A stretch of 64,000 nucleotides of DNA from Rhizobium sp. CF122 (GTDB lineage: Bacteria > Pseudomonadota > Alphaproteobacteria > Rhizobiales > Rhizobiaceae), in contig NZ_AKKA01000075.1 in NCBI RefSeq assembly GCF_000282035.1, positions 1 to 64,000 on the forward strand. Reading direction: 5' to 3'. Each line of letters starts with the position of its first letter. Within the stretch, counting starts at the first letter, position 1. The notes beneath the pieces were generated by a model. The model was not told the origin of the DNA. It did no database searches and worked only from the letters and a program-made list of their open reading frames with translations. A program made the position numbers and the translations under genes. Positions 1 to 64,000 of this stretch are shown in pieces.

Positions 1-963
1 GGCCGCACCGGCAGCCGCCACTTCCAACGGGTTGTCCGGCCGCAAGCCGTAGCCGATGTCGGTGACGCCGCGGACGAACCGTGTGTGCCGCTGTACGAAG
101 TCCTGGTTGACGCGGCCGGTCTGGATGATGTGATTGGCGATGTAGTTGAGGATTGCAAGATCCGTTCCCGGCTTGAAGATGATCGGGATGTCGGCGAGAT
201 CCATGCTGCGATGCGTGAAGGTGGAGAGCACCGCGACGCGAACATGCGGCTGCCCGAGCCGGCGGTCGGCGACGCGTGTCCACAGGATCGGGTGCATCTC
301 CGCCATGTTCGAGCCCCAAAGCACAAAGGCATCGGCATTCTCGAAATCATCATACACGCCCATCGGCTCGTCCATGCCGAAAGTGCGCATGAAGGCATAT
401 GCCGCCGACGCCATGCAATGCCGGGCGTTGGGGTCGAGGTTGTTGGAACGGAACCCCGCCCGCATGAGCTTTGTGGCCGCATACCCCTCGAAGATCGTCC
501 ACTGGCCCGAGCCAAACATGCCGACGGCCGTCGGGCCCTTTTCCTTCAACACTTTCTTACACTGAGCGGCCATCACGTCGAAGGCCTCGTCCCAACTCAC
601 GGGTTCGAACTCGCCGTCCTTGGCATAGACGCCGTTCCGTTTGCGCAGCAGCGGCGTTTTCAGCCGATCCTCGCCGTACATGATCTTCGACAGGAAGTAG
701 CCCTTGATGCAATTCAGGCCGCGGTTGACCTCGGCCTGCATGTCTCCATGAGTGGCGACCACCTGGCCATTCTTGACGCCGACCATTACGCCGCAGCCAG
801 TCCCGCAAAAACGGCATGGAGCCTTGGACCATTTGATCTGTAGAGCGCTCACGCCGCCCGGCACCGGCTGGGCGGAAACAGGAAGCGCAATGCCCGCTGC
901 CGCCGCTGCCATGGCCGCAGCCTGAGCTTTCAGAATGTCACGCCTTGTCAACTCTCCCGTCAT
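1..963 (-). CDS. napA: Periplasmic nitrate reductase catalytic subunit NapA (N-terminal 321 residues, cut by window edge)
   Basis: Large subunit that reduces nitrate to nitrite in the periplasm with a bis-MGD molybdenum cofactor and one [4Fe-4S] cluster. The start ATG at 963 gives a twin-arginine leader (TRRDILK, residues 6-12) ending near an Ala-Gln at 31-32. The cluster cysteines are visible at 50, 53, 57 and 85 (CRFCGTGC plus a later Cys), and the molybdenum-ligand Cys in RHCMAS is at 183. The family is about 830 residues, so the C-terminal 60% lies beyond base 1. The start overlaps the end of napD by 26 bp, which suggests translational coupling. napB and napC are expected further left, outside the window. 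Confidence 0.96.
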
Positions 964-1222
964 TGCACTGCGTCTCCTCCTCGACATGCTCGAACACCAT
1001 GTTCGCCGCGATCACTCCGTCCAGCAGAGAGATTTGCGACAGACACGCACCCAGTTGGCCAGTACTCGTTCCTTCGATGACGACGATAATTTTGCCGCCG
1101 GAATAGCCGTAGATTTCCACGTTCTCCATCTTGCCAAGCGCGGCAAGGACACGCTCAGTGCTAGGTGGCAGGGTGGCAACGACAGCACTTGATACGTGAT
1201 AGTGCGACGGCCCGTCAGACAT
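938..1222 (-). CDS. napD: NapD, chaperone for NapA maturation
   Basis: Small cytoplasmic chaperone of the NapD family, known to bind the twin-arginine leader of NapA and hold back export until the cofactor is inserted. The 94-residue protein begins [15 protein letters not shown] and has the NapD pattern of a ferredoxin-like fold with a conserved G-K-I-I-V-V strand. An upstream in-frame extension exists, but the start at 1222 overlaps the end of napF by 8 bp and gives the normal family length. It sits between napF and napA in the usual rhizobial order. Confidence 0.9.
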
Positions 1223-1712
1223 CGGTTGCCTCCACGGTGCGTGCTTGAAACGAAATCGCGTCCGCCGGACAGATGCCCAGGCATGCACCGCACCCCGTGC
1301 ACCTTTCGCCGTCGAGCTCCGGCACGAAGGGACCGCCCATGCGAGGACGGAAACGAATGGCCTGTTCGGGACATGCTTCGCCGCACGACTGGCATGCGAT
1401 CCGTCGTTGCGCGAAGCAATCATCGCTTATTGTCGCGACGTGGGGAAACCGGCAGATGCGCTCGGCCAAAAAAATCGGTTCCGGACATGCATGGGCGCAT
1501 TCCCCGCAGAATATGCATTCGCCCTGCGAAAAATCGAGGGACGGCAGACCACCTACTATCCGGATTATCCCAGTGGGACATCGTTCCATGCATTTGCCAC
1601 AACCCGTGCAGGCTTCTATGACAGCGGCGGCGGATGCGCCTGGTGGGCAAGGGCCGACATACGCCGTCACCGCGTTGCCAGAAAGGAATTGACGTCTCGA
1701 GATTGAGCTCAT
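1215..1712 (-). CDS. napF: NapF, multi-cluster ferredoxin-type protein
   Basis: Cytoplasmic iron-sulfur accessory protein of periplasmic nitrate reductase, thought to help assemble the NapA cluster. The 165 residues hold four cysteine groups suited to [4Fe-4S] binding: CTGCGKC near residue 35, CIFCGEC near 66, a CQSCGEAC group near 107 and CTGCGAC near 139. The N-terminus carries SRRQFLSG, which resembles a twin-arginine motif but lacks a convincing hydrophobic leader. It is the second gene of the operon and overlaps napD. Confidence 0.92.
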   Translation of the reverse strand: MSSISRRQFLSGNAVTAYVGPCPPGASAAAVIEACTGCGKCMERCPTGIIRIVGGLPSLDFSQGECIFCGECAHACPEPIFLAERICRFPHVATISDDCFAQRRIACQSCGEACPEQAIRFRPRMGGPFVPELDGERCTGCGACLGICPADAISFQARTVEATDV

Positions 1713-1719
1713 AGCCGCC

Positions 1720-1914
1720 TCAGTGCGCCGCTGGGGGGCCAGGGGGCCCGAACACAGCTTGGAACATCCACACGATGAAGCCGTAGCCGCCGACGACTCC
1801 GACGGCCACCAAGGGCCAGATTCCGAACGCCAGTATCAGGAAAGTCAGCAGCTCCAGCCGTCGCCGCGAACGCGGGCTGTCACTGCTTGGGGCTCTTCGT
1901 AGAAGCTCAGACAT
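1720..1914 (-). CDS. napE: NapE, small membrane protein of the nap operon
   Basis: First gene of the nap operon, 64 residues. It has one membrane span (about residues 22-48, LLTFLILAFGIWPL onward) and a proline-rich tail. NapE is found in many alphaproteobacterial nap operons; its exact role is not established. The ATG at 1914 is chosen over a longer in-frame start because it gives the family length. napF follows after 7 bp. Confidence 0.88.
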   Translation of the reverse strand: MSELLRRAPSSDSPRSRRRLELLTFLILAFGIWPLVAVGVVGGYGFIVWMFQAVFGPPGPPAAH

Positions 1915-1942
1915 TGCTGTCTCCCTCGCAACCGACGATAAC

Positions 1943-1955
1943 ATGACAATGTCAT
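1943..1955. promoter_or_regulatory. 13-bp palindrome upstream of napE
   Basis: Perfect inverted repeat ATGACA-A-TGTCAT centred at 1949, 29 bp ahead of the napE start. It is well placed for a regulator of the nap operon, but it does not match the FNR/FixK consensus (TTGAT-N4-ATCAA), so the factor is unknown. Confidence 0.35.
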
Positions 1956-2035
1956 CGTGGGTAGCTCCGCTTGTATTTTCGTCGTTCCATGAAAAACCGT
2001 CTGCGAGGTTCCGCTGACCATCTCGTGAAGCGCCC

Positions 2036-2465
2036 GCAAGGTCGGCGTCTGATCGCTTCCGCTTCCGCCTCCTTGGAGGCCGCAGTCGCGCAGGCACGCG
2101 CCGCCGACATCAATGCCGTCGTCCTTTCTGACGCGATCGAAGGAGAAGCCTACGAAGTGGCGGCAATTGCCCGTGAAGTCGCGACCAAGAATCGTCCCCT
2201 CGCCAGGCCGGTTGTCATCCTTTCTGGCGCCGAGACGACCGTGACCGTCAGGGGTGACGGAAGGGGGAGATCGAGGGCTTAGAAGACAATGCCGGCACCT
2301 TCGCGGATGGACAAACCAAGGCGCGGCTGTGACAGTTGCGGATGATGCCGCGGATCATCTTGATCGAAACGACGCCAGGACGGTCTTCGACGCGATCTCG
2401 GATATCGTCAAACCGGACCCACCGGTACCAATGCCAACGACTTCCGGGCAATCCTCGTTCGTTAA
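2036..2465 (+). pseudogene. Remnant of glycerate 2-kinase / hydroxypyruvate reductase (MOFRL family), C-terminal part
   Basis: Translation from about 2036 gives a stretch typical of the MOFRL-family kinase: LIASASASLEAAVAQARA, then VVLSDAIEGEA and VVILSGAETTVTV. The frame ends at 2282, but homology resumes in another frame (EDNAGTFADGQTKARL, then a stop). It returns again at 2412-2465 with TGPTGTNANDFRAILVR and a natural stop, which matches the family's C-terminus. At least two frameshifts and an internal stop separate these pieces, and the N-terminal half is missing. It is a dead 3' end, not a working gene. Confidence 0.75.
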
Positions 2466-2758
2466 ATCTCACTGCAGATGAGTCGCTTCTTTGATGCTTT
2501 GCCTGTGGCAAACGGTCGCGCGAACCGATCGCGCTGGACAGGCATATAACGAGATGCTTGCATGCCTCGCCTGAGGGGCGATGTGGGGACATCATCATGG
2601 ACATCAGAAATCTCCTTGCGAGTTGGCGAGGGGCGTACGAAGGTGTTGACGCTGATCGGAAGCGACCAATCCAGCCTGTTCAGTTCCCTCTTCATCTCAA
2701 CCTGCCCGCGGCACCAGTATCGATGACCGGAAAACCCGCCACCGAAAGGAATGCATGG

Positions 2759-4036
2759 ATGACGCAAGGAAGCTTTGGCTTTCCGCCTGCGGATCTTCGA
2801 GGACGCGCTTTGGGTGAGATTCATGCCCGGCCCTATGCGCTTGTTCAGGCGCCACGCGTCATATTCCAGCTCGCTTTTTTGACGGAAAGCGCCGGGGATA
2901 ACGACCATGAGATGCTCGCCGACCTATCCCGCTCCAGCGGCGTTGCACCGCCTGCCCGCGAAACCAGCCATCATGCGATAAGTTGGGGGCAGGGAACGCT
3001 GCGCTGGGAGCGGCACACCGAGTTCTCAACATACTTTTGGGACTGTCCATCGCCCGAGAGGTTTGGCGCGCCGATAGCCGTTCATCCCTTCGGCGACAGT
3101 TTTTCGCCGCCGGGGCCCTTCATATCAGGGATCCGTCTGGAGATCCGGCCCGATACATCGGATACAGCGCAGGAGATTGCCGTCTTCGATCCGACCAGCC
3201 TGTGCCGAAGCGAGCTGAGAAACGGCCAGGCAACGATCCTGACCGATTTCCGCCAAGACGGTGACGGATTGACGAAGTTTTTGGTGATCGATCGCGGCAT
3301 GTCCGACAGTGCGCGCGGCGCGCTGGTCCAGCGCCTTCTCGATATCGAGACCTATCGCACGCTCGCAATGATGGGCCTGCCGCTTGCGCAGTCGCTCTCG
3401 CCCGAAATACGTCAGATCGAATCCGGCCTGACCGCGATTACACAGCGGATGAAGTTGCACGCCCGCGACGAGGCGGATCAGATGCTGTTCGAGATTACGC
3501 GCCTTGCGGCGGAACTGGAGGCGAATGCGGCGCTCAGCCTCTACCGGTTCGGAGCCAGCCGCGCCTACTACGAGATCGTCCAGGAGCGCATTCGCGCGCT
3601 CGCCGAAACCGCGATACCCGGCAGCGAGACGCTCGGTTCTTTCCTGGAACGGCGACTGGCACCGGCCATGCGGACCTGCCAGTCGGTCGAGGAGCGTCAG
3701 GCGAATCTTTCGCGCAAGCTGGCCCGGGCCACCGCGCTGTTACGAAGCTGGATCGACGTCGAACTCGAGCGTATCAATACGACGGTGCTGAACTCGATGG
3801 ATCGCCGGGCACAGCTGCAGCTGCGCCTGCAGCAGACGGTCGAAGGCCTGTCGGTGGCGGCAATCTCCTACTATGTCGTCGGGCTCTTCGGTTACCTGGC
3901 AAAAGGCGCGCACAATGTCGGCCTCGAAGTGTCGCCCGAGACGCTGACCGGCCTGTCTGTTCCGATCGTCGTTGCTGGTATGTGGCTCGTCGTGCGAAGC
4001 ATCAGGCGTAGACATGCGGAAGAGGACAAGCATTGA
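2759..4036 (+). CDS. DUF3422 family membrane-anchored protein
   Basis: Conserved proteobacterial protein of unknown function. The chosen start at 2759 (MTQGSFGFPPADLRGRAL) has an AAAGGA-type ribosome site about 10 bp upstream and gives 425 residues, the usual family size. The reading frame stays open to 2558, but the extra N-terminus looks unlike the family. Recognisable features are the early GEIHARP motif, a long helical middle part (about residues 240-370) and two C-terminal membrane spans (about 370-392 and 397-418) with a basic tail. It converges with spoVR across 128 bp. Confidence 0.88.
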   Translation: MTQGSFGFPPADLRGRALGEIHARPYALVQAPRVIFQLAFLTESAGDNDHEMLADLSRSSGVAPPARETSHHAISWGQGTLRWERHTEFSTYFWDCPSPERFGAPIAVHPFGDSFSPPGPFISGIRLEIRPDTSDTAQEIAVFDPTSLCRSELRNGQATILTDFRQDGDGLTKFLVIDRGMSDSARGALVQRLLDIETYRTLAMMGLPLAQSLSPEIRQIESGLTAITQRMKLHARDEADQMLFEITRLAAELEANAALSLYRFGASRAYYEIVQERIRALAETAIPGSETLGSFLERRLAPAMRTCQSVEERQANLSRKLARATALLRSWIDVELERINTTVLNSMDRRAQLQLRLQQTVEGLSVAAISYYVVGLFGYLAKGAHNVGLEVSPETLTGLSVPIVVAGMWLVVRSIRRRHAEEDKH

Positions 4037-4164
4037 TATTTCGGCGTCGTGCAGATGCCCAACGTCCACCAAGGCATAACCCGGGCTGTGGCACGGCAAA
4101 TGCATTCGCTGATTCCGAGAGCGGCGATGTCGTGCCAACGCGCCTCAGGGCGATCAATCCGGCT

Positions 4165-5706
4165 TCAGATCTCAGCTGTCGAGCACTCGTAGAGAACCGC
4201 GCCGGTTGCAGCATCGACGCCGCTCAGGCTTACGTCGTAGCCCCAGAGGCGGCGAATGTGGCTCAGCGTGGCATCACGAGTGCCTTCTTCCAGTAGGATG
4301 CCGTTCTTTACATTGTGCTGCAGCCGAAGCTGCCGATCACCAAGCAGGTCGACATCGATAACTTGGATATCGGGCTGTCTGGCGCCGACGTCGTAACTGT
4401 GGGCAAGCGCCGAGCGGACCTTGGAATAGCCGCGCTCGTTATGGATTGCAGATACTTCGCAATAGTTGTCGGTGGAGCGATCAGAGAGCAGAAACAGGCG
4501 GAACTTACGGATCATTGCCGGGCTGAGATATTGCAGCATGAAGGACTCGTCCCGGTGGTTTGCCCAGGCGTCGAGCAGCGTCCCCTGCCAATCGCCATTG
4601 CCGGCAAACGACGGAAACCAGTCGCGATCTTCCTCCGTCGGTTCCATGCAGATGCGCTCGATGTCCTGCATCATCGCGAACCCCAAGGCGTAGGGGTTTA
4701 TGCCAGGAAAGCGCGGGTCATCGAAAGCGGGCTGAAATACGACGTTGGAGTGGCTTTTCAGCAATTCCAGCATCGCACCCTCGCTGATCCGGCCCTGATC
4801 GAAGAGGCGGTTGATGATCGTGTAGTGCACGAAGGTCGCACAGCCCTCGTTCATCACCTTGGTTTGGCGCTGCGGATAGAAATATTGCGCAATGACGCGA
4901 ACGATCCGGAGAAGCTCGCGCTGCCAGGGATCGAGGATGAGGCTGTGCTTTTCCAGGAAATAGAGCAGGTTCTCTTCTGGAAGATTGAGAACCTTCTTGC
5001 GTTCGGATGCGTCGCGTTCGGCGTCTTCCGGGTTGCGGCTTTCCGTTGCCAGCGGTAGCGTACGCCATAAATCGCTGTAGGTCTGCTCTTCGTATTCCAG
5101 TCGCTCCCGGGCGCGCTCTCTGACCTTTTCGGAAGAAAGTCGGGGCGGGCGACGGTAACGGAATACGCCCTGATCCATCAAGGCGTGCGCTGAATCGAGG
5201 ATCGCCTCCACTGCGCTCAACCCGTGCCGTTCTTCGCACTTGGCAATGTATTTCTTCGCGAAGTCCATGTAGCTCAGAATGGCGCCAGCGTCGGTCCATT
5301 GGCGGAAAAGATAGTTGTTTTTGAAAAAATGGTTGTGGCCGAAGGCGGCATGCGCGGTCACGAGCGCCTGCATTGCCATGGTATTTTCTTCCATGAGATA
5401 GGTGATGCAGGGATTGGAGTTAATGACCAGCTCGTAGGCGAGGCCGCGCTGTCCCTTGCGATAGAGGTGATCCTCGAAAATGAAGCGCTTGCCGAAGGAC
5501 CAGTGCTGGTACATCAGGGGCATGCCCACCGAGGAGTAGGCATCCAGCATCTGCTCGGAGGAAATGATCTCCAGCTGGTTGGGATAGACGTCCAATCCCA
5601 TCTCATCGAGCGCAATCGTCTCGATGGCATCGTAGGCGCGCGAAAGAGTCGAAAAATTCCAATCGGAACCATCAAACAGCAGGCCTGAACTCGAGCGTCT
5701 CGCCAT
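4165..5706 (-). CDS. spoVR: SpoVR family protein (YcgB-like)
   Basis: 513-residue SpoVR/YcgB-family protein. Its molecular role is not settled; it co-occurs with PrkA and YeaH in stress and stationary-phase operons of proteobacteria. Diagnostic stretches are YPNQLEIIS near residue 42, the GHNHFFKNNYLFRQW region near 122 and NEGCATF near 283. It is the last gene of the prkA-yeaH-spoVR operon, 10 bp behind yeaH, so it probably depends on the promoter ahead of prkA. Confidence 0.95.
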   Translation of the reverse strand: MARRSSSGLLFDGSDWNFSTLSRAYDAIETIALDEMGLDVYPNQLEIISSEQMLDAYSSVGMPLMYQHWSFGKRFIFEDHLYRKGQRGLAYELVINSNPCITYLMEENTMAMQALVTAHAAFGHNHFFKNNYLFRQWTDAGAILSYMDFAKKYIAKCEERHGLSAVEAILDSAHALMDQGVFRYRRPPRLSSEKVRERARERLEYEEQTYSDLWRTLPLATESRNPEDAERDASERKKVLNLPEENLLYFLEKHSLILDPWQRELLRIVRVIAQYFYPQRQTKVMNEGCATFVHYTIINRLFDQGRISEGAMLELLKSHSNVVFQPAFDDPRFPGINPYALGFAMMQDIERICMEPTEEDRDWFPSFAGNGDWQGTLLDAWANHRDESFMLQYLSPAMIRKFRLFLLSDRSTDNYCEVSAIHNERGYSKVRSALAHSYDVGARQPDIQVIDVDLLGDRQLRLQHNVKNGILLEEGTRDATLSHIRRLWGYDVSLSGVDAATGAVLYECSTAEI

Positions 5707-5716
5707 TTGGTCGTCC

Positions 5717-7033
5717 TTACTTGCGCGTGCGCATGGCAGGCTGTCGGGTAAAGAGCTTGCGGAACACGGGATAGATATCTGCGGGTCGGGAGATCCGCGT
5801 CATCTGGAAATTGGGCACTTCCCCGTCGACCGTGCGATAGGCGCGCCATAGCGACGTGCCGTTGTCGGTCGTTCCAAAGATTTCCGTTTCGCGCTCGTCG
5901 ATGATCTCGACATAGGCATAATACTGGCAAAGACGCATCAAATGGTCGCGAAGCAGTGCCGCACAGCGTTCGGAATCGCCGCTGATGTTATCGCCATCGG
6001 AGGCCTGCGCGGCGTAAATGTTCCACAAATGTGCCGGATAGCGCTCCTCGATCACACGAAGCATTTCCTCAAGTGCGGTGGAAACGACCGTCCCGCCGCT
6101 CTGCTTGCTGTAGAAGAACGTCTCCTCGTCGACTTCGCGCGCTTCGTCGGTATGGCGAATGAAGACGATATCGATCCGCTCATAACGGCGGGTCAGGAAG
6201 AGGTGCAGCAGGACGAAGAAGCGTTTTGCAAGATCCTTTTCCCGCTCGCCCATGGATGCCGACACATCCATCAGGCAGAACATCACGGCGCTGGCATTGG
6301 GAACCGGCTGGCGCTCGAAGCGGTTGAAGCGAATGTCGACCGGATCGACATAGGAAATGCGCCGACGTCTGCGCTCCATCTGCTCCAGGTCCTCGCGCAG
6401 CGCCTGTAGGCGCCGTCGGTTTGCAGTGGATAACTCCTTCTCGGCTTCCAGGGCGGTGATCTCGTCCGCAAGCGCTTTCACCGCGGCTTCGCTCGGCCGC
6501 TGCAAGGCCATGCGGCGGCCGAAACTATTGCGCATCGTCCGCGCGACATTGATGTTCGTGGGTGTTCCGGCTGTGCTGAAGCCGACGCGGTGCGGCTTGT
6601 AGGTCACCGTTTCCTTGAGATTCAGCTTGACCATATCAGGCAGCTCAAGGTCCTCGAAGAAAAGATCGAGAACCTCGTCGCGGGATAGAATGAACTGAAA
6701 GTCGTCCTCACTCTCGCCACGGCCAGCGCCGCGGCCGCTGCCGCCACCACCGCTTTGCGGTCGCGACAGCTTGTCACCCGCCATGTATTCCTTGTTGCCG
6801 GGCAAAATATACTCGCGCTCACCGCTGTCGGAGGCGGGCTGAAAGGTCGGCTCGCCTGCGCCACGCTTCGGCATCGGGACGCCATGGGCGGCGTCCACGT
6901 CGGCAATCTTGTCGGACTTGACCTGTTCCTTGATGGCCCGCTTGAGTTCCTCGCGGGCACGCTTCAGGAAACGCTGCCGGTTGCCGAGGCTCTTGTCCTT
7001 CGGGTTGAGCCGGCGGTCGATGAAATTCGGCAT
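5717..7033 (-). CDS. yeaH: YeaH/YhbH family protein (DUF444)
   Basis: 438-residue DUF444 protein, normally encoded between prkA and spoVR. The C-terminal half is a von Willebrand A-like domain with an intact metal site (DVSAS, residues 256-260). The N-terminal half has a Gly-rich linker (about 94-106) followed by a charged helical stretch (about 180-228). Its function is unknown; the family is presumed to work with the PrkA kinase. It lies 25 bp downstream of prkA and 10 bp upstream of spoVR. Confidence 0.95.
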   Translation of the reverse strand: MPNFIDRRLNPKDKSLGNRQRFLKRAREELKRAIKEQVKSDKIADVDAAHGVPMPKRGAGEPTFQPASDSGEREYILPGNKEYMAGDKLSRPQSGGGGSGRGAGRGESEDDFQFILSRDEVLDLFFEDLELPDMVKLNLKETVTYKPHRVGFSTAGTPTNINVARTMRNSFGRRMALQRPSEAAVKALADEITALEAEKELSTANRRRLQALREDLEQMERRRRRISYVDPVDIRFNRFERQPVPNASAVMFCLMDVSASMGEREKDLAKRFFVLLHLFLTRRYERIDIVFIRHTDEAREVDEETFFYSKQSGGTVVSTALEEMLRVIEERYPAHLWNIYAAQASDGDNISGDSERCAALLRDHLMRLCQYYAYVEIIDERETEIFGTTDNGTSLWRAYRTVDGEVPNFQMTRISRPADIYPVFRKLFTRQPAMRTRK

Positions 7034-7058
7034 CTGCCAATCTCCCGGTTCGGCATCG

Positions 7059-9008
7059 TCAACCGGCCTTGTTGACCCTCATATACCAATCGACGAGCCG
7101 CCGGACCTGGCGAACCGTGTAGCCACGCTGCGTCATGCGCTGGACGAATTCGGCGTGCTGTTTCTCTGTCGAGCTGTCCTTCTTGGAGCCGAAACTAATG
7201 ACCGGCAGGAGATCTTCCACCTGACCGAACATGCGCTTCTCGATGACTTCGCGAAGCTTTTCATAGCTCGTCCAGGAGGGATTGCGCCCATGGTTCTTGG
7301 CGCGCGCGCGCAACGTGAATTTCACGACCTCGTTGCGGAAGTCCTTGGGATTGGCAATGCCCGCCGGCTTCTCGATCTGCGACAGCTCGCTATCGAGTAT
7401 CTCCCTGTTGAGGATTTGTCCGGTATCGTAGTCCTTGAAGTCCTGATCCTCCAGCCATGCATCGGCGTAGGCGATATAGCGGTCGAACAGGTTCTGCCCA
7501 TATTCGCTATAGGATTCCAGGTAGGCTTTCTGGATTTCATGGCCGATGAATTCGGCGTAACGCGCAGCAAGCTCGGACTTGATGAAATCAAGGTAGCGCG
7601 CCTCGGTTTCCTTCGGAAACTGTTCGCGTCGGATCGCCTGCTCCATGATGTACATCAGGTGTACGGGGTCGGCTGCCACCTCCTTGGTGTCGTAATTGAA
7701 GGTTTCCGAGAGAACCTTGAAGGCAAAGCGCGTGCTGATACCGGTCATGCCTTCGTCAACACCGGCGGCGTCACGATACTCCTGTACGGACTTGGCCTTG
7801 GGATCGGTGTCTTTCAGGTTCTCGCCGTCATAAACGCGCATCTTGGTGTAAAGCGGTGAGTTCTCATGGACGTGGAGACGTGTTGCAACCGTGAAGCGGC
7901 TGAGATTTTCGAGCACCTCGGGGGCACATGGGCTCTTTGCCAGTTCGCTCTCGCGCAGCAGCTTCTCGTAGATTTGCCGCTCCTCGGTGACCCGCAGGCA
8001 ATAGGGCACTTTGACCACGAGGATGCGGTCGAGGAACGCCTCGTTGTTTTTGTTGTTCTTGAAGTGCAGCCACTCGGACTCGTTGGAGTGAGCAACGACG
8101 ATGCCCTGGAAGGGGAAGGCGCCAAAGTTCTCGGTGCCGTTATAGCTGCCTTCCTGCGTCGCAGTCAGCAGCGGGTGCAGCACCTTGATGGGCGCCTTGA
8201 ACATCTCGACGAACTCGAGAAGTCCTTGTGTGGTTCTGTTCAGTCCGCCGCTGTAGGAGTAGGCGTCCGGATCGGCCTGGCTGAAGTTTTCCAGCTGGCG
8301 GATATCGACCTTGCCGACGAGCGCAGACACATCCTGGTTGTTCTCATCACCCGGTTCGGTCTTGGCGATTGCGATCTGCCGCAGACGGGAGGGTGTCAGC
8401 TTGACGACACTGAACTTCGAGATGTCGCCGCCGATCTCGTCGAGCCGTTTCGTTGCCCATGGCGAGATCAGGCCCGTGAGCCTCCGTCGTGCAATCCCGT
8501 ACTTGTCTTCCAACAGCCCTGCCATCCGTTCAGGGTGGAAGAGGCCGAGAGGGGACTCGAAGACGGGACTGATTTTGCCGTTAACGGCCAAGGTGTAGAT
8601 TGGGCGCTGCTCCATCAGCCTCTTGAGGCGCTCGGCAAGCGACGATTTGCCGCCGCCGACCGGCCCAAGCAGATAGAGGATTTGCTTTCGTTCCTCGAGC
8701 CCTTGCGCGGCATATCTGAAGTAGCCGACGATCCGCTCGATCGTATCTTCCATTCCGTAGAAATCAGCGAAGGATGGGTAGATCTTGACAGTGCGGTTGG
8801 CGAAAATCCTGCCAAGCCGCTCATCTGCGCTGGTATCGATCAGGGTCGGCTCGCCGATTGCTTCGACCATTCGCTCCTGTGCTGTCGCATACAGGCTTTT
8901 ATCATCGCGGCAGGCAAGCAGGTATTCCTGTAGGCTCAATTCTTCTTGCGCGGCGCTTGTGTAAATTTCCGAGAAAAGATCGAAGACGTCGCTTTCACCT
9001 TTTTGCAT
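7059..9008 (-). CDS. prkA: PrkA family serine protein kinase (YeaG-like)
   Basis: 649-residue PrkA/YeaG protein, an AAA+-like ATPase fused to a kinase-like C-terminal domain and reported in other bacteria to phosphorylate proteins on Ser/Thr under starvation. A P-loop is visible (GPVGGGKSS, residues 115-123). Length and termini match the family. It is the first gene of a three-gene operon, and an EcfG-type promoter lies 71-95 bp ahead of its start, which suggests general stress control. Confidence 0.96.
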   Translation of the reverse strand: MQKGESDVFDLFSEIYTSAAQEELSLQEYLLACRDDKSLYATAQERMVEAIGEPTLIDTSADERLGRIFANRTVKIYPSFADFYGMEDTIERIVGYFRYAAQGLEERKQILYLLGPVGGGKSSLAERLKRLMEQRPIYTLAVNGKISPVFESPLGLFHPERMAGLLEDKYGIARRRLTGLISPWATKRLDEIGGDISKFSVVKLTPSRLRQIAIAKTEPGDENNQDVSALVGKVDIRQLENFSQADPDAYSYSGGLNRTTQGLLEFVEMFKAPIKVLHPLLTATQEGSYNGTENFGAFPFQGIVVAHSNESEWLHFKNNKNNEAFLDRILVVKVPYCLRVTEERQIYEKLLRESELAKSPCAPEVLENLSRFTVATRLHVHENSPLYTKMRVYDGENLKDTDPKAKSVQEYRDAAGVDEGMTGISTRFAFKVLSETFNYDTKEVAADPVHLMYIMEQAIRREQFPKETEARYLDFIKSELAARYAEFIGHEIQKAYLESYSEYGQNLFDRYIAYADAWLEDQDFKDYDTGQILNREILDSELSQIEKPAGIANPKDFRNEVVKFTLRARAKNHGRNPSWTSYEKLREVIEKRMFGQVEDLLPVISFGSKKDSSTEKQHAEFVQRMTQRGYTVRQVRRLVDWYMRVNKAG

Positions 9009-9078
9009 GATGCTCTCCCGCGGCCGGCTGGTTGAAACGGGATCGGGATCGCTGCCCTGTCGGCGCGCCTACTGAGAA

Positions 9079-9103
9079 AACGGCAGAACCTAGTATTCGT
9101 TCC
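9079..9103 (-). promoter_or_regulatory. EcfG/RpoE2-type promoter of the prkA operon
   Basis: Read on the minus strand, GGAAC (9099-9103) is followed by exactly 16 bases and CGTT (9079-9082). This is the consensus geometry of the alphaproteobacterial general-stress sigma factor EcfG (RpoE2), GGAAC-N16/17-CGTT. It would give a leader of roughly 60 bases before prkA. Confidence 0.7.
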
Positions 9104-9423
9104 TTCAAATACTTAGAGGAATTCGAAATTGGCTTGGGAAGGCCATACAGCATCTTTATCATCTCCATTCTTGCGCTCGATCGCGACTCAAATGTTGAGC
9201 AGTGCTGATTGCCAATATGGCACGAAAGACGTGCAATAACCATGGCTAAGGTAATCACGCTATCGGTAGGAATGGCGTAATTTCGGTTGATACAACGCTA
9301 CGCCGGCGAACAAAGTTACACCTTTCGCTGGTCGCATTGTATTGGACGGTGGCCTTAGAACCCCTGCCGTTCCTACCAAAGAAGAGTGTGGGGACCGTGC
9401 GGTCCGCGCCAGCCCCCGGGCAT
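9104..9423. other. Intergenic region between the prkA operon and gabD
   Basis: About 320 bp between the prkA promoter and the end of gabD. The open frames here are short, lack family features and sit behind no good ribosome site. I see no terminator, repeat or RNA gene. Confidence 0.5.
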
Positions 9424-10887
9424 TCAACTGATGCCGCCGAGGCAGACGTATTTAATCTCCATAAATTCTTCGATGCCGTATTTTGAGCCCTCTCGCCCCA
9501 GGCCGGAGAGCTTGACGCCGCCAAATGGCGCTTCTGCCGTCGAGATCAGGCCGGTGTTGACGCCGACCATGCCGTATTCGAGGGCCTCGGCCACCCGGAA
9601 GACGCGGGCAAGATCCTTGGCATAAAAGTAGGAGGCCAGGCCAAACTCGGTGTCGTTGGCCTGCGCGATCACGTCGGCCTCATCCTTGAAGCGGAAGAGC
9701 GGCGCCACTGGGCCGAAGGTCTCCTCGCGGGCAACGACCATCTCCTTGGTGACGTTGGCGAGCACCGTCGCCTCATAGAAAGTGCCGCCGAGGGTATGGC
9801 GCTTTCCTCCCTGAACGACGCTCGCCCCCTTGGCGAGTGCATCGGCAACGTGCTCCTCGACTTTTTCCAGAGCCGGCTGATCGATCAGCGGCCCGAGAAT
9901 GACACCCTCGTCGAAGCCGTTGCCGGTCTTCAGTTTGCCGACGGCGGTCGCAAGCTTCTCGGCAAAGGCATCGTAGACGCCGTCCTGCACGTAGAGCCGG
10001 TTGGCGCACACGCAGGTCTGACCGTTGTTGCGGAACTTGGCGATCAGCGCGCCTTCGACCGCCGCATCGAGATCGGCGTCGTCGAAAACGATGAAGGGGG
10101 CGTTGCCGCCAAGCTCGAGCCCAAGCTTCTTGATCGTCGCAGCGCTCTGCTTGTAAAGCTCGGCGCCGATCTCGGTGGAACCGGTGAAGGTCAACTTGCG
10201 GACGGTCGGGTTGGCGGTCATCTCGGCGCCAATCTCGCGTGCCGAGCCGGTGACGACGGAAAACAGCCCTTTCGGCAGTCCGGCGCGTTCGGCAAGCACG
10301 GCAATCGCAATGGCCGAGAACGGCGTCTGGCTGGCCGGCTTTAGCACCATGGCGCAACCGGCAGCAAAGGCGGGCCCCGCCTTGCGGGTGATCATCGCGT
10401 TCGGGAAATTCCAGGGGGTGATCGCGGCGACTACCCCGATCGGCTGTTTCATCATCATGATGCGCTTATCGGGCTGGTGACCGGGAACCAGATCGCCATA
10501 GACGCGCCGGCCTTCTTCCGCGAACCATTCAATGAAGCTTGCACCGTAGACGATCTCACCGGTCGCTTCGGCAACCGGCTTGCCCTGTTCGAGCGTCAGG
10601 ATGCGGCCGAGGTCATCCTTGTTCTCGATCATCAGCTCGAACCATTTGCGAAGAATGCCCGAACGCTCCTTGGCGGTGCGCGCTGCCCAGCCCTTTTGGG
10701 CAATGCGTGCGGCCTCGATCGCCGCTTTCGTTTCCGCTGCGCCAAGCTTCGGTACGCGGCCGATGATTTCGCCTGTTGCGGGGTTGTTGACTTCGATCGC
10801 ATTCGACGGATCGGCCTCGATCCATTTGTCGCCAATGAGGGCTGCCTGACGAAAGAGTGTCGAGTCCTTGAGGTCCATTTTATCCAT
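9424..10887 (-). CDS. gabD: Succinate-semialdehyde dehydrogenase (NAD(P)+)
   Basis: Oxidises succinic semialdehyde to succinate, the last step of the GABA shunt. The 487-residue aldehyde dehydrogenase has the cofactor-binding PWNFP motif (159-163), general-base Glu258 in LELGG and nucleophile Cys292 in NNGQTCVCANR. The CVCAN form is typical of GabD. A second ATG at 10878 is an equally possible start. No GABA transaminase is next to it, so related aldehyde substrates cannot be excluded. It is a single left-facing gene. Confidence 0.9.
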   Translation of the reverse strand: MDKMDLKDSTLFRQAALIGDKWIEADPSNAIEVNNPATGEIIGRVPKLGAAETKAAIEAARIAQKGWAARTAKERSGILRKWFELMIENKDDLGRILTLEQGKPVAEATGEIVYGASFIEWFAEEGRRVYGDLVPGHQPDKRIMMMKQPIGVVAAITPWNFPNAMITRKAGPAFAAGCAMVLKPASQTPFSAIAIAVLAERAGLPKGLFSVVTGSAREIGAEMTANPTVRKLTFTGSTEIGAELYKQSAATIKKLGLELGGNAPFIVFDDADLDAAVEGALIAKFRNNGQTCVCANRLYVQDGVYDAFAEKLATAVGKLKTGNGFDEGVILGPLIDQPALEKVEEHVADALAKGASVVQGGKRHTLGGTFYEATVLANVTKEMVVAREETFGPVAPLFRFKDEADVIAQANDTEFGLASYFYAKDLARVFRVAEALEYGMVGVNTGLISTAEAPFGGVKLSGLGREGSKYGIEEFMEIKYVCLGGIS

Positions 10888-11073
10888 CCCATCCAGAAAC
10901 TGCGTTGGTCCCGCTTTCTGCGGCCGCTTCGGTAAAGCCTTTACGGCAATGTCGGCATCTTTTCTGCCGTGTCAAACTCCTCCACCTAAAAACGGTCGCA
11001 ACATGCTAACGAGCGGCCGGGCCCACGGGGATGGCAACGCCTTTGGCAGCCTAAATGCAGGCGCATGATTTTC

Positions 11074-11100
11074 GGGAACCTTTCCGATCAAGCCCCATCT
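11074..11100 (+). promoter_or_regulatory. Putative autoregulated ECF promoter
   Basis: GGGAACC (11074-11080), 16 bases, then ATCT (11097-11100), just ahead of the ECF sigma gene. The same layout recurs at 11824-11850 ahead of the DUF4142 gene, so this is probably the target site of the sigma factor itself. Confidence 0.55.
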
Positions 11101-11123
11101 ATAGCCATGCTAAGGAGGTGACG

Positions 11124-11819
11124 ATGTCGCACATTCGAACCGATCGGGCAGAAGCACTCGATACGCTCGCCGATGTCGAGCTGGCGCGTCGCGCGGTTGC
11201 ACGCGATCGCCACGCATTTCGCGCAATCATGACGTCTCACAATCAGCGGCTTTTCAGGCTCGCAAGAAGCATCGTTCGCAACGACAGCGAAGCCGAAGAT
11301 GTTGTTCAGGAAGCCTATGTGCTGGGGTTTGCACATCTCGATCGCTTCCGGGGAGATGCGTCGCTGGCGACCTGGCTATCACGCATTGTGATCAACGAGG
11401 CACTCGGGCGTCTGCGAAAAAAACGGCGGACGACGGGCTTGGTGAGTTCGATGGAGCAAAGCGGTGGAGCGACGATCGTCCAATTTCCTGTCGACAACCC
11501 CAGTGGCGATCCGGAGCGGACGATGGCGCAGCGACAAATCTTGCAGCTGGTCGAGCAGGCAACCGATGCGCTTCCCGATATCTATCGAACCGTCTTTGTC
11601 GCCCGAGTCATCGAGGGGCTGAGCATGGAGGAGACGGCTGCGCTGCTTGGCCTACGGGCCGGGACCGTCAAGACCCGGTTGCATCGTGCCAGACGCCTGG
11701 TGCGGGAGCGCCTCGACGAGCAGATCGGTCCCGTGCTCCTTTCCGCATTTCCCTTTGCCGGTCGCCGTTGCGAGCGTCTGACGGCCGCCGTGATGAGCCG
11801 TCTCGGCTTTCCCGATTAA
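11124..11819 (+). CDS. ECF-type RNA polymerase sigma factor
   Basis: 231-residue extracytoplasmic-function sigma factor. Sigma region 2 covers about residues 30-100 (includes AEDVVQEAYVLGF) and region 4 about 145-200 (SMEETAALLGLRAGTVKTRLHRARR, a helix-turn-helix). The ATG at 11124 follows an AAGGAGG site; a longer in-frame start at 11055 lacks one and would overlap the promoter. No anti-sigma factor with the usual zinc-finger motif is adjacent. The next two genes encode exported proteins, one with the same promoter-like motif, so they are likely targets. Confidence 0.93.
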   Translation: MSHIRTDRAEALDTLADVELARRAVARDRHAFRAIMTSHNQRLFRLARSIVRNDSEAEDVVQEAYVLGFAHLDRFRGDASLATWLSRIVINEALGRLRKKRRTTGLVSSMEQSGGATIVQFPVDNPSGDPERTMAQRQILQLVEQATDALPDIYRTVFVARVIEGLSMEETAALLGLRAGTVKTRLHRARRLVRERLDEQIGPVLLSAFPFAGRRCERLTAAVMSRLGFPD

Positions 11820-11823
11820 TCGC

Positions 11824-11850
11824 GGGAACCTAAGCGTCGGGCCGGCATCC
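11824..11850 (+). promoter_or_regulatory. Putative ECF promoter ahead of DUF4142 gene
   Basis: GGGAACC (11824-11830), 16 bases, then ATCC (11847-11850). The geometry matches the site ahead of the ECF sigma gene. It starts just beyond the sigma stop codon and ends 56 bp before the next start. Confidence 0.55.
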
Positions 11851-11906
11851 AATGTTCGTTCCAGAAAACAACGCCCAGCCTCGCCGGCTCGGGCCAAGGA
11901 GGTTCC

Positions 11907-12431
11907 ATGCATACCCGACAGATGACAACCTTGACCGCGCTTTGCCTACTCGCAATTGCGCCATCGGCATGGGCCGCGGACAAACCGACGGACCCGCAGA
12001 TCGCTCATATCGCCTATACAGCCGGTGTCATCGACGTAGAGGCAGCAAAACTTGCGATCTCGAAATCCAAGAACAAGGACGTTGTTGCCTTCGCTGAGGA
12101 CATGGTGCGAGACCATGAGGCCGTGAATACGCAGGCTCTCGCATTGGTCAAGAAGCTCAAGGTTACGCCTGAGGACAACGCTACGAGCAAGGCGCTGGCC
12201 AAGGATGCGACCGATGAGCGGGCGAAACTCGCCAAGCTCAACGGCGCGAGCTTCGACAAGGCCTACGTCGCCAACGAAGTCGCCTACCACAAGCAGGTCA
12301 ACGGCGCGCTCGAGACGCTGTTGATCCCCTCGGCGAGCAATGCCGAACTCAAGGAACTGCTCGAAACCGGTCTGAAAATCTTCCAGGGCCACCAGCAGCA
12401 CGCCGAGCACGTCGCTGCCAACCTCAAATAG
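11907..12431 (+). CDS. DUF4142 domain exported protein
   Basis: 174-residue protein with a signal peptide (cleavage after ...APSAWA, about residue 23) and one DUF4142 domain, a ferritin-like helical family common in alphaproteobacterial periplasms and of unsettled function. Helices with conserved His residues are visible (MVRDHEAVN near 68, HQQHAEHV near 165), but no clear metal site can be claimed. The ATG follows a strong AAGGAGG. It is followed 11 bp later by the cupredoxin gene, with which it probably forms an operon. Confidence 0.9.
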   Translation: MHTRQMTTLTALCLLAIAPSAWAADKPTDPQIAHIAYTAGVIDVEAAKLAISKSKNKDVVAFAEDMVRDHEAVNTQALALVKKLKVTPEDNATSKALAKDATDERAKLAKLNGASFDKAYVANEVAYHKQVNGALETLLIPSASNAELKELLETGLKIFQGHQQHAEHVAANLK

Positions 12432-12442
12432 GAGATTTCGAC

Positions 12443-12760
12443 ATGCTGCGACGGCATCTGTGGATTGCTGCGGTATTGGCGTTGACAACAGGTGTCGTTC
12501 CGGCGCGGGCGGAAACAGTCACGGTGACAATCGAAAAGGTGATGTTTTCGCCCGCCGAGATTAGCGCAAGGCCAGGCGACACCATTGAATGGATCAACAA
12601 GGACATTCTTGCCCATACGGCGACCATGAAGGGAGCCTGGGAGGTGGTCATTCCTCCCGGCAAATCGGGACGTGTGGTGCTGAAGGCAACCACCCCGGTC
12701 GACTACTATTGTCGCTTTCATCCGAACATGAAGGGTCGGATCTCGATGCCGGCACAATAG
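12443..12760 (+). CDS. Cupredoxin (blue-copper) periplasmic protein
   Basis: 105-residue exported cupredoxin, about 82 residues when mature after cleavage near ARA-ET (residue 23). Type-1 copper ligands are all present: His58, Cys90, His93 and Met96 in YYCRFHPNM. It is related to amicyanin and pseudoazurin and should transfer single electrons in the periplasm. The partner is unknown. Together with the DUF4142 protein and the ECF sigma factor it suggests a copper, redox or envelope stress response. Confidence 0.9.
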   Translation: MLRRHLWIAAVLALTTGVVPARAETVTVTIEKVMFSPAEISARPGDTIEWINKDILAHTATMKGAWEVVIPPGKSGRVVLKATTPVDYYCRFHPNMKGRISMPAQ

Positions 12761-12867
12761 TGGGGTAAGGGCAGCGCTGCGTCCACGGAGAGACTCTCCG
12801 CTGTCATGTCCGCCGTCGCCCGATAAACCGTCTTCGCTCGGCGCTTGCGCTGCCCTATACAGCTGTC

Positions 12868-13455
12868 ATGTATTCGCTGGAACGAACCACATCCCTTGAG
12901 CAGATCGTGAAAAAGAGCCGGTTTCTGGCGATCGGCGTACCGATCGCCAGTGAGCTCGAAGCGAAGGAGGCGCTTGCGGCGCACTCCCAGGCCGATGCAA
13001 ACCACAACTGCTGGGCTTGGCGTATCGGTCAGGCGTACCGCTTCAGCGATGACGGCGAGCCAAGTGGAACAGCCGGAAAACCCATACTGCAGGCGATTGA
13101 CGGACAATCGCTGGACAAGGTCATGGTTATCGTGACGCGCTGGTTTGGCGGCGTTCTTCTTGGCACCGGTGGATTGATCCGCGCCTATGGCGGCACGGCC
13201 GCCGCCTGCCTCCGGGCCGGCGAGCTCGTCGAGCTCGTTCCAACGTTGCAAGCAACGATCCGCGCCGGGTTCTCCGACCTTGCCATCCTCAAGGCAAGGC
13301 TCACCGCTTTCGAAGGCGTGCAGATCCTGAGCGAGACATTCTCTGGCGCGGGTGCGGAGATCACTGCCAGCTTTCCCGAAGCAAAGTCAGAGGAAATTGC
13401 CCAGCTGATCGCCGATACGACAAGCGGACGCAGCGGGCTCGCCCTAAAGCAATAG
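12868..13455 (+). CDS. IMPACT (YigZ) family protein
   Basis: 195-residue YigZ/IMPACT-family protein. The N-terminal domain carries the family signature (RFSDDGEPSGTAGKPI near residue 60 and VTRWFGGVLLGTGGLIRAY near 90), followed by the small C-terminal YigZ domain. Bacterial members are poorly characterised; a link to translation or tRNA-like fold binding is known only for eukaryotic relatives. The start has no strong ribosome site. It is a single gene, converging with the oxidoreductase at 13470. Confidence 0.9.
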   Translation: MYSLERTTSLEQIVKKSRFLAIGVPIASELEAKEALAAHSQADANHNCWAWRIGQAYRFSDDGEPSGTAGKPILQAIDGQSLDKVMVIVTRWFGGVLLGTGGLIRAYGGTAAACLRAGELVELVPTLQATIRAGFSDLAILKARLTAFEGVQILSETFSGAGAEITASFPEAKSEEIAQLIADTTSGRSGLALKQ

Positions 13456-13469
13456 ACGGGCGCGAGAGT

Positions 13470-14492
13470 CTAACGCCAGCCGAGGGCAGGGGCTACGTGC
13501 TTGAGGATCGCCTCGATCACATGGGCGTTGTAGTCGACGCCAAGCTGATTGGGGACGGTCAGCAGCAGGGTATCGGCTTCGGCAATCGCTTGGTCTTCGG
13601 CGAGCTGTTTGACCAGCGCTTCCGGTTCGGCCGCGTAGGAGCGGCCAAAGATGGCCTTGGTGTTTTCGTCGATATAGCCGATCGAATCCTGTTCCTTGCC
13701 GCCGCGACCGAAATAGGCGCGGTCGCGATCGTCGACGAGCGCGAAGATGCTGCGGCTGACCGATACGCGCGGCGTGCGACTATGGCCGGCTTCTTTCCAT
13801 GCCTCGCGGTACGCACGGATTTGCGCGGCCTGCTGGACGTGGAAGGGTTCGCCCGTTTCGTCATCCTTCAACGTCGAACTTTGCAGATTCATGCCGAGCT
13901 TGGCTGCCCAGACGGCGGTTGCGTTGGATCCGGCACCCCACCAGATGCGGTCGCGCAATCCTTCCGAATAGGGCTCAAGGCGCAGCAGGCCGGGTGGGTT
14001 GGGGAACATCGGACGCGGGTTCGGTTGGGCAAAGCCTTCACCTTTCAGCGCTTCCAGGAACACTTCGGCATGGCCACGGCCCATATCGGCATCTGTCGAG
14101 CCGTCCTGCGGTTGGTAGCCGAAATAGCGCCAGCCATCGATGACCTGCTCGGGCGAACCGCGGCTGATGCCGAGTTGCAGGCGCCCGCCTGCGATCAGAT
14201 CCGCGGCCCCGGCGTCCTCAGCCATATAAAGCGGGTTTTCGTAGCGCATGTCGATGACCGCGGTACCGATTTCGATGGTCTTCGTCTTGGCGCCGACTGC
14301 AGCCAGCAAGGGGAACGGGGAGGCAAGCTGCCGAGCAAAATGGTGGACGCGGAAATAGGCACCATCCGCACCAAGTTCTTCGGCGGCAACGGCGAGGTCG
14401 ATCGATTGGAGCAGCGCGTCGCCTGCGGAGCGGGTCTGCGACTGGGGCGAAGGCGTCCAGTGGCCGAAAGAGAGAAAGCCGATTTTCTTCAT
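13470..14492 (-). CDS. LLM-class flavin-dependent oxidoreductase
   Basis: 340-residue bacterial luciferase-like monooxygenase fold enzyme that would use reduced flavin supplied by a partner reductase. Family features are the N-terminal beta strand KKIGFLSFGHW, the GADGAYFRVHHF segment (about 41-52) and GRLQLGISRGSPEQV (about 102-116). The substrate cannot be told from sequence. It lies 144 bp downstream of the drug exporter and may be cotranscribed. Confidence 0.87.
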   Translation of the reverse strand: MKKIGFLSFGHWTPSPQSQTRSAGDALLQSIDLAVAAEELGADGAYFRVHHFARQLASPFPLLAAVGAKTKTIEIGTAVIDMRYENPLYMAEDAGAADLIAGGRLQLGISRGSPEQVIDGWRYFGYQPQDGSTDADMGRGHAEVFLEALKGEGFAQPNPRPMFPNPPGLLRLEPYSEGLRDRIWWGAGSNATAVWAAKLGMNLQSSTLKDDETGEPFHVQQAAQIRAYREAWKEAGHSRTPRVSVSRSIFALVDDRDRAYFGRGGKEQDSIGYIDENTKAIFGRSYAAEPEALVKQLAEDQAIAEADTLLLTVPNQLGVDYNAHVIEAILKHVAPALGWR

Positions 14493-14636
14493 GATTTTGC
14501 CCGTTGGATATCACGGTTTGCCGTGGGATTTGCGATTGGTTTAACATGGGAAGCGGCATCTGCCACGAAAAGACGACTAAACGCTCTGTTCACTCTTTGA
14601 TGTTGGCATCGCCAAACGAAAGGCCCTCCCGCAATT

Positions 14637-16181
14637 TCATTGCGGCGGAGCGACCGGTCTTGCGAATGGCAGAAAGAGCAGTGCGCAGCCTGTCAGTACG
14701 GCGACGATCAGCCAAGCCTCGTTGATCGCCTGGACGCTTGCTGCCGTCTGCACCAGCGGATCCAGCGCGGCGATGGTGTCGGGACTGAAGGTGCCTGCGC
14801 TGCCGGTGATCGTGCCGGTTGGAGCCCCGACAAACGCTGCTGTGGCTGCGTCGCCGGCTCGCAGTTGATCCCATAGCCTCTGCCCAAGCGGCTCCGACCT
14901 CGTGTAGATGATCGTATCGATCAATGCGATGCCGATCGCCCCACCAAGATTGCGCATCAGATTGAAGAGCCCGCTTGCATCAGGCACCTGCGCCGGCGGC
15001 AAGGTTCCGAGCGCGAGGCGGGTCGGTGGCAGCAGACAGAACATGATCGCTGCGCCGCGCACGACCTGGGGCCAGAACATGGCGTCGTAGTCGGAGCGTG
15101 GATCCTGAAATGCGCTCATCCCCAATCCGATTGCGAACAATACGAAGCCTGCGGCCGAAAGCAGGCGCGGATCCGTTCGCTTTTCCAGCGCAACGGCGAT
15201 CGGCGCGACGATCAGCTGCGTGATACCCGTAACCAGCATCGTCGTCCCGATTTCCAGGGCGTTGTGCCCCCTGATGAAGGCAAGGAAAACCGGCATAAGA
15301 TAGACCGAGCCGAAGAGGCCGATCCCCAGCACGAAACTGAGGGCCGAACCGATCAGGAAATTCCGGTCGTGGAAATGACGCAGGTCGACGATCGGGCGTG
15401 TCCTGCGCAGCGACCGCGATGCAAACGCGGCCCCACAGACCAAGCTTACCACCAGCAGGCTCAGAACATAAGACGAGATCCAGCCGCTCGTCGGCGCTTC
15501 CTTCAGTCCCAACTCGAGGCTCGTCAGTGCCAACGCCATCATGACAAGCGACAGACTATCGAGATTTCGAAGTTCGGAGGTGTCGCCCTTTTGCGGCGGC
15601 AAGAACCGCCACGCCACGAGCGCCGAGACGATCCCGGGGATGATATTGATGAGGAACAGCCAGTGCCACGAGTAGGTCGACGTCAGCCAGCCGCCGATGA
15701 TCGGGCCGACAGTTGGGGCCAGAACCGCCAGTACGCCCGCAATTGTTGTGGCAATTGCCTGCCGCTCGTTTGGAAAGAGGATGAAAACAGCCGAAAACAC
15801 CGCGGGAATCAACGTGCCGCCGGAGAAGCCTTGAAGCGCCCGCCAGGCAACCAGCTCGCTGAAGTCGCTGCTTGCCGCACAGCCGGCGGAAGCGACGACA
15901 AACAGGCCGATGGAGGCGACGAATAACCATCGCATCGTCAAGACGCGCGTCAGCAAGCCGGTCAACGGTATCGCGACCACCTCCGCGATGAGATAGATGG
16001 TCTGGATCCAGCTCATCTGGTCTGGATCGATATTGATGGCCTGCTGGATCGTTGGCAGGGATGTGGCGACGACCTGCACGTCCAGGATCGCCATGAACAT
16101 GCCGACGCACATCGCAATAAAGCCGACCCAAATCACCGCTGAAGGCGAACGAGAGGAGGCCGGCTCAAGGTGTTGCGACAT
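14637..16181 (-). CDS. DHA2-family MFS multidrug exporter (EmrB/QacA type)
   Basis: 514-residue proton-coupled inner-membrane exporter with about 14 spans. The DHA2 signature LDVQVVATSLPTIQ lies in span 1 (about 33-46). Motif C in span 5 appears as APTVGPIIGGW (about 153-163), as in drug/H+ antiporters. No HlyD/EmrA adaptor is adjacent, so it may work alone or with a distant one. Other MFS substrates are possible. Confidence 0.92.
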   Translation of the reverse strand: MSQHLEPASSRSPSAVIWVGFIAMCVGMFMAILDVQVVATSLPTIQQAINIDPDQMSWIQTIYLIAEVVAIPLTGLLTRVLTMRWLFVASIGLFVVASAGCAASSDFSELVAWRALQGFSGGTLIPAVFSAVFILFPNERQAIATTIAGVLAVLAPTVGPIIGGWLTSTYSWHWLFLINIIPGIVSALVAWRFLPPQKGDTSELRNLDSLSLVMMALALTSLELGLKEAPTSGWISSYVLSLLVVSLVCGAAFASRSLRRTRPIVDLRHFHDRNFLIGSALSFVLGIGLFGSVYLMPVFLAFIRGHNALEIGTTMLVTGITQLIVAPIAVALEKRTDPRLLSAAGFVLFAIGLGMSAFQDPRSDYDAMFWPQVVRGAAIMFCLLPPTRLALGTLPPAQVPDASGLFNLMRNLGGAIGIALIDTIIYTRSEPLGQRLWDQLRAGDAATAAFVGAPTGTITGSAGTFSPDTIAALDPLVQTAASVQAINEAWLIVAVLTGCALLFLPFARPVAPPQ

Positions 16182-16231
16182 GCGGTTGCCTTGCGATCAG
16201 GGGTATTTGAGGCGACCCGCGTCGCGGGCCT

Positions 16232-16612
16232 TCATTCAGGGTGGTGGAAAAAGGCTTCCAGGCGATAGCCATCCGGATCGATGACGAATGCTGCATAATA
16301 GAAGGACGCGTACTCGGGACGTATGCCGGGTTCACCATTGTCCGTCCCGCCATTGGCTATACCTTTTGCGTGAAAGCCTCTGACACCTTCCTCGCTGTCG
16401 GCAACAAAACAGAAGTGCAATCCCGACTCCATATCGGGGACAACCGGGCGCTCCGCGAGCTTTATCCAAAGCTGGGGTTGTTCGGCGCCATATCCCAGCC
16501 ACTTGTCACTCGTTGAAAGCCTCGCATAGCCCAAAGGCTCAAGTGCTGCATCGTAGAATTTGCGGGCACGCTCAAGATCGGACACGCCGATAGAAACATG
16601 ATGGAACATCAT
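16232..16612 (-). CDS. VOC family (glyoxalase/bleomycin-resistance fold) protein
   Basis: 126-residue single-domain VOC protein. It opens MMFHHVSIGVSDLERARKFYDAALEPLGY, the usual beta-alpha-beta start with a metal-ligand His, and ends with the DPDGYRLEAFFH motif whose Glu is the typical second ligand. The ATG follows AGGAGGA. Activity is unknown; in rhizobia such genes are annotated as glyoxalase-like. It is 50 bp upstream of the exporter, on the same strand. Confidence 0.88.
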   Translation of the reverse strand: MMFHHVSIGVSDLERARKFYDAALEPLGYARLSTSDKWLGYGAEQPQLWIKLAERPVVPDMESGLHFCFVADSEEGVRGFHAKGIANGGTDNGEPGIRPEYASFYYAAFVIDPDGYRLEAFFHHPE

Positions 16613-16902
16613 TCCTCCTTCTAGGCGCGGCAGTCATTCGCAGTCGAGCCGCTGCCGATGGCTGCTCGCAGACTGTACAGCGTGATATCTGTAAAGCAAA
16701 TGACTGCTCCCGATTGTCGGTCTTGGCGCCGACTTGATCTATCGAGGACGCGGCCAAGGGTGTTGAACTGGGCTAGCCAGGGCGCAACGACCGAGGCCCA
16801 CCGCTTCGCGTCATCTGCAAAGCGGCGGGCCCCGGGCCGGTTGAAGGGATGTTGGCATTTCCGCGTTTGCCCCCAGCTGCGATACGCGGACGGTACTCGG
16901 TA

Positions 16903-17124
16903 CTAGTTTGCCGTAACCCTTCGAGCGAGAGCCATTACGTAGTCATCGGCGATATCGGCCAAGGTCAGGGCAACCTCCGATTCCTTCCAACCGGCAGCAA
17001 CGGCTCGCTGCACGAAAGCCCGAAAGGCCTGTGCAAGGACTTCCTCGCGCTCGACGACGCGGTAAGGATCATTCGCAGGATATCGAGGATTGCTGATCTG
17101 GATCGTAGGATTGGTCGGTTCCAT
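16903..17124 (-). CDS. Small conserved-looking protein of unknown function
   Basis: 73-residue soluble protein (MEPTNPTIQISNPRYP...). It has an amphipathic helical C-terminal part (VVEREEVLAQAFRAFVQRAV, then ADIADDYVMALA). I recognise no domain. Codon use is like its neighbours, and the protein-like composition favours a real gene. It stands alone between the VOC protein and the AraC regulator. Confidence 0.6.
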   Translation of the reverse strand: MEPTNPTIQISNPRYPANDPYRVVEREEVLAQAFRAFVQRAVAAGWKESEVALTLADIADDYVMALARRVTAN

Positions 17125-17432
17125 GACATGCCCCTGAAAGTTGCTTCATTGACGAAGGGAGCGCATTTGCTGTGCGTTCCGTCTGACTGACTGCACTGCG
17201 ATTATGCTTCTTTATTAAGGGCTTACGGGGTCCCTGTCGTTAGCTGCGCATCCAGAAACTTGCAGCAGCGTCCATTTCTGCTGCCTTTGGTAGTGCCCCA
17301 GCGGCTCTCGCCATGATTGATTTTGGCACACGGATGGGCGTGACGCGGCGATCAGAGTGGTCGAACGGGTGGGGGCTGTCAGCCTTCGGCATCCTGCCGA
17401 TGGCCGCTTTAACGCGACCGGAATGGCAGCGC
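17125..17432. other. Intergenic region
   Basis: About 308 bp between the small protein and the AraC-family gene. Only short overlapping frames without homology were seen, and no convincing repeat, terminator or RNA. Confidence 0.5.
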
Positions 17433-18614
17433 TCAGGCGCGGCGGGCGTGCCCGAGTGTTTTCAGCCACGTGTCGAAGGATTGAGCGCTCTCGGCCTCGG
17501 ACTCGGGCTCGACCGAGTGCCCGAGATAAGAGGGCATGGCCACGTGCCTCGCCTCGCGCGGGCTGTAGCCGAATTCCTTGCTGAAGGCGCGGCTGAAATG
17601 CGCGGCTGAGGAAAAACCTGCTGCAAAGGCGATATCGACGATCTGTTGCCGGTTGGACGTATCACTCAAAGCGGCGTGTGCGGACAAAAGCCGGCGTCGC
17701 TGAATATAGTGATGCACGCCGCCGTCCGGTTCGAAAGCCTGATAGAGCCGCGTGCGCGAGACGCCCAATTCCCGGCACAAACGGTCGGTTGTCAGGTCGG
17801 ACGACATCAAATTGTGCTGGACGAAGTGGTAGACGCGCTCCTTCAGCGGCAGATTGTTGTGCGGCTCTGGCGATGAGAGGTGTGCTGACGACGACGAAAC
17901 CCAGGTCAGGATCATGTCACGGATGGTCTGGACGACATGCGGAAGATCAACCTCCGCCAGCTGCGCGAGCTTCGCCTCCACGCCGTCCAGATAGTCGATC
18001 AGGAGCTTGGCACGCGTTCCGGAAAGCGCGATGTTGTTCTTGATCTCGGTGGAGGCGGGATGGAGCAGTTCCCGAGGCAGATACAGGGACAGGGTTTGGG
18101 CGTCCGTCGATCGACCGCGAAAGGGATGCCCCAAACTGCGCAACTCCACCTTTCCAGGTTCGCCCTCGGAAACGTGTCCACCGACTTCCGTCCATGTCCG
18201 GCCGCTGCGCAATACAGAAATATGCCAGTGATCGATAGGGCTTGACCTCACCTTCGCTTCCGAACGCATGTAGCTATGGGCGGGGGTGTTTTGCTGCACG
18301 ATGAGCATGCCGCCGAGGTTCCAGGCCGCGTGGTCGGCCACAAAGCCCATGGGAGAACCATCCGGGCGCCTGATATCGACAAGCGGCGCGACGTAAGACT
18401 GCCAGGCGGCAAATTGCTGTTCCGGTTCGAGGTCGCGCGTGGAAAACCGCAACGGCTTCAATGCTGGTGGTGGTGCGGGCTGCTCTTCTTGTGGTTTCGT
18501 CTCGCGAGGAAAGCGACGACGTTCCATCTGCACAGCCCTGCCGTCGTCACCGACGCCGGCATCGGATGGTGCGGGGGAGGAGCGAGATCGTTCGTCTGGC
18601 AATTCGGCCTCCAT
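17433..18614 (-). CDS. AraC-family transcriptional regulator
   Basis: 393-residue regulator. Residues about 55-225 form an AraC-binding-like N-terminal domain, and about 275-375 a typical two-helix-turn-helix AraC domain (LCRELGVSRTRLYQAF and IVDIAFAAGFSSAAHFSRAFSKEFG). The first 29 residues are Pro/Arg/Ser-rich, so a start at 18527 (MERRRFPRE) is also possible; neither has a strong ribosome site. It lies 48 bp behind the last gene of the partner-switch operon and could be its seventh member or a separate unit. The ligand is unknown. Confidence 0.88.
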   Translation of the reverse strand: MEAELPDERSRSSPAPSDAGVGDDGRAVQMERRRFPRETKPQEEQPAPPPALKPLRFSTRDLEPEQQFAAWQSYVAPLVDIRRPDGSPMGFVADHAAWNLGGMLIVQQNTPAHSYMRSEAKVRSSPIDHWHISVLRSGRTWTEVGGHVSEGEPGKVELRSLGHPFRGRSTDAQTLSLYLPRELLHPASTEIKNNIALSGTRAKLLIDYLDGVEAKLAQLAEVDLPHVVQTIRDMILTWVSSSSAHLSSPEPHNNLPLKERVYHFVQHNLMSSDLTTDRLCRELGVSRTRLYQAFEPDGGVHHYIQRRRLLSAHAALSDTSNRQQIVDIAFAAGFSSAAHFSRAFSKEFGYSPREARHVAMPSYLGHSVEPESEAESAQSFDTWLKTLGHARRA

Positions 18615-18662
18615 TATCGATCAGGCGAGCACTGCCCTTTCTTTTCACTTAGTCGTACGCCG

Positions 18663-19001
18663 TCAGGTCATCCTTAGATCCACGCCAGGGTGCAGCTTCT
18701 TGAGGTTGGGCAGCGACTTCGTCTGCCAAGAAATCTGTGATGACCCCAGCACGGTCAAATGAATGTCCGGGCGGTTGCGCGCTTCGATTGTCAGTTTGGC
18801 GAGCAGGTTTATGCCGGAGGAATTGAGGAACTCCAGGCCCGTCAGGTCCAAAGTGGTTTTGCCGCCCCCAATTTCGAGCGCCTTCATCGCGAGTGCTTGG
18901 ACAGGCGCATACGCGTCAGGTCCCGACAGACGCATTGTCCCATCAAAATAGACGGTGCTGCCTTCGGACCAGACGCGGTAGGCTTCTTCTCTAATTTCCA
19001 T
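18663..19001 (-). CDS. STAS-domain protein (anti-sigma-factor-antagonist type)
   Basis: 112-residue stand-alone STAS protein, resembling the Slr1659-type regulators. The conserved phospho-acceptor region is [15 protein letters not shown], with Ser61/Ser62 at the position phosphorylated in SpoIIAA-like antagonists. It would be phosphorylated by an HATPase-type kinase and dephosphorylated by a SpoIIE-type phosphatase, both encoded just upstream. It is the last gene of the coupled six-gene set, 18 bp behind the HATPase gene. The output partner is unknown. Confidence 0.85.
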
Positions 19002-19019
19002 GGCGCACCTCCTGCCGTT

Positions 19020-19574
19020 TCATGCCGGAATTGCCATCGCGGCATATGTTTCAAGCCTTGTTCGTTCGCGAGGGTTGTCCTCCTCGAAGAGCCAGGCAAA
19101 CTGCACCTCGTAGTCGCTCATCAAGGTGAGCAAACCCAAGCCGGACGCATCGCCGGTCGCGGTCGTGGCATTTGACTCGATCTGCCTGATAAGCAGATCG
19201 CCGGGATCGCCGCTCGTTACCTTCCCGAGCAGTTGCTTGAATCTGTCGGCCGTCTCGCTGTCGACAAAATTGGACACCCTGAGTCGAAAATAATCCGGTT
19301 GTGCACGCGCTTCTACCACGACTTCTCCACGAACGCGAAACTTAATGGCGTTCTCGATCAGTTCGTTTGCGAGGTAACCGATGTCCTGCTTGAGCTGATT
19401 GTAGATCCGCTTCGATGGACGAAACCTTGGCGCCATCATCTCGGCGATGAAGTCGGACGTCATGCCGGAATGCTTCCAGGCGAGATCAAGCGGACCGTCA
19501 AACAACCGAAGCCGGAACGCGTGAGTAGTATCGGGGGAGGTGAGGTGTTTCTGTCCAAAGAGCGTGACGGTCAT
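19020..19574 (-). CDS. HATPase-fold regulator (Slr1658-like, anti-sigma/kinase type)
   Basis: 184-residue protein with GHKL ATPase motifs. The N-box is NELIENAIKF (70-79, Mg-binding Asn75) and a Gly-rich lid region is GDASGLGL (141-148). This resembles Slr1658-type regulators that pair with Slr1659-type STAS proteins. By analogy with SpoIIAB/RsbW it would phosphorylate the STAS partner(s). It sits between the phosphatase (4 bp gap) and the STAS gene (18 bp gap). Confidence 0.8.
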   Translation of the reverse strand: MTVTLFGQKHLTSPDTTHAFRLRLFDGPLDLAWKHSGMTSDFIAEMMAPRFRPSKRIYNQLKQDIGYLANELIENAIKFRVRGEVVVEARAQPDYFRLRVSNFVDSETADRFKQLLGKVTSGDPGDLLIRQIESNATTATGDASGLGLLTLMSDYEVQFAWLFEEDNPRERTRLETYAAMAIPA

Positions 19575-19578
19575 GTCA

Positions 19579-21936
19579 TCACCTATGCCGCATCACAACC
19601 AGCGTGATGTCATCATGTATTTTCTGCGTTCCGATATAGGCCATCAGCCCTTCGATAATACCGTCCTTTACCTCTTCGGCGGTCTGGCCATGCAGGCGCC
19701 GTGCGCTCTGACAAAGCCGATCGATGCCGAACAGCTCGCCCCGTGTATTTTCGGCTTCCGTGATACCGTCCGTATGAAGCACGATCAGGTCGCCTTTCTC
19801 GAAGGATATCTCGCGAGTATCAACAAAAGGCGAGATATCGGATTCAAGTCCAACCGGAAGGCCGAGGTCACCGGTATCTATGCGCTCGACCTCGCCTGTC
19901 TGGCGAATGACAATGAGGTCCTCATGTTGTCCGGAGATCGTGAGGCGCTCACCATCGTAGTCAAGAAAAGACAAGCTGAGGTGCTTATTGGTCCTCGTCC
20001 GCTCGATATTCTTGAAGATCGCTCGGTTCAGGTGTGCAAGGAATTTCGATGGGTCGGTTTCTCCCGCCTCGAGCAAGGCGCGGGCGACCGATTGCACCAT
20101 CAGCATCAGAACGCCGCTCTCCAGGCCATGACCTGTAACATCGCCAATACCGATCTTCAGGGTCCTGCCGTTCTGCAAGACGTCATAGTAGTCGCCACCA
20201 ACCTCGTCGGCGGGACGCATATAAGCGGCAATTTCCAAATGCTCTACCGCGCCGAGCTCCGTTGCGCGTGGCAACACCATCATCTGGATGTGTCGGGCCA
20301 CATCGAGCTCGGCGCCGAGGCGTAGGTTTTCGCTCTTCAGCTGCGTATTCAATGCCGAGATTTCTTCCTTTGCCTCCTCGATCTCTTTCGTGCGTTCCTC
20401 GACCAGATTTTCGAGGTTCTCGGTGTGGAAGCTGATCTGTTCGGCCATGCGATTGAAGGCAAGCCCCGCCTGCGCGACCTCATCCTTGCTGGTAATCGCC
20501 ACCCGCACGGAATAGTCCTTCGCTTCAATGCGCTTTGCCGCGGCCGCCAGGGCACGGATCCCGCTGGTGATGCGCTTCGACGCCGCAAATACTGCGGCTG
20601 CGACGATGAGCAGTGACACGAGAACCGCGAGGATCTGATAGAGCAGGATACGGTTGGTCGCCCGCGCTATCTGCTCCCTGGCAGCGATCAGCGAGGCATA
20701 AATCTCCCGCTCTGGTACGACAATACCAAGCGACATGACTTCGCGCTGAACGGGGCCCTTGACCCAAAGATTGGAAGGGCGGAGCTGTTTTGTGACCACC
20801 AGATAGGGCACGTCCTCGCCATTTTCGCTCAGTGAAATGTGCTGAATGACGCCATCCGCATCGAGTGGAAGAGAGGCAATGGCTTTCTGCGAACTGTTTC
20901 GGAGCGAGCGGTCAACTCCTGTCACGCCTTGGTTGGTCGCATCGCTTGCCGCGCGCAAGCCGATGACCTTCTCCCCGGTTCGGTTGATTGCAACAACATT
21001 GCCGTTTGACATGGCGAGGAAGCCGAAACCGCTTTCCGCGACCTTCACGTGTTCGACGATTTCGCCAAGCTGATCGAGCGTGATGTCGGCGCCGGCCGTC
21101 CCAGCTACGTCGCGGCGATCAGCCGTCCAGAGAGGATGGAAGAAGCTGACGATCAGCTTTCCTGTTATGGCGTCGGTGTAGGGGGCGGTCTGGGTGATGT
21201 TTTCAGGAACGGGGCGGGAGGCTGGATTTTGCGCCCACTGCTGCCAAGATTCGTAAATGCCGGGGAAGAAGAAGTCCCAGAAGTTCGCCTCATTGTGGCC
21301 GGGATAGAGCTTGTCGAATGTCTGCGCCTGATCGGTATAGGGAGCAGTTCTGAAGATCGGCCGCTCTTTCGGACCGATGTAGTACATTTGAAGTTTGGAG
21401 GCTCCGTTTTGCAGGAGGTTCGGGGCAACGAGATCAAGAACGGCACTGGTTTCGATATCGGCCTGCACTTGCGGCAGCGGACGATGATCCTTGTCGAGGA
21501 GGTAGCCCCAGACACTGACGACGGATTGTGAGCCGGGAGCGTTCTGCGCCCAGCCGCCGATGCTGTTGAAGCTTAGGGTCACAGCATCAGGGTCAGCTGT
21601 GGCCATTGCGTCGCCAACCTGGTTGTTTCTGATCGGTCGATCGATCTGCGCCTGTAGCACGCCGGCGAGGGCCTTAACGTCGGAATGCACCTGGTCGAGA
21701 AGCAGCCCGACCTGCGCGACCGTGGAATCGGTGGAGGAGCGGATATAATCCTGGCTCGCCCTTTCTAGGCCCTCGCCGACCTGAGTGGTCGCATCGCGTG
21801 ACAGACGTTGCACATTCCAGAGCGCAAGGCCGCCGCTGACAAGAAGATCGAAAAGCACGGCGCCGCCGACGACGATGATGAATTTCGTCCGAAACGAGCG
21901 CAATCCGAGGCTTGGTTTCTTTGAAGCACCGGTCAT
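19579..21936 (-). CDS. Membrane SpoIIE-type (PP2C) serine phosphatase with dCache-like sensor and HAMP
   Basis: 785-residue sensor phosphatase. Membrane span 1 is about residues 18-40, followed by a large periplasmic dCache-like sensor (about 55-425), span 2 (about 430-452), HAMP (about 453-505), a coiled coil (about 507-545) and a SpoIIE/PP2C domain (about 555-785). Metal-binding motifs are intact: DEVGGDYYD, GDVTGHG, HTDGITEA and DDITLVVMR. The architecture matches SiaA of Pseudomonas and related partner-switch phosphatases. Its likely substrates are the phosphorylated STAS domains encoded next to it. The start overlaps the stop of the STAS-methyltransferase gene by 4 bp. Confidence 0.92.
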   Translation of the reverse strand: MTGASKKPSLGLRSFRTKFIIVVGGAVLFDLLVSGGLALWNVQRLSRDATTQVGEGLERASQDYIRSSTDSTVAQVGLLLDQVHSDVKALAGVLQAQIDRPIRNNQVGDAMATADPDAVTLSFNSIGGWAQNAPGSQSVVSVWGYLLDKDHRPLPQVQADIETSAVLDLVAPNLLQNGASKLQMYYIGPKERPIFRTAPYTDQAQTFDKLYPGHNEANFWDFFFPGIYESWQQWAQNPASRPVPENITQTAPYTDAITGKLIVSFFHPLWTADRRDVAGTAGADITLDQLGEIVEHVKVAESGFGFLAMSNGNVVAINRTGEKVIGLRAASDATNQGVTGVDRSLRNSSQKAIASLPLDADGVIQHISLSENGEDVPYLVVTKQLRPSNLWVKGPVQREVMSLGIVVPEREIYASLIAAREQIARATNRILLYQILAVLVSLLIVAAAVFAASKRITSGIRALAAAAKRIEAKDYSVRVAITSKDEVAQAGLAFNRMAEQISFHTENLENLVEERTKEIEEAKEEISALNTQLKSENLRLGAELDVARHIQMMVLPRATELGAVEHLEIAAYMRPADEVGGDYYDVLQNGRTLKIGIGDVTGHGLESGVLMLMVQSVARALLEAGETDPSKFLAHLNRAIFKNIERTRTNKHLSLSFLDYDGERLTISGQHEDLIVIRQTGEVERIDTGDLGLPVGLESDISPFVDTREISFEKGDLIVLHTDGITEAENTRGELFGIDRLCQSARRLHGQTAEEVKDGIIEGLMAYIGTQKIHDDITLVVMRHR

Positions 21937-23111
21937 AGCGGCTTTTGCCCCGACGCTGCCCAGATAGGCCAGCCGGCATAGCCTCTCGGGTGAAGCGCGG
22001 CAAAGATATGATCTCTAAAGCCCTGCCTGAACCGCGCGATGAATTCGGGCGTGTCTCCTCGTCTGACGGACATTTCCCCGGCATAAACATCTTCCCAGGC
22101 TTCAATGACGTCGGCGAATTCCTGCGGATCGCCGTCGAGGTTGGTAACCATGAAACTTTCGATCCTCACATCCTCGAAACCAGTATCCAGCAGCAGGCGA
22201 GAACCCTTTGGCCCCATTTCGACGTCCATGTCGAAATGGCGAAAGAGCTTGGCAACCTCGTTATAGGTCCACTGGATGCTGTCGGCGCGGGGCTCACCCA
22301 GGCAGTGGGAGTTCTTTTCGTTGGTGATGTAGACCCTGCCGCCCGGCTTGCAGATGCGATAAAGCTCCCTCAACAGGAGTTCGGGTCGGTTGAAGATCTG
22401 CAGCGAGTGCCGGCACGTCACAAAATCGAACTGGTCGTTTTCGAACAGCATCTGCGATGCATCGCCATAAGTGTACTCGATATCGCGAACGCAGAAGTCT
22501 TCCGCAACGGAGCGCGCATAGTCGAGGCTTGCCATGGAATGGTCGAGCGCGACTATCCTGGCGGGGTCGAATTCCTTCCTGACAAGCATTGCGAAATCAC
22601 CGATGCCGCAGCAAATGTCGGCGATCGTCATGCCGCTGCGAAGTCCGTGCCGTGGCAGGATCTCCCGCTCGTGACGCCAGGTCATTTTCGTCTGTGTCCG
22701 GAGGATAGGGATGAAGCTCTCGTTCTCGACAAATGTCTGACCGGGATAAAAGGCAGAATCATATATCTCCATGGAGATGTTAGGCGAGAGTTCGCTCAGG
22801 TGCCGAAACACCTGCGTTGCCCATGTGACAACACTCGACGTCAGAACGACAATCCTGAGCTCCGGCCGCGAGCGGGAGGCGTCGACCAGGACCCGCGCCA
22901 GGGCACGGAATGCCGTGCTGTTCATGTGGGTAACGCGTTTCAGATTGACGTAGAAGACCCCTTGGACCGTTTCAATCTTGTCTCGCAGCAGTAAGAGATC
23001 ATCCGCGATGTCGGTGATCGAACGGGGTCGGAGAACGCCGGTTGCTACAAATTCCTGATTGCCGGTGTCGAATTGCGTCGTAAAGACAGGTGAAGAACCG
23101 TTCGGGGTCAA
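21933..23111 (-). CDS. STAS domain fused to SAM-dependent methyltransferase
   Basis: 392-residue two-domain protein. Residues 1-125 are a STAS domain with a serine in the phospho-acceptor position (HMNSTAFRAL, Ser65). Residues about 145-330 are a class I methyltransferase with SAM motif I ADICCGIGD (164-172), an acidic residue ending beta-2 (VALDHS) and the post-motif TCRHSLQIF. The methyl acceptor is unknown; the fold is closest to UbiE-like small-molecule methyltransferases. The arrangement suggests methyl transfer gated by STAS phosphorylation. It overlaps its neighbours by 4 bp on both sides. Confidence 0.88.
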   Translation of the reverse strand: MTPNGSSPVFTTQFDTGNQEFVATGVLRPRSITDIADDLLLLRDKIETVQGVFYVNLKRVTHMNSTAFRALARVLVDASRSRPELRIVVLTSSVVTWATQVFRHLSELSPNISMEIYDSAFYPGQTFVENESFIPILRTQTKMTWRHEREILPRHGLRSGMTIADICCGIGDFAMLVRKEFDPARIVALDHSMASLDYARSVAEDFCVRDIEYTYGDASQMLFENDQFDFVTCRHSLQIFNRPELLLRELYRICKPGGRVYITNEKNSHCLGEPRADSIQWTYNEVAKLFRHFDMDVEMGPKGSRLLLDTGFEDVRIESFMVTNLDGDPQEFADVIEAWEDVYAGEMSVRRGDTPEFIARFRQGFRDHIFAALHPRGYAGWPIWAASGQKPL

Positions 23112-23629
23112 TGGAGGAGCCTCTCGAGCGGCAGGTCGACAACGAAGGTGAGCGCGTCGGCGCTCGAGGCGCGTAGCTCTATGTCCGCGTCATAGTTGAC
23201 CGCCAATCCCAATAGGACTGCTTGCTCCAGGGGAGCCGTCTCGTCGGCGATGACCTCTACGTAGTTTGCCAGTTGTCCACTGTGTTTCAGACCCTGGACG
23301 AGTTCAAAGTAAAAGCGACGCTGTTGCGACGGGCACGGAAAGCTCAACTCGATCCGTTCTATCTGTTCATGACGATAGAAGACGCATATCAGTTCGCCCT
23401 CTTGCGCGTTCGAGCGAAACGACATCTCGAGGAGTTCGTTGAGGGCCGAAGAAAGAAGATTGGAGTGGCGCAGCGGATCACGGCGGTCATGGCTGACCAT
23501 TCGGGCGACATAGTTCGAGAGTTGATCGCAATGCAGCCAGTCGGCCGTGAACGTTGCCATCTCCATTTCCAGATTGAGAAGTTGCTCGAAAGCCGTGTCT
23601 GCTGTCGTCGCCGCCTCCTGCCTTTTCAA
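23108..23629 (-). CDS. Degenerate HATPase-like partner protein (TTG start)
   Basis: 173-residue protein starting at TTG 23629. This start lies 6 bases after AAGGAGG and overlaps the stop of the upstream gene (TTGA), so it is preferred over the longer frame reaching 23809. A segment NELLEMSF (64-71) resembles the N-box of the HATPase gene downstream, but Met69 replaces the Mg-binding Asn and no Gly-rich lid is visible. It is therefore probably a non-catalytic relative or scaffold. I do not recognise a named family with confidence. Confidence 0.65.
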   Translation of the reverse strand: MKRQEAATTADTAFEQLLNLEMEMATFTADWLHCDQLSNYVARMVSHDRRDPLRHSNLLSSALNELLEMSFRSNAQEGELICVFYRHEQIERIELSFPCPSQQRRFYFELVQGLKHSGQLANYVEVIADETAPLEQAVLLGLAVNYDADIELRASSADALTFVVDLPLERLLH

Positions 23630-25368
23630 CCTGCACCTCCTTGGCCAAGCGCCATCCCGGCTCCCTCCGGACCCGTCATGGTCCTCGTTGCGCCGCCGTT
23701 TCCCCGCCGCGCTTTCCGGTGGCCGATGAATTGGCCAATGTGGTCCACATGCATCGGTGGGCTCAGGAAGTGGCCCTGCAGCCTGTCGCAGCCCTCCTCC
23801 AGCAACCACGCGGCCTGTTCGGCTGTCTCCACGCCTTCGGCAGTGACACGCATGCCAAGCCCGTGCGACAGCGCAATGACGGACCGCACGATCGTCTGGC
23901 TCTTTTCGTCGTCCAGGAGGTCGTTGATGAAGTATTTGTCGATCTTGATGTTATCGAAGGGAAAATTCTTCAGGTAACTCAAGGATGAGTACTCAGTCCC
24001 GAAGTCGTCGAGGGAGATCTGGATGCCAAGCACGTTGAGGATGTTCAAAGTATCGAGGTTATTGATCGTGCGCTCCAGAAGGACGGTTTCCGTAATCTCG
24101 AGTTCCAGGCGTTCGGCGGGAAAGCCGATAAGATCGAGAGTTTGCGACACGCGATCAGTGAAGCCTGTTGTCAAGAATTCCGCCGGGGATAAGTTGATGG
24201 CAACGGTGTAATGGTCCGGCCAACTCAAGGCTTCCCGACAGGCTTCGTCCAGCACCCATTGGCCGATTTCGCTCATCAGCCCATCTGCCTCTGCCATCGG
24301 GATAAAGGCGATCGGAGGGATCACGCCGAGCCTGGGATGGCGCCAGCGCAGGAGAGCCTCGAAGCCGGTTACGGTGCGCGAGTTGTCGACAAGAGGCTGA
24401 TATTCGAGGAAGAACTCTCCATGCTGAAGCGCGACTCTAAGGCTGCGCCTCAGCACCTCCCGTTGCTCCAGCACTACCAACATGCTGGGATCAAAGGTTC
24501 GCGCGCGGCGGCGTCCTTCCTTTTTTGCAGCATAGAGGGCGACGTCGGCTGCTTTCATTAACTGCTCGCCCTCATCGCCATCGCGCGGCGCAATCGCAAT
24601 GCCGATACTGGCTCCCACAAAGACAGTGATGCCGTCTACCACGAATGGCTTCTTGAATTCGCCAACCAGCGCGTCAGCCAGTCGCTCGGCCTCACGTGGT
24701 TGCTCTTGAGCAGTTTGGATGATCGCGAATTCGTCACCGGCAAGGCGGAAGGCTGTCTCGTCCATGCCAAGCACGCTTCGGATCCTGCCGGCGGCAAGCT
24801 TCAGAACAATGTCTCCAGCGCCGTGCCCTAGCGTATCGTTGACTGGTTTAAAGTCGTCCAGGTCGATCTGCATCAGCGCAAGACCGCGCTTGTCGTCGGT
24901 AGGAAGAAGCCGCCCCAACTCGTCGCTGAACTGCCGGCGGTTGGGCAATCCCGTCAGGACGTCATGGGTTGCCTGGTGTAGGAGCAGCGCTCGCTCCTGC
25001 TCGTGCGCAGTTGTCGTCTCATTGCGATCGGCAGCGCCGATTTCGACGATCGCCAACCCCTCCCTGGCCGGCAGCAGCAGCAGGTCGTACCGGTCGTGCG
25101 TTGATACACCTAACCGGATGGATTGTGGCCGGCCGGTCTTGATGACGAGTTGTACGAGGTCTGCGGACGGAGGGGTTGCCAGCGCCGGGTAAATATCAGC
25201 CAACTTCGTGTGGGCCTGCTCGTTAAAGCCCGAGCGCTCGGCGAGTTTTTCGGACCAATCGACAAGAACGAGGTCGAGATCCCAGAGCGAGAAAACTGCC
25301 TCGGCGCGGTTGAAGAATTCGGATCCTTGTGGAACCAGCTTAGGCCAATTCGCACGATTTTCCGGCAT
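23626..25368 (-). CDS. PAS-GGDEF-EAL cyclic-di-GMP signalling protein
   Basis: 580-residue cytoplasmic protein. A PAS-like segment (about 15-110) is followed by GGDEF (about 130-290) and EAL (about 300-550). The EAL domain keeps its catalytic set (FEALLRW with EAL at 337-339, AINLSP, ELEITETVLL, DDFGTEYSS, KIDKYFI, AEGVET), so phosphodiesterase activity is likely. The cyclase motif reads AGDEF (Ala210), a variant that is sometimes active. It leads the operon and probably ties the partner switch to c-di-GMP. Confidence 0.92.
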   Translation of the reverse strand: MPENRANWPKLVPQGSEFFNRAEAVFSLWDLDLVLVDWSEKLAERSGFNEQAHTKLADIYPALATPPSADLVQLVIKTGRPQSIRLGVSTHDRYDLLLLPAREGLAIVEIGAADRNETTTAHEQERALLLHQATHDVLTGLPNRRQFSDELGRLLPTDDKRGLALMQIDLDDFKPVNDTLGHGAGDIVLKLAAGRIRSVLGMDETAFRLAGDEFAIIQTAQEQPREAERLADALVGEFKKPFVVDGITVFVGASIGIAIAPRDGDEGEQLMKAADVALYAAKKEGRRRARTFDPSMLVVLEQREVLRRSLRVALQHGEFFLEYQPLVDNSRTVTGFEALLRWRHPRLGVIPPIAFIPMAEADGLMSEIGQWVLDEACREALSWPDHYTVAINLSPAEFLTTGFTDRVSQTLDLIGFPAERLELEITETVLLERTINNLDTLNILNVLGIQISLDDFGTEYSSLSYLKNFPFDNIKIDKYFINDLLDDEKSQTIVRSVIALSHGLGMRVTAEGVETAEQAAWLLEEGCDRLQGHFLSPPMHVDHIGQFIGHRKARRGNGGATRTMTGPEGAGMALGQGGAG

Positions 25369-25621
25369 ATGGGTTGGGCCTCCTCGTTGCGCGGCGCCTA
25401 GATTCTTTGATGTATCCCACCAGGATTGAATCAGCTCGTTGTATAACAGCTAGCGCATGCCGTGTTGTAGTCAATCAAAAACGCTACCATAGGGCCCCAT
25501 TGTGCATATTCATGTGAATGGCAGATATGGGATGTACGCAGACAGTGCCCTTGTCGTATCATGAGAACGACACATGACAGCAATGGCCACGCCGCCAACA
25601 GTATTCGCGCTAAAGCTAGCC

Positions 25622-26494
25622 TCAGAATTCGCGCAGACACTTCATAACTTCCCGCAGACCTTTTGTGAGGTGCTTGTCCCGGCGCAAAACAATGCCGAGC
25701 TGACGGACCAGGCGCGGCCTGACGGGCGACGTTATGAGAAATCCTGCACGGTCTTGCTTCAACGCGAGTGCAGGCAGCAGCGACCAGCCCAATCCTGCGG
25801 CGACCAGCTCCTTGATCGCTTCAACGCTTCCGAACTCCATCGCAGGCTGTATGCGGACGCCCGCGTCGGCGAACCACCCGTCTGTGGCAGCGCGCGTGTT
25901 GCCGCCCTCGTAGAGCAGGAGAACCTTGTCTTTGAGAAACGCGGCGTCGGGTCCTCCTTCGGGTATTTCGCTGTCTTTGGGAGCCACTGCCAGCAACTCG
26001 TCCTCGTAGAAAGGCTCGATCTCCAGCGACCGGCCAGAGGCGGGAAGGGTGACGACGGCGAGGTCGAGTGCGTTTGCCTCAAGATCACGCAAGACCTCTT
26101 CGGTGTTGCCGATCCGGACGGTAATCTCAAGTCCCGGCATTCGCTTTCTCGCGGACGCGATTGCGCGAGGAAGCAGGTGTATTGACGCCGTCCCGCCGCT
26201 GCCGATCCTGACTCGACCGGCCGAGCCCTCTCGATGTGGCGTCATTGCATCGGCCGCCGCACCACACTCTTCCAGGATGCGCCTTGCGTGAACGAGGAGA
26301 TCCGAGCCGGCTGGCGATGGCAGTGCGCGTCGCCCCACGCGCTCGATCAGCCGAACCCCAAGCCGCTGCTCGAGCAGTTTGACCTGCAGACTGACGGCCG
26401 GTTGGGTAAGGCCAACCTTGTCGGCCGCCGCCGTGAAACTCCCTAGATCGATGACGGTTACAAAGGCCAAGAGTTGATCAAGGTTGGGTATCAT
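25622..26494 (-). CDS. LysR-family transcriptional regulator
   Basis: 290 residues. An N-terminal winged helix-turn-helix (FTAAADKVGLTQPAVSLQVKLLEQRLG, about 20-46) is followed by a periplasmic-binding-protein-like effector domain. It faces left and is divergent from the DUF1127 gene, with a CTTAT-N7-ATAAG dyad 9 bp ahead of its start. The target genes and effector are unknown; autoregulation and control of the divergent gene are plausible. Confidence 0.92.
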   Translation of the reverse strand: MIPNLDQLLAFVTVIDLGSFTAAADKVGLTQPAVSLQVKLLEQRLGVRLIERVGRRALPSPAGSDLLVHARRILEECGAAADAMTPHREGSAGRVRIGSGGTASIHLLPRAIASARKRMPGLEITVRIGNTEEVLRDLEANALDLAVVTLPASGRSLEIEPFYEDELLAVAPKDSEIPEGGPDAAFLKDKVLLLYEGGNTRAATDGWFADAGVRIQPAMEFGSVEAIKELVAAGLGWSLLPALALKQDRAGFLITSPVRPRLVRQLGIVLRRDKHLTKGLREVMKCLREF

Positions 26495-26502
26495 TAAAAA
26501 TC

Positions 26503-26519
26503 CTTATGCTTTGTATAAG
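26503..26519. promoter_or_regulatory. LysR-type operator candidate
   Basis: Dyad CTTAT (26503-26507), 7 bases, ATAAG (26515-26519). This fits the T-N11-A style of LysR boxes and lies in the divergent region between the LysR gene and the DUF1127 gene. Confidence 0.45.
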
Positions 26520-26609
26520 TGCAATAACCTTCCTTCGACGTATTCGCCAGCCTTATCCTATTGGCGTTCTGCTGATCGCATTGTGGATCGCTGATGACAG
26601 GAGAGTGAA

Positions 26610-26828
26610 ATGTCGACCGACGTCGGGAAGGAACTGGATTGGAAAAGCGACGCCGCCCCGCTGCGAAGCGCTCTGAGACGCGCACTGGCGTTTCTGTCCT
26701 GGCGCTTGGAGAAACGTCGCAGCCGGCGGGCAATCGCGGAGCTGACGAGGGATCAGCTTCAGGACATCGGGATCACGCCGGAGGAGGCTTCGGCTGAGAT
26801 CGGCAAGTCCTGGTTCTGGAACTTATAG
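26610..26828 (+). CDS. DUF1127 domain small protein
   Basis: 72 residues. The C-terminal part is a typical DUF1127 helix pair: RRSRRAIAELTRDQLQDIGITPEEASAE. This Arg-rich small-protein family is abundant in Rhizobiaceae; some members affect RNA turnover or phosphate and carbon metabolism, but the role here is unknown. It has a ribosome site (GGAGAGTG) and is divergent from the LysR gene. Confidence 0.85.
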   Translation: MSTDVGKELDWKSDAAPLRSALRRALAFLSWRLEKRRSRRAIAELTRDQLQDIGITPEEASAEIGKSWFWNL

Positions 26829-27045
26829 CTGCAGGTGTCTCCACTCGTCCGCTGTGTGTCATCCTCGAGTGGGTTGCGAACGCCTCGAGCGAGACGCTGC
26901 GTTAGCGCATTCGTGAAGCGCCTTGACCGACCGGCATCCAATGCGCATGTAAGAATGTGCTGATGGACGACCTGTATCAATTCGGAATAGGATGCGATAC
27001 GACAGGAACGCTTAAGTCAAGTCTGCAGGAGCCAGGGAGGGGAGA

Positions 27046-27972
27046 ATGCAGTCGCTGGTAACGCCGGTGCACAAGCCGGTGGCCGTAGAGGTTCTGCAGG
27101 AGGAAATCCGGAAAGTTTGCGGTGCGTTCGATGTCGAACCCATGGCCCGCACCAATGTGATGGCCGGCGATGTGGCAACGCGTCGTATGGGGCTTTTCGA
27201 TACTGCGATCGTCGCACTTGATGCCCGCCACGTGCAGCGTGGGATGAAATCAATCCGGCAGGATCCCGGTGAGCATCTGTTCCTGCTGATCCAGGACGAG
27301 GGGCACTGTCGCGTGGAGCAGGGCGAGCGTTCAGCCCGGCTGGCCCCGGGAGACATGTTCCTTGTCGATTCCGTTCGGCCGTCGTCGTTCGTTTATGACG
27401 GTGAGCGCTCCAGCCAGTTGTCGGTCCATATGCCACGCGCCGAGATGCTTCATCGGTTTGGCAAGCCCTGTATTGATGGTGTCGCCATCAGTCGGGACGA
27501 TCCCCTTTGGCTGGCAATGCGGGCCGTGATTACCAAGATGCTCACAGAGCCTGGAGCGTCGGCGCAGCTCGGCGAGGCGATGTTGTCGCTTTTGGGCGCC
27601 TACCTTCACAGTACCAAGACAGCCGAAGCTGCGGGACCCAGCGAAACCCTGCTGTCGCGAGCGCTCGCCATGATTGATCGGCACCGTGCCGATCCGACGT
27701 TCGGGCCCGGCGAGTTGGCAAGGCGGCTCAATGTTTCGGAGCGCATGTTGCAGCGGCATTTCCGCCTGCTTGGCGAAACGCCAGGCCATCGGCTGCTCAG
27801 CCGTCGCCTGGAACTTGCGCATGCAACGCTGACGCAGCCGCGTACCACCAAGCCTGCCGACGGGATTGCCGCAGTCGCCTACGACGCCGGTTTCAACGAT
27901 CTTTCCTATTTCTATCGCGAGTTCCGAAAGAAATACGGCTGCGCACCGGGCGTTGTTGCGCGCCGCCACTGA
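27046..27972 (+). CDS. AraC-family regulator of amine catabolism (FeaR-like)
   Basis: 308 residues. The N-terminal AraC-binding-like domain is about residues 30-180, and the C-terminal AraC domain (about 205-305) contains ELARRLNVSERMLQRHF and IAAVAYDAGFNDLSYFYREFRKKYG. The ATG follows GGGAGGGGAG. It lies 112 bp upstream of an aldehyde dehydrogenase and an amine oxidase gene on the same strand. This matches the content of the enteric feaR/feaB/tynA locus, so activation of those two genes is the likely role. Confidence 0.85.
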   Translation: MQSLVTPVHKPVAVEVLQEEIRKVCGAFDVEPMARTNVMAGDVATRRMGLFDTAIVALDARHVQRGMKSIRQDPGEHLFLLIQDEGHCRVEQGERSARLAPGDMFLVDSVRPSSFVYDGERSSQLSVHMPRAEMLHRFGKPCIDGVAISRDDPLWLAMRAVITKMLTEPGASAQLGEAMLSLLGAYLHSTKTAEAAGPSETLLSRALAMIDRHRADPTFGPGELARRLNVSERMLQRHFRLLGETPGHRLLSRRLELAHATLTQPRTTKPADGIAAVAYDAGFNDLSYFYREFRKKYGCAPGVVARRH

Positions 27973-28084
27973 CGGATTTGTCCATAGATGCAGACGGCTC
28001 AGTCCAAGTCCTGATGCCTGTAATCGCCTAGTCTCCGCTTCCAGTCCTGCCCGATGGTCAGGACCTCATTCGGAGGAGGTGAGA

Positions 28085-29491
28085 ATGACGATCCATAGCG
28101 CCACGATCGACGGAAAGCCGATGACCGGCGAGCACAGTTTCAGCGTGCTCAACCCGGCCACGGGAGGCGAAGTTGGCCGTGCGCCAAACATGGGCGCTGC
28201 AGAGCTCAACGCTGCCGTTGCTGCCGCCAAGGCAGCTTTTCCCGCATGGTCGGCCAAAAGCGAGCAGGAATTGCAAGCCGCCTGTGCGGCCGCTACCGCC
28301 CACATTGAAGCACACGCCGACGAACTCGCGCGGCTGATCACGCTCGAGCAGGGCAAGCCGCTGAACGGGCTCGGCTCGCGCTGGGAGCTGGGAGGTGCTG
28401 TTGCCTGGGCAGGCTATACGACCGCGTTGTCGCTGCCGCCGAAAATCCTCCAGGACAACAACGAAGGGCGTATCGAACTTCATCGCAAGCCGCTCGGCGT
28501 CGTCGGCTCGATCACCCCTTGGAACTTCCCGGTCATGATCGCCATCTGGCACGTCATGCCGGCTCTGCGCACCGGCAACACCGTCGTCATCAAGCCGTCG
28601 CCGCTGACGCCGCTTGCGACACTTCGCCTGGTCGAAATCATGAACGAGGTGCTGCCGCCCGGCGTACTGAATGTCGTGACTGGCGACGACGGCGAGTTCA
28701 ACATCGGCGCGGCAATGTCGGCCCATCCCGACATCAGCAAGATCGTGTTTACGGGCTCGTGTGCCACAGGCCAGAAAGTCATGCGCTCTGCCGCAGAGAC
28801 GATGAAGCGCCTGACACTCGAACTCGGCGGCAACGATGCCGGGATCGTCCTGCCCGATGCCGACCCGCAGGCAATTGCCGAGGACCTGTTCTGGGGCGCC
28901 TTTATCAACAACGGCCAGACCTGCGCGGCGATGAAGCGCCTCTATGTCCATGAGTCGATTCACGATGCCGTCTGCGATGCCCTTGTCGCCTATGCACGCA
29001 ACATTCCTGTCGGTGACGGCATGGAGGAGGGCAGCGTTCTCGGCCCCGTGCAGAACCGCATGCAGTTCGAAAAGCTCTCGCGTCTCGTCATGGATGCCAA
29101 AGAGCGAGGAGCGGTGTTGCTGGGCGGTGAGCCGGGCGAGGGACTTTTCTTTCCGCCGACCATCATTGCTGGTTTGAAGAACGGCGATCCGCTTGTCGAC
29201 GAGGAACAGTTCGGTCCTGCGCTTCCTGTCATCAAATTCAGCAGCGTCGACGAGGCAATTGCACTTGCAAACGACAGCGCCAATGGCCTTGGAGGTTCCC
29301 TCTGGTCGTCCGACATCTCAGCCGCGAAGGTGGTTGCCAGGCGCATGGAGTGCGGTTCGGTCTGGATCAACAAGCATGGCGCCATTCAGCCGAACGCACC
29401 GTTCGGCGGCGTGAAGGCTTCCGGGTTCGGCGTCGAATTCGCCGAGGAAGGGCTGCAGGAATACACGAATATCCAGGTGGTATTCGCTTGA
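28085..29491 (+). CDS. Aldehyde dehydrogenase (FeaB-like, amine-derived aldehydes)
   Basis: 468-residue NAD(P)+-dependent aldehyde dehydrogenase with PWNFP, general base in LELGGND and nucleophile Cys in NNGQTCAAM. The ATG at 28085 follows GGAGGAGGTGAG; the open frame extends upstream into the AraC gene, but that part is a shadow. Placed directly ahead of a copper amine oxidase (30 bp), it probably oxidises the aldehydes that enzyme makes, such as phenylacetaldehyde or related compounds. Confidence 0.9.
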   Translation: MTIHSATIDGKPMTGEHSFSVLNPATGGEVGRAPNMGAAELNAAVAAAKAAFPAWSAKSEQELQAACAAATAHIEAHADELARLITLEQGKPLNGLGSRWELGGAVAWAGYTTALSLPPKILQDNNEGRIELHRKPLGVVGSITPWNFPVMIAIWHVMPALRTGNTVVIKPSPLTPLATLRLVEIMNEVLPPGVLNVVTGDDGEFNIGAAMSAHPDISKIVFTGSCATGQKVMRSAAETMKRLTLELGGNDAGIVLPDADPQAIAEDLFWGAFINNGQTCAAMKRLYVHESIHDAVCDALVAYARNIPVGDGMEEGSVLGPVQNRMQFEKLSRLVMDAKERGAVLLGGEPGEGLFFPPTIIAGLKNGDPLVDEEQFGPALPVIKFSSVDEAIALANDSANGLGGSLWSSDISAAKVVARRMECGSVWINKHGAIQPNAPFGGVKASGFGVEFAEEGLQEYTNIQVVFA

Positions 29492-29521
29492 TCAGTGAAG
29501 GCATGCAATAGGGAGGATGCA

Positions 29522-31504
29522 ATGAACATAAAGCGATATCTGGCTTCGGCCGGCTTGCTTCTGGCGCTTGGCGGGCCAGCTGCTATCGCTCATCCGTTGG
29601 ATGGGCTGACGGCAGAGGAATATCAGAAGATCAACAAGATCCTGCGCGACCAGAAAGTGGTCGACGACAATACGCTTTATCCGCTGATCGAGCTCAAGGA
29701 GCCCACCAAGGAGGAGGTTCTCTCCTTTAAGGAAGGCGACGACCAGATCGACCGCGAGGCGAAGGTCCAGTTGACGAGCCCCCAGGGGTTCAAGGAGGCA
29801 GTCGTCAACATCACCAAGGGCACGGTTGAGAGCACGACGCAGATCAAAGGGCAGCCGATGGTGCTGTTCACCGAGTTCATGGACGCTCTTCAGGGTGCGC
29901 TTGCCAATCCGGACATGATCGCTGGCCTGAAGAAGCGTGGTCTGACGCCGGAACAGGCTTTCTGCTTGCCGTTGACTGCCGGTAATTTCTTCACCGATGA
30001 ATACGAGAACTCGCGTCTGATGAAGGTGCCTTGCTACAAGGTGCCCGAGGGATCGAACTTCTACGCAAAGCCCATCGAGGGCCTGTTTGCCGTTTACGAT
30101 ATCGGTAAGAAGGAAGTCCTTCGCGTCATCGACACCGGTGTGATCGACGGCCCCAAGGACAACTGGGGTTACACCGAGAAGGAAGTTGCCGAGCGCGAGC
30201 CGCTCCGCCCTGAGATGAACCCTGCGAAGCTGTCCCAGCCCGGCGGCCCGAACTACAAGATCACAGGCAGCCACCTCGAATGGGATATGTGGCGGATGAA
30301 CTTCCGCGTTGACAAGCGCCCCGGCCTCGTCGTCTCCAACCTCGACGTGAAGGATGGGGACACGTGGCGTTCGGTGATCTACCAGTCGCATCTGTCCGAG
30401 GTGTTCGTACCTTACATGGACCCGACAGAAGGCTGGTACTGGCGTACCTATATGGACAGCGGGGAGTATGGCTTCGGCTTGTTCTTAAGCCCGCTGCGCT
30501 CTGGCGTCGATTGCCCCGACTATGCGACCTTCCTGCCCGCAACGATTGCCGACGACAAGGGCAATCCGCTGACCATTCCGAACGCAATCTGCGTCTTCGA
30601 GCGCAGCATCGGCGATCCGGCATGGCGCCATTTCGAAGTCTTCGCACAGACTCCCGAAAAGCCGATCCCGGCCGAAGGCCGTCCGGCGAGCGAGCTCGTC
30701 GTCCGCACTGCCTCCGAAGTCGGAAACTATGACTATCTGATCGACTATCGCCTGCAGCAGGACGGTCAGATCAGGATCATGATCGGGGCAACGGGTCTGG
30801 ACGCAGTAAAGGGCGTTGCATCGACCTCGATGAGCGATCCGACAGCCGCGCAAGACACAGCGCATGGAACGCTGATCGCACCGAACCTGGTGGCGGCAAA
30901 CCATGACCATTACTTCAACTTCCGCATCGACTTCGACGTCGACCAGCCGGACAACCATTTCGGGACGATGGATGTCGTTCCGGCCAAGGTCGACGCGAAG
31001 AACCCGCGGCGCTCGATGTGGACGGTGCAGCACACGATGCCGAAGACCGAGATGGAGGCGCGCTATCAACTGTCGGCGATGAAGCCGCGCTACTTCATGA
31101 TTTCCGATCCCTCCCGCGAAGGCTATCTCGGCCAAGAGCCGGGCTGGATGATCCATCATGGCGACGTTGCCTACGGCCCGTTCGACTTTGCCAAGGACCC
31201 GCCGATGAAGCGCAACGCCTACATCGAGTATTCGGTCTGGAACACCGTCTACAACATCAATCAGCAGTATGCGGGCGGCAAGTATGCGATGCAGAGCGAT
31301 GGCTCGGATACGCTGCCGCAATGGGTCAAGGCCAACAAGCCGCTGATGGGCAAGGATATCGTGACCTGGTTCACGGCCGGCTTCCACCATATCCCGCGCA
31401 TGGAGGATTGGCCCGTGATGTCGACCGAATGGAAAACGATCCACATCGAGCCGCACAATTTCTTTGCGCATAATCCGGCGCTGACGATCCGCAACGCCAA
31501 ATGA
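29522..31504 (+). CDS. tynA: Copper-containing primary amine oxidase
   Basis: 660 residues. An N-terminal signal peptide (cleavage near AIAHP, residue 23) sends it to the periplasm. It oxidises primary amines to aldehydes with release of ammonia and hydrogen peroxide. Family features: catalytic Asp312 in YMDSGEYG, the topaquinone precursor Tyr403 in the conserved NYDY and copper-ligand histidines in HDHYFNF (461, 463), with the third expected near the C-terminus. It lacks the long N-terminal domain of some enteric forms. The start at 29522 is preceded by GGGAGG. Confidence 0.93.
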   Translation: MNIKRYLASAGLLLALGGPAAIAHPLDGLTAEEYQKINKILRDQKVVDDNTLYPLIELKEPTKEEVLSFKEGDDQIDREAKVQLTSPQGFKEAVVNITKGTVESTTQIKGQPMVLFTEFMDALQGALANPDMIAGLKKRGLTPEQAFCLPLTAGNFFTDEYENSRLMKVPCYKVPEGSNFYAKPIEGLFAVYDIGKKEVLRVIDTGVIDGPKDNWGYTEKEVAEREPLRPEMNPAKLSQPGGPNYKITGSHLEWDMWRMNFRVDKRPGLVVSNLDVKDGDTWRSVIYQSHLSEVFVPYMDPTEGWYWRTYMDSGEYGFGLFLSPLRSGVDCPDYATFLPATIADDKGNPLTIPNAICVFERSIGDPAWRHFEVFAQTPEKPIPAEGRPASELVVRTASEVGNYDYLIDYRLQQDGQIRIMIGATGLDAVKGVASTSMSDPTAAQDTAHGTLIAPNLVAANHDHYFNFRIDFDVDQPDNHFGTMDVVPAKVDAKNPRRSMWTVQHTMPKTEMEARYQLSAMKPRYFMISDPSREGYLGQEPGWMIHHGDVAYGPFDFAKDPPMKRNAYIEYSVWNTVYNINQQYAGGKYAMQSDGSDTLPQWVKANKPLMGKDIVTWFTAGFHHIPRMEDWPVMSTEWKTIHIEPHNFFAHNPALTIRNAK

Positions 31505-31511
31505 TAGCAAA

Positions 31512-31531
31512 GGGGCGCCTCACGGTGCCCC
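31512..31531 (+). terminator. Hairpin after tynA
   Basis: GGGGCGCC, loop TCAC, GGTGCCCC, eight pairs including one G-U, 7 bp after the tynA stop. The trailing T run is short, so termination may be weak. Confidence 0.5.
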
Positions 31532-31554
31532 ATTCCTTTGCGCGGCCGCCGGCG

Positions 31555-32781
31555 CTATGCCGGCCAGCCTTCGAGGGTTTCGACGAAACGCGTCAGCCAG
31601 GCGTTTGTCTGATGAGCGTCCAGCGCGCGATGATCGATCGTCAAGGACACATAGGTCATTGGTCGGATTTGGATGGTATCGACGCCATCGACCTCTCGCA
31701 CGACAACACGCTTTTCCATTTTTCCTACGCCAAGGATCGCCGATTGCGGCTGATTGATGATGATGGGTGCAGCGATCAGGGAGCCTGACACCCCGTGGTT
31801 TGAGATCGTGAAGGTACCGCCGCGCATATCGGCGTTGGTGAGGCCGCCGGCCCGCCCACGGATGGTCAGGTCCTGAAGTCTGGCGGCAATCGCAGCCAGC
31901 GAGAGATCCTGGACTTGCCGAACGACCGGAACGACCAAGCCCTTGTCGCCAAGCGCCATGCCGACGCCGATGTTGATATCGTCGAAGACCTCCAAATGAT
32001 CGTCATGCCAACGGCTGTTGATCTCAGGCACAGCCCGCATCGCCGCGACGCAGGCGGCGATGATATAGGCCGTAAAGGAAAGATTGATGCCGTCGGCGGC
32101 AAATGCCGCCTTGCTCTTGTCGCGATGCTTGATGATCGCGCTGAAATCGGCCTCGAAGATCGCCGTGACATGTGGGGCAGTCGTAACCGATTCCAGCATG
32201 TGCCGGGCGATGGAAAGCCGCATGGGAGTATGAGCAGCCATGTGCGAGCGGTGAGTGATCTGATCGCGGGTGAGCACGCCTGGATCGGGGGTGATCGGGG
32301 TCCTGACGGAAGATGGCATCTCATCGCGCTCGATCTTCTGTTTCAGCGCGAACGCCGCATCCATATCAATGCGCGTAACACGTCCATCCCTGCCGGTGCC
32401 GACGACCTCAGCCGGGTCGATGTCGTATTGCTCGCCAGCACTGCGAACTGCCGGCGAGAAGCGGTCGCCGCTCTCACTGCCAGTCTCGCCAGATGGCAAA
32501 GGTGGAGCCTCCGGCGCATGGTCATCTCCGGCAGTGCTTGCCCTCAGACGAATGCGGCAGAGAACCGCGCCGGGCGCTGCATCCGTGCCTGATGCCATGA
32601 CGATCTCGTCGAGGATTCCTGCTGCGGGTGCGGAAATCTCCTGCGTGACCTTGTCCGTTTCGAGCTCGACGAGCGGATCGTCCACGGCGACGATCTCGCC
32701 TGGCTGCTTCAGCCAGTTGCGGACAACTGCCTTCGTTCCCTCCTGTTCGACGGGGACGAGGACTTCGGAAAAATCGGCCAT
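31555..32781 (-). CDS. Dihydrolipoamide acyltransferase E2 of a 2-oxoacid dehydrogenase
   Basis: 408 residues. The lipoyl domain is 1-80 (lipoylated Lys in ELETDKVTQE, about 44). A peripheral-subunit-binding segment lies about 105-145, and the catalytic acyltransferase domain about 185-408 with the His motif in TIDHRALDAHQ. It transfers acyl groups from the E1 partner to CoA. The gene follows the fused E1 gene by 3 bp. No dihydrolipoamide dehydrogenase (E3) is adjacent, so a shared E3 must be used. The substrate (branched-chain, acetoin-like or other) is not clear. Confidence 0.9.
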   Translation of the reverse strand: MADFSEVLVPVEQEGTKAVVRNWLKQPGEIVAVDDPLVELETDKVTQEISAPAAGILDEIVMASGTDAAPGAVLCRIRLRASTAGDDHAPEAPPLPSGETGSESGDRFSPAVRSAGEQYDIDPAEVVGTGRDGRVTRIDMDAAFALKQKIERDEMPSSVRTPITPDPGVLTRDQITHRSHMAAHTPMRLSIARHMLESVTTAPHVTAIFEADFSAIIKHRDKSKAAFAADGINLSFTAYIIAACVAAMRAVPEINSRWHDDHLEVFDDINIGVGMALGDKGLVVPVVRQVQDLSLAAIAARLQDLTIRGRAGGLTNADMRGGTFTISNHGVSGSLIAAPIIINQPQSAILGVGKMEKRVVVREVDGVDTIQIRPMTYVSLTIDHRALDAHQTNAWLTRFVETLEGWPA

Positions 32782-32784
32782 GTT

Positions 32785-34866
32785 CTAGTACTCCACGAGC
32801 GTCGTGATCTTCTGCCTGATGCGGTCGACCGACGGCACCGCCCAGTCGAGCAAGGCCGGGTTGTGTGGGCTTGGGATATCCGGCATCGTCAATCGCGACA
32901 CTGGTGCGTCGAGATCCATGAAGGCCTCGTCGGCAACGATGGCGGCAATTTCCGCGCCGAAGCCACCGGTCCCAAGATCCTCATGGACGATGAGACACCG
33001 TCGCGTGCGACGGACGGAGGAAACGACGCTTGCGCGGTCGAAGGGCATCAACGTGCGAAGATCGATGACATCAGCAGAGATGCCTTCCGCCGCCTCCTCG
33101 CAGCGGGGAACCATGGCGCCCCAGGTGACGATCGTGATCGCATTGCCCTTGCGCGTAAAGCGTGCCTTGCCAAAGGGCAGGGCGTAGTTGTCACCCGGGT
33201 AAGGGCGGCGTGCCCACGGATGATCGAGCATGGCGCGATGCTCGAAGAAGATGACAGGATCGTTGCCGCGCAAGGCGGTGCGCAGGAGCCCGACCGCATC
33301 TTCCGCATTCGAGGGCACGGCGACCTTCCAGCCCGGCTGGTGGACAAAGGCGACCTCGTTCGTCTGGCTGTGCCAGGGATCGCCACATTTGAAAAAGCCG
33401 CCCGGCATGCGCAGGACAACAGGTGCGGCGAACCGGTTGTTGGTGCGCCAGCGGATCGTGCCGCAATCATTGATCTGTTCGGTCGCGGGTTCGGCATATT
33501 TGCGGAACTGAATTTCAGGAACGGGAACGAGACCCGCAAGCGCCATCCCGACGGCGCGGCCGACGATGCCTTCCTCCGAGAGCGATGTGTCAAAGACCCG
33601 TTCCTTGCCGAACTTGTCCTGCAGTCCCAGCGTGACGGCATGAACGCCGCCCTTCGGGCCAATGTCCTCGCCGAACAGCACCACGCGCTCGTTGATCGTC
33701 AATTCGTGATCGAGCGTACGCCTGATCGCCGTGACCATATTGATACGCTGGCCGTCCGGTGCCGCCTCGTCGCTGCATTCCGGGGCACGATAGCCGTCGC
33801 AATGCTGACCACCCATCGCCTGCATTTCACCGTCGAAGAAGACATGGCGGGTGACCGTTTCGGGAGCGGCAACAACCCGGTCTTCGGCCTCGGCGCGCGC
33901 TTTTTCTGCCATGCCCTCCGCCTCAAGCCGGCAGGCCTCCCACTCGTTAGAGCTCATCACGGCGGGAACCAGGTAGTCTCGCAGGCGTGGTAGCGGATCG
34001 CGAGCCCATTCCGCCTTGACCAGCGCTTCGCTCTTATACGACTGGGTGTCTTGGAAGCTGTGCCCTTCCAATCGGGGAACAGTAAGCCGCAAAAGAGCAG
34101 GCATTCTACGCTCGCGGACGAAGCCGACTGCCTGCTGCGTCAATCGCGCGACCGCTGCGGGATCGCACCCATCGCCTTCAAAGATCGTCAGGCCGCGCCA
34201 GCTCGCGAGATTGGCCGCGATGTTTCCGCCAGGCGTCTGCACGTCGGAAGGGACCGAGATTCCGAAGCCGTTATCCTCGACGTAAAACAACATCGGCAGC
34301 GACTGCGTCGTGGCAATCGTCAGCGCAGACCAGAAACCGTTCGATGCGACCGAACCGTCGCCGCCAAGCACGACGGCGATGGCATCACGATAGTCATGCT
34401 CCTGAAGCACGGTTGCGTAATATTGCAGCGCCTGGGCCCAGCCCGCCGTCGGAGTGTATTGAGCTCCGACACCGCCGCACATCGGCAGAGCCGAAGCGCC
34501 GTTGCGGTTCGGATAGTTGAAGACCACGCCGATATCGCGGCCATCGGAATAGCCGCCGGCGCGGCCCATGGCGGAACCGAGCGCATCGGCCGGGTCGACG
34601 CCGAGCGAAAGAAGCAGCGGGCGCGACCGATAATAGCCGCAGGTGGCGTCGTGGTGGTTCGTCAGCTGCAAGCCGAGTATGATCTGTGCCATGTCATGGC
34701 CACGGGCGGAGAATTGATAGAGGACCTTCTTCTCCGGGACGAGCCGCGTCTCCTCCATCTCGTCAAGAATTCGCGAGAGGTGCAGAAGGTAGGTAACGCG
34801 TTGCCAGTCGATTCCCTCATCGGGTGCGTTCCTGCCACGCAATAGAACCGCTGTTGCCTGCGCCAT
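32785..34866 (-). CDS. Fused alpha-beta E1 component of a 2-oxoacid dehydrogenase
   Basis: 693 residues with both E1 halves in one chain. The alpha part is about 1-330, with the thiamine-diphosphate motif GDGSVASNGFWSAL. The beta part is about 355-693, with GEDIGPKGGVHAV and the C-terminal transketolase-like domain. Most bacterial branched-chain-type E1 enzymes use two genes, so this is a fused form. The ATG at 34866 follows GGGAGG; a TTG five codons upstream is less likely. It is first in the operon with E2. Confidence 0.9.
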   Translation of the reverse strand: MAQATAVLLRGRNAPDEGIDWQRVTYLLHLSRILDEMEETRLVPEKKVLYQFSARGHDMAQIILGLQLTNHHDATCGYYRSRPLLLSLGVDPADALGSAMGRAGGYSDGRDIGVVFNYPNRNGASALPMCGGVGAQYTPTAGWAQALQYYATVLQEHDYRDAIAVVLGGDGSVASNGFWSALTIATTQSLPMLFYVEDNGFGISVPSDVQTPGGNIAANLASWRGLTIFEGDGCDPAAVARLTQQAVGFVRERRMPALLRLTVPRLEGHSFQDTQSYKSEALVKAEWARDPLPRLRDYLVPAVMSSNEWEACRLEAEGMAEKARAEAEDRVVAAPETVTRHVFFDGEMQAMGGQHCDGYRAPECSDEAAPDGQRINMVTAIRRTLDHELTINERVVLFGEDIGPKGGVHAVTLGLQDKFGKERVFDTSLSEEGIVGRAVGMALAGLVPVPEIQFRKYAEPATEQINDCGTIRWRTNNRFAAPVVLRMPGGFFKCGDPWHSQTNEVAFVHQPGWKVAVPSNAEDAVGLLRTALRGNDPVIFFEHRAMLDHPWARRPYPGDNYALPFGKARFTRKGNAITIVTWGAMVPRCEEAAEGISADVIDLRTLMPFDRASVVSSVRRTRRCLIVHEDLGTGGFGAEIAAIVADEAFMDLDAPVSRLTMPDIPSPHNPALLDWAVPSVDRIRQKITTLVEY

Positions 34867-35219
34867 CTTCGATCCTCCCAAATCCCTGATCTCTGAAGAG
34901 TTTAGTGCGATTTGGCAGGGACTGCGTTTCAGTTTTGAGAGAAAAATGCGGCAAGCTGAAACGTTTATTTCGCCGGAGCGCGAAACTGCTAAGAATCAAT
35001 TCGAAATCCTCGTTCTGGTTCGCTGTCCGACGGGGTGCTGAGTCGGGCGGTGAGGGTGACGGCAAATCGGGCGCGAGGCGCGCCAACTGCCTTGCCCCGT
35101 GCTTCTTCTCAACCTGCATGTCGAGATTGCAAATTCGAGATGCCTCTTATGCGGTTTTCGAAGTGCTCATTGAGGAAGCAATGAGCTATATAATTGTGCA
35201 ACGCACAAGGAGATATGAC
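34867..35219. other. Divergent intergenic region ahead of the E1 gene and the DUF1127 gene
   Basis: 353 bp that should hold promoters for both directions. A TATAAT box is seen at 35189-35194, 25 bp ahead of the DUF1127 start, but no well-spaced -35 element was found. No other gene is visible. Confidence 0.4.
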
Positions 35220-35357
35220 ATGAAAATCGGCAACAGGATCGGAGAGTTCCTTCAGCTCCGTAAGGCATACCGGGATCTTTCCAGACTCGACGACGCAGCA
35301 CTGAAGGACATTGGCGTCACCCGTGGCGATATCAAGCGCCTGGTTTACGGTCGCTAA
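35220..35357 (+). CDS. DUF1127 domain small protein (45 residues)
   Basis: 45-residue protein MKIGNRIGEFLQLRKAYRD..., consisting of little more than the DUF1127 core (RDLSRLDDAALKDIGVTRGDIKRLVYG). The ATG at 35220 follows AAGGAGATATGAC, and a strong terminator follows 23 bp after the stop, so it is probably a single-gene unit. Short DUF1127 proteins of this size are common in rhizobia; the function here is unknown. Confidence 0.88.
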   Translation: MKIGNRIGEFLQLRKAYRDLSRLDDAALKDIGVTRGDIKRLVYGR

Positions 35358-35380
35358 GACCTCCGGAAGACCAAGAGATC

Positions 35381-35407
35381 AAGGCCCGCTCGAGCGGGCC
35401 TTTGCTA
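35381..35407 (+). terminator. Rho-independent terminator after DUF1127 gene
   Basis: Perfect stem GGCCCGCT / AGCGGGCC with loop CG, flanked by AA and TTT, 23 bp after the stop codon. Confidence 0.8.
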
Positions 35408-35725
35408 TTTTGGGGTGCCGCATCAGCTCTAGCGAGTACGCTTGTTGCGGATCTCGCCCGATGCGCCATTTCAGCCCGATCCTTCGCGGCAGGGGGCAAG
35501 GTTGAGCCTCTCGAGGCGAGTTTCGTCTCGCTTGTTCACGCGAAGTGTTTCGACCTGGCATCTAACCCAAAGATATGGCTGCCTGATATGTCGAGCGCTA
35601 ATCAGACGCTCAGTTGCGAGTTTTGGGAGTGTGCGAACTGAGATTTGTTAACGATCCGGGCATCGGAAATTAACCATTTGTTAACCAAATCAGACATAGA
35701 AATGTTCAACGATTTCTTAACCTAG
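35408..35725. other. Intergenic region ahead of minC
   Basis: About 318 bp, turning AT-rich near minC. It contains a CtrA-type box and further TTAAC half-sites (35647 and 35717). No gene is supported; overlapping short frames lack protein character. Confidence 0.5.
35670..35685 (+). promoter_or_regulatory. CtrA-binding box upstream of minC
   Basis: TTAA-CCATTTG-TTAAC matches the full CtrA consensus TTAA-N7-TTAAC, 40 bp before the minC start. CtrA is the alphaproteobacterial cell-cycle regulator and control of the min genes by CtrA has been reported in Sinorhizobium meliloti. Confidence 0.65.
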
Positions 35726-36448
35726 ATGACCAAAGTGCTAACAGACGCTCGCTCGATCCGCATCAAGGGCCGCTCTTTCCTGGCGGTCATGCTTTCGCCA
35801 GATCTTCCCTTCGATGACTGGCTCGTAAGACTAGACGATCTTGCCGCGCGCTCCGCCGGCTTCTTCCTGGGGCGACCGGTCGTCCTTGATGTCAGTGACC
35901 TGGAGATTGACCGGGCGCAGCTCAAGGGTTTGATCGCTGAGCTGGCGCAGCGCAACGTCAGTATCATGGGCATCGACGGCTGCCGGCCTTCGCTGATCGG
36001 GCCTGGGATGCCGCCGGCTCTCAAGGGCGGGCGCCCGGTCTCGGACTTCGAGGTTCCGCAGCAGGAACCGGTCATCGATGTTCGCACGCAGTCAGCGGCC
36101 GTCGAGACACGGCCGGCGCTGCAGTCGATCGTCATTCGCGAGCCGATTCGCTCGGGTCAGTCGCTGATCTTTCCGGAAGGCGACGTCACGGTCATCGGCT
36201 CAGTCGCATCCGGTTCGGAAATTATCGCCGGGGGCTCGGTTCATGTCTACGGCACGCTCAGGGGGCGCGCGATGGCGGGATCAGTCGGGAATACCTCGGC
36301 GCGCATCTTCTGCCGCAAGCTTGAAGCCGAACTGGTCGCGATCGACGGTATCTACAAGATGGCGGAAGACATAGCGCCGAACCTTCGCGGACAGGCCGTC
36401 CAGCTTTGGCTGGAAGGCGACTCGATCAAGGCAGAGAAAATTATCTAG
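35726..36448 (+). CDS. minC: Septum site-determining protein MinC
   Basis: 240 residues. MinC inhibits FtsZ polymerisation away from midcell. The N-terminal FtsZ-inhibiting domain is about 1-100. After a linker the C-terminal beta-helix domain (about 135-240) shows the family pattern SLIFPEGDVTVIGSVASGSEIIAGGSVHVYG, here quoted only in part by landmarks GDVTVIG, GGSVHVYG and ARIFC. It is first in minCDE, 32 bp ahead of minD. Confidence 0.94.
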   Translation: MTKVLTDARSIRIKGRSFLAVMLSPDLPFDDWLVRLDDLAARSAGFFLGRPVVLDVSDLEIDRAQLKGLIAELAQRNVSIMGIDGCRPSLIGPGMPPALKGGRPVSDFEVPQQEPVIDVRTQSAAVETRPALQSIVIREPIRSGQSLIFPEGDVTVIGSVASGSEIIAGGSVHVYGTLRGRAMAGSVGNTSARIFCRKLEAELVAIDGIYKMAEDIAPNLRGQAVQLWLEGDSIKAEKII

Positions 36449-36480
36449 GCCCGAAGCTGGCTATCACACAGGAGAGAAAG

Positions 36481-37299
36481 ATGGGGAAAGTCATCGTCGT
36501 CACTTCGGGCAAGGGCGGAGTGGGCAAGACCACATCCACTGCAGCCCTCGGAGCGGCCTTAGCACAGAGGAACGAGAAGGTGGCCGTGGTCGACTTCGAT
36601 GTCGGCCTGCGCAATCTCGATCTCGTCATGGGCGCTGAGCGCAGGGTCGTTTACGACCTTGTCAATGTCATCCAGGGCGACGCCAAGCTTTCTCAGGCGC
36701 TGATACGCGACAAGCGGCTGGAGACACTCTTCCTGTTGCCGGCTTCGCAAACGCGGGACAAGGACAACCTCACGGCCGAGGGTGTCGAGCGTGTGATCAA
36801 CGATCTGAAGCGTCATTTCGACTGGATCATCTGCGATAGCCCCGCTGGGATCGAACGCGGCGCAACGCTTGCCATGCGCCACGCCGACGTCGCCGTGGTC
36901 GTCACCAATCCCGAAGTCTCTTCAGTCCGTGATTCCGATCGCATCATCGGGCTGCTCGACTCGAAGACTGCGAAGGCCGAACGCGGAGAACGGATGGAAA
37001 AACATCTGCTCTTGACGCGTTACGACCCCAACCGCGCTGAACGCGGTGATATGCTGAAAGTCGATGACGTGCTGGAGATCCTCTCCATTCCACTCCTCGG
37101 CATCATTCCTGAAAGCACGGATGTGCTGCGTGCGTCCAATATCGGTGCCCCAGTCACCCTGGCCGACAGCCGCAGCGCACCTGCCATGGCTTATTTCGAT
37201 GCTGCGCGCAGACTGGCCGGCGAAGAGCTGCCGGTCACCATCCCGGGAGAGAAGCGGGGCATCTTCGGCAAGATCTTCGGACGGAGGGCCGCTGCATGA
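36481..37299 (+). CDS. minD: Septum site-determining ATPase MinD
   Basis: 272-residue membrane-associated ParA-type ATPase. The deviant Walker A motif GKGGVGKTT is at 10-18, the second motif at [10 protein letters not shown] (about 120), and a C-terminal amphipathic membrane-targeting helix at [12 protein letters not shown]. It binds MinC and is released from the membrane by MinE. The ATG follows AGGAGAG. The stop overlaps minE by 4 bp. Confidence 0.97.
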
Positions 37300-37556
37300 G
37301 CATCTTCAGCTTCTTTGGCAAACAGAGGACCGCGCCTGCGGCCCGCGAACGCCTGCAGGTGCTGCTCGCGCATGAGCGCGTCTCGGCGGGATCCGATCTC
37401 GTATCCTTGCTGCGCGAGGAAATCCTCGCCGTTATCGCCAAGCACGTACAAGTCGATAGCGAAAGGGTTCGAGTGACGATGGATCGCGACGAGCATATGT
37501 CCATCCTCGAAATCGATGTGGAAATTCCGTTGGGCGCGAGCGTTCGGGCGGCCTAA
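37296..37556 (+). CDS. minE: Cell division topological specificity factor MinE
   Basis: 86 residues. An N-terminal membrane-binding and MinD-activating helix ([14 protein letters not shown]) is followed by the beta-rich topological-specificity domain. It stimulates MinD ATPase and sets the pole-to-pole oscillation that keeps the division site at midcell. It is translationally coupled to minD (ATGA overlap) and followed by a terminator. Confidence 0.96.
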
Positions 37557-37564
37557 AAGACGAG

Positions 37565-37593
37565 AGCGGCGCCACGAGCGCCGCTTCTTTTTT
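37565..37593 (+). terminator. Rho-independent terminator of minCDE
   Basis: Stem AGCGGCGC / GCGCCGCT with loop CACGA, followed by TCTTTTTT, 8 bp after the minE stop. Confidence 0.9.
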
Positions 37594-37654
37594 GCCTCGA
37601 GAGAGTACATATGCAATCCGGCGGTGCCACGTCGTCCCACGGAGAGTGAGGCGA

Positions 37655-38266
37655 CTATTTTTGTGTCCGCAGCCCGTCCATCAGCAAGCCGATAAGCCGG
37701 TTCGAGCGGTCCCGCCAATCTGGAGACGCCGGTAGCGAGTAGATGCTCGAAAGGGCATGCAGAAGGTCCGTCGTATCGATATCGCTTCGAACGAGGCCTT
37801 GCTCAGCGGCTGCCTTGAGGAGCCCGTCGACGGCGCCTCGCAAAAGGCCGCTGCCTTCAGCAAACAGAGAGGCATTGGAGTTCATCAGGATCTTCAGGCT
37901 GGTCGCCATCCCGCGCTTGGCGGCGATATAACCGACAAAGCGGCGCATCCATTCTTCGAGTGCAGCATCAGGCGCATGGCTTGCCGCCAGTTCCCTCGCG
38001 GCAGCCGCTAGGCTTTCCAACTCACGGCGGTAAACCACCTCAACCAGATGCTCACGCGTCGGAAAATGCCGGTAGAGCGTACCGATGCCGACGCCGGCCC
38101 TGCGGGCAATGTCTTCCAGCGAAGTTTCGACGCCTGCCTCCGCAAAGGCGGCTGCTGCGACGTCGACGAGTTTCTCGCGATTGCGGCGTGCATCCGCGCG
38201 CATTGGCGGCAGTGTGGACGGTTCCGTCTTCGGCGGGGCCGAGGCCAAAATAAGCTCCAAGCACAT
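37655..38266 (-). CDS. TetR/AcrR-family transcriptional repressor
   Basis: 203 residues. The N-terminal helix-turn-helix (LEDIARRAGVGIGTLYRHFPTREHLVEVVY, about 51-80) is typical of TetR, followed by an all-helical ligand domain. Met22 is another possible start. It is divergent from the molybdenum hydroxylase operon, with a perfect 22-bp palindrome between them, so it very likely represses that operon and perhaps itself. Confidence 0.92.
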   Translation of the reverse strand: MCLELILASAPPKTEPSTLPPMRADARRNREKLVDVAAAAFAEAGVETSLEDIARRAGVGIGTLYRHFPTREHLVEVVYRRELESLAAAARELAASHAPDAALEEWMRRFVGYIAAKRGMATSLKILMNSNASLFAEGSGLLRGAVDGLLKAAAEQGLVRSDIDTTDLLHALSSIYSLPASPDWRDRSNRLIGLLMDGLRTQK

Positions 38267-38300
38267 TCAGGACTTGACGCTCGGCGGCAAGTCACTAGAT

Positions 38301-38322
38301 TAAACGGAGGCTCCTCCGTTTA
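38301..38322. promoter_or_regulatory. TetR operator (perfect palindrome)
   Basis: TAAACGGAGG, spacer CT, CCTCCGTTTA: ten-base arms with no mismatch, 35 bp from the TetR start and 162 bp from the hydroxylase operon. Size and symmetry fit a TetR dimer site. Confidence 0.7.
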
Positions 38323-38483
38323 TGTGGAGTGCCTTTTACCTCTTAATCCAGAACGGGGCGGGATGTCATGCCCAAACGTGCCCAGGCTTGCTTCCCATGA
38401 GCTTAGCTAGCGCGCTGATCCTGAGCGGCCACCCCTTTTTTGGATTTCGACCTCCAATCTCGTGACGATAGCAGGAGCTTATC

Positions 38484-38957
38484 ATGACACGAACGGTTCA
38501 TCTCTCCTTGGACATCAATGCGCGGCGGCATGAGCTCGATGTCGATCCGCGCACGACGCTACTCGACGCGTTGCGTGAGCAACTCTGTCTTACCGGAACA
38601 AAGAAGGGCTGCGACCAGGGACAATGCGGTGCCTGCACCGTCCATGTCGACGGCAAGCGCGTGCTTGCCTGTCTGACGCTTGCCGCACAGGTTGAAGGGC
38701 GGAACATCACGACGATTGAAGGGCTTGCGGCCGAAAGCGGCGACCTGCATCCGGTCCAGGCGGCCTTCCTGGAGCATGACGCGTTCCAATGCGGCTATTG
38801 CACACCTGGCCAGATCATGTCGGCCGTTGCCTGCATCCGTGAGGGGCGGGTCGGCTCGGACGAAGAGATCCGAGAATACATGGCCGGCAATCTCTGTCGG
38901 TGCGGTGCCTATAATCACATCGTGGCGGCAGTGCGCGAAGCGGCGGAGATGGCGTGA
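38484..38957 (+). CDS. Molybdenum hydroxylase small subunit, two [2Fe-2S] clusters
   Basis: 157-residue iron-sulfur subunit of a xanthine-dehydrogenase-family enzyme. The N-terminal plant-type ferredoxin cluster is bound by Cys residues in GCDQGQCGACTVHV and a later LAC. The C-terminal four-helix cluster uses CGYCTPGQ and NLCRCGAY. Unlike periplasmic PaoA it has no twin-arginine leader, so the enzyme should be cytoplasmic. It is first in a three-gene operon and overlaps the next gene by 4 bp (ATGA). Confidence 0.93.
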   Translation: MTRTVHLSLDINARRHELDVDPRTTLLDALREQLCLTGTKKGCDQGQCGACTVHVDGKRVLACLTLAAQVEGRNITTIEGLAAESGDLHPVQAAFLEHDAFQCGYCTPGQIMSAVACIREGRVGSDEEIREYMAGNLCRCGAYNHIVAAVREAAEMA

Positions 38958-39940
38958 TGAGGGACTTCAGCTACTTCCGAGCTGGCTCGCTCGACGATGC
39001 CCGCCAGTACGCCATGCAATCAGGCGCAATGCTGCTCGCCGGTGGTACGACGCTTCTCGATCTTGCCAAATGCGGTGTTGCCGAGCCCGATTCCGTTGTC
39101 GACATCACTCACCTTTCCGGCCTGTCGCAGATTTCGGCCGATGCCGATGGCGTTACGATCGGTGCGCTTGCGAAAATGGAAGATGTGGCCGGTAGCCCGG
39201 GGATCCGGGCAAATTATCCCGCCATTTCGCAGTCGCTTTTGCTGGCAGCATCTCCGCAGTTGCGCAACATGGCGACGATCGGCGGTAATCTTCTGCAGCG
39301 GACGCGCTGTCCCTACTTCCGCGATCCCGGAACGTTTTCCGCGTGTAACAAGCGTCATCCCGGCTCCGGTTGCTCTGCGATCGGTGGTGTGACCCGCAAT
39401 CACGCGGTGCTTGGCACCAGCGGGGCCTGCATTGCCTCCTATCCGGGTGATCTTGCCGTTGCACTGGTTGCCCTGGAGGCAACGATCGATCTCAGTGACC
39501 GCAAAGTCACTGCGGAAGACTTCTTCGTGCTTCCCGGCGACACACCAGAACGTGAGACGATCCTTGAGCGTGGCGAGATGGTGATGGCCATCAACATTCC
39601 TGCGGCGCCGGTCGCCAGAGCCTCGACCTACCTCAAGGTTCGCGATCGGCAGTCCTATGAGTTCGCTGCCGCAAGCGCAGCCGTCGGGCTGGAGTTGGAG
39701 GCGGACGGCAAGACGATCTGCGACATCCGCGTTGCATTGGGTGGCGTTGCCACGAAGCCGTGGCGCGCACGGTCGGTCGAGAAGGCGCTGATCGGTAAGG
39801 TCCTCGATGCCGGCACAGTCGAGAAAGCAAGCCGACTGGCCATGGAAGGCGCCGTCGCTAACGGCGGCAATCGTTACAAGATCGAACTTGCGCCGCGTGT
39901 CGTTGCGCGCGCCATTCTGAATATGGGAGGTCTCGCATGA
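38954..39940 (+). CDS. Molybdenum hydroxylase FAD-binding subunit
   Basis: 328-residue FAD subunit that passes electrons from the [2Fe-2S] clusters to the acceptor. The FAD motif ATIGGNLLQRTRCPYF is split here by landmarks ATIGGNL and RTRCPYFRD. A Cys-containing insertion (RCPYFRD, ACNKRHPGSGCSA, about residues 117-142) matches the extra [4Fe-4S]-binding loop of PaoB and 4-hydroxybenzoyl-CoA reductase type subunits. This argues for an aldehyde oxidoreductase-like enzyme over classical xanthine dehydrogenase. Confidence 0.92.
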   Translation: MMRDFSYFRAGSLDDARQYAMQSGAMLLAGGTTLLDLAKCGVAEPDSVVDITHLSGLSQISADADGVTIGALAKMEDVAGSPGIRANYPAISQSLLLAASPQLRNMATIGGNLLQRTRCPYFRDPGTFSACNKRHPGSGCSAIGGVTRNHAVLGTSGACIASYPGDLAVALVALEATIDLSDRKVTAEDFFVLPGDTPERETILERGEMVMAINIPAAPVARASTYLKVRDRQSYEFAAASAAVGLELEADGKTICDIRVALGGVATKPWRARSVEKALIGKVLDAGTVEKASRLAMEGAVANGGNRYKIELAPRVVARAILNMGGLA

Positions 39941-42228
39941 CCATCATGGAACCCCGCAAACGCGGCGACGCCTCTGACGGTACGATCGGCAGTCGCCTCT
40001 CGCGCTTCGATGGAAGGCTGAAAATCACCGGCGGAGCGACCTATGCTTTGGAACAACCGGTCGAGGGTCTGGTCTACGCGGTCCTCGTGCAGAGCCGGAT
40101 CGCCGCCGGTCGGGTTGTGAAGGTTGACGCGACAAAGGCGCAAGCGGCGCCCGGTACGCTGTTGGTGCTGACACCCGCTGTCGAACTCGGCTTGAAGATG
40201 GCTTCCGACTGGTACGGAAACCGGCCCGACAACCAGCCTTACTCTCCTCTGTCCAACGATATCACCTTCAACGGCCAGGCCGTCGCTGCCGTGATTTGTG
40301 AAACGCTGGAGCAGGCTGTCGAAGCTGCCCGGCTGGTCGACGTCACCTATGAGGAGGTGTCGGCGATCATTGACTTCGATGATCCCAAGGCGGGTGAGGA
40401 AAGGCCGCTCGATGCGCTTACGGTGACTTGGGGCGACGCAGAGAGCGCGCTCGCCACTTCGCCGGTCCGCATCGAGGCTGAGTACCGAACGCCGCGCGAA
40501 TATCATGTGGCGGTCGAGCCGCATGGCCTCGTTGCGAAGTGGGAAGGCGACCAACTGACCATCTGGGAACCCAGCCAGTGGACGCACGGGATGGCTCGCA
40601 CCTATGCCGAGTGGTACGGGCTGCCATATGAGAATGTTCGTATTGTCTCGCCGTTTATCGGTGGGGGCTTCGGTTCCAAGGCCACAGCCTACGCCTATGG
40701 CGCTATCGCAACGGCCGCAGCCCGCAAGCTTGGCCGGCCGGTGAAGCTCGCTGTAACGCGCCCGCAGACGTTCACGGCTTTTGGCGGCCGCGCCGCGACA
40801 AGGCAGACAATCGCGCTCGGCGCCAATGCCGATGGCGTGCTGCAATCGATCGTACATGAGGGTGCCAGCGAGACCGCCACCTATGCGGATTTTCCCGAGC
40901 AGACAAACGCGGCGACCCCATTGATGTATGCCGTGGAAAATTTCAGCGCGAAACACAGCCTCGTGCGGGTGAACACGGTCATGCCTGGAGCCCTGCGCGC
41001 GCCCGGCAAGAACCCCAGTGCCTTTGGCCTGGAAAGCGCCATGGATGAGCTTGCCTATGCGGTCGGGATCGATCCGGTTGAGATTAGGCTTCGCAATTAC
41101 GCGGAGCGTGATCCGCAATCAGGCAAGCCGTGGTCGACCCGCCGGTTGCGCGAGGCGCTTTCCGAGGGCGGCGAGGCGTTCGGTTGGTCACACCGCAGCT
41201 TTGCCCCGCGCTCGATGCGGGAGGGCAGGCAACTGATCGGCTGGGGCGTTGCGTGCGGCACATTCCCCGTTCTGCGCGCATCCAGCGAGGCACTGATCCG
41301 GATCCTCGCCGATGGCTCTGTGGAAGTCGTCAGCGGCGCGATCGACATGGGGCAGGGTACCTATACGATACTCGCTCAGACCGCCGCCGAGGTGCTCGGC
41401 GTCCCAGCGGAAAGCATCAATGTCCGACTTGGCGATTCATCGCTTCCCGGCGCCACGGTCGCTGGCGGTTCGATGCTTGCCGGCGCCATCACCGGAGCCG
41501 TTCACAAGGCGGCATCGGCTGCTCGCGATGAACTGATCGAACTTGCTCTCAACGACGGCGCCTCTCCCTTCCGCGATACGGGCGCCAATACGCTGATGGT
41601 CGCGGATGGCCGGATCTTTGTGCCCCGCGATGGGGGACTGTCCGTCTCCATTTCGGAACTCATGACGGCCCTTGGTCGCGACAGCATCGACACACGGCGA
41701 AACACCCTTCCAGAAGGAGAGCAGGGGCCGGAGGGTCACAAGAAGGCCTGGACAACCATGGGAAGCATCCAAGGGCCGACCGCGGGTGAATTCTCCATGC
41801 ACAGTTGGTGCGCGCATTTCGTCGAGGTCAAGGTGGACGAAGACTTCGGCACGATCCGCGTGTCGCGAATGGTCTCGGCATTCGATTGCGGCAGGATCTA
41901 CAACCCCAAGCTCGCCGAAAGCCAATGGCGCGGCGGCATCATCATGGGGATCGGTCAAGCGTTGCTCGAAGAAGGTTTGGTCGATTCGCGCAACGGACGA
42001 GTCATCAACAACAATCTCGGTGACTATCTCGTTGCAACGAATGCCGACATCCCGCCGATCCAGGTTATCTCGGTTGGCATCCCCGACCTCAATGCCTCGG
42101 TTCTGGGAGGCAAAGGCGTTGGCGAGGTCGGTATCGTCGGTGTCGCGCCGGCAATCGCCAATGCCGTCTTTCACGCAACCGGAAAACGCGTCCGGGACCT
42201 GCCGATAACACTCGAAAAGCTGCTGTGA
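39937..42228 (+). CDS. Molybdenum hydroxylase large subunit (molybdopterin-binding)
   Basis: 763-residue catalytic subunit carrying the molybdenum cofactor. Family landmarks are FIGGGFGSKA (about 239-248), the APGKNPSAF-type segment (about 352), GAIDMGQGTYT (about 467) and the catalytic Glu in GVGEVGIVGVAP near residue 730. It hydroxylates aldehydes or aromatic/N-heterocyclic compounds; the substrate is not readable. With the two preceding overlapping genes it forms a paoABC-like S-M-L operon under the divergent TetR. Confidence 0.93.
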   Translation: MTIMEPRKRGDASDGTIGSRLSRFDGRLKITGGATYALEQPVEGLVYAVLVQSRIAAGRVVKVDATKAQAAPGTLLVLTPAVELGLKMASDWYGNRPDNQPYSPLSNDITFNGQAVAAVICETLEQAVEAARLVDVTYEEVSAIIDFDDPKAGEERPLDALTVTWGDAESALATSPVRIEAEYRTPREYHVAVEPHGLVAKWEGDQLTIWEPSQWTHGMARTYAEWYGLPYENVRIVSPFIGGGFGSKATAYAYGAIATAAARKLGRPVKLAVTRPQTFTAFGGRAATRQTIALGANADGVLQSIVHEGASETATYADFPEQTNAATPLMYAVENFSAKHSLVRVNTVMPGALRAPGKNPSAFGLESAMDELAYAVGIDPVEIRLRNYAERDPQSGKPWSTRRLREALSEGGEAFGWSHRSFAPRSMREGRQLIGWGVACGTFPVLRASSEALIRILADGSVEVVSGAIDMGQGTYTILAQTAAEVLGVPAESINVRLGDSSLPGATVAGGSMLAGAITGAVHKAASAARDELIELALNDGASPFRDTGANTLMVADGRIFVPRDGGLSVSISELMTALGRDSIDTRRNTLPEGEQGPEGHKKAWTTMGSIQGPTAGEFSMHSWCAHFVEVKVDEDFGTIRVSRMVSAFDCGRIYNPKLAESQWRGGIIMGIGQALLEEGLVDSRNGRVINNNLGDYLVATNADIPPIQVISVGIPDLNASVLGGKGVGEVGIVGVAPAIANAVFHATGKRVRDLPITLEKLL

Positions 42229-42745
42229 CTTGAGCGTTTCATCGGTTGCGTTGTTACTCGGGCGATGGAGCGTGCAGCATAAAGTCGTACGCAATAGCGA
42301 GTTCTCGCGCGCCATGATTGGAGCGCGCGGGAGCAAAATTTAATACGGAATAAAGGAACGGGTAAGGTCAGCGCCTTTGCCTGCCGACCGTCGGGCGACC
42401 CGACCCCAAGGGATCACAGGAGCCGGTGCTTTCGGCCTCTCAGAGGCCCTCTACAAGCTGTAGTATCTGGGAAGAATCGACAGCGCTCGGCATCTGCGAT
42501 CTGCAAGATGCCCCTCAGGTGGGATCGACAGGGAAGGCATCTTCAGCGAGCGCGAGTTCATGCCGGGCATCGTGCCGATGATGGAAATCGGCGCGCGCTA
42601 TCACAACGAACAGAGCGCGTCACTCAAGCGTGCCAAGAGCCTCATCGCGTTGAACGGTAACCGCAGTGCGGGGCTGCCGAATATCCCACTTATTGCCCTT
42701 CTCCGGACATGAATGCGTACGCGCGGCCTGTCCGAAAGTCCCGCT
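42229..42745. other. Intergenic region with an unidentified coding-like stretch
   Basis: About 517 bp after the hydroxylase operon. It holds a small GC-rich hairpin (GGCCTC-TCA-GAGGCC, about 42436-42450). At 42530-42712 lies an open stretch without a start codon, reading ...REFMPGIVPMMEIGARY... and ending at TGA. It looks protein-like and may be the 3' end of a lost gene, but I do not recognise the family. Confidence 0.4.
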
Positions 42746-42928
42746 TCAAGTCAGCTGCGGTGAGGGAAGGTCAAGCGTGAGTTGCTGGCCTCGGACTGTC
42801 GGTCGCCGGCGGCTGACATCGAGTTTACCGAAGACACGCTTTCGCCTTTCGGCATCTCGCTCCCACTCGGACCGGATGTTGGCAACCACAGCCAGGGCCT
42901 TCGCAATGACTTGTTCCGTATGGGTCAT
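42746..42928 (-). CDS. Small hypothetical protein, 60 residues
   Basis: Starts MTHTEQVIAKALAVVANIRSE with a good GGAGG site 6 bp upstream. The charged helical N-terminal half and the GQQLTLDLPSPQL tail look protein-like. A longer in-frame start at 43003 lacks a ribosome site. No domain recognised. Confidence 0.5.
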   Translation of the reverse strand: MTHTEQVIAKALAVVANIRSEWERDAERRKRVFGKLDVSRRRPTVRGQQLTLDLPSPQLT

Positions 42929-43062
42929 GAGAACCTCCGTCTGAATGTTCTCCGTTTGTTCTCGTCTTGGCACGTCGTCAAGCGTGATGTTGCGCAACGG
43001 CACTGGACGAAACGAATCGCTTTTCCATTTACTGGATTCTCTGATGTCAAGGGGTTTAGGAG

Positions 43063-43353
43063 ATGGCCAGCGAGATTCCCGTTTTTATCAACCCGATGGA
43101 CGTTGGATTTGAAGGCAATACCGGCTGCTTTCGGCATGCTGATACAGTCGAGGACCTCGCCGCCATTCTCCTAAGCAGCAAATGGGATTGGTCCAATGTT
43201 CCATCCTTCCATCACGCACTCATGTCGACTCTGGAAGCCTTGGAATTCTATACGGACGCTGCAAGCGCTCGAGCGGCCTTCGTTGTAGCCGCCCACGAGG
43301 CAGGTCTTCAGGTCTTGCCGGATGACGCAGCAAAGGTGCGGAAGGCCAGCTGA
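43063..43353 (+). CDS. DUF982 domain protein
   Basis: 96-residue member of the DUF982 family, which is almost confined to rhizobia. The pattern is a short N-terminal strand, a helix with DTVEDLAAILLSSKWDW and a C-terminal SARAAFVVAAHEAGLQVLPDD helix. The ATG is only just behind AGGAG, which is unusually close, so Met12 could also be used. A long hairpin follows the stop. Function unknown. Confidence 0.7.
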   Translation: MASEIPVFINPMDVGFEGNTGCFRHADTVEDLAAILLSSKWDWSNVPSFHHALMSTLEALEFYTDAASARAAFVVAAHEAGLQVLPDDAAKVRKAS

Positions 43354-43958
43354 AAAAGAGAGCCCTGCAGAGGCAGGGCTCAAGAATGATGAGCAGTGCC
43401 CTAGAGCGGGCAACAATCGGACGATACGCCTCGCATTCGAGGCCTTCAAGGTAAGCAGTTCTCATCTTTGTTTCGTGACAAGCATCAATGATCAAATCTT
43501 CGCTGCTCAGCCAAGGGCATGGGTGTCGGCAGAGCGCGATGAGCAGGCGCCTTTCTCAGCCACGAAAATGCAACGGCATGTCGGCCCCCGACCGCTGCAG
43601 TGGTTTCAGGATGACAGTGCGTTTCGGGCTGTCCGATGAAGGCTCTGATCTCGTCGAGGCTCTTGGAAAAGAGAGTGGTTGGTCGAGCAACCTTGGGGAA
43701 GTCCTGAAAAAATAGAGCTTGTTTTGAGCCTTCGGCAAGGCGTCGCGGTCGTTCCACTACCAACGCGCCTCCTGGCTGCCCGTTGTGCAAAGCGAAAGAG
43801 GGAAACTGTACTCAGCCGTGTTTGACGGATGGCTGCACTTTAGTGCCGCCTTAAATAAAATCGTTGCGTTATGCATGATATCGCGTCACGTTTGCTGGTG
43901 CCGCAAAGGATTTGACGACTGGTCGGCGGGCACGGGCGTCCTATTTTGAGGGAATGCG
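43354..43958. other. Intergenic region after the DUF982 gene
   Basis: About 605 bp. Apart from the hairpin at 43360-43381, I see only short frames on both strands without clear ribosome sites or homology. The last 150 bp are AT-richer and may hold the promoter for the small gene at 43959. Confidence 0.45.
43360..43381 (-). terminator. Nine-pair hairpin after the DUF982 gene
   Basis: GAGCCCTGC, loop AGAG, GCAGGGCTC. On the minus strand it is followed by TCTTTTTC, a proper terminator tail; on the plus strand the tail has no T run. It lies 6 bp after the plus-strand stop, so it may act in both directions. Confidence 0.55.
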
Positions 43959-44171
43959 ATGTCAATTGAAGGTCGGCGCGCAATTATCGCTAGGGCATTC
44001 AACCGTGCCAAAGAGGTTGGGCTGCCCCTGGAGGGATCCGCGGAATTCGAAAGTTGGTTGGAGGAATGGGCAAAAGGCGACATTGACATCCCGATCCTTC
44101 GACGCAGGTACGTCGAACTGCTGCGGGCGCGGGACATTGCATGGCGAAACAGACACGTCTTGGTGGAGTAG
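43959..44171 (+). CDS. Small hypothetical protein, 70 residues
   Basis: MSIEGRRAIIARAFNRAKEVG..., a charged helical protein with a GAGGGA site ahead of the ATG. Codon use and composition are protein-like. It is followed 35 bp later by a 30-residue membrane peptide gene, perhaps in one unit. No known domain. Confidence 0.6.
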   Translation: MSIEGRRAIIARAFNRAKEVGLPLEGSAEFESWLEEWAKGDIDIPILRRRYVELLRARDIAWRNRHVLVE

Positions 44172-44206
44172 ACGTATTTGAAAGGTCGTCTGAGGAGGGG
44201 ACATTA

Positions 44207-44299
44207 ATGAGTGATCGCGCGATTGGCTACTTGGTGGCGGCAGAAGTGTGTGCGCTGTTCTGGATTGCCATTGGGATGTTGGTGCTTGGGAGTCTTTAG
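44207..44299 (+). CDS. Putative 30-residue membrane protein
   Basis: Short frame MSDRAIGYLVAAEVCALFWI... that is almost entirely one hydrophobic helix (about residues 6-29). It has a strong GAGGAGGGG site 6-10 bp ahead. Such one-span microproteins are often missed in annotation. It probably shares a transcript with the gene at 43959. Function unknown. Confidence 0.5.
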   Translation: MSDRAIGYLVAAEVCALFWIAIGMLVLGSL

Positions 44300-44984
44300 C
44301 CGTTAACGCCCGTTGAACCCGCAAGCAGTCGGGAAGCAGCCGTTGCCGCGCGGTGCGTGTGGGGCTGTTCCTACGTCGCACGGGCTGGGCCTCGGGCTGA
44401 TATCTGCTGAAGCTGGTTGGCGACGGCAATTGGGCCGCCAATCCAGCTGCGAGGATTGCCGCGTCCAATGGCAGCGGGAAAGGGCAGCAGCCGTCGCTAT
44501 TCATGAGGAGGATCGATGTTCAGTGTAGCGTCTCTGCCAACCCATTCGCTGCCGCTGAGATCCGAGCAGGAACGAACCCGTCCTTGGTGGTTGACGCCTT
44601 CTATGGCGGAGAGCGTCAAACCTTACGAAGATAAGATCGGACGAACGTACGTCATTTTTCACTTCGCACCTGCGGTAATTGTCATACGATTTAAAACGCT
44701 AAATAATAACAAAAATCAGTTGCTTGCTTGAATTTTCTCGACTACGTTTTTTTGCAGAAGAGTTCCGAAATACAGGTCCTTGCCGACGATACTCAGCCGT
44801 GGTTTGACCCCGCTTGAGGGAGGATGGTGACGTTGTTTGTCCGACTTCGTTTCTTCGCGATGGTGCAGCGAGTGTGTGATCTCGTCTTGATCCGATACCG
44901 ACCTACGACGGCAATCTGACGCGTCGTAAATCCATTACCACTTTTCTAAGATGGTGCTCCCGTGTGGCGTGCCCGAGGTTTGTT
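44300..44984. other. Largely empty region with one weak frame
   Basis: About 685 bp. A 71-codon frame at 44516-44731 (MFSVASLPTHSLPL...) has a GAGGAGGATC site but weak protein character, so I do not call it as a gene. AT-rich sequence around 44690-44760 could be a promoter or the end of a unit. Nothing else recognised. Confidence 0.4.
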
Positions 44985-45182
44985 ATGCAAAAGCAAGCTG
45001 TCGTATTTAACGGTCAGGAAGTTGGGATCGCGGTTCCTGTCGAAGACCGCCTCAAGTTCATCGCTGTCCGGTTCAATGTCATCGACCTGGACAACAGGCT
45101 CTTCGACACGGTTACCGAAATCCGGCGCGCCATTACAGAGCACCTGGCGTCCAACGGCCGACGTGCGATCACTTCGGGCTGA
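44985..45182 (+). CDS. Small conserved-type rhizobial protein, 65 residues
   Basis: MQKQAVVFNGQEVGIAVPVEDRL..., a predicted beta-rich N-terminal half followed by a helix (FDTVTEIRRAITEHL). It resembles small plasmid-borne hypothetical proteins of rhizobia found beside DUF982 genes, as here (next gene at 45282). The start at 44985 is preferred over the upstream one because of a GAGG site. Function unknown. Confidence 0.6.
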   Translation: MQKQAVVFNGQEVGIAVPVEDRLKFIAVRFNVIDLDNRLFDTVTEIRRAITEHLASNGRRAITSG

Positions 45183-45281
45183 ATGCCAAAGCGCTTTCCG
45201 CTATCAGCAGAGGATTTTGAACTCCGGTAGGCGGCCAGCAACTCCTGTTTCTCAAACAGGCCCAACCAGGGATGAGATAGA

Positions 45282-45578
45282 ATGGCACTTGACTTGTTTA
45301 ATGCGCCGATTTTTGCGCAGCGTAAGCACTTTATCCAGGAAATCGTGGGCCTGGACGACGTGTTCGATTTTCTCGATGAATGGCCGACCAGCAAGCGAGA
45401 TTTGACCTACGAAACGGTCGTGAAAGTTGTCCGGGAAGCCGCCTGCAGGGAACGCCCAATCGCCGTCGCGGCGGAGCGTTTCAGGCAATTTCTGAAGAGC
45501 CACGAGCAGTTTGTCAGCGTCGAAGATGTGCCTGCGCGTTTCCAGCAGTTGTCCGGTGGCAATCTCGGCGGTACTTGA
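45282..45578 (+). CDS. DUF982 domain protein
   Basis: 98 residues with a clear DUF982 pattern: IQEIVGLDDVFDFLDEWP, then YETVVKVVREAACRERPI and AAERFRQFLKSHEQF. This is the second DUF982 gene in the accessory segment and is not closely similar to the first. It stands about 100 bp after the small gene at 44985. Function unknown. Confidence 0.82.
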   Translation: MALDLFNAPIFAQRKHFIQEIVGLDDVFDFLDEWPTSKRDLTYETVVKVVREAACRERPIAVAAERFRQFLKSHEQFVSVEDVPARFQQLSGGNLGGT

Positions 45579-46084
45579 ACTGACAGATCGTGTTCGTCGC
45601 CTCTGCTTACGTTCCCCTTCTTTGTACGATATCGAACGGGACCGTAAGGGTAGTGCTCACGCAACGAACCTTTACAGTCCGAAGCTCCGGTTTGCGAGCC
45701 CATGCACGGGTGGGGTACCCAGCCGCGCGGTACCTGCCGGCAAGAACATGAACCCTTGCGGCGCGGAGCGAGACCCAACTCCACGAACCTGCGCCGTTCT
45801 GGCCAGCCATTGGTGGCCGGACAAACTCCGCGGCTAGGCAAGGGATGGTGTTCAGCGAGCTCCAAAGACCGCGCTGTAGATTGTTGGGATCCGTGCTATT
45901 TATTGGGAGCCATATCAGCAGAGAAGGGTTCCGAGCAGGCGCGCCGCTCGTGCCAATTTGCTACACTGCGCAAGCTTGTTAATTGGATATTCAGCATGTC
46001 TGCAGGCGCGTTAAGCGCAGTCTCAGCGCTCGCTGTAAGTTCATGGTTGAGTGAGTCTTCAGACAATCTATCGGTCGTGAGCAC
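45579..46084. other. Intergenic region
   Basis: About 506 bp after the second DUF982 gene. Only shadow-like frames occur, and no recognisable RNA, repeat or terminator. Confidence 0.45.
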
Positions 46085-46282
46085 GTGAACCCACCTTTTG
46101 ATGAGACCGCCCTGGGAAGGGAGTTTGATCTTTTCGCAGCTGAATTGACCATGCTGCCAAGGTCACCAGAGATCACTGCGTTGGAACTCCGCTTTGCCCT
46201 GTTGCGAGAAGCTGTGGCAATGCGTCTCGCAGGACCGAGCCGAATAACCGTTGAGTTGCCTTCGTCGCTATTTGACGCCTAG
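46085..46282 (+). CDS. Possible small protein, 65 residues (GTG start)
   Basis: Frame starting at GTG 46085 (MNPPFDETALGREFDLFAAEL...), acidic and helical with a closing VELPSSLF. Composition is protein-like, but the ribosome site is weak and no family is recognised. It lies 110 bp ahead of the MEKHLA gene. Treat as tentative. Confidence 0.4.
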   Translation: MNPPFDETALGREFDLFAAELTMLPRSPEITALELRFALLREAVAMRLAGPSRITVELPSSLFDA

Positions 46283-46345
46283 AATCCTTGTCGGATCACA
46301 CTTTGGCGTGTCGTGGTCCTGCCCCTTCGGTGGTCTTAACAATTC

Positions 46346-46369
46346 ATTCGACGACGATATTCGTCGAAT
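46346..46369. promoter_or_regulatory. Palindrome ahead of the MEKHLA gene
   Basis: ATTCGACGA, six bases, TCGTCGAAT: perfect nine-base arms, ending 23 bp before the start codon. It overlaps the expected core promoter, a good place for a repressor site. Confidence 0.5.
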
Positions 46370-46392
46370 ATCTACAGACGGTGGAATGAAGA

Positions 46393-46860
46393 ATGGAAAG
46401 CAAGCTGCATGAACCAGTCGATCTGGCTGCGGACTTGGAGTTCTTCAAGCTGTTGACCGGTAGCTTTCACCGGCTCGTCGGCAAGGCGTTTGTTCAACCG
46501 GGGCAGGGGCCCGGCTGGCTCTATCGTGAAGCACCTTTTGTCGTTCTGGTCCACAATACGGATCCTGATCCGCGCTTCATTTACGCCAATATCGCCGCCC
46601 AGACGCGCTTCGAATATACATGGGATGAGTTCACGAAGCTGCCGTCGCGCTTGTCTGCCGAGGTTCCGGATCGAAAAGAACGCCAATTGCTTCTCGATGC
46701 CGTCGAACGTCAAGGCTATGTCGCGGACTACCGGGGCCTGCGTGTCACCAAGTCTGGAAAACACTTCTGGATGGAGAATGGAATTGTCTGGCAGTTGCTT
46801 GATGAGCGCGGCAGGTCGCGAGGCCAGGCAGCAGCTTTTTCCAACTGGACCGATGTCTAA
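46393..46860 (+). CDS. MEKHLA domain protein
   Basis: 155 residues making up one MEKHLA domain, a PAS-related fold known from plant HD-ZIP III proteins and stand-alone bacterial proteins. Typical segments are FKLLTGSFHRLVGK near the N-terminus, ANIAAQTRFEYTWDEFTKLPSR (about 70-92) and WMENGIVWQLLDE. It may bind a small ligand or sense redox state, but the role in bacteria is unproven. It is a single gene with a palindromic operator just upstream. Confidence 0.88.
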   Translation: MESKLHEPVDLAADLEFFKLLTGSFHRLVGKAFVQPGQGPGWLYREAPFVVLVHNTDPDPRFIYANIAAQTRFEYTWDEFTKLPSRLSAEVPDRKERQLLLDAVERQGYVADYRGLRVTKSGKHFWMENGIVWQLLDERGRSRGQAAAFSNWTDV

Positions 46861-46996
46861 TCGGCGTCCCCGCGCCGCCAACGCGACAATGGATTGCACA
46901 GCTGTGCAATTTATCGCCGAGATCGCCCCGCTGTCATGACTCTGTTACGCTTAAGGCGTAGCACGGCCTTCTACATCCGAGCCAATGGAGAGGGCT

Positions 46997-48142
46997 ATGA
47001 ACAGACGCGATTTCCTTGTCACCACCACCGCAGCCGCGGGCATGCTGATGCTGCCACGCCTTGCATCGGCCGCGACAACGACGATCGATCTCTACAGCGG
47101 ATCGGACGCGAACATCGTCGATTTCTGGAATAACATCGTCCGCCCGGCCTTCGAAAAGGCTCATCCGGATCTGGCTGTGAAGATCACCGACGCCGGTGAC
47201 AACACTGGCTTGCGCGCGATTGCAGACCGCGCCCTTGCGGCGCTAAAGACGAAGACGGATCCGCAAGCCGATATCTTTGAGCATTTTGATCCTCGCCTTC
47301 CACCAGCTGGCGCGGAGGCCGGTCTATGGGTGGAGTTCTCCGCGCAGAACATCGAAGGGTTTGACCACGTCAACCCGTTGGCGGTCGACAGCAAGTATTC
47401 TCTCCCTTATCGCGGATCGCAGGTGCTGCTTGCCTATGACAAGACCAAGCTCGATCCGAAGGATGCTCCAAAGAGCTGGGAGCAACTGTCGGCGTGGATC
47501 AAGGCCAATCCGGGCCAGTTCATCTACAACCGCCCCGATAAGGGCGGTTCCGGCGGAAACTTCGTGCGCCGCGCTATTCATGAAGCCAACGGCCGTGACC
47601 CGAAGAAGTTCACGATCGACAACTTCACAGCCGATTACGCCAACCAGACGTTGACGCCAGCCTGGGCGCTTCTTAACGATCTGGCGCCGTCGCTTTACGA
47701 AAAGGGCGCCTATACGGCCGGAAACACGCAGTCGATCCAGCTTCTTGCGCAAGGCGTCGTAACAATGACGCCAGTCTGGTCCGACCAGGTCTTGCAAGCG
47801 ATTTCGCAGGGCGTCCTGCCGGAAACCACGGGTCTCGTCCAGCTGGGTGACCTGGCGCTCTGCGGTGGCTTTTCTCGCATGACGGTATTTTCGAATGGCG
47901 CCAACAAAGACGCAGCGATGAAGCTTGCGGCTTTCCTGCTGACCAAGGAGATGCAGGAAGCGATCATCACCGAAATCGGCGGCTTCCCCGGCGTCTCCTG
48001 GGATCACATTTCGGATGAGCTGCGCCAGAAGTATGCGGACGTCATTCCGGCGACGATCCCCACCTTCCCGGCTGGTGACTGGGAAGCCACCATCAACGAC
48101 GGCTGGTATCGCAACGTCGCGCCGGGCATCAGCCGCACCTGA
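46997..48142 (+). CDS. ABC transporter substrate-binding protein (Tat-like leader)
   Basis: 381 residues from the ATG at 46997; a start at 46985 would add four residues. The leader NRRDFLVTTTAAAGMLML has a twin-arginine motif and cleavage near ASA. The mature part is a family-1/putrescine-iron type solute-binding fold (IDLYSGSDANIVDFW..., FEHFDPRLPPAG). It starts an operon of two permeases, an ATPase and a glycerophosphodiesterase, so the cargo may be a glycerophosphodiester. The stop overlaps the next start by one base. Confidence 0.88.
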   Translation: MNRRDFLVTTTAAAGMLMLPRLASAATTTIDLYSGSDANIVDFWNNIVRPAFEKAHPDLAVKITDAGDNTGLRAIADRALAALKTKTDPQADIFEHFDPRLPPAGAEAGLWVEFSAQNIEGFDHVNPLAVDSKYSLPYRGSQVLLAYDKTKLDPKDAPKSWEQLSAWIKANPGQFIYNRPDKGGSGGNFVRRAIHEANGRDPKKFTIDNFTADYANQTLTPAWALLNDLAPSLYEKGAYTAGNTQSIQLLAQGVVTMTPVWSDQVLQAISQGVLPETTGLVQLGDLALCGGFSRMTVFSNGANKDAAMKLAAFLLTKEMQEAIITEIGGFPGVSWDHISDELRQKYADVIPATIPTFPAGDWEATINDGWYRNVAPGISRT

Positions 48143-49032
48143 TGCGCAGGTCCATGACACTTCCGCTGCTGGCGCGGCTTTCTGCGCCGGCGAGTGGGCA
48201 GGGCTGGGTGGGGCTTCCGTTGGTTGCCCTGCCTGTGCTTCTTCTGGCTTGGTTGATCCTCTACCCGATCCTGTCGGCGGTGGCGAGCACGGTCTTCGTC
48301 GCCCAACCGGACGGAGCATCGGTGCTTTCGTTGGCCTCCTACCGCTTCTTCTTCGGCGACCAGTACAGTCGTGCCAATCTTTGGATCACGCTTTGGACGA
48401 CGCTGGTTTGCGGCGTGCTGCTGCTGGCCATCGGTCTGCCGATCGCTCTCTACCTTCGCTTTTCTCGTGGGCCGCTCTGCGCCTATGTGCAAGGGCTCGC
48501 CATCTTCCCGATGTTCGTGCCGTCGATCATCCTGTCCTACGCGCTCATCCGCACCATTGGTCCAAACGGCGCCGTCGACGTGCTGCTGAATGCGGTCGGA
48601 TTACCAAAGCTGCCATCCCCCTATCTGACGCCATGGGGACCGGTCATTGGGCTCGTCTGGGACAACCTGCCACTCACGGTCCTGATGCTCACGGCGGGGT
48701 TGGGCAATATTCCGAAGAGCTCAATCGAGGCAGCGCGCGATGTCGGTGCTTCGCCACTACGCGTCTTCTTGTCGATCATCATGCCGCGAATGAGCAATTC
48801 GCTGCTCGTCACGACCTCTTTTGCGATCCTCGGTATCTTCTCGTCCTTCACGCTCCCTTATCTTCTCGGGCCGGCTTCACCAGAGATGATGGGTCCCTTC
48901 ATGCAGCGGACGTTCTCGGACATGAACGACCCCGTCAACGCCCTGACGCAAGCGGTTATCGCTTTCGGCTTTTGCCTCGTATTCGGGATATTCTACGTGC
49001 GCTCTATCGCCCGAAACAGGCGAGGCGTGTGA
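48142..49032 (+). CDS. ABC transporter permease (first)
   Basis: 296-residue inner-membrane permease with about six spans. It has the binding-protein-dependent transport signature (EAARDVGASPLRVFLSIIMP, about 194-213) that docks onto the ATPase. It pairs with the next permease; start and stop overlap neighbours by one base, so the operon is tightly coupled. Confidence 0.9.
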   Translation: MRRSMTLPLLARLSAPASGQGWVGLPLVALPVLLLAWLILYPILSAVASTVFVAQPDGASVLSLASYRFFFGDQYSRANLWITLWTTLVCGVLLLAIGLPIALYLRFSRGPLCAYVQGLAIFPMFVPSIILSYALIRTIGPNGAVDVLLNAVGLPKLPSPYLTPWGPVIGLVWDNLPLTVLMLTAGLGNIPKSSIEAARDVGASPLRVFLSIIMPRMSNSLLVTTSFAILGIFSSFTLPYLLGPASPEMMGPFMQRTFSDMNDPVNALTQAVIAFGFCLVFGIFYVRSIARNRRGV

Positions 49033-49856
49033 TGAAGCCTGTAAGGCTTGCCGTCGCGGAGGCGGATTGGATCGGCGCCTTGCTGGCATTGCTGTTGACG
49101 CTGTTTATCGCTTTGCCGCTCATTGTTGTCGGAACCTGGGCCTTCAGCGAAGTCTGGCGCTACCCCTCCGTGATCCCGCAACAATTCGGACTTCGCTACT
49201 GGTCGCTGACATTGTCGCGAACCGATGTCTGGGAGGCCCTTTTCCTTAGCCTGCGCTTGGCAACCACTGTGACAATTCTTTCCGCCGTCATTTGTCTTCC
49301 CGCCGCCTATGCCTTCGCGCGCATGAAGTTTCCGGGCAGGAATGTCCTTTTTCTGTCGTTCCTCGCCTCGCATGCATTTCCGAAATTCGGGCTCTTGGTC
49401 GCAATTGCTGGCATCTTTTTGCAAATCGGGCTGATCAGCACGTTCTGGGGCGTCGTCCTCATCCAGTTGGTAGGAACCTTGATGCTGATGATCTGGATTC
49501 CGGTCGCTGCCTTCCAAAACGTCGATCGCCGGATGGAGGAGGCAGCGCGCGATGCCGGGGCCGCCCCTTTGCGCGTCTTCTGGTCGATTACGCTGCCGCA
49601 AGCGGCGCCGACGATTGTAGCGGCCGCCTTGCTGACTTTTGTCGGGACGTTCTACGAAACAGAAGGGGCATGGCTGATCGGAGCGCCGCAAATCCGAACG
49701 ATGCCGGTGCTGATGGTCACCTTCATCAACAATCAGATCGTCGTTCAATACGGCGCCGTGCTCTCCGTGATGCTGTGGGTTCCTTCTTTCATCGCGCTCA
49801 TGTTTGCTCGCAGGGTGGTCGGCACAGGAACCTTCGCAAAGGGGTTGGGAGCATGA
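49032..49856 (+). CDS. ABC transporter permease (second)
   Basis: 274-residue permease with about six spans and the coupling motif EEAARDAGAAPLRVFWSI (about 174-191). The start at 49032 overlaps the upstream stop (GTGATG); the open frame continues upstream as a shadow of the first permease. The pair resembles Ugp/Pot-type permeases. Confidence 0.9.
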   Translation: MKPVRLAVAEADWIGALLALLLTLFIALPLIVVGTWAFSEVWRYPSVIPQQFGLRYWSLTLSRTDVWEALFLSLRLATTVTILSAVICLPAAYAFARMKFPGRNVLFLSFLASHAFPKFGLLVAIAGIFLQIGLISTFWGVVLIQLVGTLMLMIWIPVAAFQNVDRRMEEAARDAGAAPLRVFWSITLPQAAPTIVAAALLTFVGTFYETEGAWLIGAPQIRTMPVLMVTFINNQIVVQYGAVLSVMLWVPSFIALMFARRVVGTGTFAKGLGA

Positions 49857-49893
49857 GGCTCATTGCGGCGAATGAAGCCAGGAAGGGATTCAC

Positions 49894-50973
49894 ATGGCAC
49901 GCTTGACCATAAAGGGCGTCTCGAAGAGCTTCGGCGCCTCCCATGCCGTTCGCGATGTCTCGCTCGATGTCGAAGACGGAGAACTGGTCTGCCTGCTTGG
50001 TCCTTCCGGCTTGGGCAAGTCGACATTGTTGCGCATGATTGGCGGCTTCGAAGCGCCGACTGCGGGAAGCATCCTGATCGATGCAAAGGATGTTACGTCA
50101 ATGCCGCCGGAAAAGCGGCCGACAGGGATGGTGTTCCAGAGCCATGCGCTGTGGACGCACATGGACGTCTTCAACAACATTGCGTTCGGTCTCAAGCTTC
50201 GCCGCCTGCCGGGAGCAGAGATCCGGGAACGCGCCGAACAGGCGCTGGCGCTCGTCGGCCTTGCCGACTACGGCAAACGCATGACCACGCAGCTGTCTGG
50301 TGGCCAGCAGCAACGTGTAGCGCTTGCCCGCTCGCTTGTCCTCGAACCCAAGATCCTTCTGCTCGACGAACCCTTCGCAAGCCTCGACCAGCACTTGCGC
50401 GAGCGGCTGCGCGAGGAGGTGCGTGATATCCAGCAGCGGCTTGGCATCACCACGCTCTTCGTCACGCACGGGCAGGACGAGGCGCTGGCGCTTGCTGACC
50501 GGATCGTTGTTATGCGTGATGGTCGCACCGAGCAGATCGGGCCGCCCGATCGTATCTATCGAGAACCAGAGACGGAATTCGTCGCCGGGTTCATCGGTTC
50601 GATGAACTTCATTCGCACGACTGTGAAGGGCGGTTTGAGCCAGCATGCAGCCTTTGCGCTCCCGGTTCCTGTTGCAGACGGCGAGGTCGTGCTTGCCGTT
50701 CGGCCCGAAGCCCTCTCGCTTGCCGTGACGAAGGGTACGGGTACCGGCATCGTTCATCGCAGCATCGATTTTGGCACCCATAAGGTCGTCGATGTCGATC
50801 TCGCCGACGGAACAAGGCTGAAGGTAATGACATCGAGCGACAGCGACTGGACGACGGGCGCGCCAGTGGAGCCAGTGGCCGCGGCCTTCAGGGCGTTCCG
50901 CGAGAATCGGCTTGTCTACGAATTCGCCCCCGTATCGGCTCGACAAAACGATCGGGTGTTTGGGCATGCTTGA
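49894..50973 (+). CDS. ABC transporter ATP-binding protein (UgpC/PotA-like)
   Basis: 359 residues. Walker A GPSGLGKST (about 36-44), signature LSGGQQQRVALARS (about 134-147), Walker B LLLDEPFASLD (about 156-166), and a C-terminal TOBE regulatory domain (about 270-350). It energises the two permeases. It sits 37 bp after the second permease with an AGGAAGG-like ribosome site, and overlaps the phosphodiesterase gene by 8 bp. Confidence 0.93.
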   Translation: MARLTIKGVSKSFGASHAVRDVSLDVEDGELVCLLGPSGLGKSTLLRMIGGFEAPTAGSILIDAKDVTSMPPEKRPTGMVFQSHALWTHMDVFNNIAFGLKLRRLPGAEIRERAEQALALVGLADYGKRMTTQLSGGQQQRVALARSLVLEPKILLLDEPFASLDQHLRERLREEVRDIQQRLGITTLFVTHGQDEALALADRIVVMRDGRTEQIGPPDRIYREPETEFVAGFIGSMNFIRTTVKGGLSQHAAFALPVPVADGEVVLAVRPEALSLAVTKGTGTGIVHRSIDFGTHKVVDVDLADGTRLKVMTSSDSDWTTGAPVEPVAAAFRAFRENRLVYEFAPVSARQNDRVFGHA

Positions 50974-51817
50974 AGGCCGTGGAGTTGCAATTGAAAGAGC
51001 GGGGCATCGCACCTGGCTGAAGTGGCACCGCGGCCACCGTTTTGCCGGTGACATTTCCTTCACCGACGAGCGCATCGTTGAAGGTATGGAACTCGGGGCC
51101 AGCGTCGAGATCGATCTTGTGCGCTTTGGCGGCGATGGCTTCGCTGTTTTGCATGACGAGACCCTTGACGCGGCGACAACAGGGTCCGGTCCGGTTCGCG
51201 AGGCGTCCGAGGCCTATTTGCGTGGCCTTTATCTACGGGATCCTTTCGGGGCACCGAGCGGGCACAAGGTCATGATGCTTGGCGATCTTGCGCAACTCCT
51301 GGCCCAGATCAACCGGGATCCTGGCGCCGTGTTGCAGCTTGACCTTAAGGAGAGTTCAAACACCATACGCGACGTTGACATTGCCGCGTTTACGGCAGCC
51401 ATTTCGCCGGTCGCGGGGACCGTCATTCTTTCAGGCGGCGATTCGGTTGCCGTCGCGCGGCTTTCAACGGCCGTGCCTGACATGGCAATCGGCTACGACC
51501 CATGTCACGGCGGCGCTATCGAAAGGTTGATGGAAACCCGCGATTTCGCAGGCTTCGTTGCTGACGCTCAACGCGCCGTGCCCCGCGCACGGATGATTTA
51601 TCTCGATCGCCGCCTGGTATTCTTCGCCGATCAGGCCGGCTATGATCTGATCGGTGCTTTTCATGATGCGGGGCGGGTCGTTGACGCCTACACGATCAAC
51701 GCGGCCGTTCCGTCCGCCCTGCCGGGCGTCAGGCGCCTTATCGAGCTGAAGGCTGACCAGATCACGACGGATGACCCGGTCGGCCTGGAACGGCTTTTGA
51801 TGGAAAATCAGGCCTGA
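50966..51817 (+). CDS. Glycerophosphodiester phosphodiesterase
   Basis: 283 residues from the ATG at 50966, GDPD family TIM barrel. Catalytic landmarks are HRGHRFAG (about 21-28), VEIDLVRFGG (about 48-57) and LHDETLDAATTG (about 63-74). It splits glycerophosphodiesters into glycerol 3-phosphate and an alcohol. No signal peptide, so it acts in the cytoplasm on imported substrate. Cotranscribed with the ABC importer, with which it overlaps. Confidence 0.9.
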   Translation: MLEGRGVAIERAGHRTWLKWHRGHRFAGDISFTDERIVEGMELGASVEIDLVRFGGDGFAVLHDETLDAATTGSGPVREASEAYLRGLYLRDPFGAPSGHKVMMLGDLAQLLAQINRDPGAVLQLDLKESSNTIRDVDIAAFTAAISPVAGTVILSGGDSVAVARLSTAVPDMAIGYDPCHGGAIERLMETRDFAGFVADAQRAVPRARMIYLDRRLVFFADQAGYDLIGAFHDAGRVVDAYTINAAVPSALPGVRRLIELKADQITTDDPVGLERLLMENQA

Positions 51818-52653
51818 AAGCCTTCAACGATCCAGGGGTGTAGAACCCGGTTGCCAGCAAGGATGTCTCCGTTTGAGGTGACGGGCCCACCATTGAAAGC
51901 GGAAACCACGCCACCCGCCTCGCGCACCAGCAAGGCAGAAGCGCCATAATCGTGCAATGACAGACCATCCTCGAAGAAGCCGTCCAGGCGGCCACAGGCG
52001 ACATAGGCGATCGATAATGCCGCTGAACCAAGCCTACGCACGCCAGCGGTGGTTGCCATCAACCGCTTGAGCGCGTTGAAATAGACGTCCTCGGGCACGG
52101 CCTTGAGTTGGCCCGGAATCGGCAAGCCAGCCCCGACGAGAACGTCTTCGATCCCCTTGGAGCTCACGCACCCGATCCGCTCGCCGTTCAGGTACGATCC
52201 GCCGCCGAGCTCCGCACTGAAGAGCTCATCCAGCATTGCGTCATAGACGACGCCGGCGACGATCTCAGCGCCTTCGACGATCGAGATCGTCATGCCGAAA
52301 TGCGGGATGCCCCAGGCGAAATTTGTCGTCCCGTCGATTGGATCGATGTAGATGACAGGCACGCCATCCTTTGCATTCCGGTTGCCGACCGCTTCCTCGC
52401 CTTTAATCGCGTATGAGGGAAAGGACCTGTTCACTTCGTCGACGATGATCTGCTCGACGGCAATGTCGATCTCGGTCTGATAATCCCTTTGCGCTTTTGC
52501 CACCAACTCGCCATCCAAGCGACGGCGCAGCGATGAGCGCGCTTTAGCGCCTCCGATAAGAACAGCTTCAGCTAATGCCGCCAGGCGCGGAGAGGCAGTT
52601 GGTGAGATGCGGGAGGACGCAGGAGAGAATTCGGCGGGATTTGGATTCGACAT
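51808..52653 (-). CDS. Inositol-monophosphatase family enzyme
   Basis: 281 residues. Metal and substrate motifs of the family are present: GEEAVG (about 81), DPIDGTTNFAWG (about 102-113) and the C-terminal LDGFFEDGLSLHDYGA. It could remove phosphate from inositol phosphate, or from another sugar or nucleotide phosphate. It converges with the phosphodiesterase gene, overlapping by 10 bp tail to tail, which suggests a related role in handling glycerophosphoinositol-like compounds. Confidence 0.9.
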   Translation of the reverse strand: MSNPNPAEFSPASSRISPTASPRLAALAEAVLIGGAKARSSLRRRLDGELVAKAQRDYQTEIDIAVEQIIVDEVNRSFPSYAIKGEEAVGNRNAKDGVPVIYIDPIDGTTNFAWGIPHFGMTISIVEGAEIVAGVVYDAMLDELFSAELGGGSYLNGERIGCVSSKGIEDVLVGAGLPIPGQLKAVPEDVYFNALKRLMATTAGVRRLGSAALSIAYVACGRLDGFFEDGLSLHDYGASALLVREAGGVVSAFNGGPVTSNGDILAGNRVLHPWIVEGFQA

Positions 52654-52815
52654 CGTTGTCAGGTCATCGCAGACCCGTATGAAACTTTGATGACGAAAAC
52701 GCCGGTTCCAGCGTTGGCGCTCTCCTGCAGCGGTGGCATTGGCAAAGAGCGTCCAGACGCCAGACAGCCCTTGGCGATCGAGGCTCTATGTGCCCGACAC
52801 GCGGGTTTGGCAGTA

Positions 52816-53397
52816 TCACTGCTGGACGATCACACGGGTTCCCGGTCGGACCATATCGTAAAGCTCCTCGACATCTTCCCGGTACATGCGAAAACATCCG
52901 CTCGATGCGTTGGTGCCGATGGAAGATGGGTCGTTGGTACCGTGGATACGCAGCAAGCCGTCGGCAAGATAGATGGCGCGTGTACCGAGCGGATTGGAAG
53001 GCCCCGGCTTCACGACTACGGGCAGCCTCGGGTTCTTCCGGCGCATGCTCGCCGTCGGTCGCCACTCGGGATGTCTGCGCTTCGACGTGACATGTGTCGT
53101 ACCGTACCATTGTTTTCCCTCGCGCCCGACAGCAATCGGATAGGCGAGCTGCTCGCCTCGAGGCGTCGTATAGACCAGCGTGTGCTCCCGCGTGGCAATG
53201 ACAATTGTTCCCCCGCCGCTTCTCGTTCGGCGTTGGCGCTCCGGTATTGGCTCGCCATAGTCGGGTGGGGGGCCATATGGCCCATACGGGTCATAGTAGC
53301 CATAATCGCCGTAGTCGTCATACGGTCCGTAAATCTGGGCCTGAGCCTGAAAGGCAATAAGCAAAAGCGCTGTTGCAAATAGAGCCAGGAGTTTCAT
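52816..53397 (-). CDS. L,D-transpeptidase (YkuD family)
   Basis: 193 residues with a signal peptide (cleavage near QAQA, about 20), a Tyr/Pro/Gly-rich linker (about 22-55) and a YkuD catalytic domain (about 63-193). The active-site pattern is HGTNDPSSIG with SSGCFRM, containing the nucleophilic Cys. It forms 3-3 crosslinks or attaches proteins in the cell wall. Single gene with its own AT-rich upstream region. Confidence 0.93.
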   Translation of the reverse strand: MKLLALFATALLLIAFQAQAQIYGPYDDYGDYGYYDPYGPYGPPPDYGEPIPERQRRTRSGGGTIVIATREHTLVYTTPRGEQLAYPIAVGREGKQWYGTTHVTSKRRHPEWRPTASMRRKNPRLPVVVKPGPSNPLGTRAIYLADGLLRIHGTNDPSSIGTNASSGCFRMYREDVEELYDMVRPGTRVIVQQ

Positions 53398-53555
53398 TTC
53401 CGCTATCCACTTGTTTTACAAGCAAGATAGCCTCGAAATCTATGGCGGCATTGTGGCGACCGTTGTTCTGACTATGGGGGCAAAGCGCAAGATGATGTGA
53501 CCGCCTCGCCGCCGGCCTATCTCCTGATTTATCCCGTTAAAACAGCGAAAGGTCT
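53398..53555. other. Start of the decaying segment, with the first repeat copy
   Basis: Region after the transpeptidase promoter. It contains the first copy of a 26-bp direct repeat and no gene. Confidence 0.4.
53447..53472 (+). repeat. 26-bp direct repeat, copy 1
   Basis: GGCATTGTGGCGACCGTTGT followed by TCTGAC; recurs at 55719-55744 with one mismatch (C to T). The two copies bound the pseudogene-rich segment. Confidence 0.7.
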
Positions 53556-53559
53556 TTCA

Positions 53560-53859
53560 GTGCTTCAGCGCCCGGCGATCATCGACGAACTGCAGGTCAT
53601 TCTCTCCGAATGGGTCGTCGGATTTGGAATCCCCAAAGCCGATTGGAGCCTATCTCTTCGGCAGCACGGTCAATGATGGGGGGCTCGTTTCAATCCGGAG
53701 GCCGCGGACTTCGACGTCATCGTCGTCCTGGATTGGGATAGGGTGCCTCCCGGCGCCCCTGATCTTCCCGAGAAAAACTCACGCAAGATAAAGTGGGTGC
53801 CGATGGCGATCGCAGCTCATGAGGTCGCAAACCGCGCGCTCGGCGGGGGTACTCGGTGA
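53560..53859 (+). pseudogene. Frameshifted nucleotidyltransferase-domain remnant
   Basis: Three consecutive pieces in different frames together read like a polymerase-beta-type nucleotidyltransferase. First is AIIDELQVILSEWVVGFGI (from about 53575), then IGAYLFGSTVNDGG (about 53643), then NPEAADFDVIVVLDWDRVPP running to a stop at 53859. The GST and DFD pair are the usual catalytic marks of the fold. At least two frameshifts break it, so it is not expected to make a protein. Confidence 0.6.
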
Positions 53860-54106
53860 CGTTGTTTCGTCCTTCCGATGCATGCCTCGAGCGCCGCTGA
53901 ACGGAAAAGCTCAAGGCAGTCGCTGATAAGGCCGTTGAACTGCTACCCATATTTCCACGCACGTTCCATTAGCCTTATTCGGCCAGAAATTGAAAGAATC
54001 GCTCTGGTTGCGCAGAGCGAGGCTTGTTCATGCTCCATTGGGATTAGCTACTTTAACACCATTCAACTTTTCCGAGTTGAAACATACCTACGAAGGAAGT
54101 CTCTCA

Positions 54107-54379
54107 ATGAAACGTGTATCGTCCAAAATTGCCCTCTTGGTCCTGCTTGCAGCCGTCAATGTATCGCCCGTCTTCGCGGCCGACGCAGCCAAACCAAAAG
54201 GAGGGGCGCCGGAACAGACCGAAAGCATGAAAGATTTCATAAAGGCCAATCCGGACTGCCTGGAAATGAATGATCAATGCTCATTCTGCTCGGTCGTGGA
54301 TGGAGAGGCTCAATGCTCCACGCCTCAAATCGCATGCGTAAAGCAAAAATATCAGTGCACCATGCGATCAAGCAAATAG
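54107..54379 (+). CDS. Small secreted cysteine-rich protein
   Basis: 90 residues. A clear signal peptide (MKRVSSKIALLVLLAAVNVS, cleavage after VFA, about residue 24) is followed by a mature part of about 66 residues with six Cys in PDCLEMNDQCSFCS...C...C...C spacing. This suggests disulfide bonds in the periplasm or outside. The start at 54107 has GAAGGAAG upstream; a longer frame from 53990 would spoil the leader. No family recognised. It sits between two pseudogenes but looks intact. Confidence 0.7.
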   Translation: MKRVSSKIALLVLLAAVNVSPVFAADAAKPKGGAPEQTESMKDFIKANPDCLEMNDQCSFCSVVDGEAQCSTPQIACVKQKYQCTMRSSK

Positions 54380-54391
54380 AAGGGAATATCT

Positions 54392-54932
54392 ATGAATCTG
54401 AATGGTCGCCGTCAGTCAACCAACGTTGAGTCCCGTACAGGTGACGGCACATATGACGGCAATGGCAACCGTATCCACGGTTACGGAGAAAGTGGTCAGC
54501 TGACCCGAAACGGTAAACCTATAACTCCAACTACGACGCTCGCGGTAAGAGGTATGGCGGCTCTAGCGGCAGCTCCAGTCGTGTGATTTGCACCCACTTC
54601 TTCAAGAAGGGCATGCTCGAGCGTGATGTCTGGAAGGCCGATCTTTCATTCACGTTCCAGAACCTCTCGGCACAATAATCCGCGGCTATCACTTTTGGGC
54701 AATTCCCTATGTCCGCTTGATGGGGAAATCCCGCGTGGCGGAAGCCATCATGTATCCGATTGCCAAAGCACGCGCTGAGGAATTGACATATCAGATGGGT
54801 ATGCGAGCAGAGCCCAATTTTGCGGGCAAACTCGTACGTTTGATCGGCGAACCCATTTGCTTTGCTTTGGGCGCCATGGTTGGCGAACAGAATTGGCAGG
54901 GCCTTTGGGGTTCTACGGAAGCTCAAGACTAA
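54392..54932 (+). pseudogene. Frameshifted conserved hypothetical gene
   Basis: Starts with a 64-codon frame (MNLNGRRQSTNVESRTG...). Continuity then moves to another frame (GKRYGGSSGSSSRVICTHFF ... DVWKADLSFTFQNLSAQ, stop near 54678). It then moves again to RGYHFWAIPYVRLMGKS ... LVRLIGEPICFALGAMVGEQNW, stopping at 54932. The joined product resembles a protein of unknown function seen in rhizobial genomes. Two frame changes make it a likely pseudogene; sequencing error is the alternative. Confidence 0.55.
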
Positions 54933-55120
54933 TTGAGAGGTGGGGCGTAACCGCCTCACCTTTCGCAGGCGGTAAATGCTCTTCGAAACGGCGTTGGTGT
55001 GCGGATCGATAGGCGCGATTTGGTCCTTGAGATGTTGGTTATTCAATGTCGCTGCCGTTGCGTTGCGCCGAACGGATTTCGGGCGATCCTGACCAGATTG
55101 GCGGGAACACGCGATGCTCC

Positions 55121-55585
55121 TCAGCCCCCTTTTGGTCTCGGTCTACCGAACAGCTCCGCCGTGCAATCGATCTCGACGGCCGCGCCGGCTGAGAGCTTGA
55201 TTTTCTGCCGCGCACCGGCAAATCGGACAATCGTTTCGACATCGGGGCGCCGAGAGCTTCAGCTTCGTCGGTCGTCCGTCCTTCCAGTGGAGATCGAGCG
55301 TCATACCGCCCCGAACGCGGAGGCCGACCAATGATCCGATGGGCCATTCCCTTGGAAGGGCCGGAAGAAGGCGGAGCTCGTTCGGACGCGACTGCGCAAG
55401 CATCTCCAGGATACCGGCGGCGCCGCCGAAGTTTCCGTCGATCTGAAATGGCGGATGAGAGTCGAACAGATTGGTGTAGGTGCGCTGCGGACGAAGAAGG
55501 AGCTTGACCACATCGAGCGCGTGCTCGCCGTCACGAAGCCGCGCCCAAAGATTGATGCGCCAACCGATGCCCCGGCCCTCAAATT
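55121..55585 (-). pseudogene. C-terminal remnant of a GH95-type alpha-L-fucosidase
   Basis: On the minus strand from about 55585 the translation reads [21 protein letters not shown], then [20 protein letters not shown], then [24 protein letters not shown]. These are hallmark C-terminal segments of glycoside hydrolase family 95. The frame is broken near 55250, and the natural C-terminus ([20 protein letters not shown]... stop at 55121) follows in another frame. The N-terminal 500 or so residues are missing, so this is a truncated, frameshifted relic. Confidence 0.75.
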
Positions 55586-55718
55586 ACTTGAAACGTTATC
55601 ATCTATCTTGGCGCTGACAAGTGTTTTTTGTCGATAAACATACGAATTTACCGATTAGTGCGTTTGCCGCGTGCAATTGGCGACCGTGGTTCAGTCACCG
55701 CCACTTTGGAGGCCGCCG

Positions 55719-55744
55719 GGGCATTGTGGCGACTGTTGTTCTGA
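55719..55744 (+). repeat. 26-bp direct repeat, copy 2
   Basis: 25 of 26 bases identical to 53447-53472 and in the same orientation. Confidence 0.7.
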
Positions 55745-56138
55745 CGCTGGGGCATAGATCGATGTTGGTTGGCGGATTCATACCCTAAGCAGAGTTCTCA
55801 GCCATCTGTCCGCACCGCGGTCAGCAATTTGACAGTCGAGGGCTTCGGGATGGAGCGCGATACTTAGTCCCATGCTGGTCAAACTCGTCCGATCGCTTGG
55901 TGCAGGCGTTTGTTGCTCGCCAATCAGCTGCATAACGCAGATCATTTGAACGGGATCGCGCTCGGCGAGACTTGCAGAGCCCTCGAACCCGCGGCTCGAA
56001 ACGCAAATCCAAGCGCAAATGCAACCGCAATTTTATTCAATTCCTGAGGTTCGCTCGTAAGTACTGGTCGATTGGGCAGCAATCACGCTATTGCGCTCGG
56101 AAGAAGACAGTCGTTTAACGACGTGACTGGGATACGAC

Positions 56139-56177
56139 TTAGCGCTTAACACCTCGTTTGGTGACTTAACGCTAAGT
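56139..56177. repeat. Long imperfect inverted repeat ahead of the exporter gene
   Basis: Arms CTTAGCG (56139-56145) and CGCTAAG (56171-56177), inner TTAA pairs and an inner CACC/GGTG stem around a TCGTTT loop. It lies 130 bp before the exporter start. There is no T run, so a regulator site or mRNA structure is more likely than a terminator. Confidence 0.5.
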
Positions 56178-56306
56178 GGAACAGAAACCGCCGTTTGCGG
56201 TCGTCATCCGGTCCCTTTTGGCTCAGTCTAGGCAAACGATCTCGATTTCGCGTGTCGCCGACGCTTCGGCCACGGTGCGTCTGCGCTATGACCCCAAGGA
56301 GCCCAT

Positions 56307-58058
56307 TTGTCTGAAACCGGATCCCTTTCTCAGCCTCGATCTCTCTTTGGCCTCTTCTCGTCGTTGCGCTTAGGTGCTCTCGGACTTGGTGTGAGCAGTT
56401 GCCTTGTCAACGTCCTGGCGCTCACTGGTTCGTTCTTCATGCTACAGGTCTATGATCGCGTCATTCCCAGCCGCAGCCTGCCGACCCTCGTCGGTTTGGT
56501 GGTCATCGTTGTGGCCCTCTTCACCTTCCAGTGGCTGCTTGATCTCACGCGATCCCTGCTTTTAGGGCAGATCGGACGGGCGGTGGACGAGCGGTTCTCA
56601 GGGCGTGCCTTTCTCTCAGTCGCCCTGTCAGCATCGCGCAAACCGTCGCCGGGAGATGGTCTGCAGACGATCCGCGATATCGATACAGTTCGTGGATTCC
56701 TGTCCGGCCCGGGTCCGGGATCGTTGTTCGATCTGCCCTGGATGCCATTCTATCTCGCGCTCTGCTTCCTGTTTCACCACTGGATTGGCGTCACAGCCGC
56801 GGCAGGCGCCGTGATCTTGACGGGTCTGGCGCTGCTTGCCGAGCTCAAGTCGCGCGAACCCGTAAGGGAGACGGCCACGATCCTGGCTGAGCGAATGGAA
56901 TTTGCTGAAACCGCGAGGCGCAATTCCGAAGCGGTCGTCGGAATGGGCTTTGCGGGCGCGCTTTCGGTGCGCTGGGCTGAGGTCAACCGGCGCCACCTCG
57001 ACAGTCACTTGCGCACCGCCACTTTCGTCAACTCGCTTTCGACGCTGTCGCGGTCGGCGCGCATGTTGCTGCAGTCCGCCGTGCTGGCGGTGGGCGCCAT
57101 ACTGGTCATTCGCCAGGAAGCAACCGGCGGCATCATGATTGCAAGCTCGATTCTCGTCAGCCGTGCGCTCGCCCCGATCGAGCTTGCCATCGCACATTGG
57201 CGAGGATTTGCAGCTGCGCGCCAAGCATGGTCTCGGCTCGACCGGGAGGTCCGGCTCACGGAGGAGACGCTGCACGACGTCGCGCTGCCGGCGCCGCGGC
57301 AATCGTTGATGGTGGACAACCTTCACCTCGGAGCTCCGGGCTCGAAAATGCCAATCATTCGCGGCGTGTCTTTCGAGGTCAAAGCGGGTGAGGCAGTTGG
57401 CATTATCGGCCCGAGCGCTTCGGGCAAGTCTTCGCTGGCGCGCGGCGTCGTCGGGCTGTGGCCGGCCTTTGCCGGAGATATCAGGCTGGACGGAGCGTCG
57501 CTTTCACAATGGACGCCCGAAGCGCTCGGCCACCACATCGGCTATCTGCCGCAAGACGTGTCTTTGTTCGAGGGGACTATTGCCGACAACATCGCCCGGT
57601 TTGATCCGGAAGCCTCTTCGGAGTTGATCATCGCTGCCGCCCGGGCGGCGGGCGTCTACGATATGATTGTGGGTTTTTCTGATGGCTTCGACACACGGAT
57701 CGGTGCGCAGGGAACGGCGCTATCTGCGGGCCAGCGACAGCGCATCGGGTTGGCGAGGGCACTCTACGACGATCCATTCCTCGTTGTGCTCGATGAACCG
57801 AATTCCAATCTCGACATTCAGGGTGAGCTGGCACTCGCGCAGGCGATCGAGGGTATTCGCTCGCGGCAAGGGGTGGTGTTGATCATCGCCCACCGATCGA
57901 GCGCGCTTTCTGTCGTCGACAAGGTGCTGGTTCTCGACGGCGGTCGTGCCAAAGCGTTCGGTCAAAAGAGCGATGTTCTCAAGACGGGACCAAAGCCAGT
58001 CTCCGCTACCGGTTCCTTTGTCCGACTGTTGCGCGCTGGCGAGGGGCTTTCGTCATGA
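56307..58058 (+). CDS. prsD: Type I secretion ABC exporter (PrtD/PrsD family, TTG start)
   Basis: 583 residues. A membrane domain (about 20-310) is followed by an ATPase domain with Walker A GPSASGKSS (about 371-379), signature LSAGQRQRIGLARAL (about 471) and Walker B FLVVLDEPNSNLD (about 491-503). The start is TTG 56307, 6 bp behind AAGGAG. The family exports RTX-type proteins without a cleavable leader. It overlaps the adaptor gene by 4 bp, and a GH16 substrate follows. The name rests on the resemblance to the rhizobial PrsD-PrsE system. Confidence 0.92.
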   Translation: MSETGSLSQPRSLFGLFSSLRLGALGLGVSSCLVNVLALTGSFFMLQVYDRVIPSRSLPTLVGLVVIVVALFTFQWLLDLTRSLLLGQIGRAVDERFSGRAFLSVALSASRKPSPGDGLQTIRDIDTVRGFLSGPGPGSLFDLPWMPFYLALCFLFHHWIGVTAAAGAVILTGLALLAELKSREPVRETATILAERMEFAETARRNSEAVVGMGFAGALSVRWAEVNRRHLDSHLRTATFVNSLSTLSRSARMLLQSAVLAVGAILVIRQEATGGIMIASSILVSRALAPIELAIAHWRGFAAARQAWSRLDREVRLTEETLHDVALPAPRQSLMVDNLHLGAPGSKMPIIRGVSFEVKAGEAVGIIGPSASGKSSLARGVVGLWPAFAGDIRLDGASLSQWTPEALGHHIGYLPQDVSLFEGTIADNIARFDPEASSELIIAAARAAGVYDMIVGFSDGFDTRIGAQGTALSAGQRQRIGLARALYDDPFLVVLDEPNSNLDIQGELALAQAIEGIRSRQGVVLIIAHRSSALSVVDKVLVLDGGRAKAFGQKSDVLKTGPKPVSATGSFVRLLRAGEGLSS

Positions 58059-59362
58059 TCAGAGCAGCCGTTACATCGACAGAACGGGCGATCCGCCGCC
58101 TCACTTTTCTCGCTCTGGCAACTGGCATCCTTCTTGTCGGCGTGCTTGGGGGGCTTGCCTCGGCGATCCGCATAAACGGCGCAGTGATCGCTCAGGGAAC
58201 ACTTGTCGTCGACAGCTACGTCAAGCCGGTGCAGCACCAGAAAGGCGGCACCGTGGGGAAGGTCTTCGTCCGCAACGGTGATCGCGTCACGGCTGGCCAG
58301 ATCCTCGTTCATCTCGACGACACGCAGACGAAGGCGAACCTTGCGATCATATCGCGACGGCTGAGAGAGCTTGCGGCGCGATCCGCCAGGCTTGCAGCAG
58401 AGCGCGACGGCCATGATGCCATCGCATTTCCGGCAGTCGCCAGCGGCACAGATGCTGCTCAGGCTGCCGCCCTTACGAGCGCCGAGCAGCGATTGTTCGA
58501 TGACCGCCGCGCATCGCTCAGCGGTCGGACGGCGCAACTGCGCGAGCGCGTACGCCAGCTTGAACAGCAGGCCGAAGGTCTGACAGCGCAGCAGGACGGC
58601 AAGCGCCGTGCGATCGGCATCATCGACAAGGAACTGGCAAGCCTTGAGCCGCTGCTTCGACAGGGAGTCATTCCGGCAACACGGGTCTATGCCTTGCAAC
58701 GTGATGCGGCCGATTTGACAGGAGAGGCCGGGAGCCTCGTTGCCTCGACAGCCGAAATCAAGGGCAAGATCGCCGAAACAGAGCTGCAGATTATCCAGGT
58801 GGGCGACGACCATCGAAGCGAGGTGTCCGAGCAGCTCAGGCAGGCCGAGGGCGACAGCGGTGAATATGCCGAGCGCCGCGTTGCGATAGAGGATGAGCTG
58901 CGACACGTCGACCTCAGGGCGCCGCAAGACGGCATCGTCCACCAGCTCGCCGTCCATGCGCCGGGGGCCGTGATTTCGCCCGGCGAGGCCATCATGCAGA
59001 TCGTGCCCGATCATGATGTGCTCACGCCCGAACTGAAGCTGTCGCCGCAGGACGTCGACCAGGTTGCTGTTGGCAAGGAAGTCGGCCTGCGGTTCTCTGC
59101 GTTCAGCTACAGGACGACGCCGGAACTGAGGGGACGCGTTGCGTCGATATCCGCTGACCTGACGACGGACACACATTCTGGTCAATCCTACTACACGCTT
59201 CGGGTCGCGGTGCCCGAGAGCGAATGGCAAAGGCTTGGCGCGCTGGCACCGGTTGCCGGAATGCCCGTCGAAGCCTTCATCGAGACGGGCGAGCGCACAG
59301 CACTCGGTTATCTTGCAAAGCCGTTCACGGACCAGCTGGCTCGTGCATTTCGGGAGGAATAG
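58055..59362 (+). CDS. prsE: Type I secretion membrane-fusion adaptor (HlyD/PrsE family)
   Basis: 435 residues. One N-terminal membrane span (about 18-40) precedes a biotinyl-lipoyl-like half motif (VKPVQHQKGGTVGKVFV, about 60), a long periplasmic coiled coil (about 90-290) and the C-terminal beta-barrel part. It bridges the inner-membrane exporter to an outer-membrane TolC-type channel encoded elsewhere. Start overlaps the exporter stop (ATGA). Confidence 0.92.
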   Translation: MIRAAVTSTERAIRRLTFLALATGILLVGVLGGLASAIRINGAVIAQGTLVVDSYVKPVQHQKGGTVGKVFVRNGDRVTAGQILVHLDDTQTKANLAIISRRLRELAARSARLAAERDGHDAIAFPAVASGTDAAQAAALTSAEQRLFDDRRASLSGRTAQLRERVRQLEQQAEGLTAQQDGKRRAIGIIDKELASLEPLLRQGVIPATRVYALQRDAADLTGEAGSLVASTAEIKGKIAETELQIIQVGDDHRSEVSEQLRQAEGDSGEYAERRVAIEDELRHVDLRAPQDGIVHQLAVHAPGAVISPGEAIMQIVPDHDVLTPELKLSPQDVDQVAVGKEVGLRFSAFSYRTTPELRGRVASISADLTTDTHSGQSYYTLRVAVPESEWQRLGALAPVAGMPVEAFIETGERTALGYLAKPFTDQLARAFREE

Positions 59363-59420
59363 TTGCAGCCATGGGAGAAGCAAGACCCTTGAGACCTATC
59401 AAAACCCGAAGGAGTTGATA

Positions 59421-60857
59421 ATGGCAAAGTCGATACAAAACGCCGTCGGCCAACCGCTGTTTTACAGTGGCGCCTCGACCGCATGGTTTTCCGCGACCGG
59501 CTCCGGCCCCGTGCTGAACGGAACGTCAGGTAACGATTCAATATGGGGTGACAGCTCCGTCAACGTGACCATGCACGGCGGAACCGGCGATGACATCTAC
59601 TATCTCTATTCCAGCATAAATCGCGCGGTGGAGGCGCCTGGAGCAGGGATCGACACGATCAACACCTGGATGAGCTACACGCTGCCTGAGAATTTCGAGA
59701 ACCTGACTGTCACCGGCAACGGGCGCTATGCTTTCGGTAACGCGCAGGACAATATCATCTCCGGAGCCTCGGGAAGCCAAACGATCGACGGCGGCGCCGG
59801 CAATGACGTGCTGATCGGTGGAGGCGGGGCCGATACATTCCTCTTCACTCGGGGCAACGGAAGCGACCTGATCGTCGATTTCAGCAGCGACGATACCGTG
59901 CGGCTGAACAGCTATGGGCTTTCGTCGTTCCAGCAGGTTCTGGCTCATACCGTTCAGGAGGGCGCCAATCTGCGGCTCGATCTCGGCGGCGGCGAGAGCC
60001 TCGTCTTCGCCAATACCGTGGCGTCGGATCTGCAGGCGAGCCAATTCCAATTGACGCTCGACCGTTCTCACCTGGCGCTGACCTTCGACGACGAGTTCAA
60101 CAGCCTGTCTTTACGCAGCGGAGATCAAGGGACATGGGATGCGAAATTCTGGTGGGCGCCAGAACGCGGCAGTCCGCTGACGGGCAATGGTGAGCTTCAA
60201 TGGTACATCAACCCGTCCTACGCGCCGACCGCAGCGGCAAATCCGTTCTCAGTGAGCAACGGCGTATTGACGATTTCAGCGGAACCGGCCTCGCAGGCGA
60301 TCCAGTCGCAGATCAACGGCTACGACTACACATCCGGTCTTCTGAACACGCATTCATCCTTCGCCCAGACCTATGGCTACTTCGAAATCCGTGCCGATAT
60401 GCCGACAGAGCAGGGCGTCTGGCCTGCCTTCTGGCTGCTTCCGGAGGACGGATCCTGGCCGCCAGAACTCGATGTCGTCGAGATGCGCGGGCAGGACCCG
60501 AACACCGTCAATGTCACGGTACACAGCGACCACAGCGGTGCGCATACGATGACGTCCTTTCCTGTCAAAGTGGCAAGCACTCAAGGCTTCCACAACTATG
60601 GCGTCCTCTGGGACGAGGATCACATCACCTGGTACTTCGACGATGTCGCCGTTGCGCAGACGGACACGCCCGAGGACATGCACGATCCCATGTACATGCT
60701 GGTCAATCTTGCTGTCGGCGGCCCCGCGGGAACGCCATCGAACGGTCTGGCAAATGGTTCGGAAATGCACATCGACTATATCAGGGCGTATGCTCTTGCG
60801 GATAGTCCAGTGCACGCAGCCACGGAAGCCAGTGCAGGCAACGATTGGCACATTTGA
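59421..60857 (+). CDS. exsH: Secreted GH16 glycanase with Ca-binding RTX repeats (ExsH-like)
   Basis: 478 residues. The N-terminal half has RTX-type repeats (GGTGDDIYY and GGAGNDVLIGGGGADTFLF, about residues 53-155). The C-terminal half (about 215-465) is a glycoside hydrolase family 16 domain with the catalytic ELDVVEM motif (Glu349, Asp351, Glu354). No cleavable leader; placed directly after a type I exporter and adaptor, it is the likely cargo. In Sinorhizobium the related ExsH trims the exopolysaccharide succinoglycan. Start at 59421 follows AAGGAG. Confidence 0.9.
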   Translation: MAKSIQNAVGQPLFYSGASTAWFSATGSGPVLNGTSGNDSIWGDSSVNVTMHGGTGDDIYYLYSSINRAVEAPGAGIDTINTWMSYTLPENFENLTVTGNGRYAFGNAQDNIISGASGSQTIDGGAGNDVLIGGGGADTFLFTRGNGSDLIVDFSSDDTVRLNSYGLSSFQQVLAHTVQEGANLRLDLGGGESLVFANTVASDLQASQFQLTLDRSHLALTFDDEFNSLSLRSGDQGTWDAKFWWAPERGSPLTGNGELQWYINPSYAPTAAANPFSVSNGVLTISAEPASQAIQSQINGYDYTSGLLNTHSSFAQTYGYFEIRADMPTEQGVWPAFWLLPEDGSWPPELDVVEMRGQDPNTVNVTVHSDHSGAHTMTSFPVKVASTQGFHNYGVLWDEDHITWYFDDVAVAQTDTPEDMHDPMYMLVNLAVGGPAGTPSNGLANGSEMHIDYIRAYALADSPVHAATEASAGNDWHI

Positions 60858-60926
60858 TGGATGCAGACCGTATCGTAGGGTCATGATGACGCCAGTCGAC
60901 CCGGACCGATTGAACGCCGTTATCCG

Positions 60927-61709
60927 TTAGGTCGCCTCGACAACGCTTTGATATCGCGTTCGCCGATCCCGCAGGCGTTCGCGATATCGTTCCTGGCTTG
61001 CCGAGAGATGAGCGCGCATGGCATCGCGCGCACCAGCAGCATCGCCTGCAGAAATTGCGTTCAGTATTGCAAGATGCTCTCTCTGCAATCCGGCCTGATA
61101 GTTATACGAGAGCACATCTTCGGTGGCATAGGGCGAATTGACGTCGCACGGGATGGTACGCTCGCCGAGCGCGTCGAGAACTTCGACATAGAAAGGATTG
61201 TTGGTTGCCTCGGCAATGGAACGGTGGAAGGCGAAGTCAGCCTGGCCCGTCGGCTTGCCAAGTTGCAGGAGGCGATCGAATTCGAAAAAGCTCTCCTGGA
61301 TCTGCGCTTCCTGCGACGCATTTCTGCGGGTTGCGGCCAGCGCCGCACTTTCGGCCTCGAGCGCGATGCGAACTTCAAGCACGTTCAGAGCGTGCGATAT
61401 ATTGCTTGATCTATCCTGCCTCAAGATCGGGCCGGACGACTGATGGCCGATCACGAAGATGCCGGCGCCCTGCCTCGTTTCCAGCAATCCATCGGCGACG
61501 AGGGCGGCGATTGCTTCGCGAATGACGGTTCTGCTGACATCGAAAGTTCCGGCGAGCTGGGTCTCTGTCGGCAACTTCTGGCCAAGGGAGACCTGGCCCG
61601 AAAGGAAATCCTGGCGAAGAGAACCGGCAATCCGTTCGGAGAGCTTCTGCCGTCGGGATGAATTGAGATCGACCGGAGGGGGCGCGGTGTTCAAGGGCGT
61701 CATCATGTC
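60927..61709 (-). CDS. GntR/FadR-family transcriptional regulator of uronate genes
   Basis: 260 residues from the ATG at 61709. An N-terminal winged helix-turn-helix (KLPTETQLAGTFDVSRTVIREAIAALVADG) is followed by a FadR-type all-helical ligand domain. An in-frame ATG at 61772 would place the coding start inside an operator-like site, so the shorter form is preferred. Divergent from kduI-kdgF-kduD; likely a repressor relieved by a uronate breakdown intermediate. Confidence 0.9.
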   Translation of the reverse strand, partial: DMMTPLNTAPPPVDLNSSRRQKLSERIAGSLRQDFLSGQVSLGQKLPTETQLAGTFDVSRTVIREAIAALVADGLLETRQGAGIFVIGHQSSGPILRQDRSSNISHALNVLEVRIALEAESAALAATRRNASQEAQIQESFFEFDRLLQLGKPTGQADFAFHRSIAEATNNPFYVEVLDALGERTIPCDVNSPYATEDVLSYNYQAGLQREHLAILNAISAGDAAGARDAMRAHLSASQERYRERLRDRRTRYQSVVEAT

Positions 61710-61762
61710 CGTGAAAGATGCTTGAGCATATCGCGAGCGGCTCATTGAGACAACTATGCCGG

Positions 61763-61774
61763 AAGTCATCATAC
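61763..61774 (-). promoter_or_regulatory. GntR operator candidate, regulator side
   Basis: On the minus strand GTATGATGACTT; an exact copy lies on the plus strand at 61910-61921. The GT-N6-AC core is typical of FadR-type operators. It lies 54 bp ahead of the regulator start. Confidence 0.6.
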
Positions 61775-61909
61775 AAAAATTGCAGCAACAAGAATTTTGT
61801 CCGGCTAAGAATCAAATTTAATAAGGAAAAATAATAATTTAATGCGGTATTTCTTGCGTCGATTGCTGATGCAATTGAAGGGTGTGTGTTGCCACACTGT
61901 GATCAATAT

Positions 61910-61921
61910 GTATGATGACTT
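61910..61921 (+). promoter_or_regulatory. GntR operator candidate, kduI side
   Basis: GTATGATGACTT, 23 bp before kduI; identical to the minus-strand site at 61763-61774. Position suits repression by the divergent GntR protein. Confidence 0.6.
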
Positions 61922-61944
61922 GAAATAAGAGGTTCTGGGAGGGT

Positions 61945-62790
61945 ATGATGGGCCACACCGATTTTACCAACCGCTTCGCGATCGACCCGAAGACGGCGGC
62001 AAGGTTCAACACGGCCGAGCTGCGCGAGAATTTCCTCTTGCCGCCGCTCTTCGCGCCCGGGCGCATTCAGCTGCACTACACCAACTACGACCGCATGATC
62101 GTCGGCGGCGCGATGCCGACGTCTGCCCCGCTGGCACTGGAAACGATCAAGCCTGCCGGGACCGAGACGCTTCTTGCCCGGCGTGAGCTGATCGCGGTCA
62201 ACATTGGCGGTGCGGGTATCGTTGTCGTCGACGGCGAGGAGTTTCAGGCCGGCGCCCGCGACATGGTCTATGCCGGGATGGGGAGTTTGGTAACGTTCCG
62301 TTCCGTTTCGGCCGAACAGCCGGCGAAGTTCTACCTTCTGAGTGCGCCGGCGCATGTCCGTCACGCCTCGAAACGCATCGGTATATCCGATGCCAAGCGT
62401 ATCGACCTTGGCTCTCAGGCGACCAGCAATGAGCGCTCGATCTTCCAGTTCATCCATCCGCAGGGCGCCAGGACCTGCCAGCTCGTCGTCGGCATGACGA
62501 CGCTTGCGGCGGGCTCGGTGTGGAACACCATGCCCTGCCACGTGCATGACCGGCGCATGGAGGCCTATCTCTACTTCGATCTGCCGGAAAAGGCCCGCGT
62601 CCTGCATCTGATGGGCGAGCCTGAGGAGACACGCCATCTCATCGTCAAGAACGAGGAGGCCATTCTGTCGCCCGGCTGGTCGATCCATTCCGGGGCCGGC
62701 ACATCGAGCTATGCGTTCATCTGGGCAATGGCCGGCGACAATGTCGACTACACCGATGTCGATCTCATCGCCATCGAAGATCTGAAGTGA
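61945..62790 (+). CDS. kduI: 5-dehydro-4-deoxy-D-glucuronate isomerase KduI
   Basis: 281 residues, cupin-fold zinc isomerase. It converts 5-keto-4-deoxyuronate, from unsaturated galacturonate or glucuronate, to 2,5-diketo-3-deoxygluconate. The metal-binding segment is PCHVHDRRMEAYLYF (about 193-207). Two adjacent ATGs (61945 and 61948) follow GGGAGG; the second has the better spacing. First of three genes in a uronate operon. Confidence 0.95.
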   Translation: MMGHTDFTNRFAIDPKTAARFNTAELRENFLLPPLFAPGRIQLHYTNYDRMIVGGAMPTSAPLALETIKPAGTETLLARRELIAVNIGGAGIVVVDGEEFQAGARDMVYAGMGSLVTFRSVSAEQPAKFYLLSAPAHVRHASKRIGISDAKRIDLGSQATSNERSIFQFIHPQGARTCQLVVGMTTLAAGSVWNTMPCHVHDRRMEAYLYFDLPEKARVLHLMGEPEETRHLIVKNEEAILSPGWSIHSGAGTSSYAFIWAMAGDNVDYTDVDLIAIEDLK

Positions 62791-62799
62791 GGACGGACG

Positions 62800-63138
62800 A
62801 TGACAGCGAGTGATCTTTTCGTATCGGCCGAGGGTGCCGAGTGGGTCAGCCCGGAGCCGGGCGTAAGCCGCCGCATCATGGCCTATCTGCCGGAGATGAT
62901 GATGGTGGAGGTTGCCTTCGAGAAGGATGCCATCGGCGCGCAGCACTCGCATCCGCATATCCAGGCAAGCTACGTGGCGCAAGGCAGTTTCGAGGTGACG
63001 ATCGATGGCCGCACCGAAACCCTCTATCAGGGTGGAAGCTTCATCGTGCCTCCCAACCTGGTGCATGGGGTCAAGGCGCTGGAAGAGGGTCGGCTGATCG
63101 ATACCTTCACGCCGCATCGCGCCGAATTCCTGACGTGA
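62800..63138 (+). CDS. kdgF: Cupin protein KdgF (unsaturated uronate linearisation)
   Basis: 112-residue single cupin with the metal motif HSHPHIQASYVAQGSFEV (about 49-66). KdgF-type enzymes open unsaturated uronates from pectin or alginate lyases to the linear keto form used by KduI. The genomic position between kduI and kduD strongly supports this assignment; on sequence alone it could be another small cupin. Starts 9 bp after the kduI stop. Confidence 0.85.
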   Translation: MTASDLFVSAEGAEWVSPEPGVSRRIMAYLPEMMMVEVAFEKDAIGAQHSHPHIQASYVAQGSFEVTIDGRTETLYQGGSFIVPPNLVHGVKALEEGRLIDTFTPHRAEFLT

Positions 63139-63145
63139 GGCTGTC

Positions 63146-63898
63146 ATGACCATGTTCGACCTTTCCGGCCAGGTGGCGGTGGTCACCGGTGCCAATACCG
63201 GCCTTGGCCAGGCGATCGCGGTCGCGCTGGCCACCGCCGGCGCTTCAATCGTTGCCGTCGGCCGCTCGGCGATGGACGAAACCGAAGCCGCGGTTCGCAA
63301 GACCGGCGCAGGCTTTCACGCCATCAAGGCCGATCTCGGTTTTATCGAGCCCGTCAAGGCAATCGTCGACGAAACGGTTGCGACCTTCGGCAAGCTCGAC
63401 ATCCTGGTCAACAATGCCGGAATCATCCGTCGGGCCGATGCCATCGACTTCACGGAAGCCGATTGGGATGCGGTCATGGACATCAACCTGAAGAGCGTCT
63501 TCTTCCTGTCGCAGGCTGCTGCCCGGCATATGCTGGAAAGAGGCAGCGGCAAGATCATCAACATCGCCTCGTTATTGTCCTTCCAGGGCGGCATCCGCAT
63601 TCCCTCCTACACGGCCTCAAAGAGCGGACTTGCCGGATTGACCAGGTTGCTGGCCTGCGAATGGGCCGGCAAGGGCATCAACGTCAATGCCATTGCGCCG
63701 GGCTATTTCGTGACCAACAACACCACTGCCCTGCGCGAGGATGCGGACCGCAGCGCCGCCATCCTTGCCCGCATCCCGGCTGGCCACTGGGGCGACCCCG
63801 CACAACTCGGCGGCGCAGCGGTCTTCCTGGCATCACAGGCATCCGACTATGTCCACGGCATCGTCCTGCCCGTCGATGGCGGATGGCTGGCGCGGTAA
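63146..63898 (+). CDS. kduD: 2-dehydro-3-deoxy-D-gluconate 5-dehydrogenase KduD
   Basis: 250-residue short-chain dehydrogenase. NAD(P)-binding TGANTGLGQAIA (about 14-25), NNAGI (about 90), catalytic Ser and YTASKSG with Tyr/Lys (about 153-158). It reduces 2,5-diketo-3-deoxygluconate to 2-keto-3-deoxygluconate, completing the route from unsaturated uronates. Family length fits; the last gene of the operon inside the window. Confidence 0.93.
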   Translation: MTMFDLSGQVAVVTGANTGLGQAIAVALATAGASIVAVGRSAMDETEAAVRKTGAGFHAIKADLGFIEPVKAIVDETVATFGKLDILVNNAGIIRRADAIDFTEADWDAVMDINLKSVFFLSQAAARHMLERGSGKIINIASLLSFQGGIRIPSYTASKSGLAGLTRLLACEWAGKGINVNAIAPGYFVTNNTTALREDADRSAAILARIPAGHWGDPAQLGGAAVFLASQASDYVHGIVLPVDGGWLAR

Positions 63899-64000
63899 CG
63901 GTTCAGTGTCCGTTCCACCAACGAGGCAGCTCTCTTCAACCGCGTTACGAACCGCACTGCTGACGAGGATCGAGGTTTTCTAGTCACGGGTTCTGGCCTC
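63899..64000. other. Region after kduD at the window edge
   Basis: About 100 bp without a recognisable gene start or terminator. Confidence 0.4.

Follow-up and report, generated by a model that had tools for sequence, protein, structure and literature searches.

Partner switches are best known for the control of sigma factors and, in the SiaABCD system, of a diguanylate cyclase. The SpoIIAA/SpoIIAB and RsbV/RsbW switches combine a STAS antagonist, a HATPase kinase, and a PP2C phosphatase. SiaABCD of Pseudomonas aeruginosa brings together, in one operon, a membrane phosphatase with HAMP and PP2C domains, a HATPase kinase, a STAS-like phospho-acceptor, and a c-di-GMP enzyme. The acceptor SiaC contains N67-T68-S69, in which helix 2 starts with the Asn and T68 follows it; phosphorylation at T68 blocks binding of SiaD (PMC7647112, PMC8457831). 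The slr1658 and slr1659 superfamilies are defined by sequence only, and no methyltransferase or second pair was found described for them; work on slr1658 of Synechocystis has dealt with how cells recover from iron limitation (PMC7555055).

Herein, we analyzed a locus in a 64,000-nucleotide stretch of the genome of Rhizobium sp. CF122 (contig NZ_AKKA01000075.1), referred to as the window. The original prediction had placed six left-facing genes at 18663-25368, and all six open reading frames were found at these coordinates on the minus strand. They are given below, together with a neighboring regulator gene:

23626..25368, minus strand: GGDEF-EAL protein, 580 aa (Pfam GGDEF 8e-42, EAL 1.4e-72)
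23108..23629, minus strand: degenerate HATPase, 173 aa, TTG start, with a predicted SpoIIAB/SiaB-like fold (NF047703 7e-8, below the cut-off)
21933..23111, minus strand: STAS-methyltransferase fusion, 392 aa, TTG start (NF047705 3.6e-9, Methyltransf_25 8e-18)
19579..21936, minus strand: membrane dCache-HAMP-SpoIIE (PP2C) phosphatase, 785 aa, a SiaA-like sensor (SpoIIE 6.6e-41, HAMP 8.7e-12)
19020..19574, minus strand: intact HATPase, 184 aa, slr1658 superfamily, predicted STAS kinase (NF047703 2e-51)
18663..19001, minus strand: STAS protein, 112 aa, slr1659 superfamily, predicted phosphorylatable antagonist with Ser61 (NF047705 1e-37)
17433..18614, minus strand: AraC-family regulator, not part of the core (HTH_18 1.5e-16)

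The genes are as tightly packed as had been claimed (4-bp overlaps or gaps of 4-18 bp). The GGDEF-EAL gene overlaps that of the degenerate HATPase by 4 bp (TTGA, with the TTG start at 23629), the latter overlaps the fusion gene by another TTGA, and the fusion gene overlaps the phosphatase gene by ATGA; gaps of 4 bp and 18 bp precede the genes of the intact HATPase and the STAS protein, respectively. Scans for promoters and terminators at the operon returned no more sites than in shuffled sequences. Pfam and NCBIfam searches together with the predicted folds recovered the GGDEF, EAL, SpoIIE, HATPase, STAS, and methyltransferase domains that had been assigned, but not the PAS domain, for which Pfam gave no match within residues 1-120 of the GGDEF-EAL protein.

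Three of the products, namely the phosphatase, the intact HATPase, and the STAS protein, resemble a complete switch. The intact HATPase (173.8 bits, NF047703) and the STAS protein (128.5 bits, NF047705) both exceeded the curated NCBIfam cut-offs of 100 bits for the slr1658 and slr1659 superfamilies. Among 93 homologues each, the N-box NE..EN of the HATPase and the NSSG of the STAS protein (motif LNSSGIN) were invariant, the GLGLLTL box of the HATPase was conserved, and the Asp motifs of the PP2C domain were kept in about 99% of the phosphatase homologues. Adjacent genes thus encode a PP2C phosphatase, a HATPase with a catalytic N-box, and a STAS protein with a Ser/Thr acceptor, as in other partner switches. 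Judged by their residues, the three proteins form an intact SiaABC-like switch, whose activity we infer. The SiaABCD-like partner switch of the original prediction was thereby borne out at the level of motifs, and a periplasmic input is probable; the dCache match of the phosphatase (2.9e-8) was below the Pfam cut-off. The contrast drawn between one intact and one degenerate HATPase held as well, the catalytic residues being conserved in the first and lost in the second.

Of the systems known, SiaABCD and the slr1658/slr1659 families come nearest to the locus. Nevertheless, it differs from SiaABCD in several respects. The kinase and STAS protein belong to the slr1658/slr1659 families, the c-di-GMP enzyme is a GGDEF-EAL protein rather than a diguanylate cyclase with a stalk, its gene is dispensable, and SiaABCD has no counterpart to the second, degenerate pair with its methyltransferase. 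Scores against the Sia families were below the cut-offs for the phosphatase (SiaA equivalog, 135.4 versus 700 bits; residues 418-783, the HAMP-PP2C half, matched at 2.4e-39), the intact HATPase (SiaB family, 13.4 versus 85 bits), and the GGDEF-EAL protein (SiaD equivalog, 89.6 versus 290 bits, over the GGDEF domain only). Unlike the SpoIIAA/SpoIIAB and RsbV/RsbW switches, the cluster contains no sigma factor, its outputs are apparently enzymes, and its second HATPase lacks the ATP-site residues.

Both HATPase/STAS pairs of the operon are drawn from the slr1658/slr1659 superfamilies, and duplication is the simplest reading because they match the same two families. The second pair did so below the NCBIfam cut-offs of 100 bits: the degenerate HATPase scored 32.1 bits with NF047703, and the STAS domain of the fusion scored 36.9 bits with NF047705 over residues 11-113. 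The fusion consists of a STAS domain (about residues 10-118) followed by a class I SAM methyltransferase (about 126-392). Throughout 94 homologues, the degenerate HATPase had no glycine (GLGL) box; it keeps NEL.E, and the Asn that we take, from general knowledge of SpoIIAB, to bind Mg was replaced in all 94 by M, V, L, T, or I. Its AlphaFold model (pLDDT 87) was nearest in the PDB to SpoIIAB (top) and SiaB, indicating that the fold of an anti-sigma-type kinase is kept without the ATP-site motifs.

The loss extends to the predicted partner. In the AlphaFold model of the fusion (pLDDT 83), the second helix starts with an invariant Asn; the acceptor position, residue 65, comes next and, on this model, corresponds to T68 of SiaC. 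Among 94 homologues, it was Asn in 57, Met in 19, Ser in 14, and Ala in 4, so that 80 carried Asn, Met, or Ala. By these residues, the second HATPase and the STAS domain of the fusion constitute a co-degenerate pair. In the 19 loci with Met, which belong to R. leguminosarum, R. phaseoli, and relatives (L020, L021, L071, L077, L082, and 14 others), the degenerate HATPase was sharply divergent, with p-distances of 0.70-0.75 to that of the window; the coincidence of the two changes suggests a joint change of an interface.

The original prediction had both STAS proteins phosphorylated and methyl transfer set by STAS phosphorylation. In its strict form, an HATPase would phosphorylate the fusion at Ser65 or Thr66 and the phosphatase would reverse this, directly setting methyl transfer. 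The window's own fusion, one of the 14 with Ser at position 65, reads NST at the acceptor, and position 66 was Thr in 79 of the 94 homologues, so the fusion could still be phosphorylated in some species. However, the acceptor was lost in most homologues while the true STAS protein kept NSSG in all of its own, and 12 of the 94 fusions had no Ser/Thr at either position, yet the operon was retained. We regard this explanation as quite improbable. Because the fusion acceptor and the Mg-binding Asn of its cognate HATPase are lost, most species have only one STAS protein that could plausibly be phosphorylated, which contradicts the claim for both and makes methylation set by phosphorylation of the fusion unlikely.

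With the acceptor and the ATP site gone, control of the methyltransferase would pass through competition rather than its own phosphorylation, and the phosphorylatable STAS protein more probably acts on the fusion in this way. We propose, at about even odds, that a SiaABC-type switch gained a second HATPase/STAS pair by duplication, which is catalytically dead and carries a methyltransferase regulated by binding competition. A periplasmic ligand would alter the SpoIIE phosphatase; the intact HATPase would phosphorylate the STAS protein at Ser61, a step that the phosphatase would reverse. The STAS domain of the fusion would dock on the degenerate HATPase, and perhaps also on the intact one, via the old kinase-substrate interface, where the methyltransferase would be held inactive or localized. 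The dephosphorylated STAS protein would compete for this interface, so that the methyltransferase would be freed or re-placed, the direction of control being a guess. Where the GGDEF-EAL protein is present, the dephosphorylated STAS protein would also bind and tune it, as SiaC does SiaD. The further idea that the dead pair serves as a phosphorylation-insensitive dock for the methyltransferase, with one phospho-STAS protein controlling both methylation and c-di-GMP turnover by competition in a two-tier switch, is more tentative, and we would bet somewhat against it.

Of all parts of the operon, the methyltransferase domain was conserved best, with a mean consensus of 86%, compared with 79% for the phosphatase, 75% for the STAS protein, 65% for the intact HATPase, and 54% for the degenerate HATPase. 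PDB matches of the fusion model were class I methyltransferases, the best being 3mgg, and included LahSB and phosphoethanolamine methyltransferases. The domain shares its fold and SAM motif with UbiE/phosphoethanolamine-type enzymes (3mgg, PMT), but differs in the N-terminal STAS domain and in scores below the cut-offs of all NCBIfam methyltransferase models among the matches listed, those for UbiE/MenG included (NF001244, 64.2 versus 216 bits; TIGR01934, 63.5 versus 158 bits). From this fold, methylation of a small molecule or a lipid head group is probable.

To examine conservation, 84,980 species genomes were scanned with the fusion alignment, which gave 273 relatives; the best 80 and 13 further loci were inspected. 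All six genes occurred together in 79 of the best 80 of the 273 relatives, and with order and strand both preserved in 78, from Rhizobium, Sinorhizobium/Ensifer, Mesorhizobium, Neorhizobium, and Phyllobacterium. The one incomplete set (L054) lies on a short contig, where the genes end after the phosphatase, and the GGDEF-EAL gene of Ensifer aridi L086 runs in the opposite direction. This strain, LMR001, has the cluster twice, on two separate scaffolds (L078 and L086), with the GGDEF-EAL gene inverted in one. In 7 of the 13 further loci, from three other families, the GGDEF-EAL gene was missing and the five other genes were kept. The gene set is not a product of chance, because its order is kept across several genera and families, and the original prediction, which had staked itself on conservation of gene order outside this strain, passed in this regard. 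Among 297 whole genomes of the order, 12 carried the fusion, and exactly the same 12 carried an slr1658-family HATPase; the degenerate HATPase gene was never apart from the fusion gene in the loci examined. Many copies of the cluster reside on large plasmids or chromids, among them that on pSymB of S. meliloti 1021.

Based on these loci, the conserved operon has a core of five genes, to which the GGDEF-EAL gene is accessory, as the core occurs without it in three other families. The GGDEF-EAL protein passed the Pfam cut-offs for both domains, and its catalytic motifs (AGDEF; EAL, DDFGT, K, and E residues) were intact in 87 homologues, apart from a G in place of A in the EAL signature of one. 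No SiaD-like docking stalk was seen by eye in the GGDEF-EAL protein of the window. A locus of a distant relative from another Pseudomonadota family (L145:4485-9140) encodes a diguanylate cyclase, slr1658 and slr1659 proteins, a PstS-like periplasmic binding protein, and a Cache-like SpoIIE phosphatase. It has a single HATPase/STAS pair with the cyclase gene beside it, an arrangement consistent with a modular switch whose outputs vary; given the PstS-like gene, the ligand of the L145 switch may be periplasmic. As for c-di-GMP as an output of the operon, the link is credible, given the GGDEF-EAL gene in all 80 best relatives of the 273 and the L145 cyclase, but it is not part of the core, being absent in three families.

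Near the core, five of the seven loci without GGDEF-EAL encode an additional SpoIIE phosphatase, which is soluble and carries a coiled coil at its N terminus:

L026:5232-6131, minus strand: second soluble SpoIIE phosphatase
L025:13789-14787, plus strand: second soluble SpoIIE phosphatase
L027:6323-7210, plus strand: second soluble SpoIIE phosphatase
L031:3195-4160, minus strand: second soluble SpoIIE phosphatase
L032:7113-8078, minus strand: second soluble SpoIIE phosphatase

The coiled coil of these proteins is conserved (DLxLLYxATIxHGEAVEDQL), and a similar one precedes the GGDEF domain of the L145 cyclase. By analogy with SiaD, both are perhaps a common STAS-docking stalk.

Pairing of the components was assessed by partial correlations of pairwise distance matrices for 27 representatives, with all other proteins removed. 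The STAS domain of the fusion covaried with the intact HATPase (0.56; 0.58 without the divergent R. leguminosarum-type group) and with the degenerate HATPase (0.47; 0.26 without that group), the methyltransferase domain covaried with the periplasmic domain (0.56), and the STAS protein covaried with the GGDEF-EAL protein (0.46). Permutation P was about 0.001-0.002 for these four highest values, although many other pairs were nominally significant. For the same 27 representatives, the expected covariation between the intact HATPase and the STAS protein was absent (-0.10), and the two HATPases did not covary (-0.09). The pattern supports pairing of the fusion with the HATPases and of the STAS protein with GGDEF-EAL, in a suggestive manner only, as this weak test misses the expected kinase-STAS pair.

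These values bear on two other readings. HATPases of the SpoIIAB/SiaB-type fold dimerise, and the degenerate HATPase might be a regulatory subunit of the intact one in a pseudokinase heterodimer, the fusion being merely co-localized and GGDEF-EAL being the true output. The covariation of the STAS protein with GGDEF-EAL and the cyclase of the single-pair locus L145 agree with this, but two HATPases that do not covary, a GGDEF-EAL gene missing from three families that keep the other five, and a methyltransferase that is the most conserved part all speak against it, and we consider it unlikely. Alternatively, the intact HATPase alone could be the switch, exchanging the STAS protein for the non-phosphorylatable fusion, with the degenerate HATPase as a chaperone or stabilizer of the fusion. 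The most robust covariation, that of the fusion's STAS domain with the intact HATPase, is what such an exchange would predict. The degenerate HATPase, however, also covaries with that domain, and its gene overlaps the fusion gene by 4 bp in the window and is not separated from it in the loci examined, so we give this explanation only a small chance.

Under the preferred reading, in which a dead pair carries the methyltransferase and competition controls it, a methylation reaction is probably governed by an external signal, as is c-di-GMP in many species. If true, a methyltransferase as the most conserved output, reached via a pseudokinase/pseudo-substrate pair, would widen the range of partner-switch targets, and a dead duplicate would have been re-used as a wiring element. 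The original prediction knew of no description of this exact gene set as a system, and none was found among 5.39 million open-licence papers, subscription papers being mostly beyond the search; nor did SMb20447-SMb20452, which we take to be the S. meliloti tags of the cluster genes, give a match in the open-licence literature. A c-di-GMP survey of S. meliloti may have covered the GGDEF-EAL gene. The question is directly testable, as the cluster is present in tractable model symbionts, namely S. meliloti 1021 (pSymB, 461177-462325, within a cluster at about 458.9-465.6 kb), R. tropici CIAT 899, and R. johnstonii 3841 (in a 5.06-Mb record, taken as the chromosome from its size).

As for the neighboring genes, a LysR gene upstream (25622-26494) was considered as part of the unit and rejected, as a close homologue lay near the cluster in one relative only. 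The AraC-family regulator gene is located 48 bp downstream of the operon on the same strand. Its product may be the operon's own regulator: 31 of 93 loci encode a homologue with 45-87% identity close to the cluster, with four arrangements among them, and the nearest paralogue in its own genome reached only 39%.
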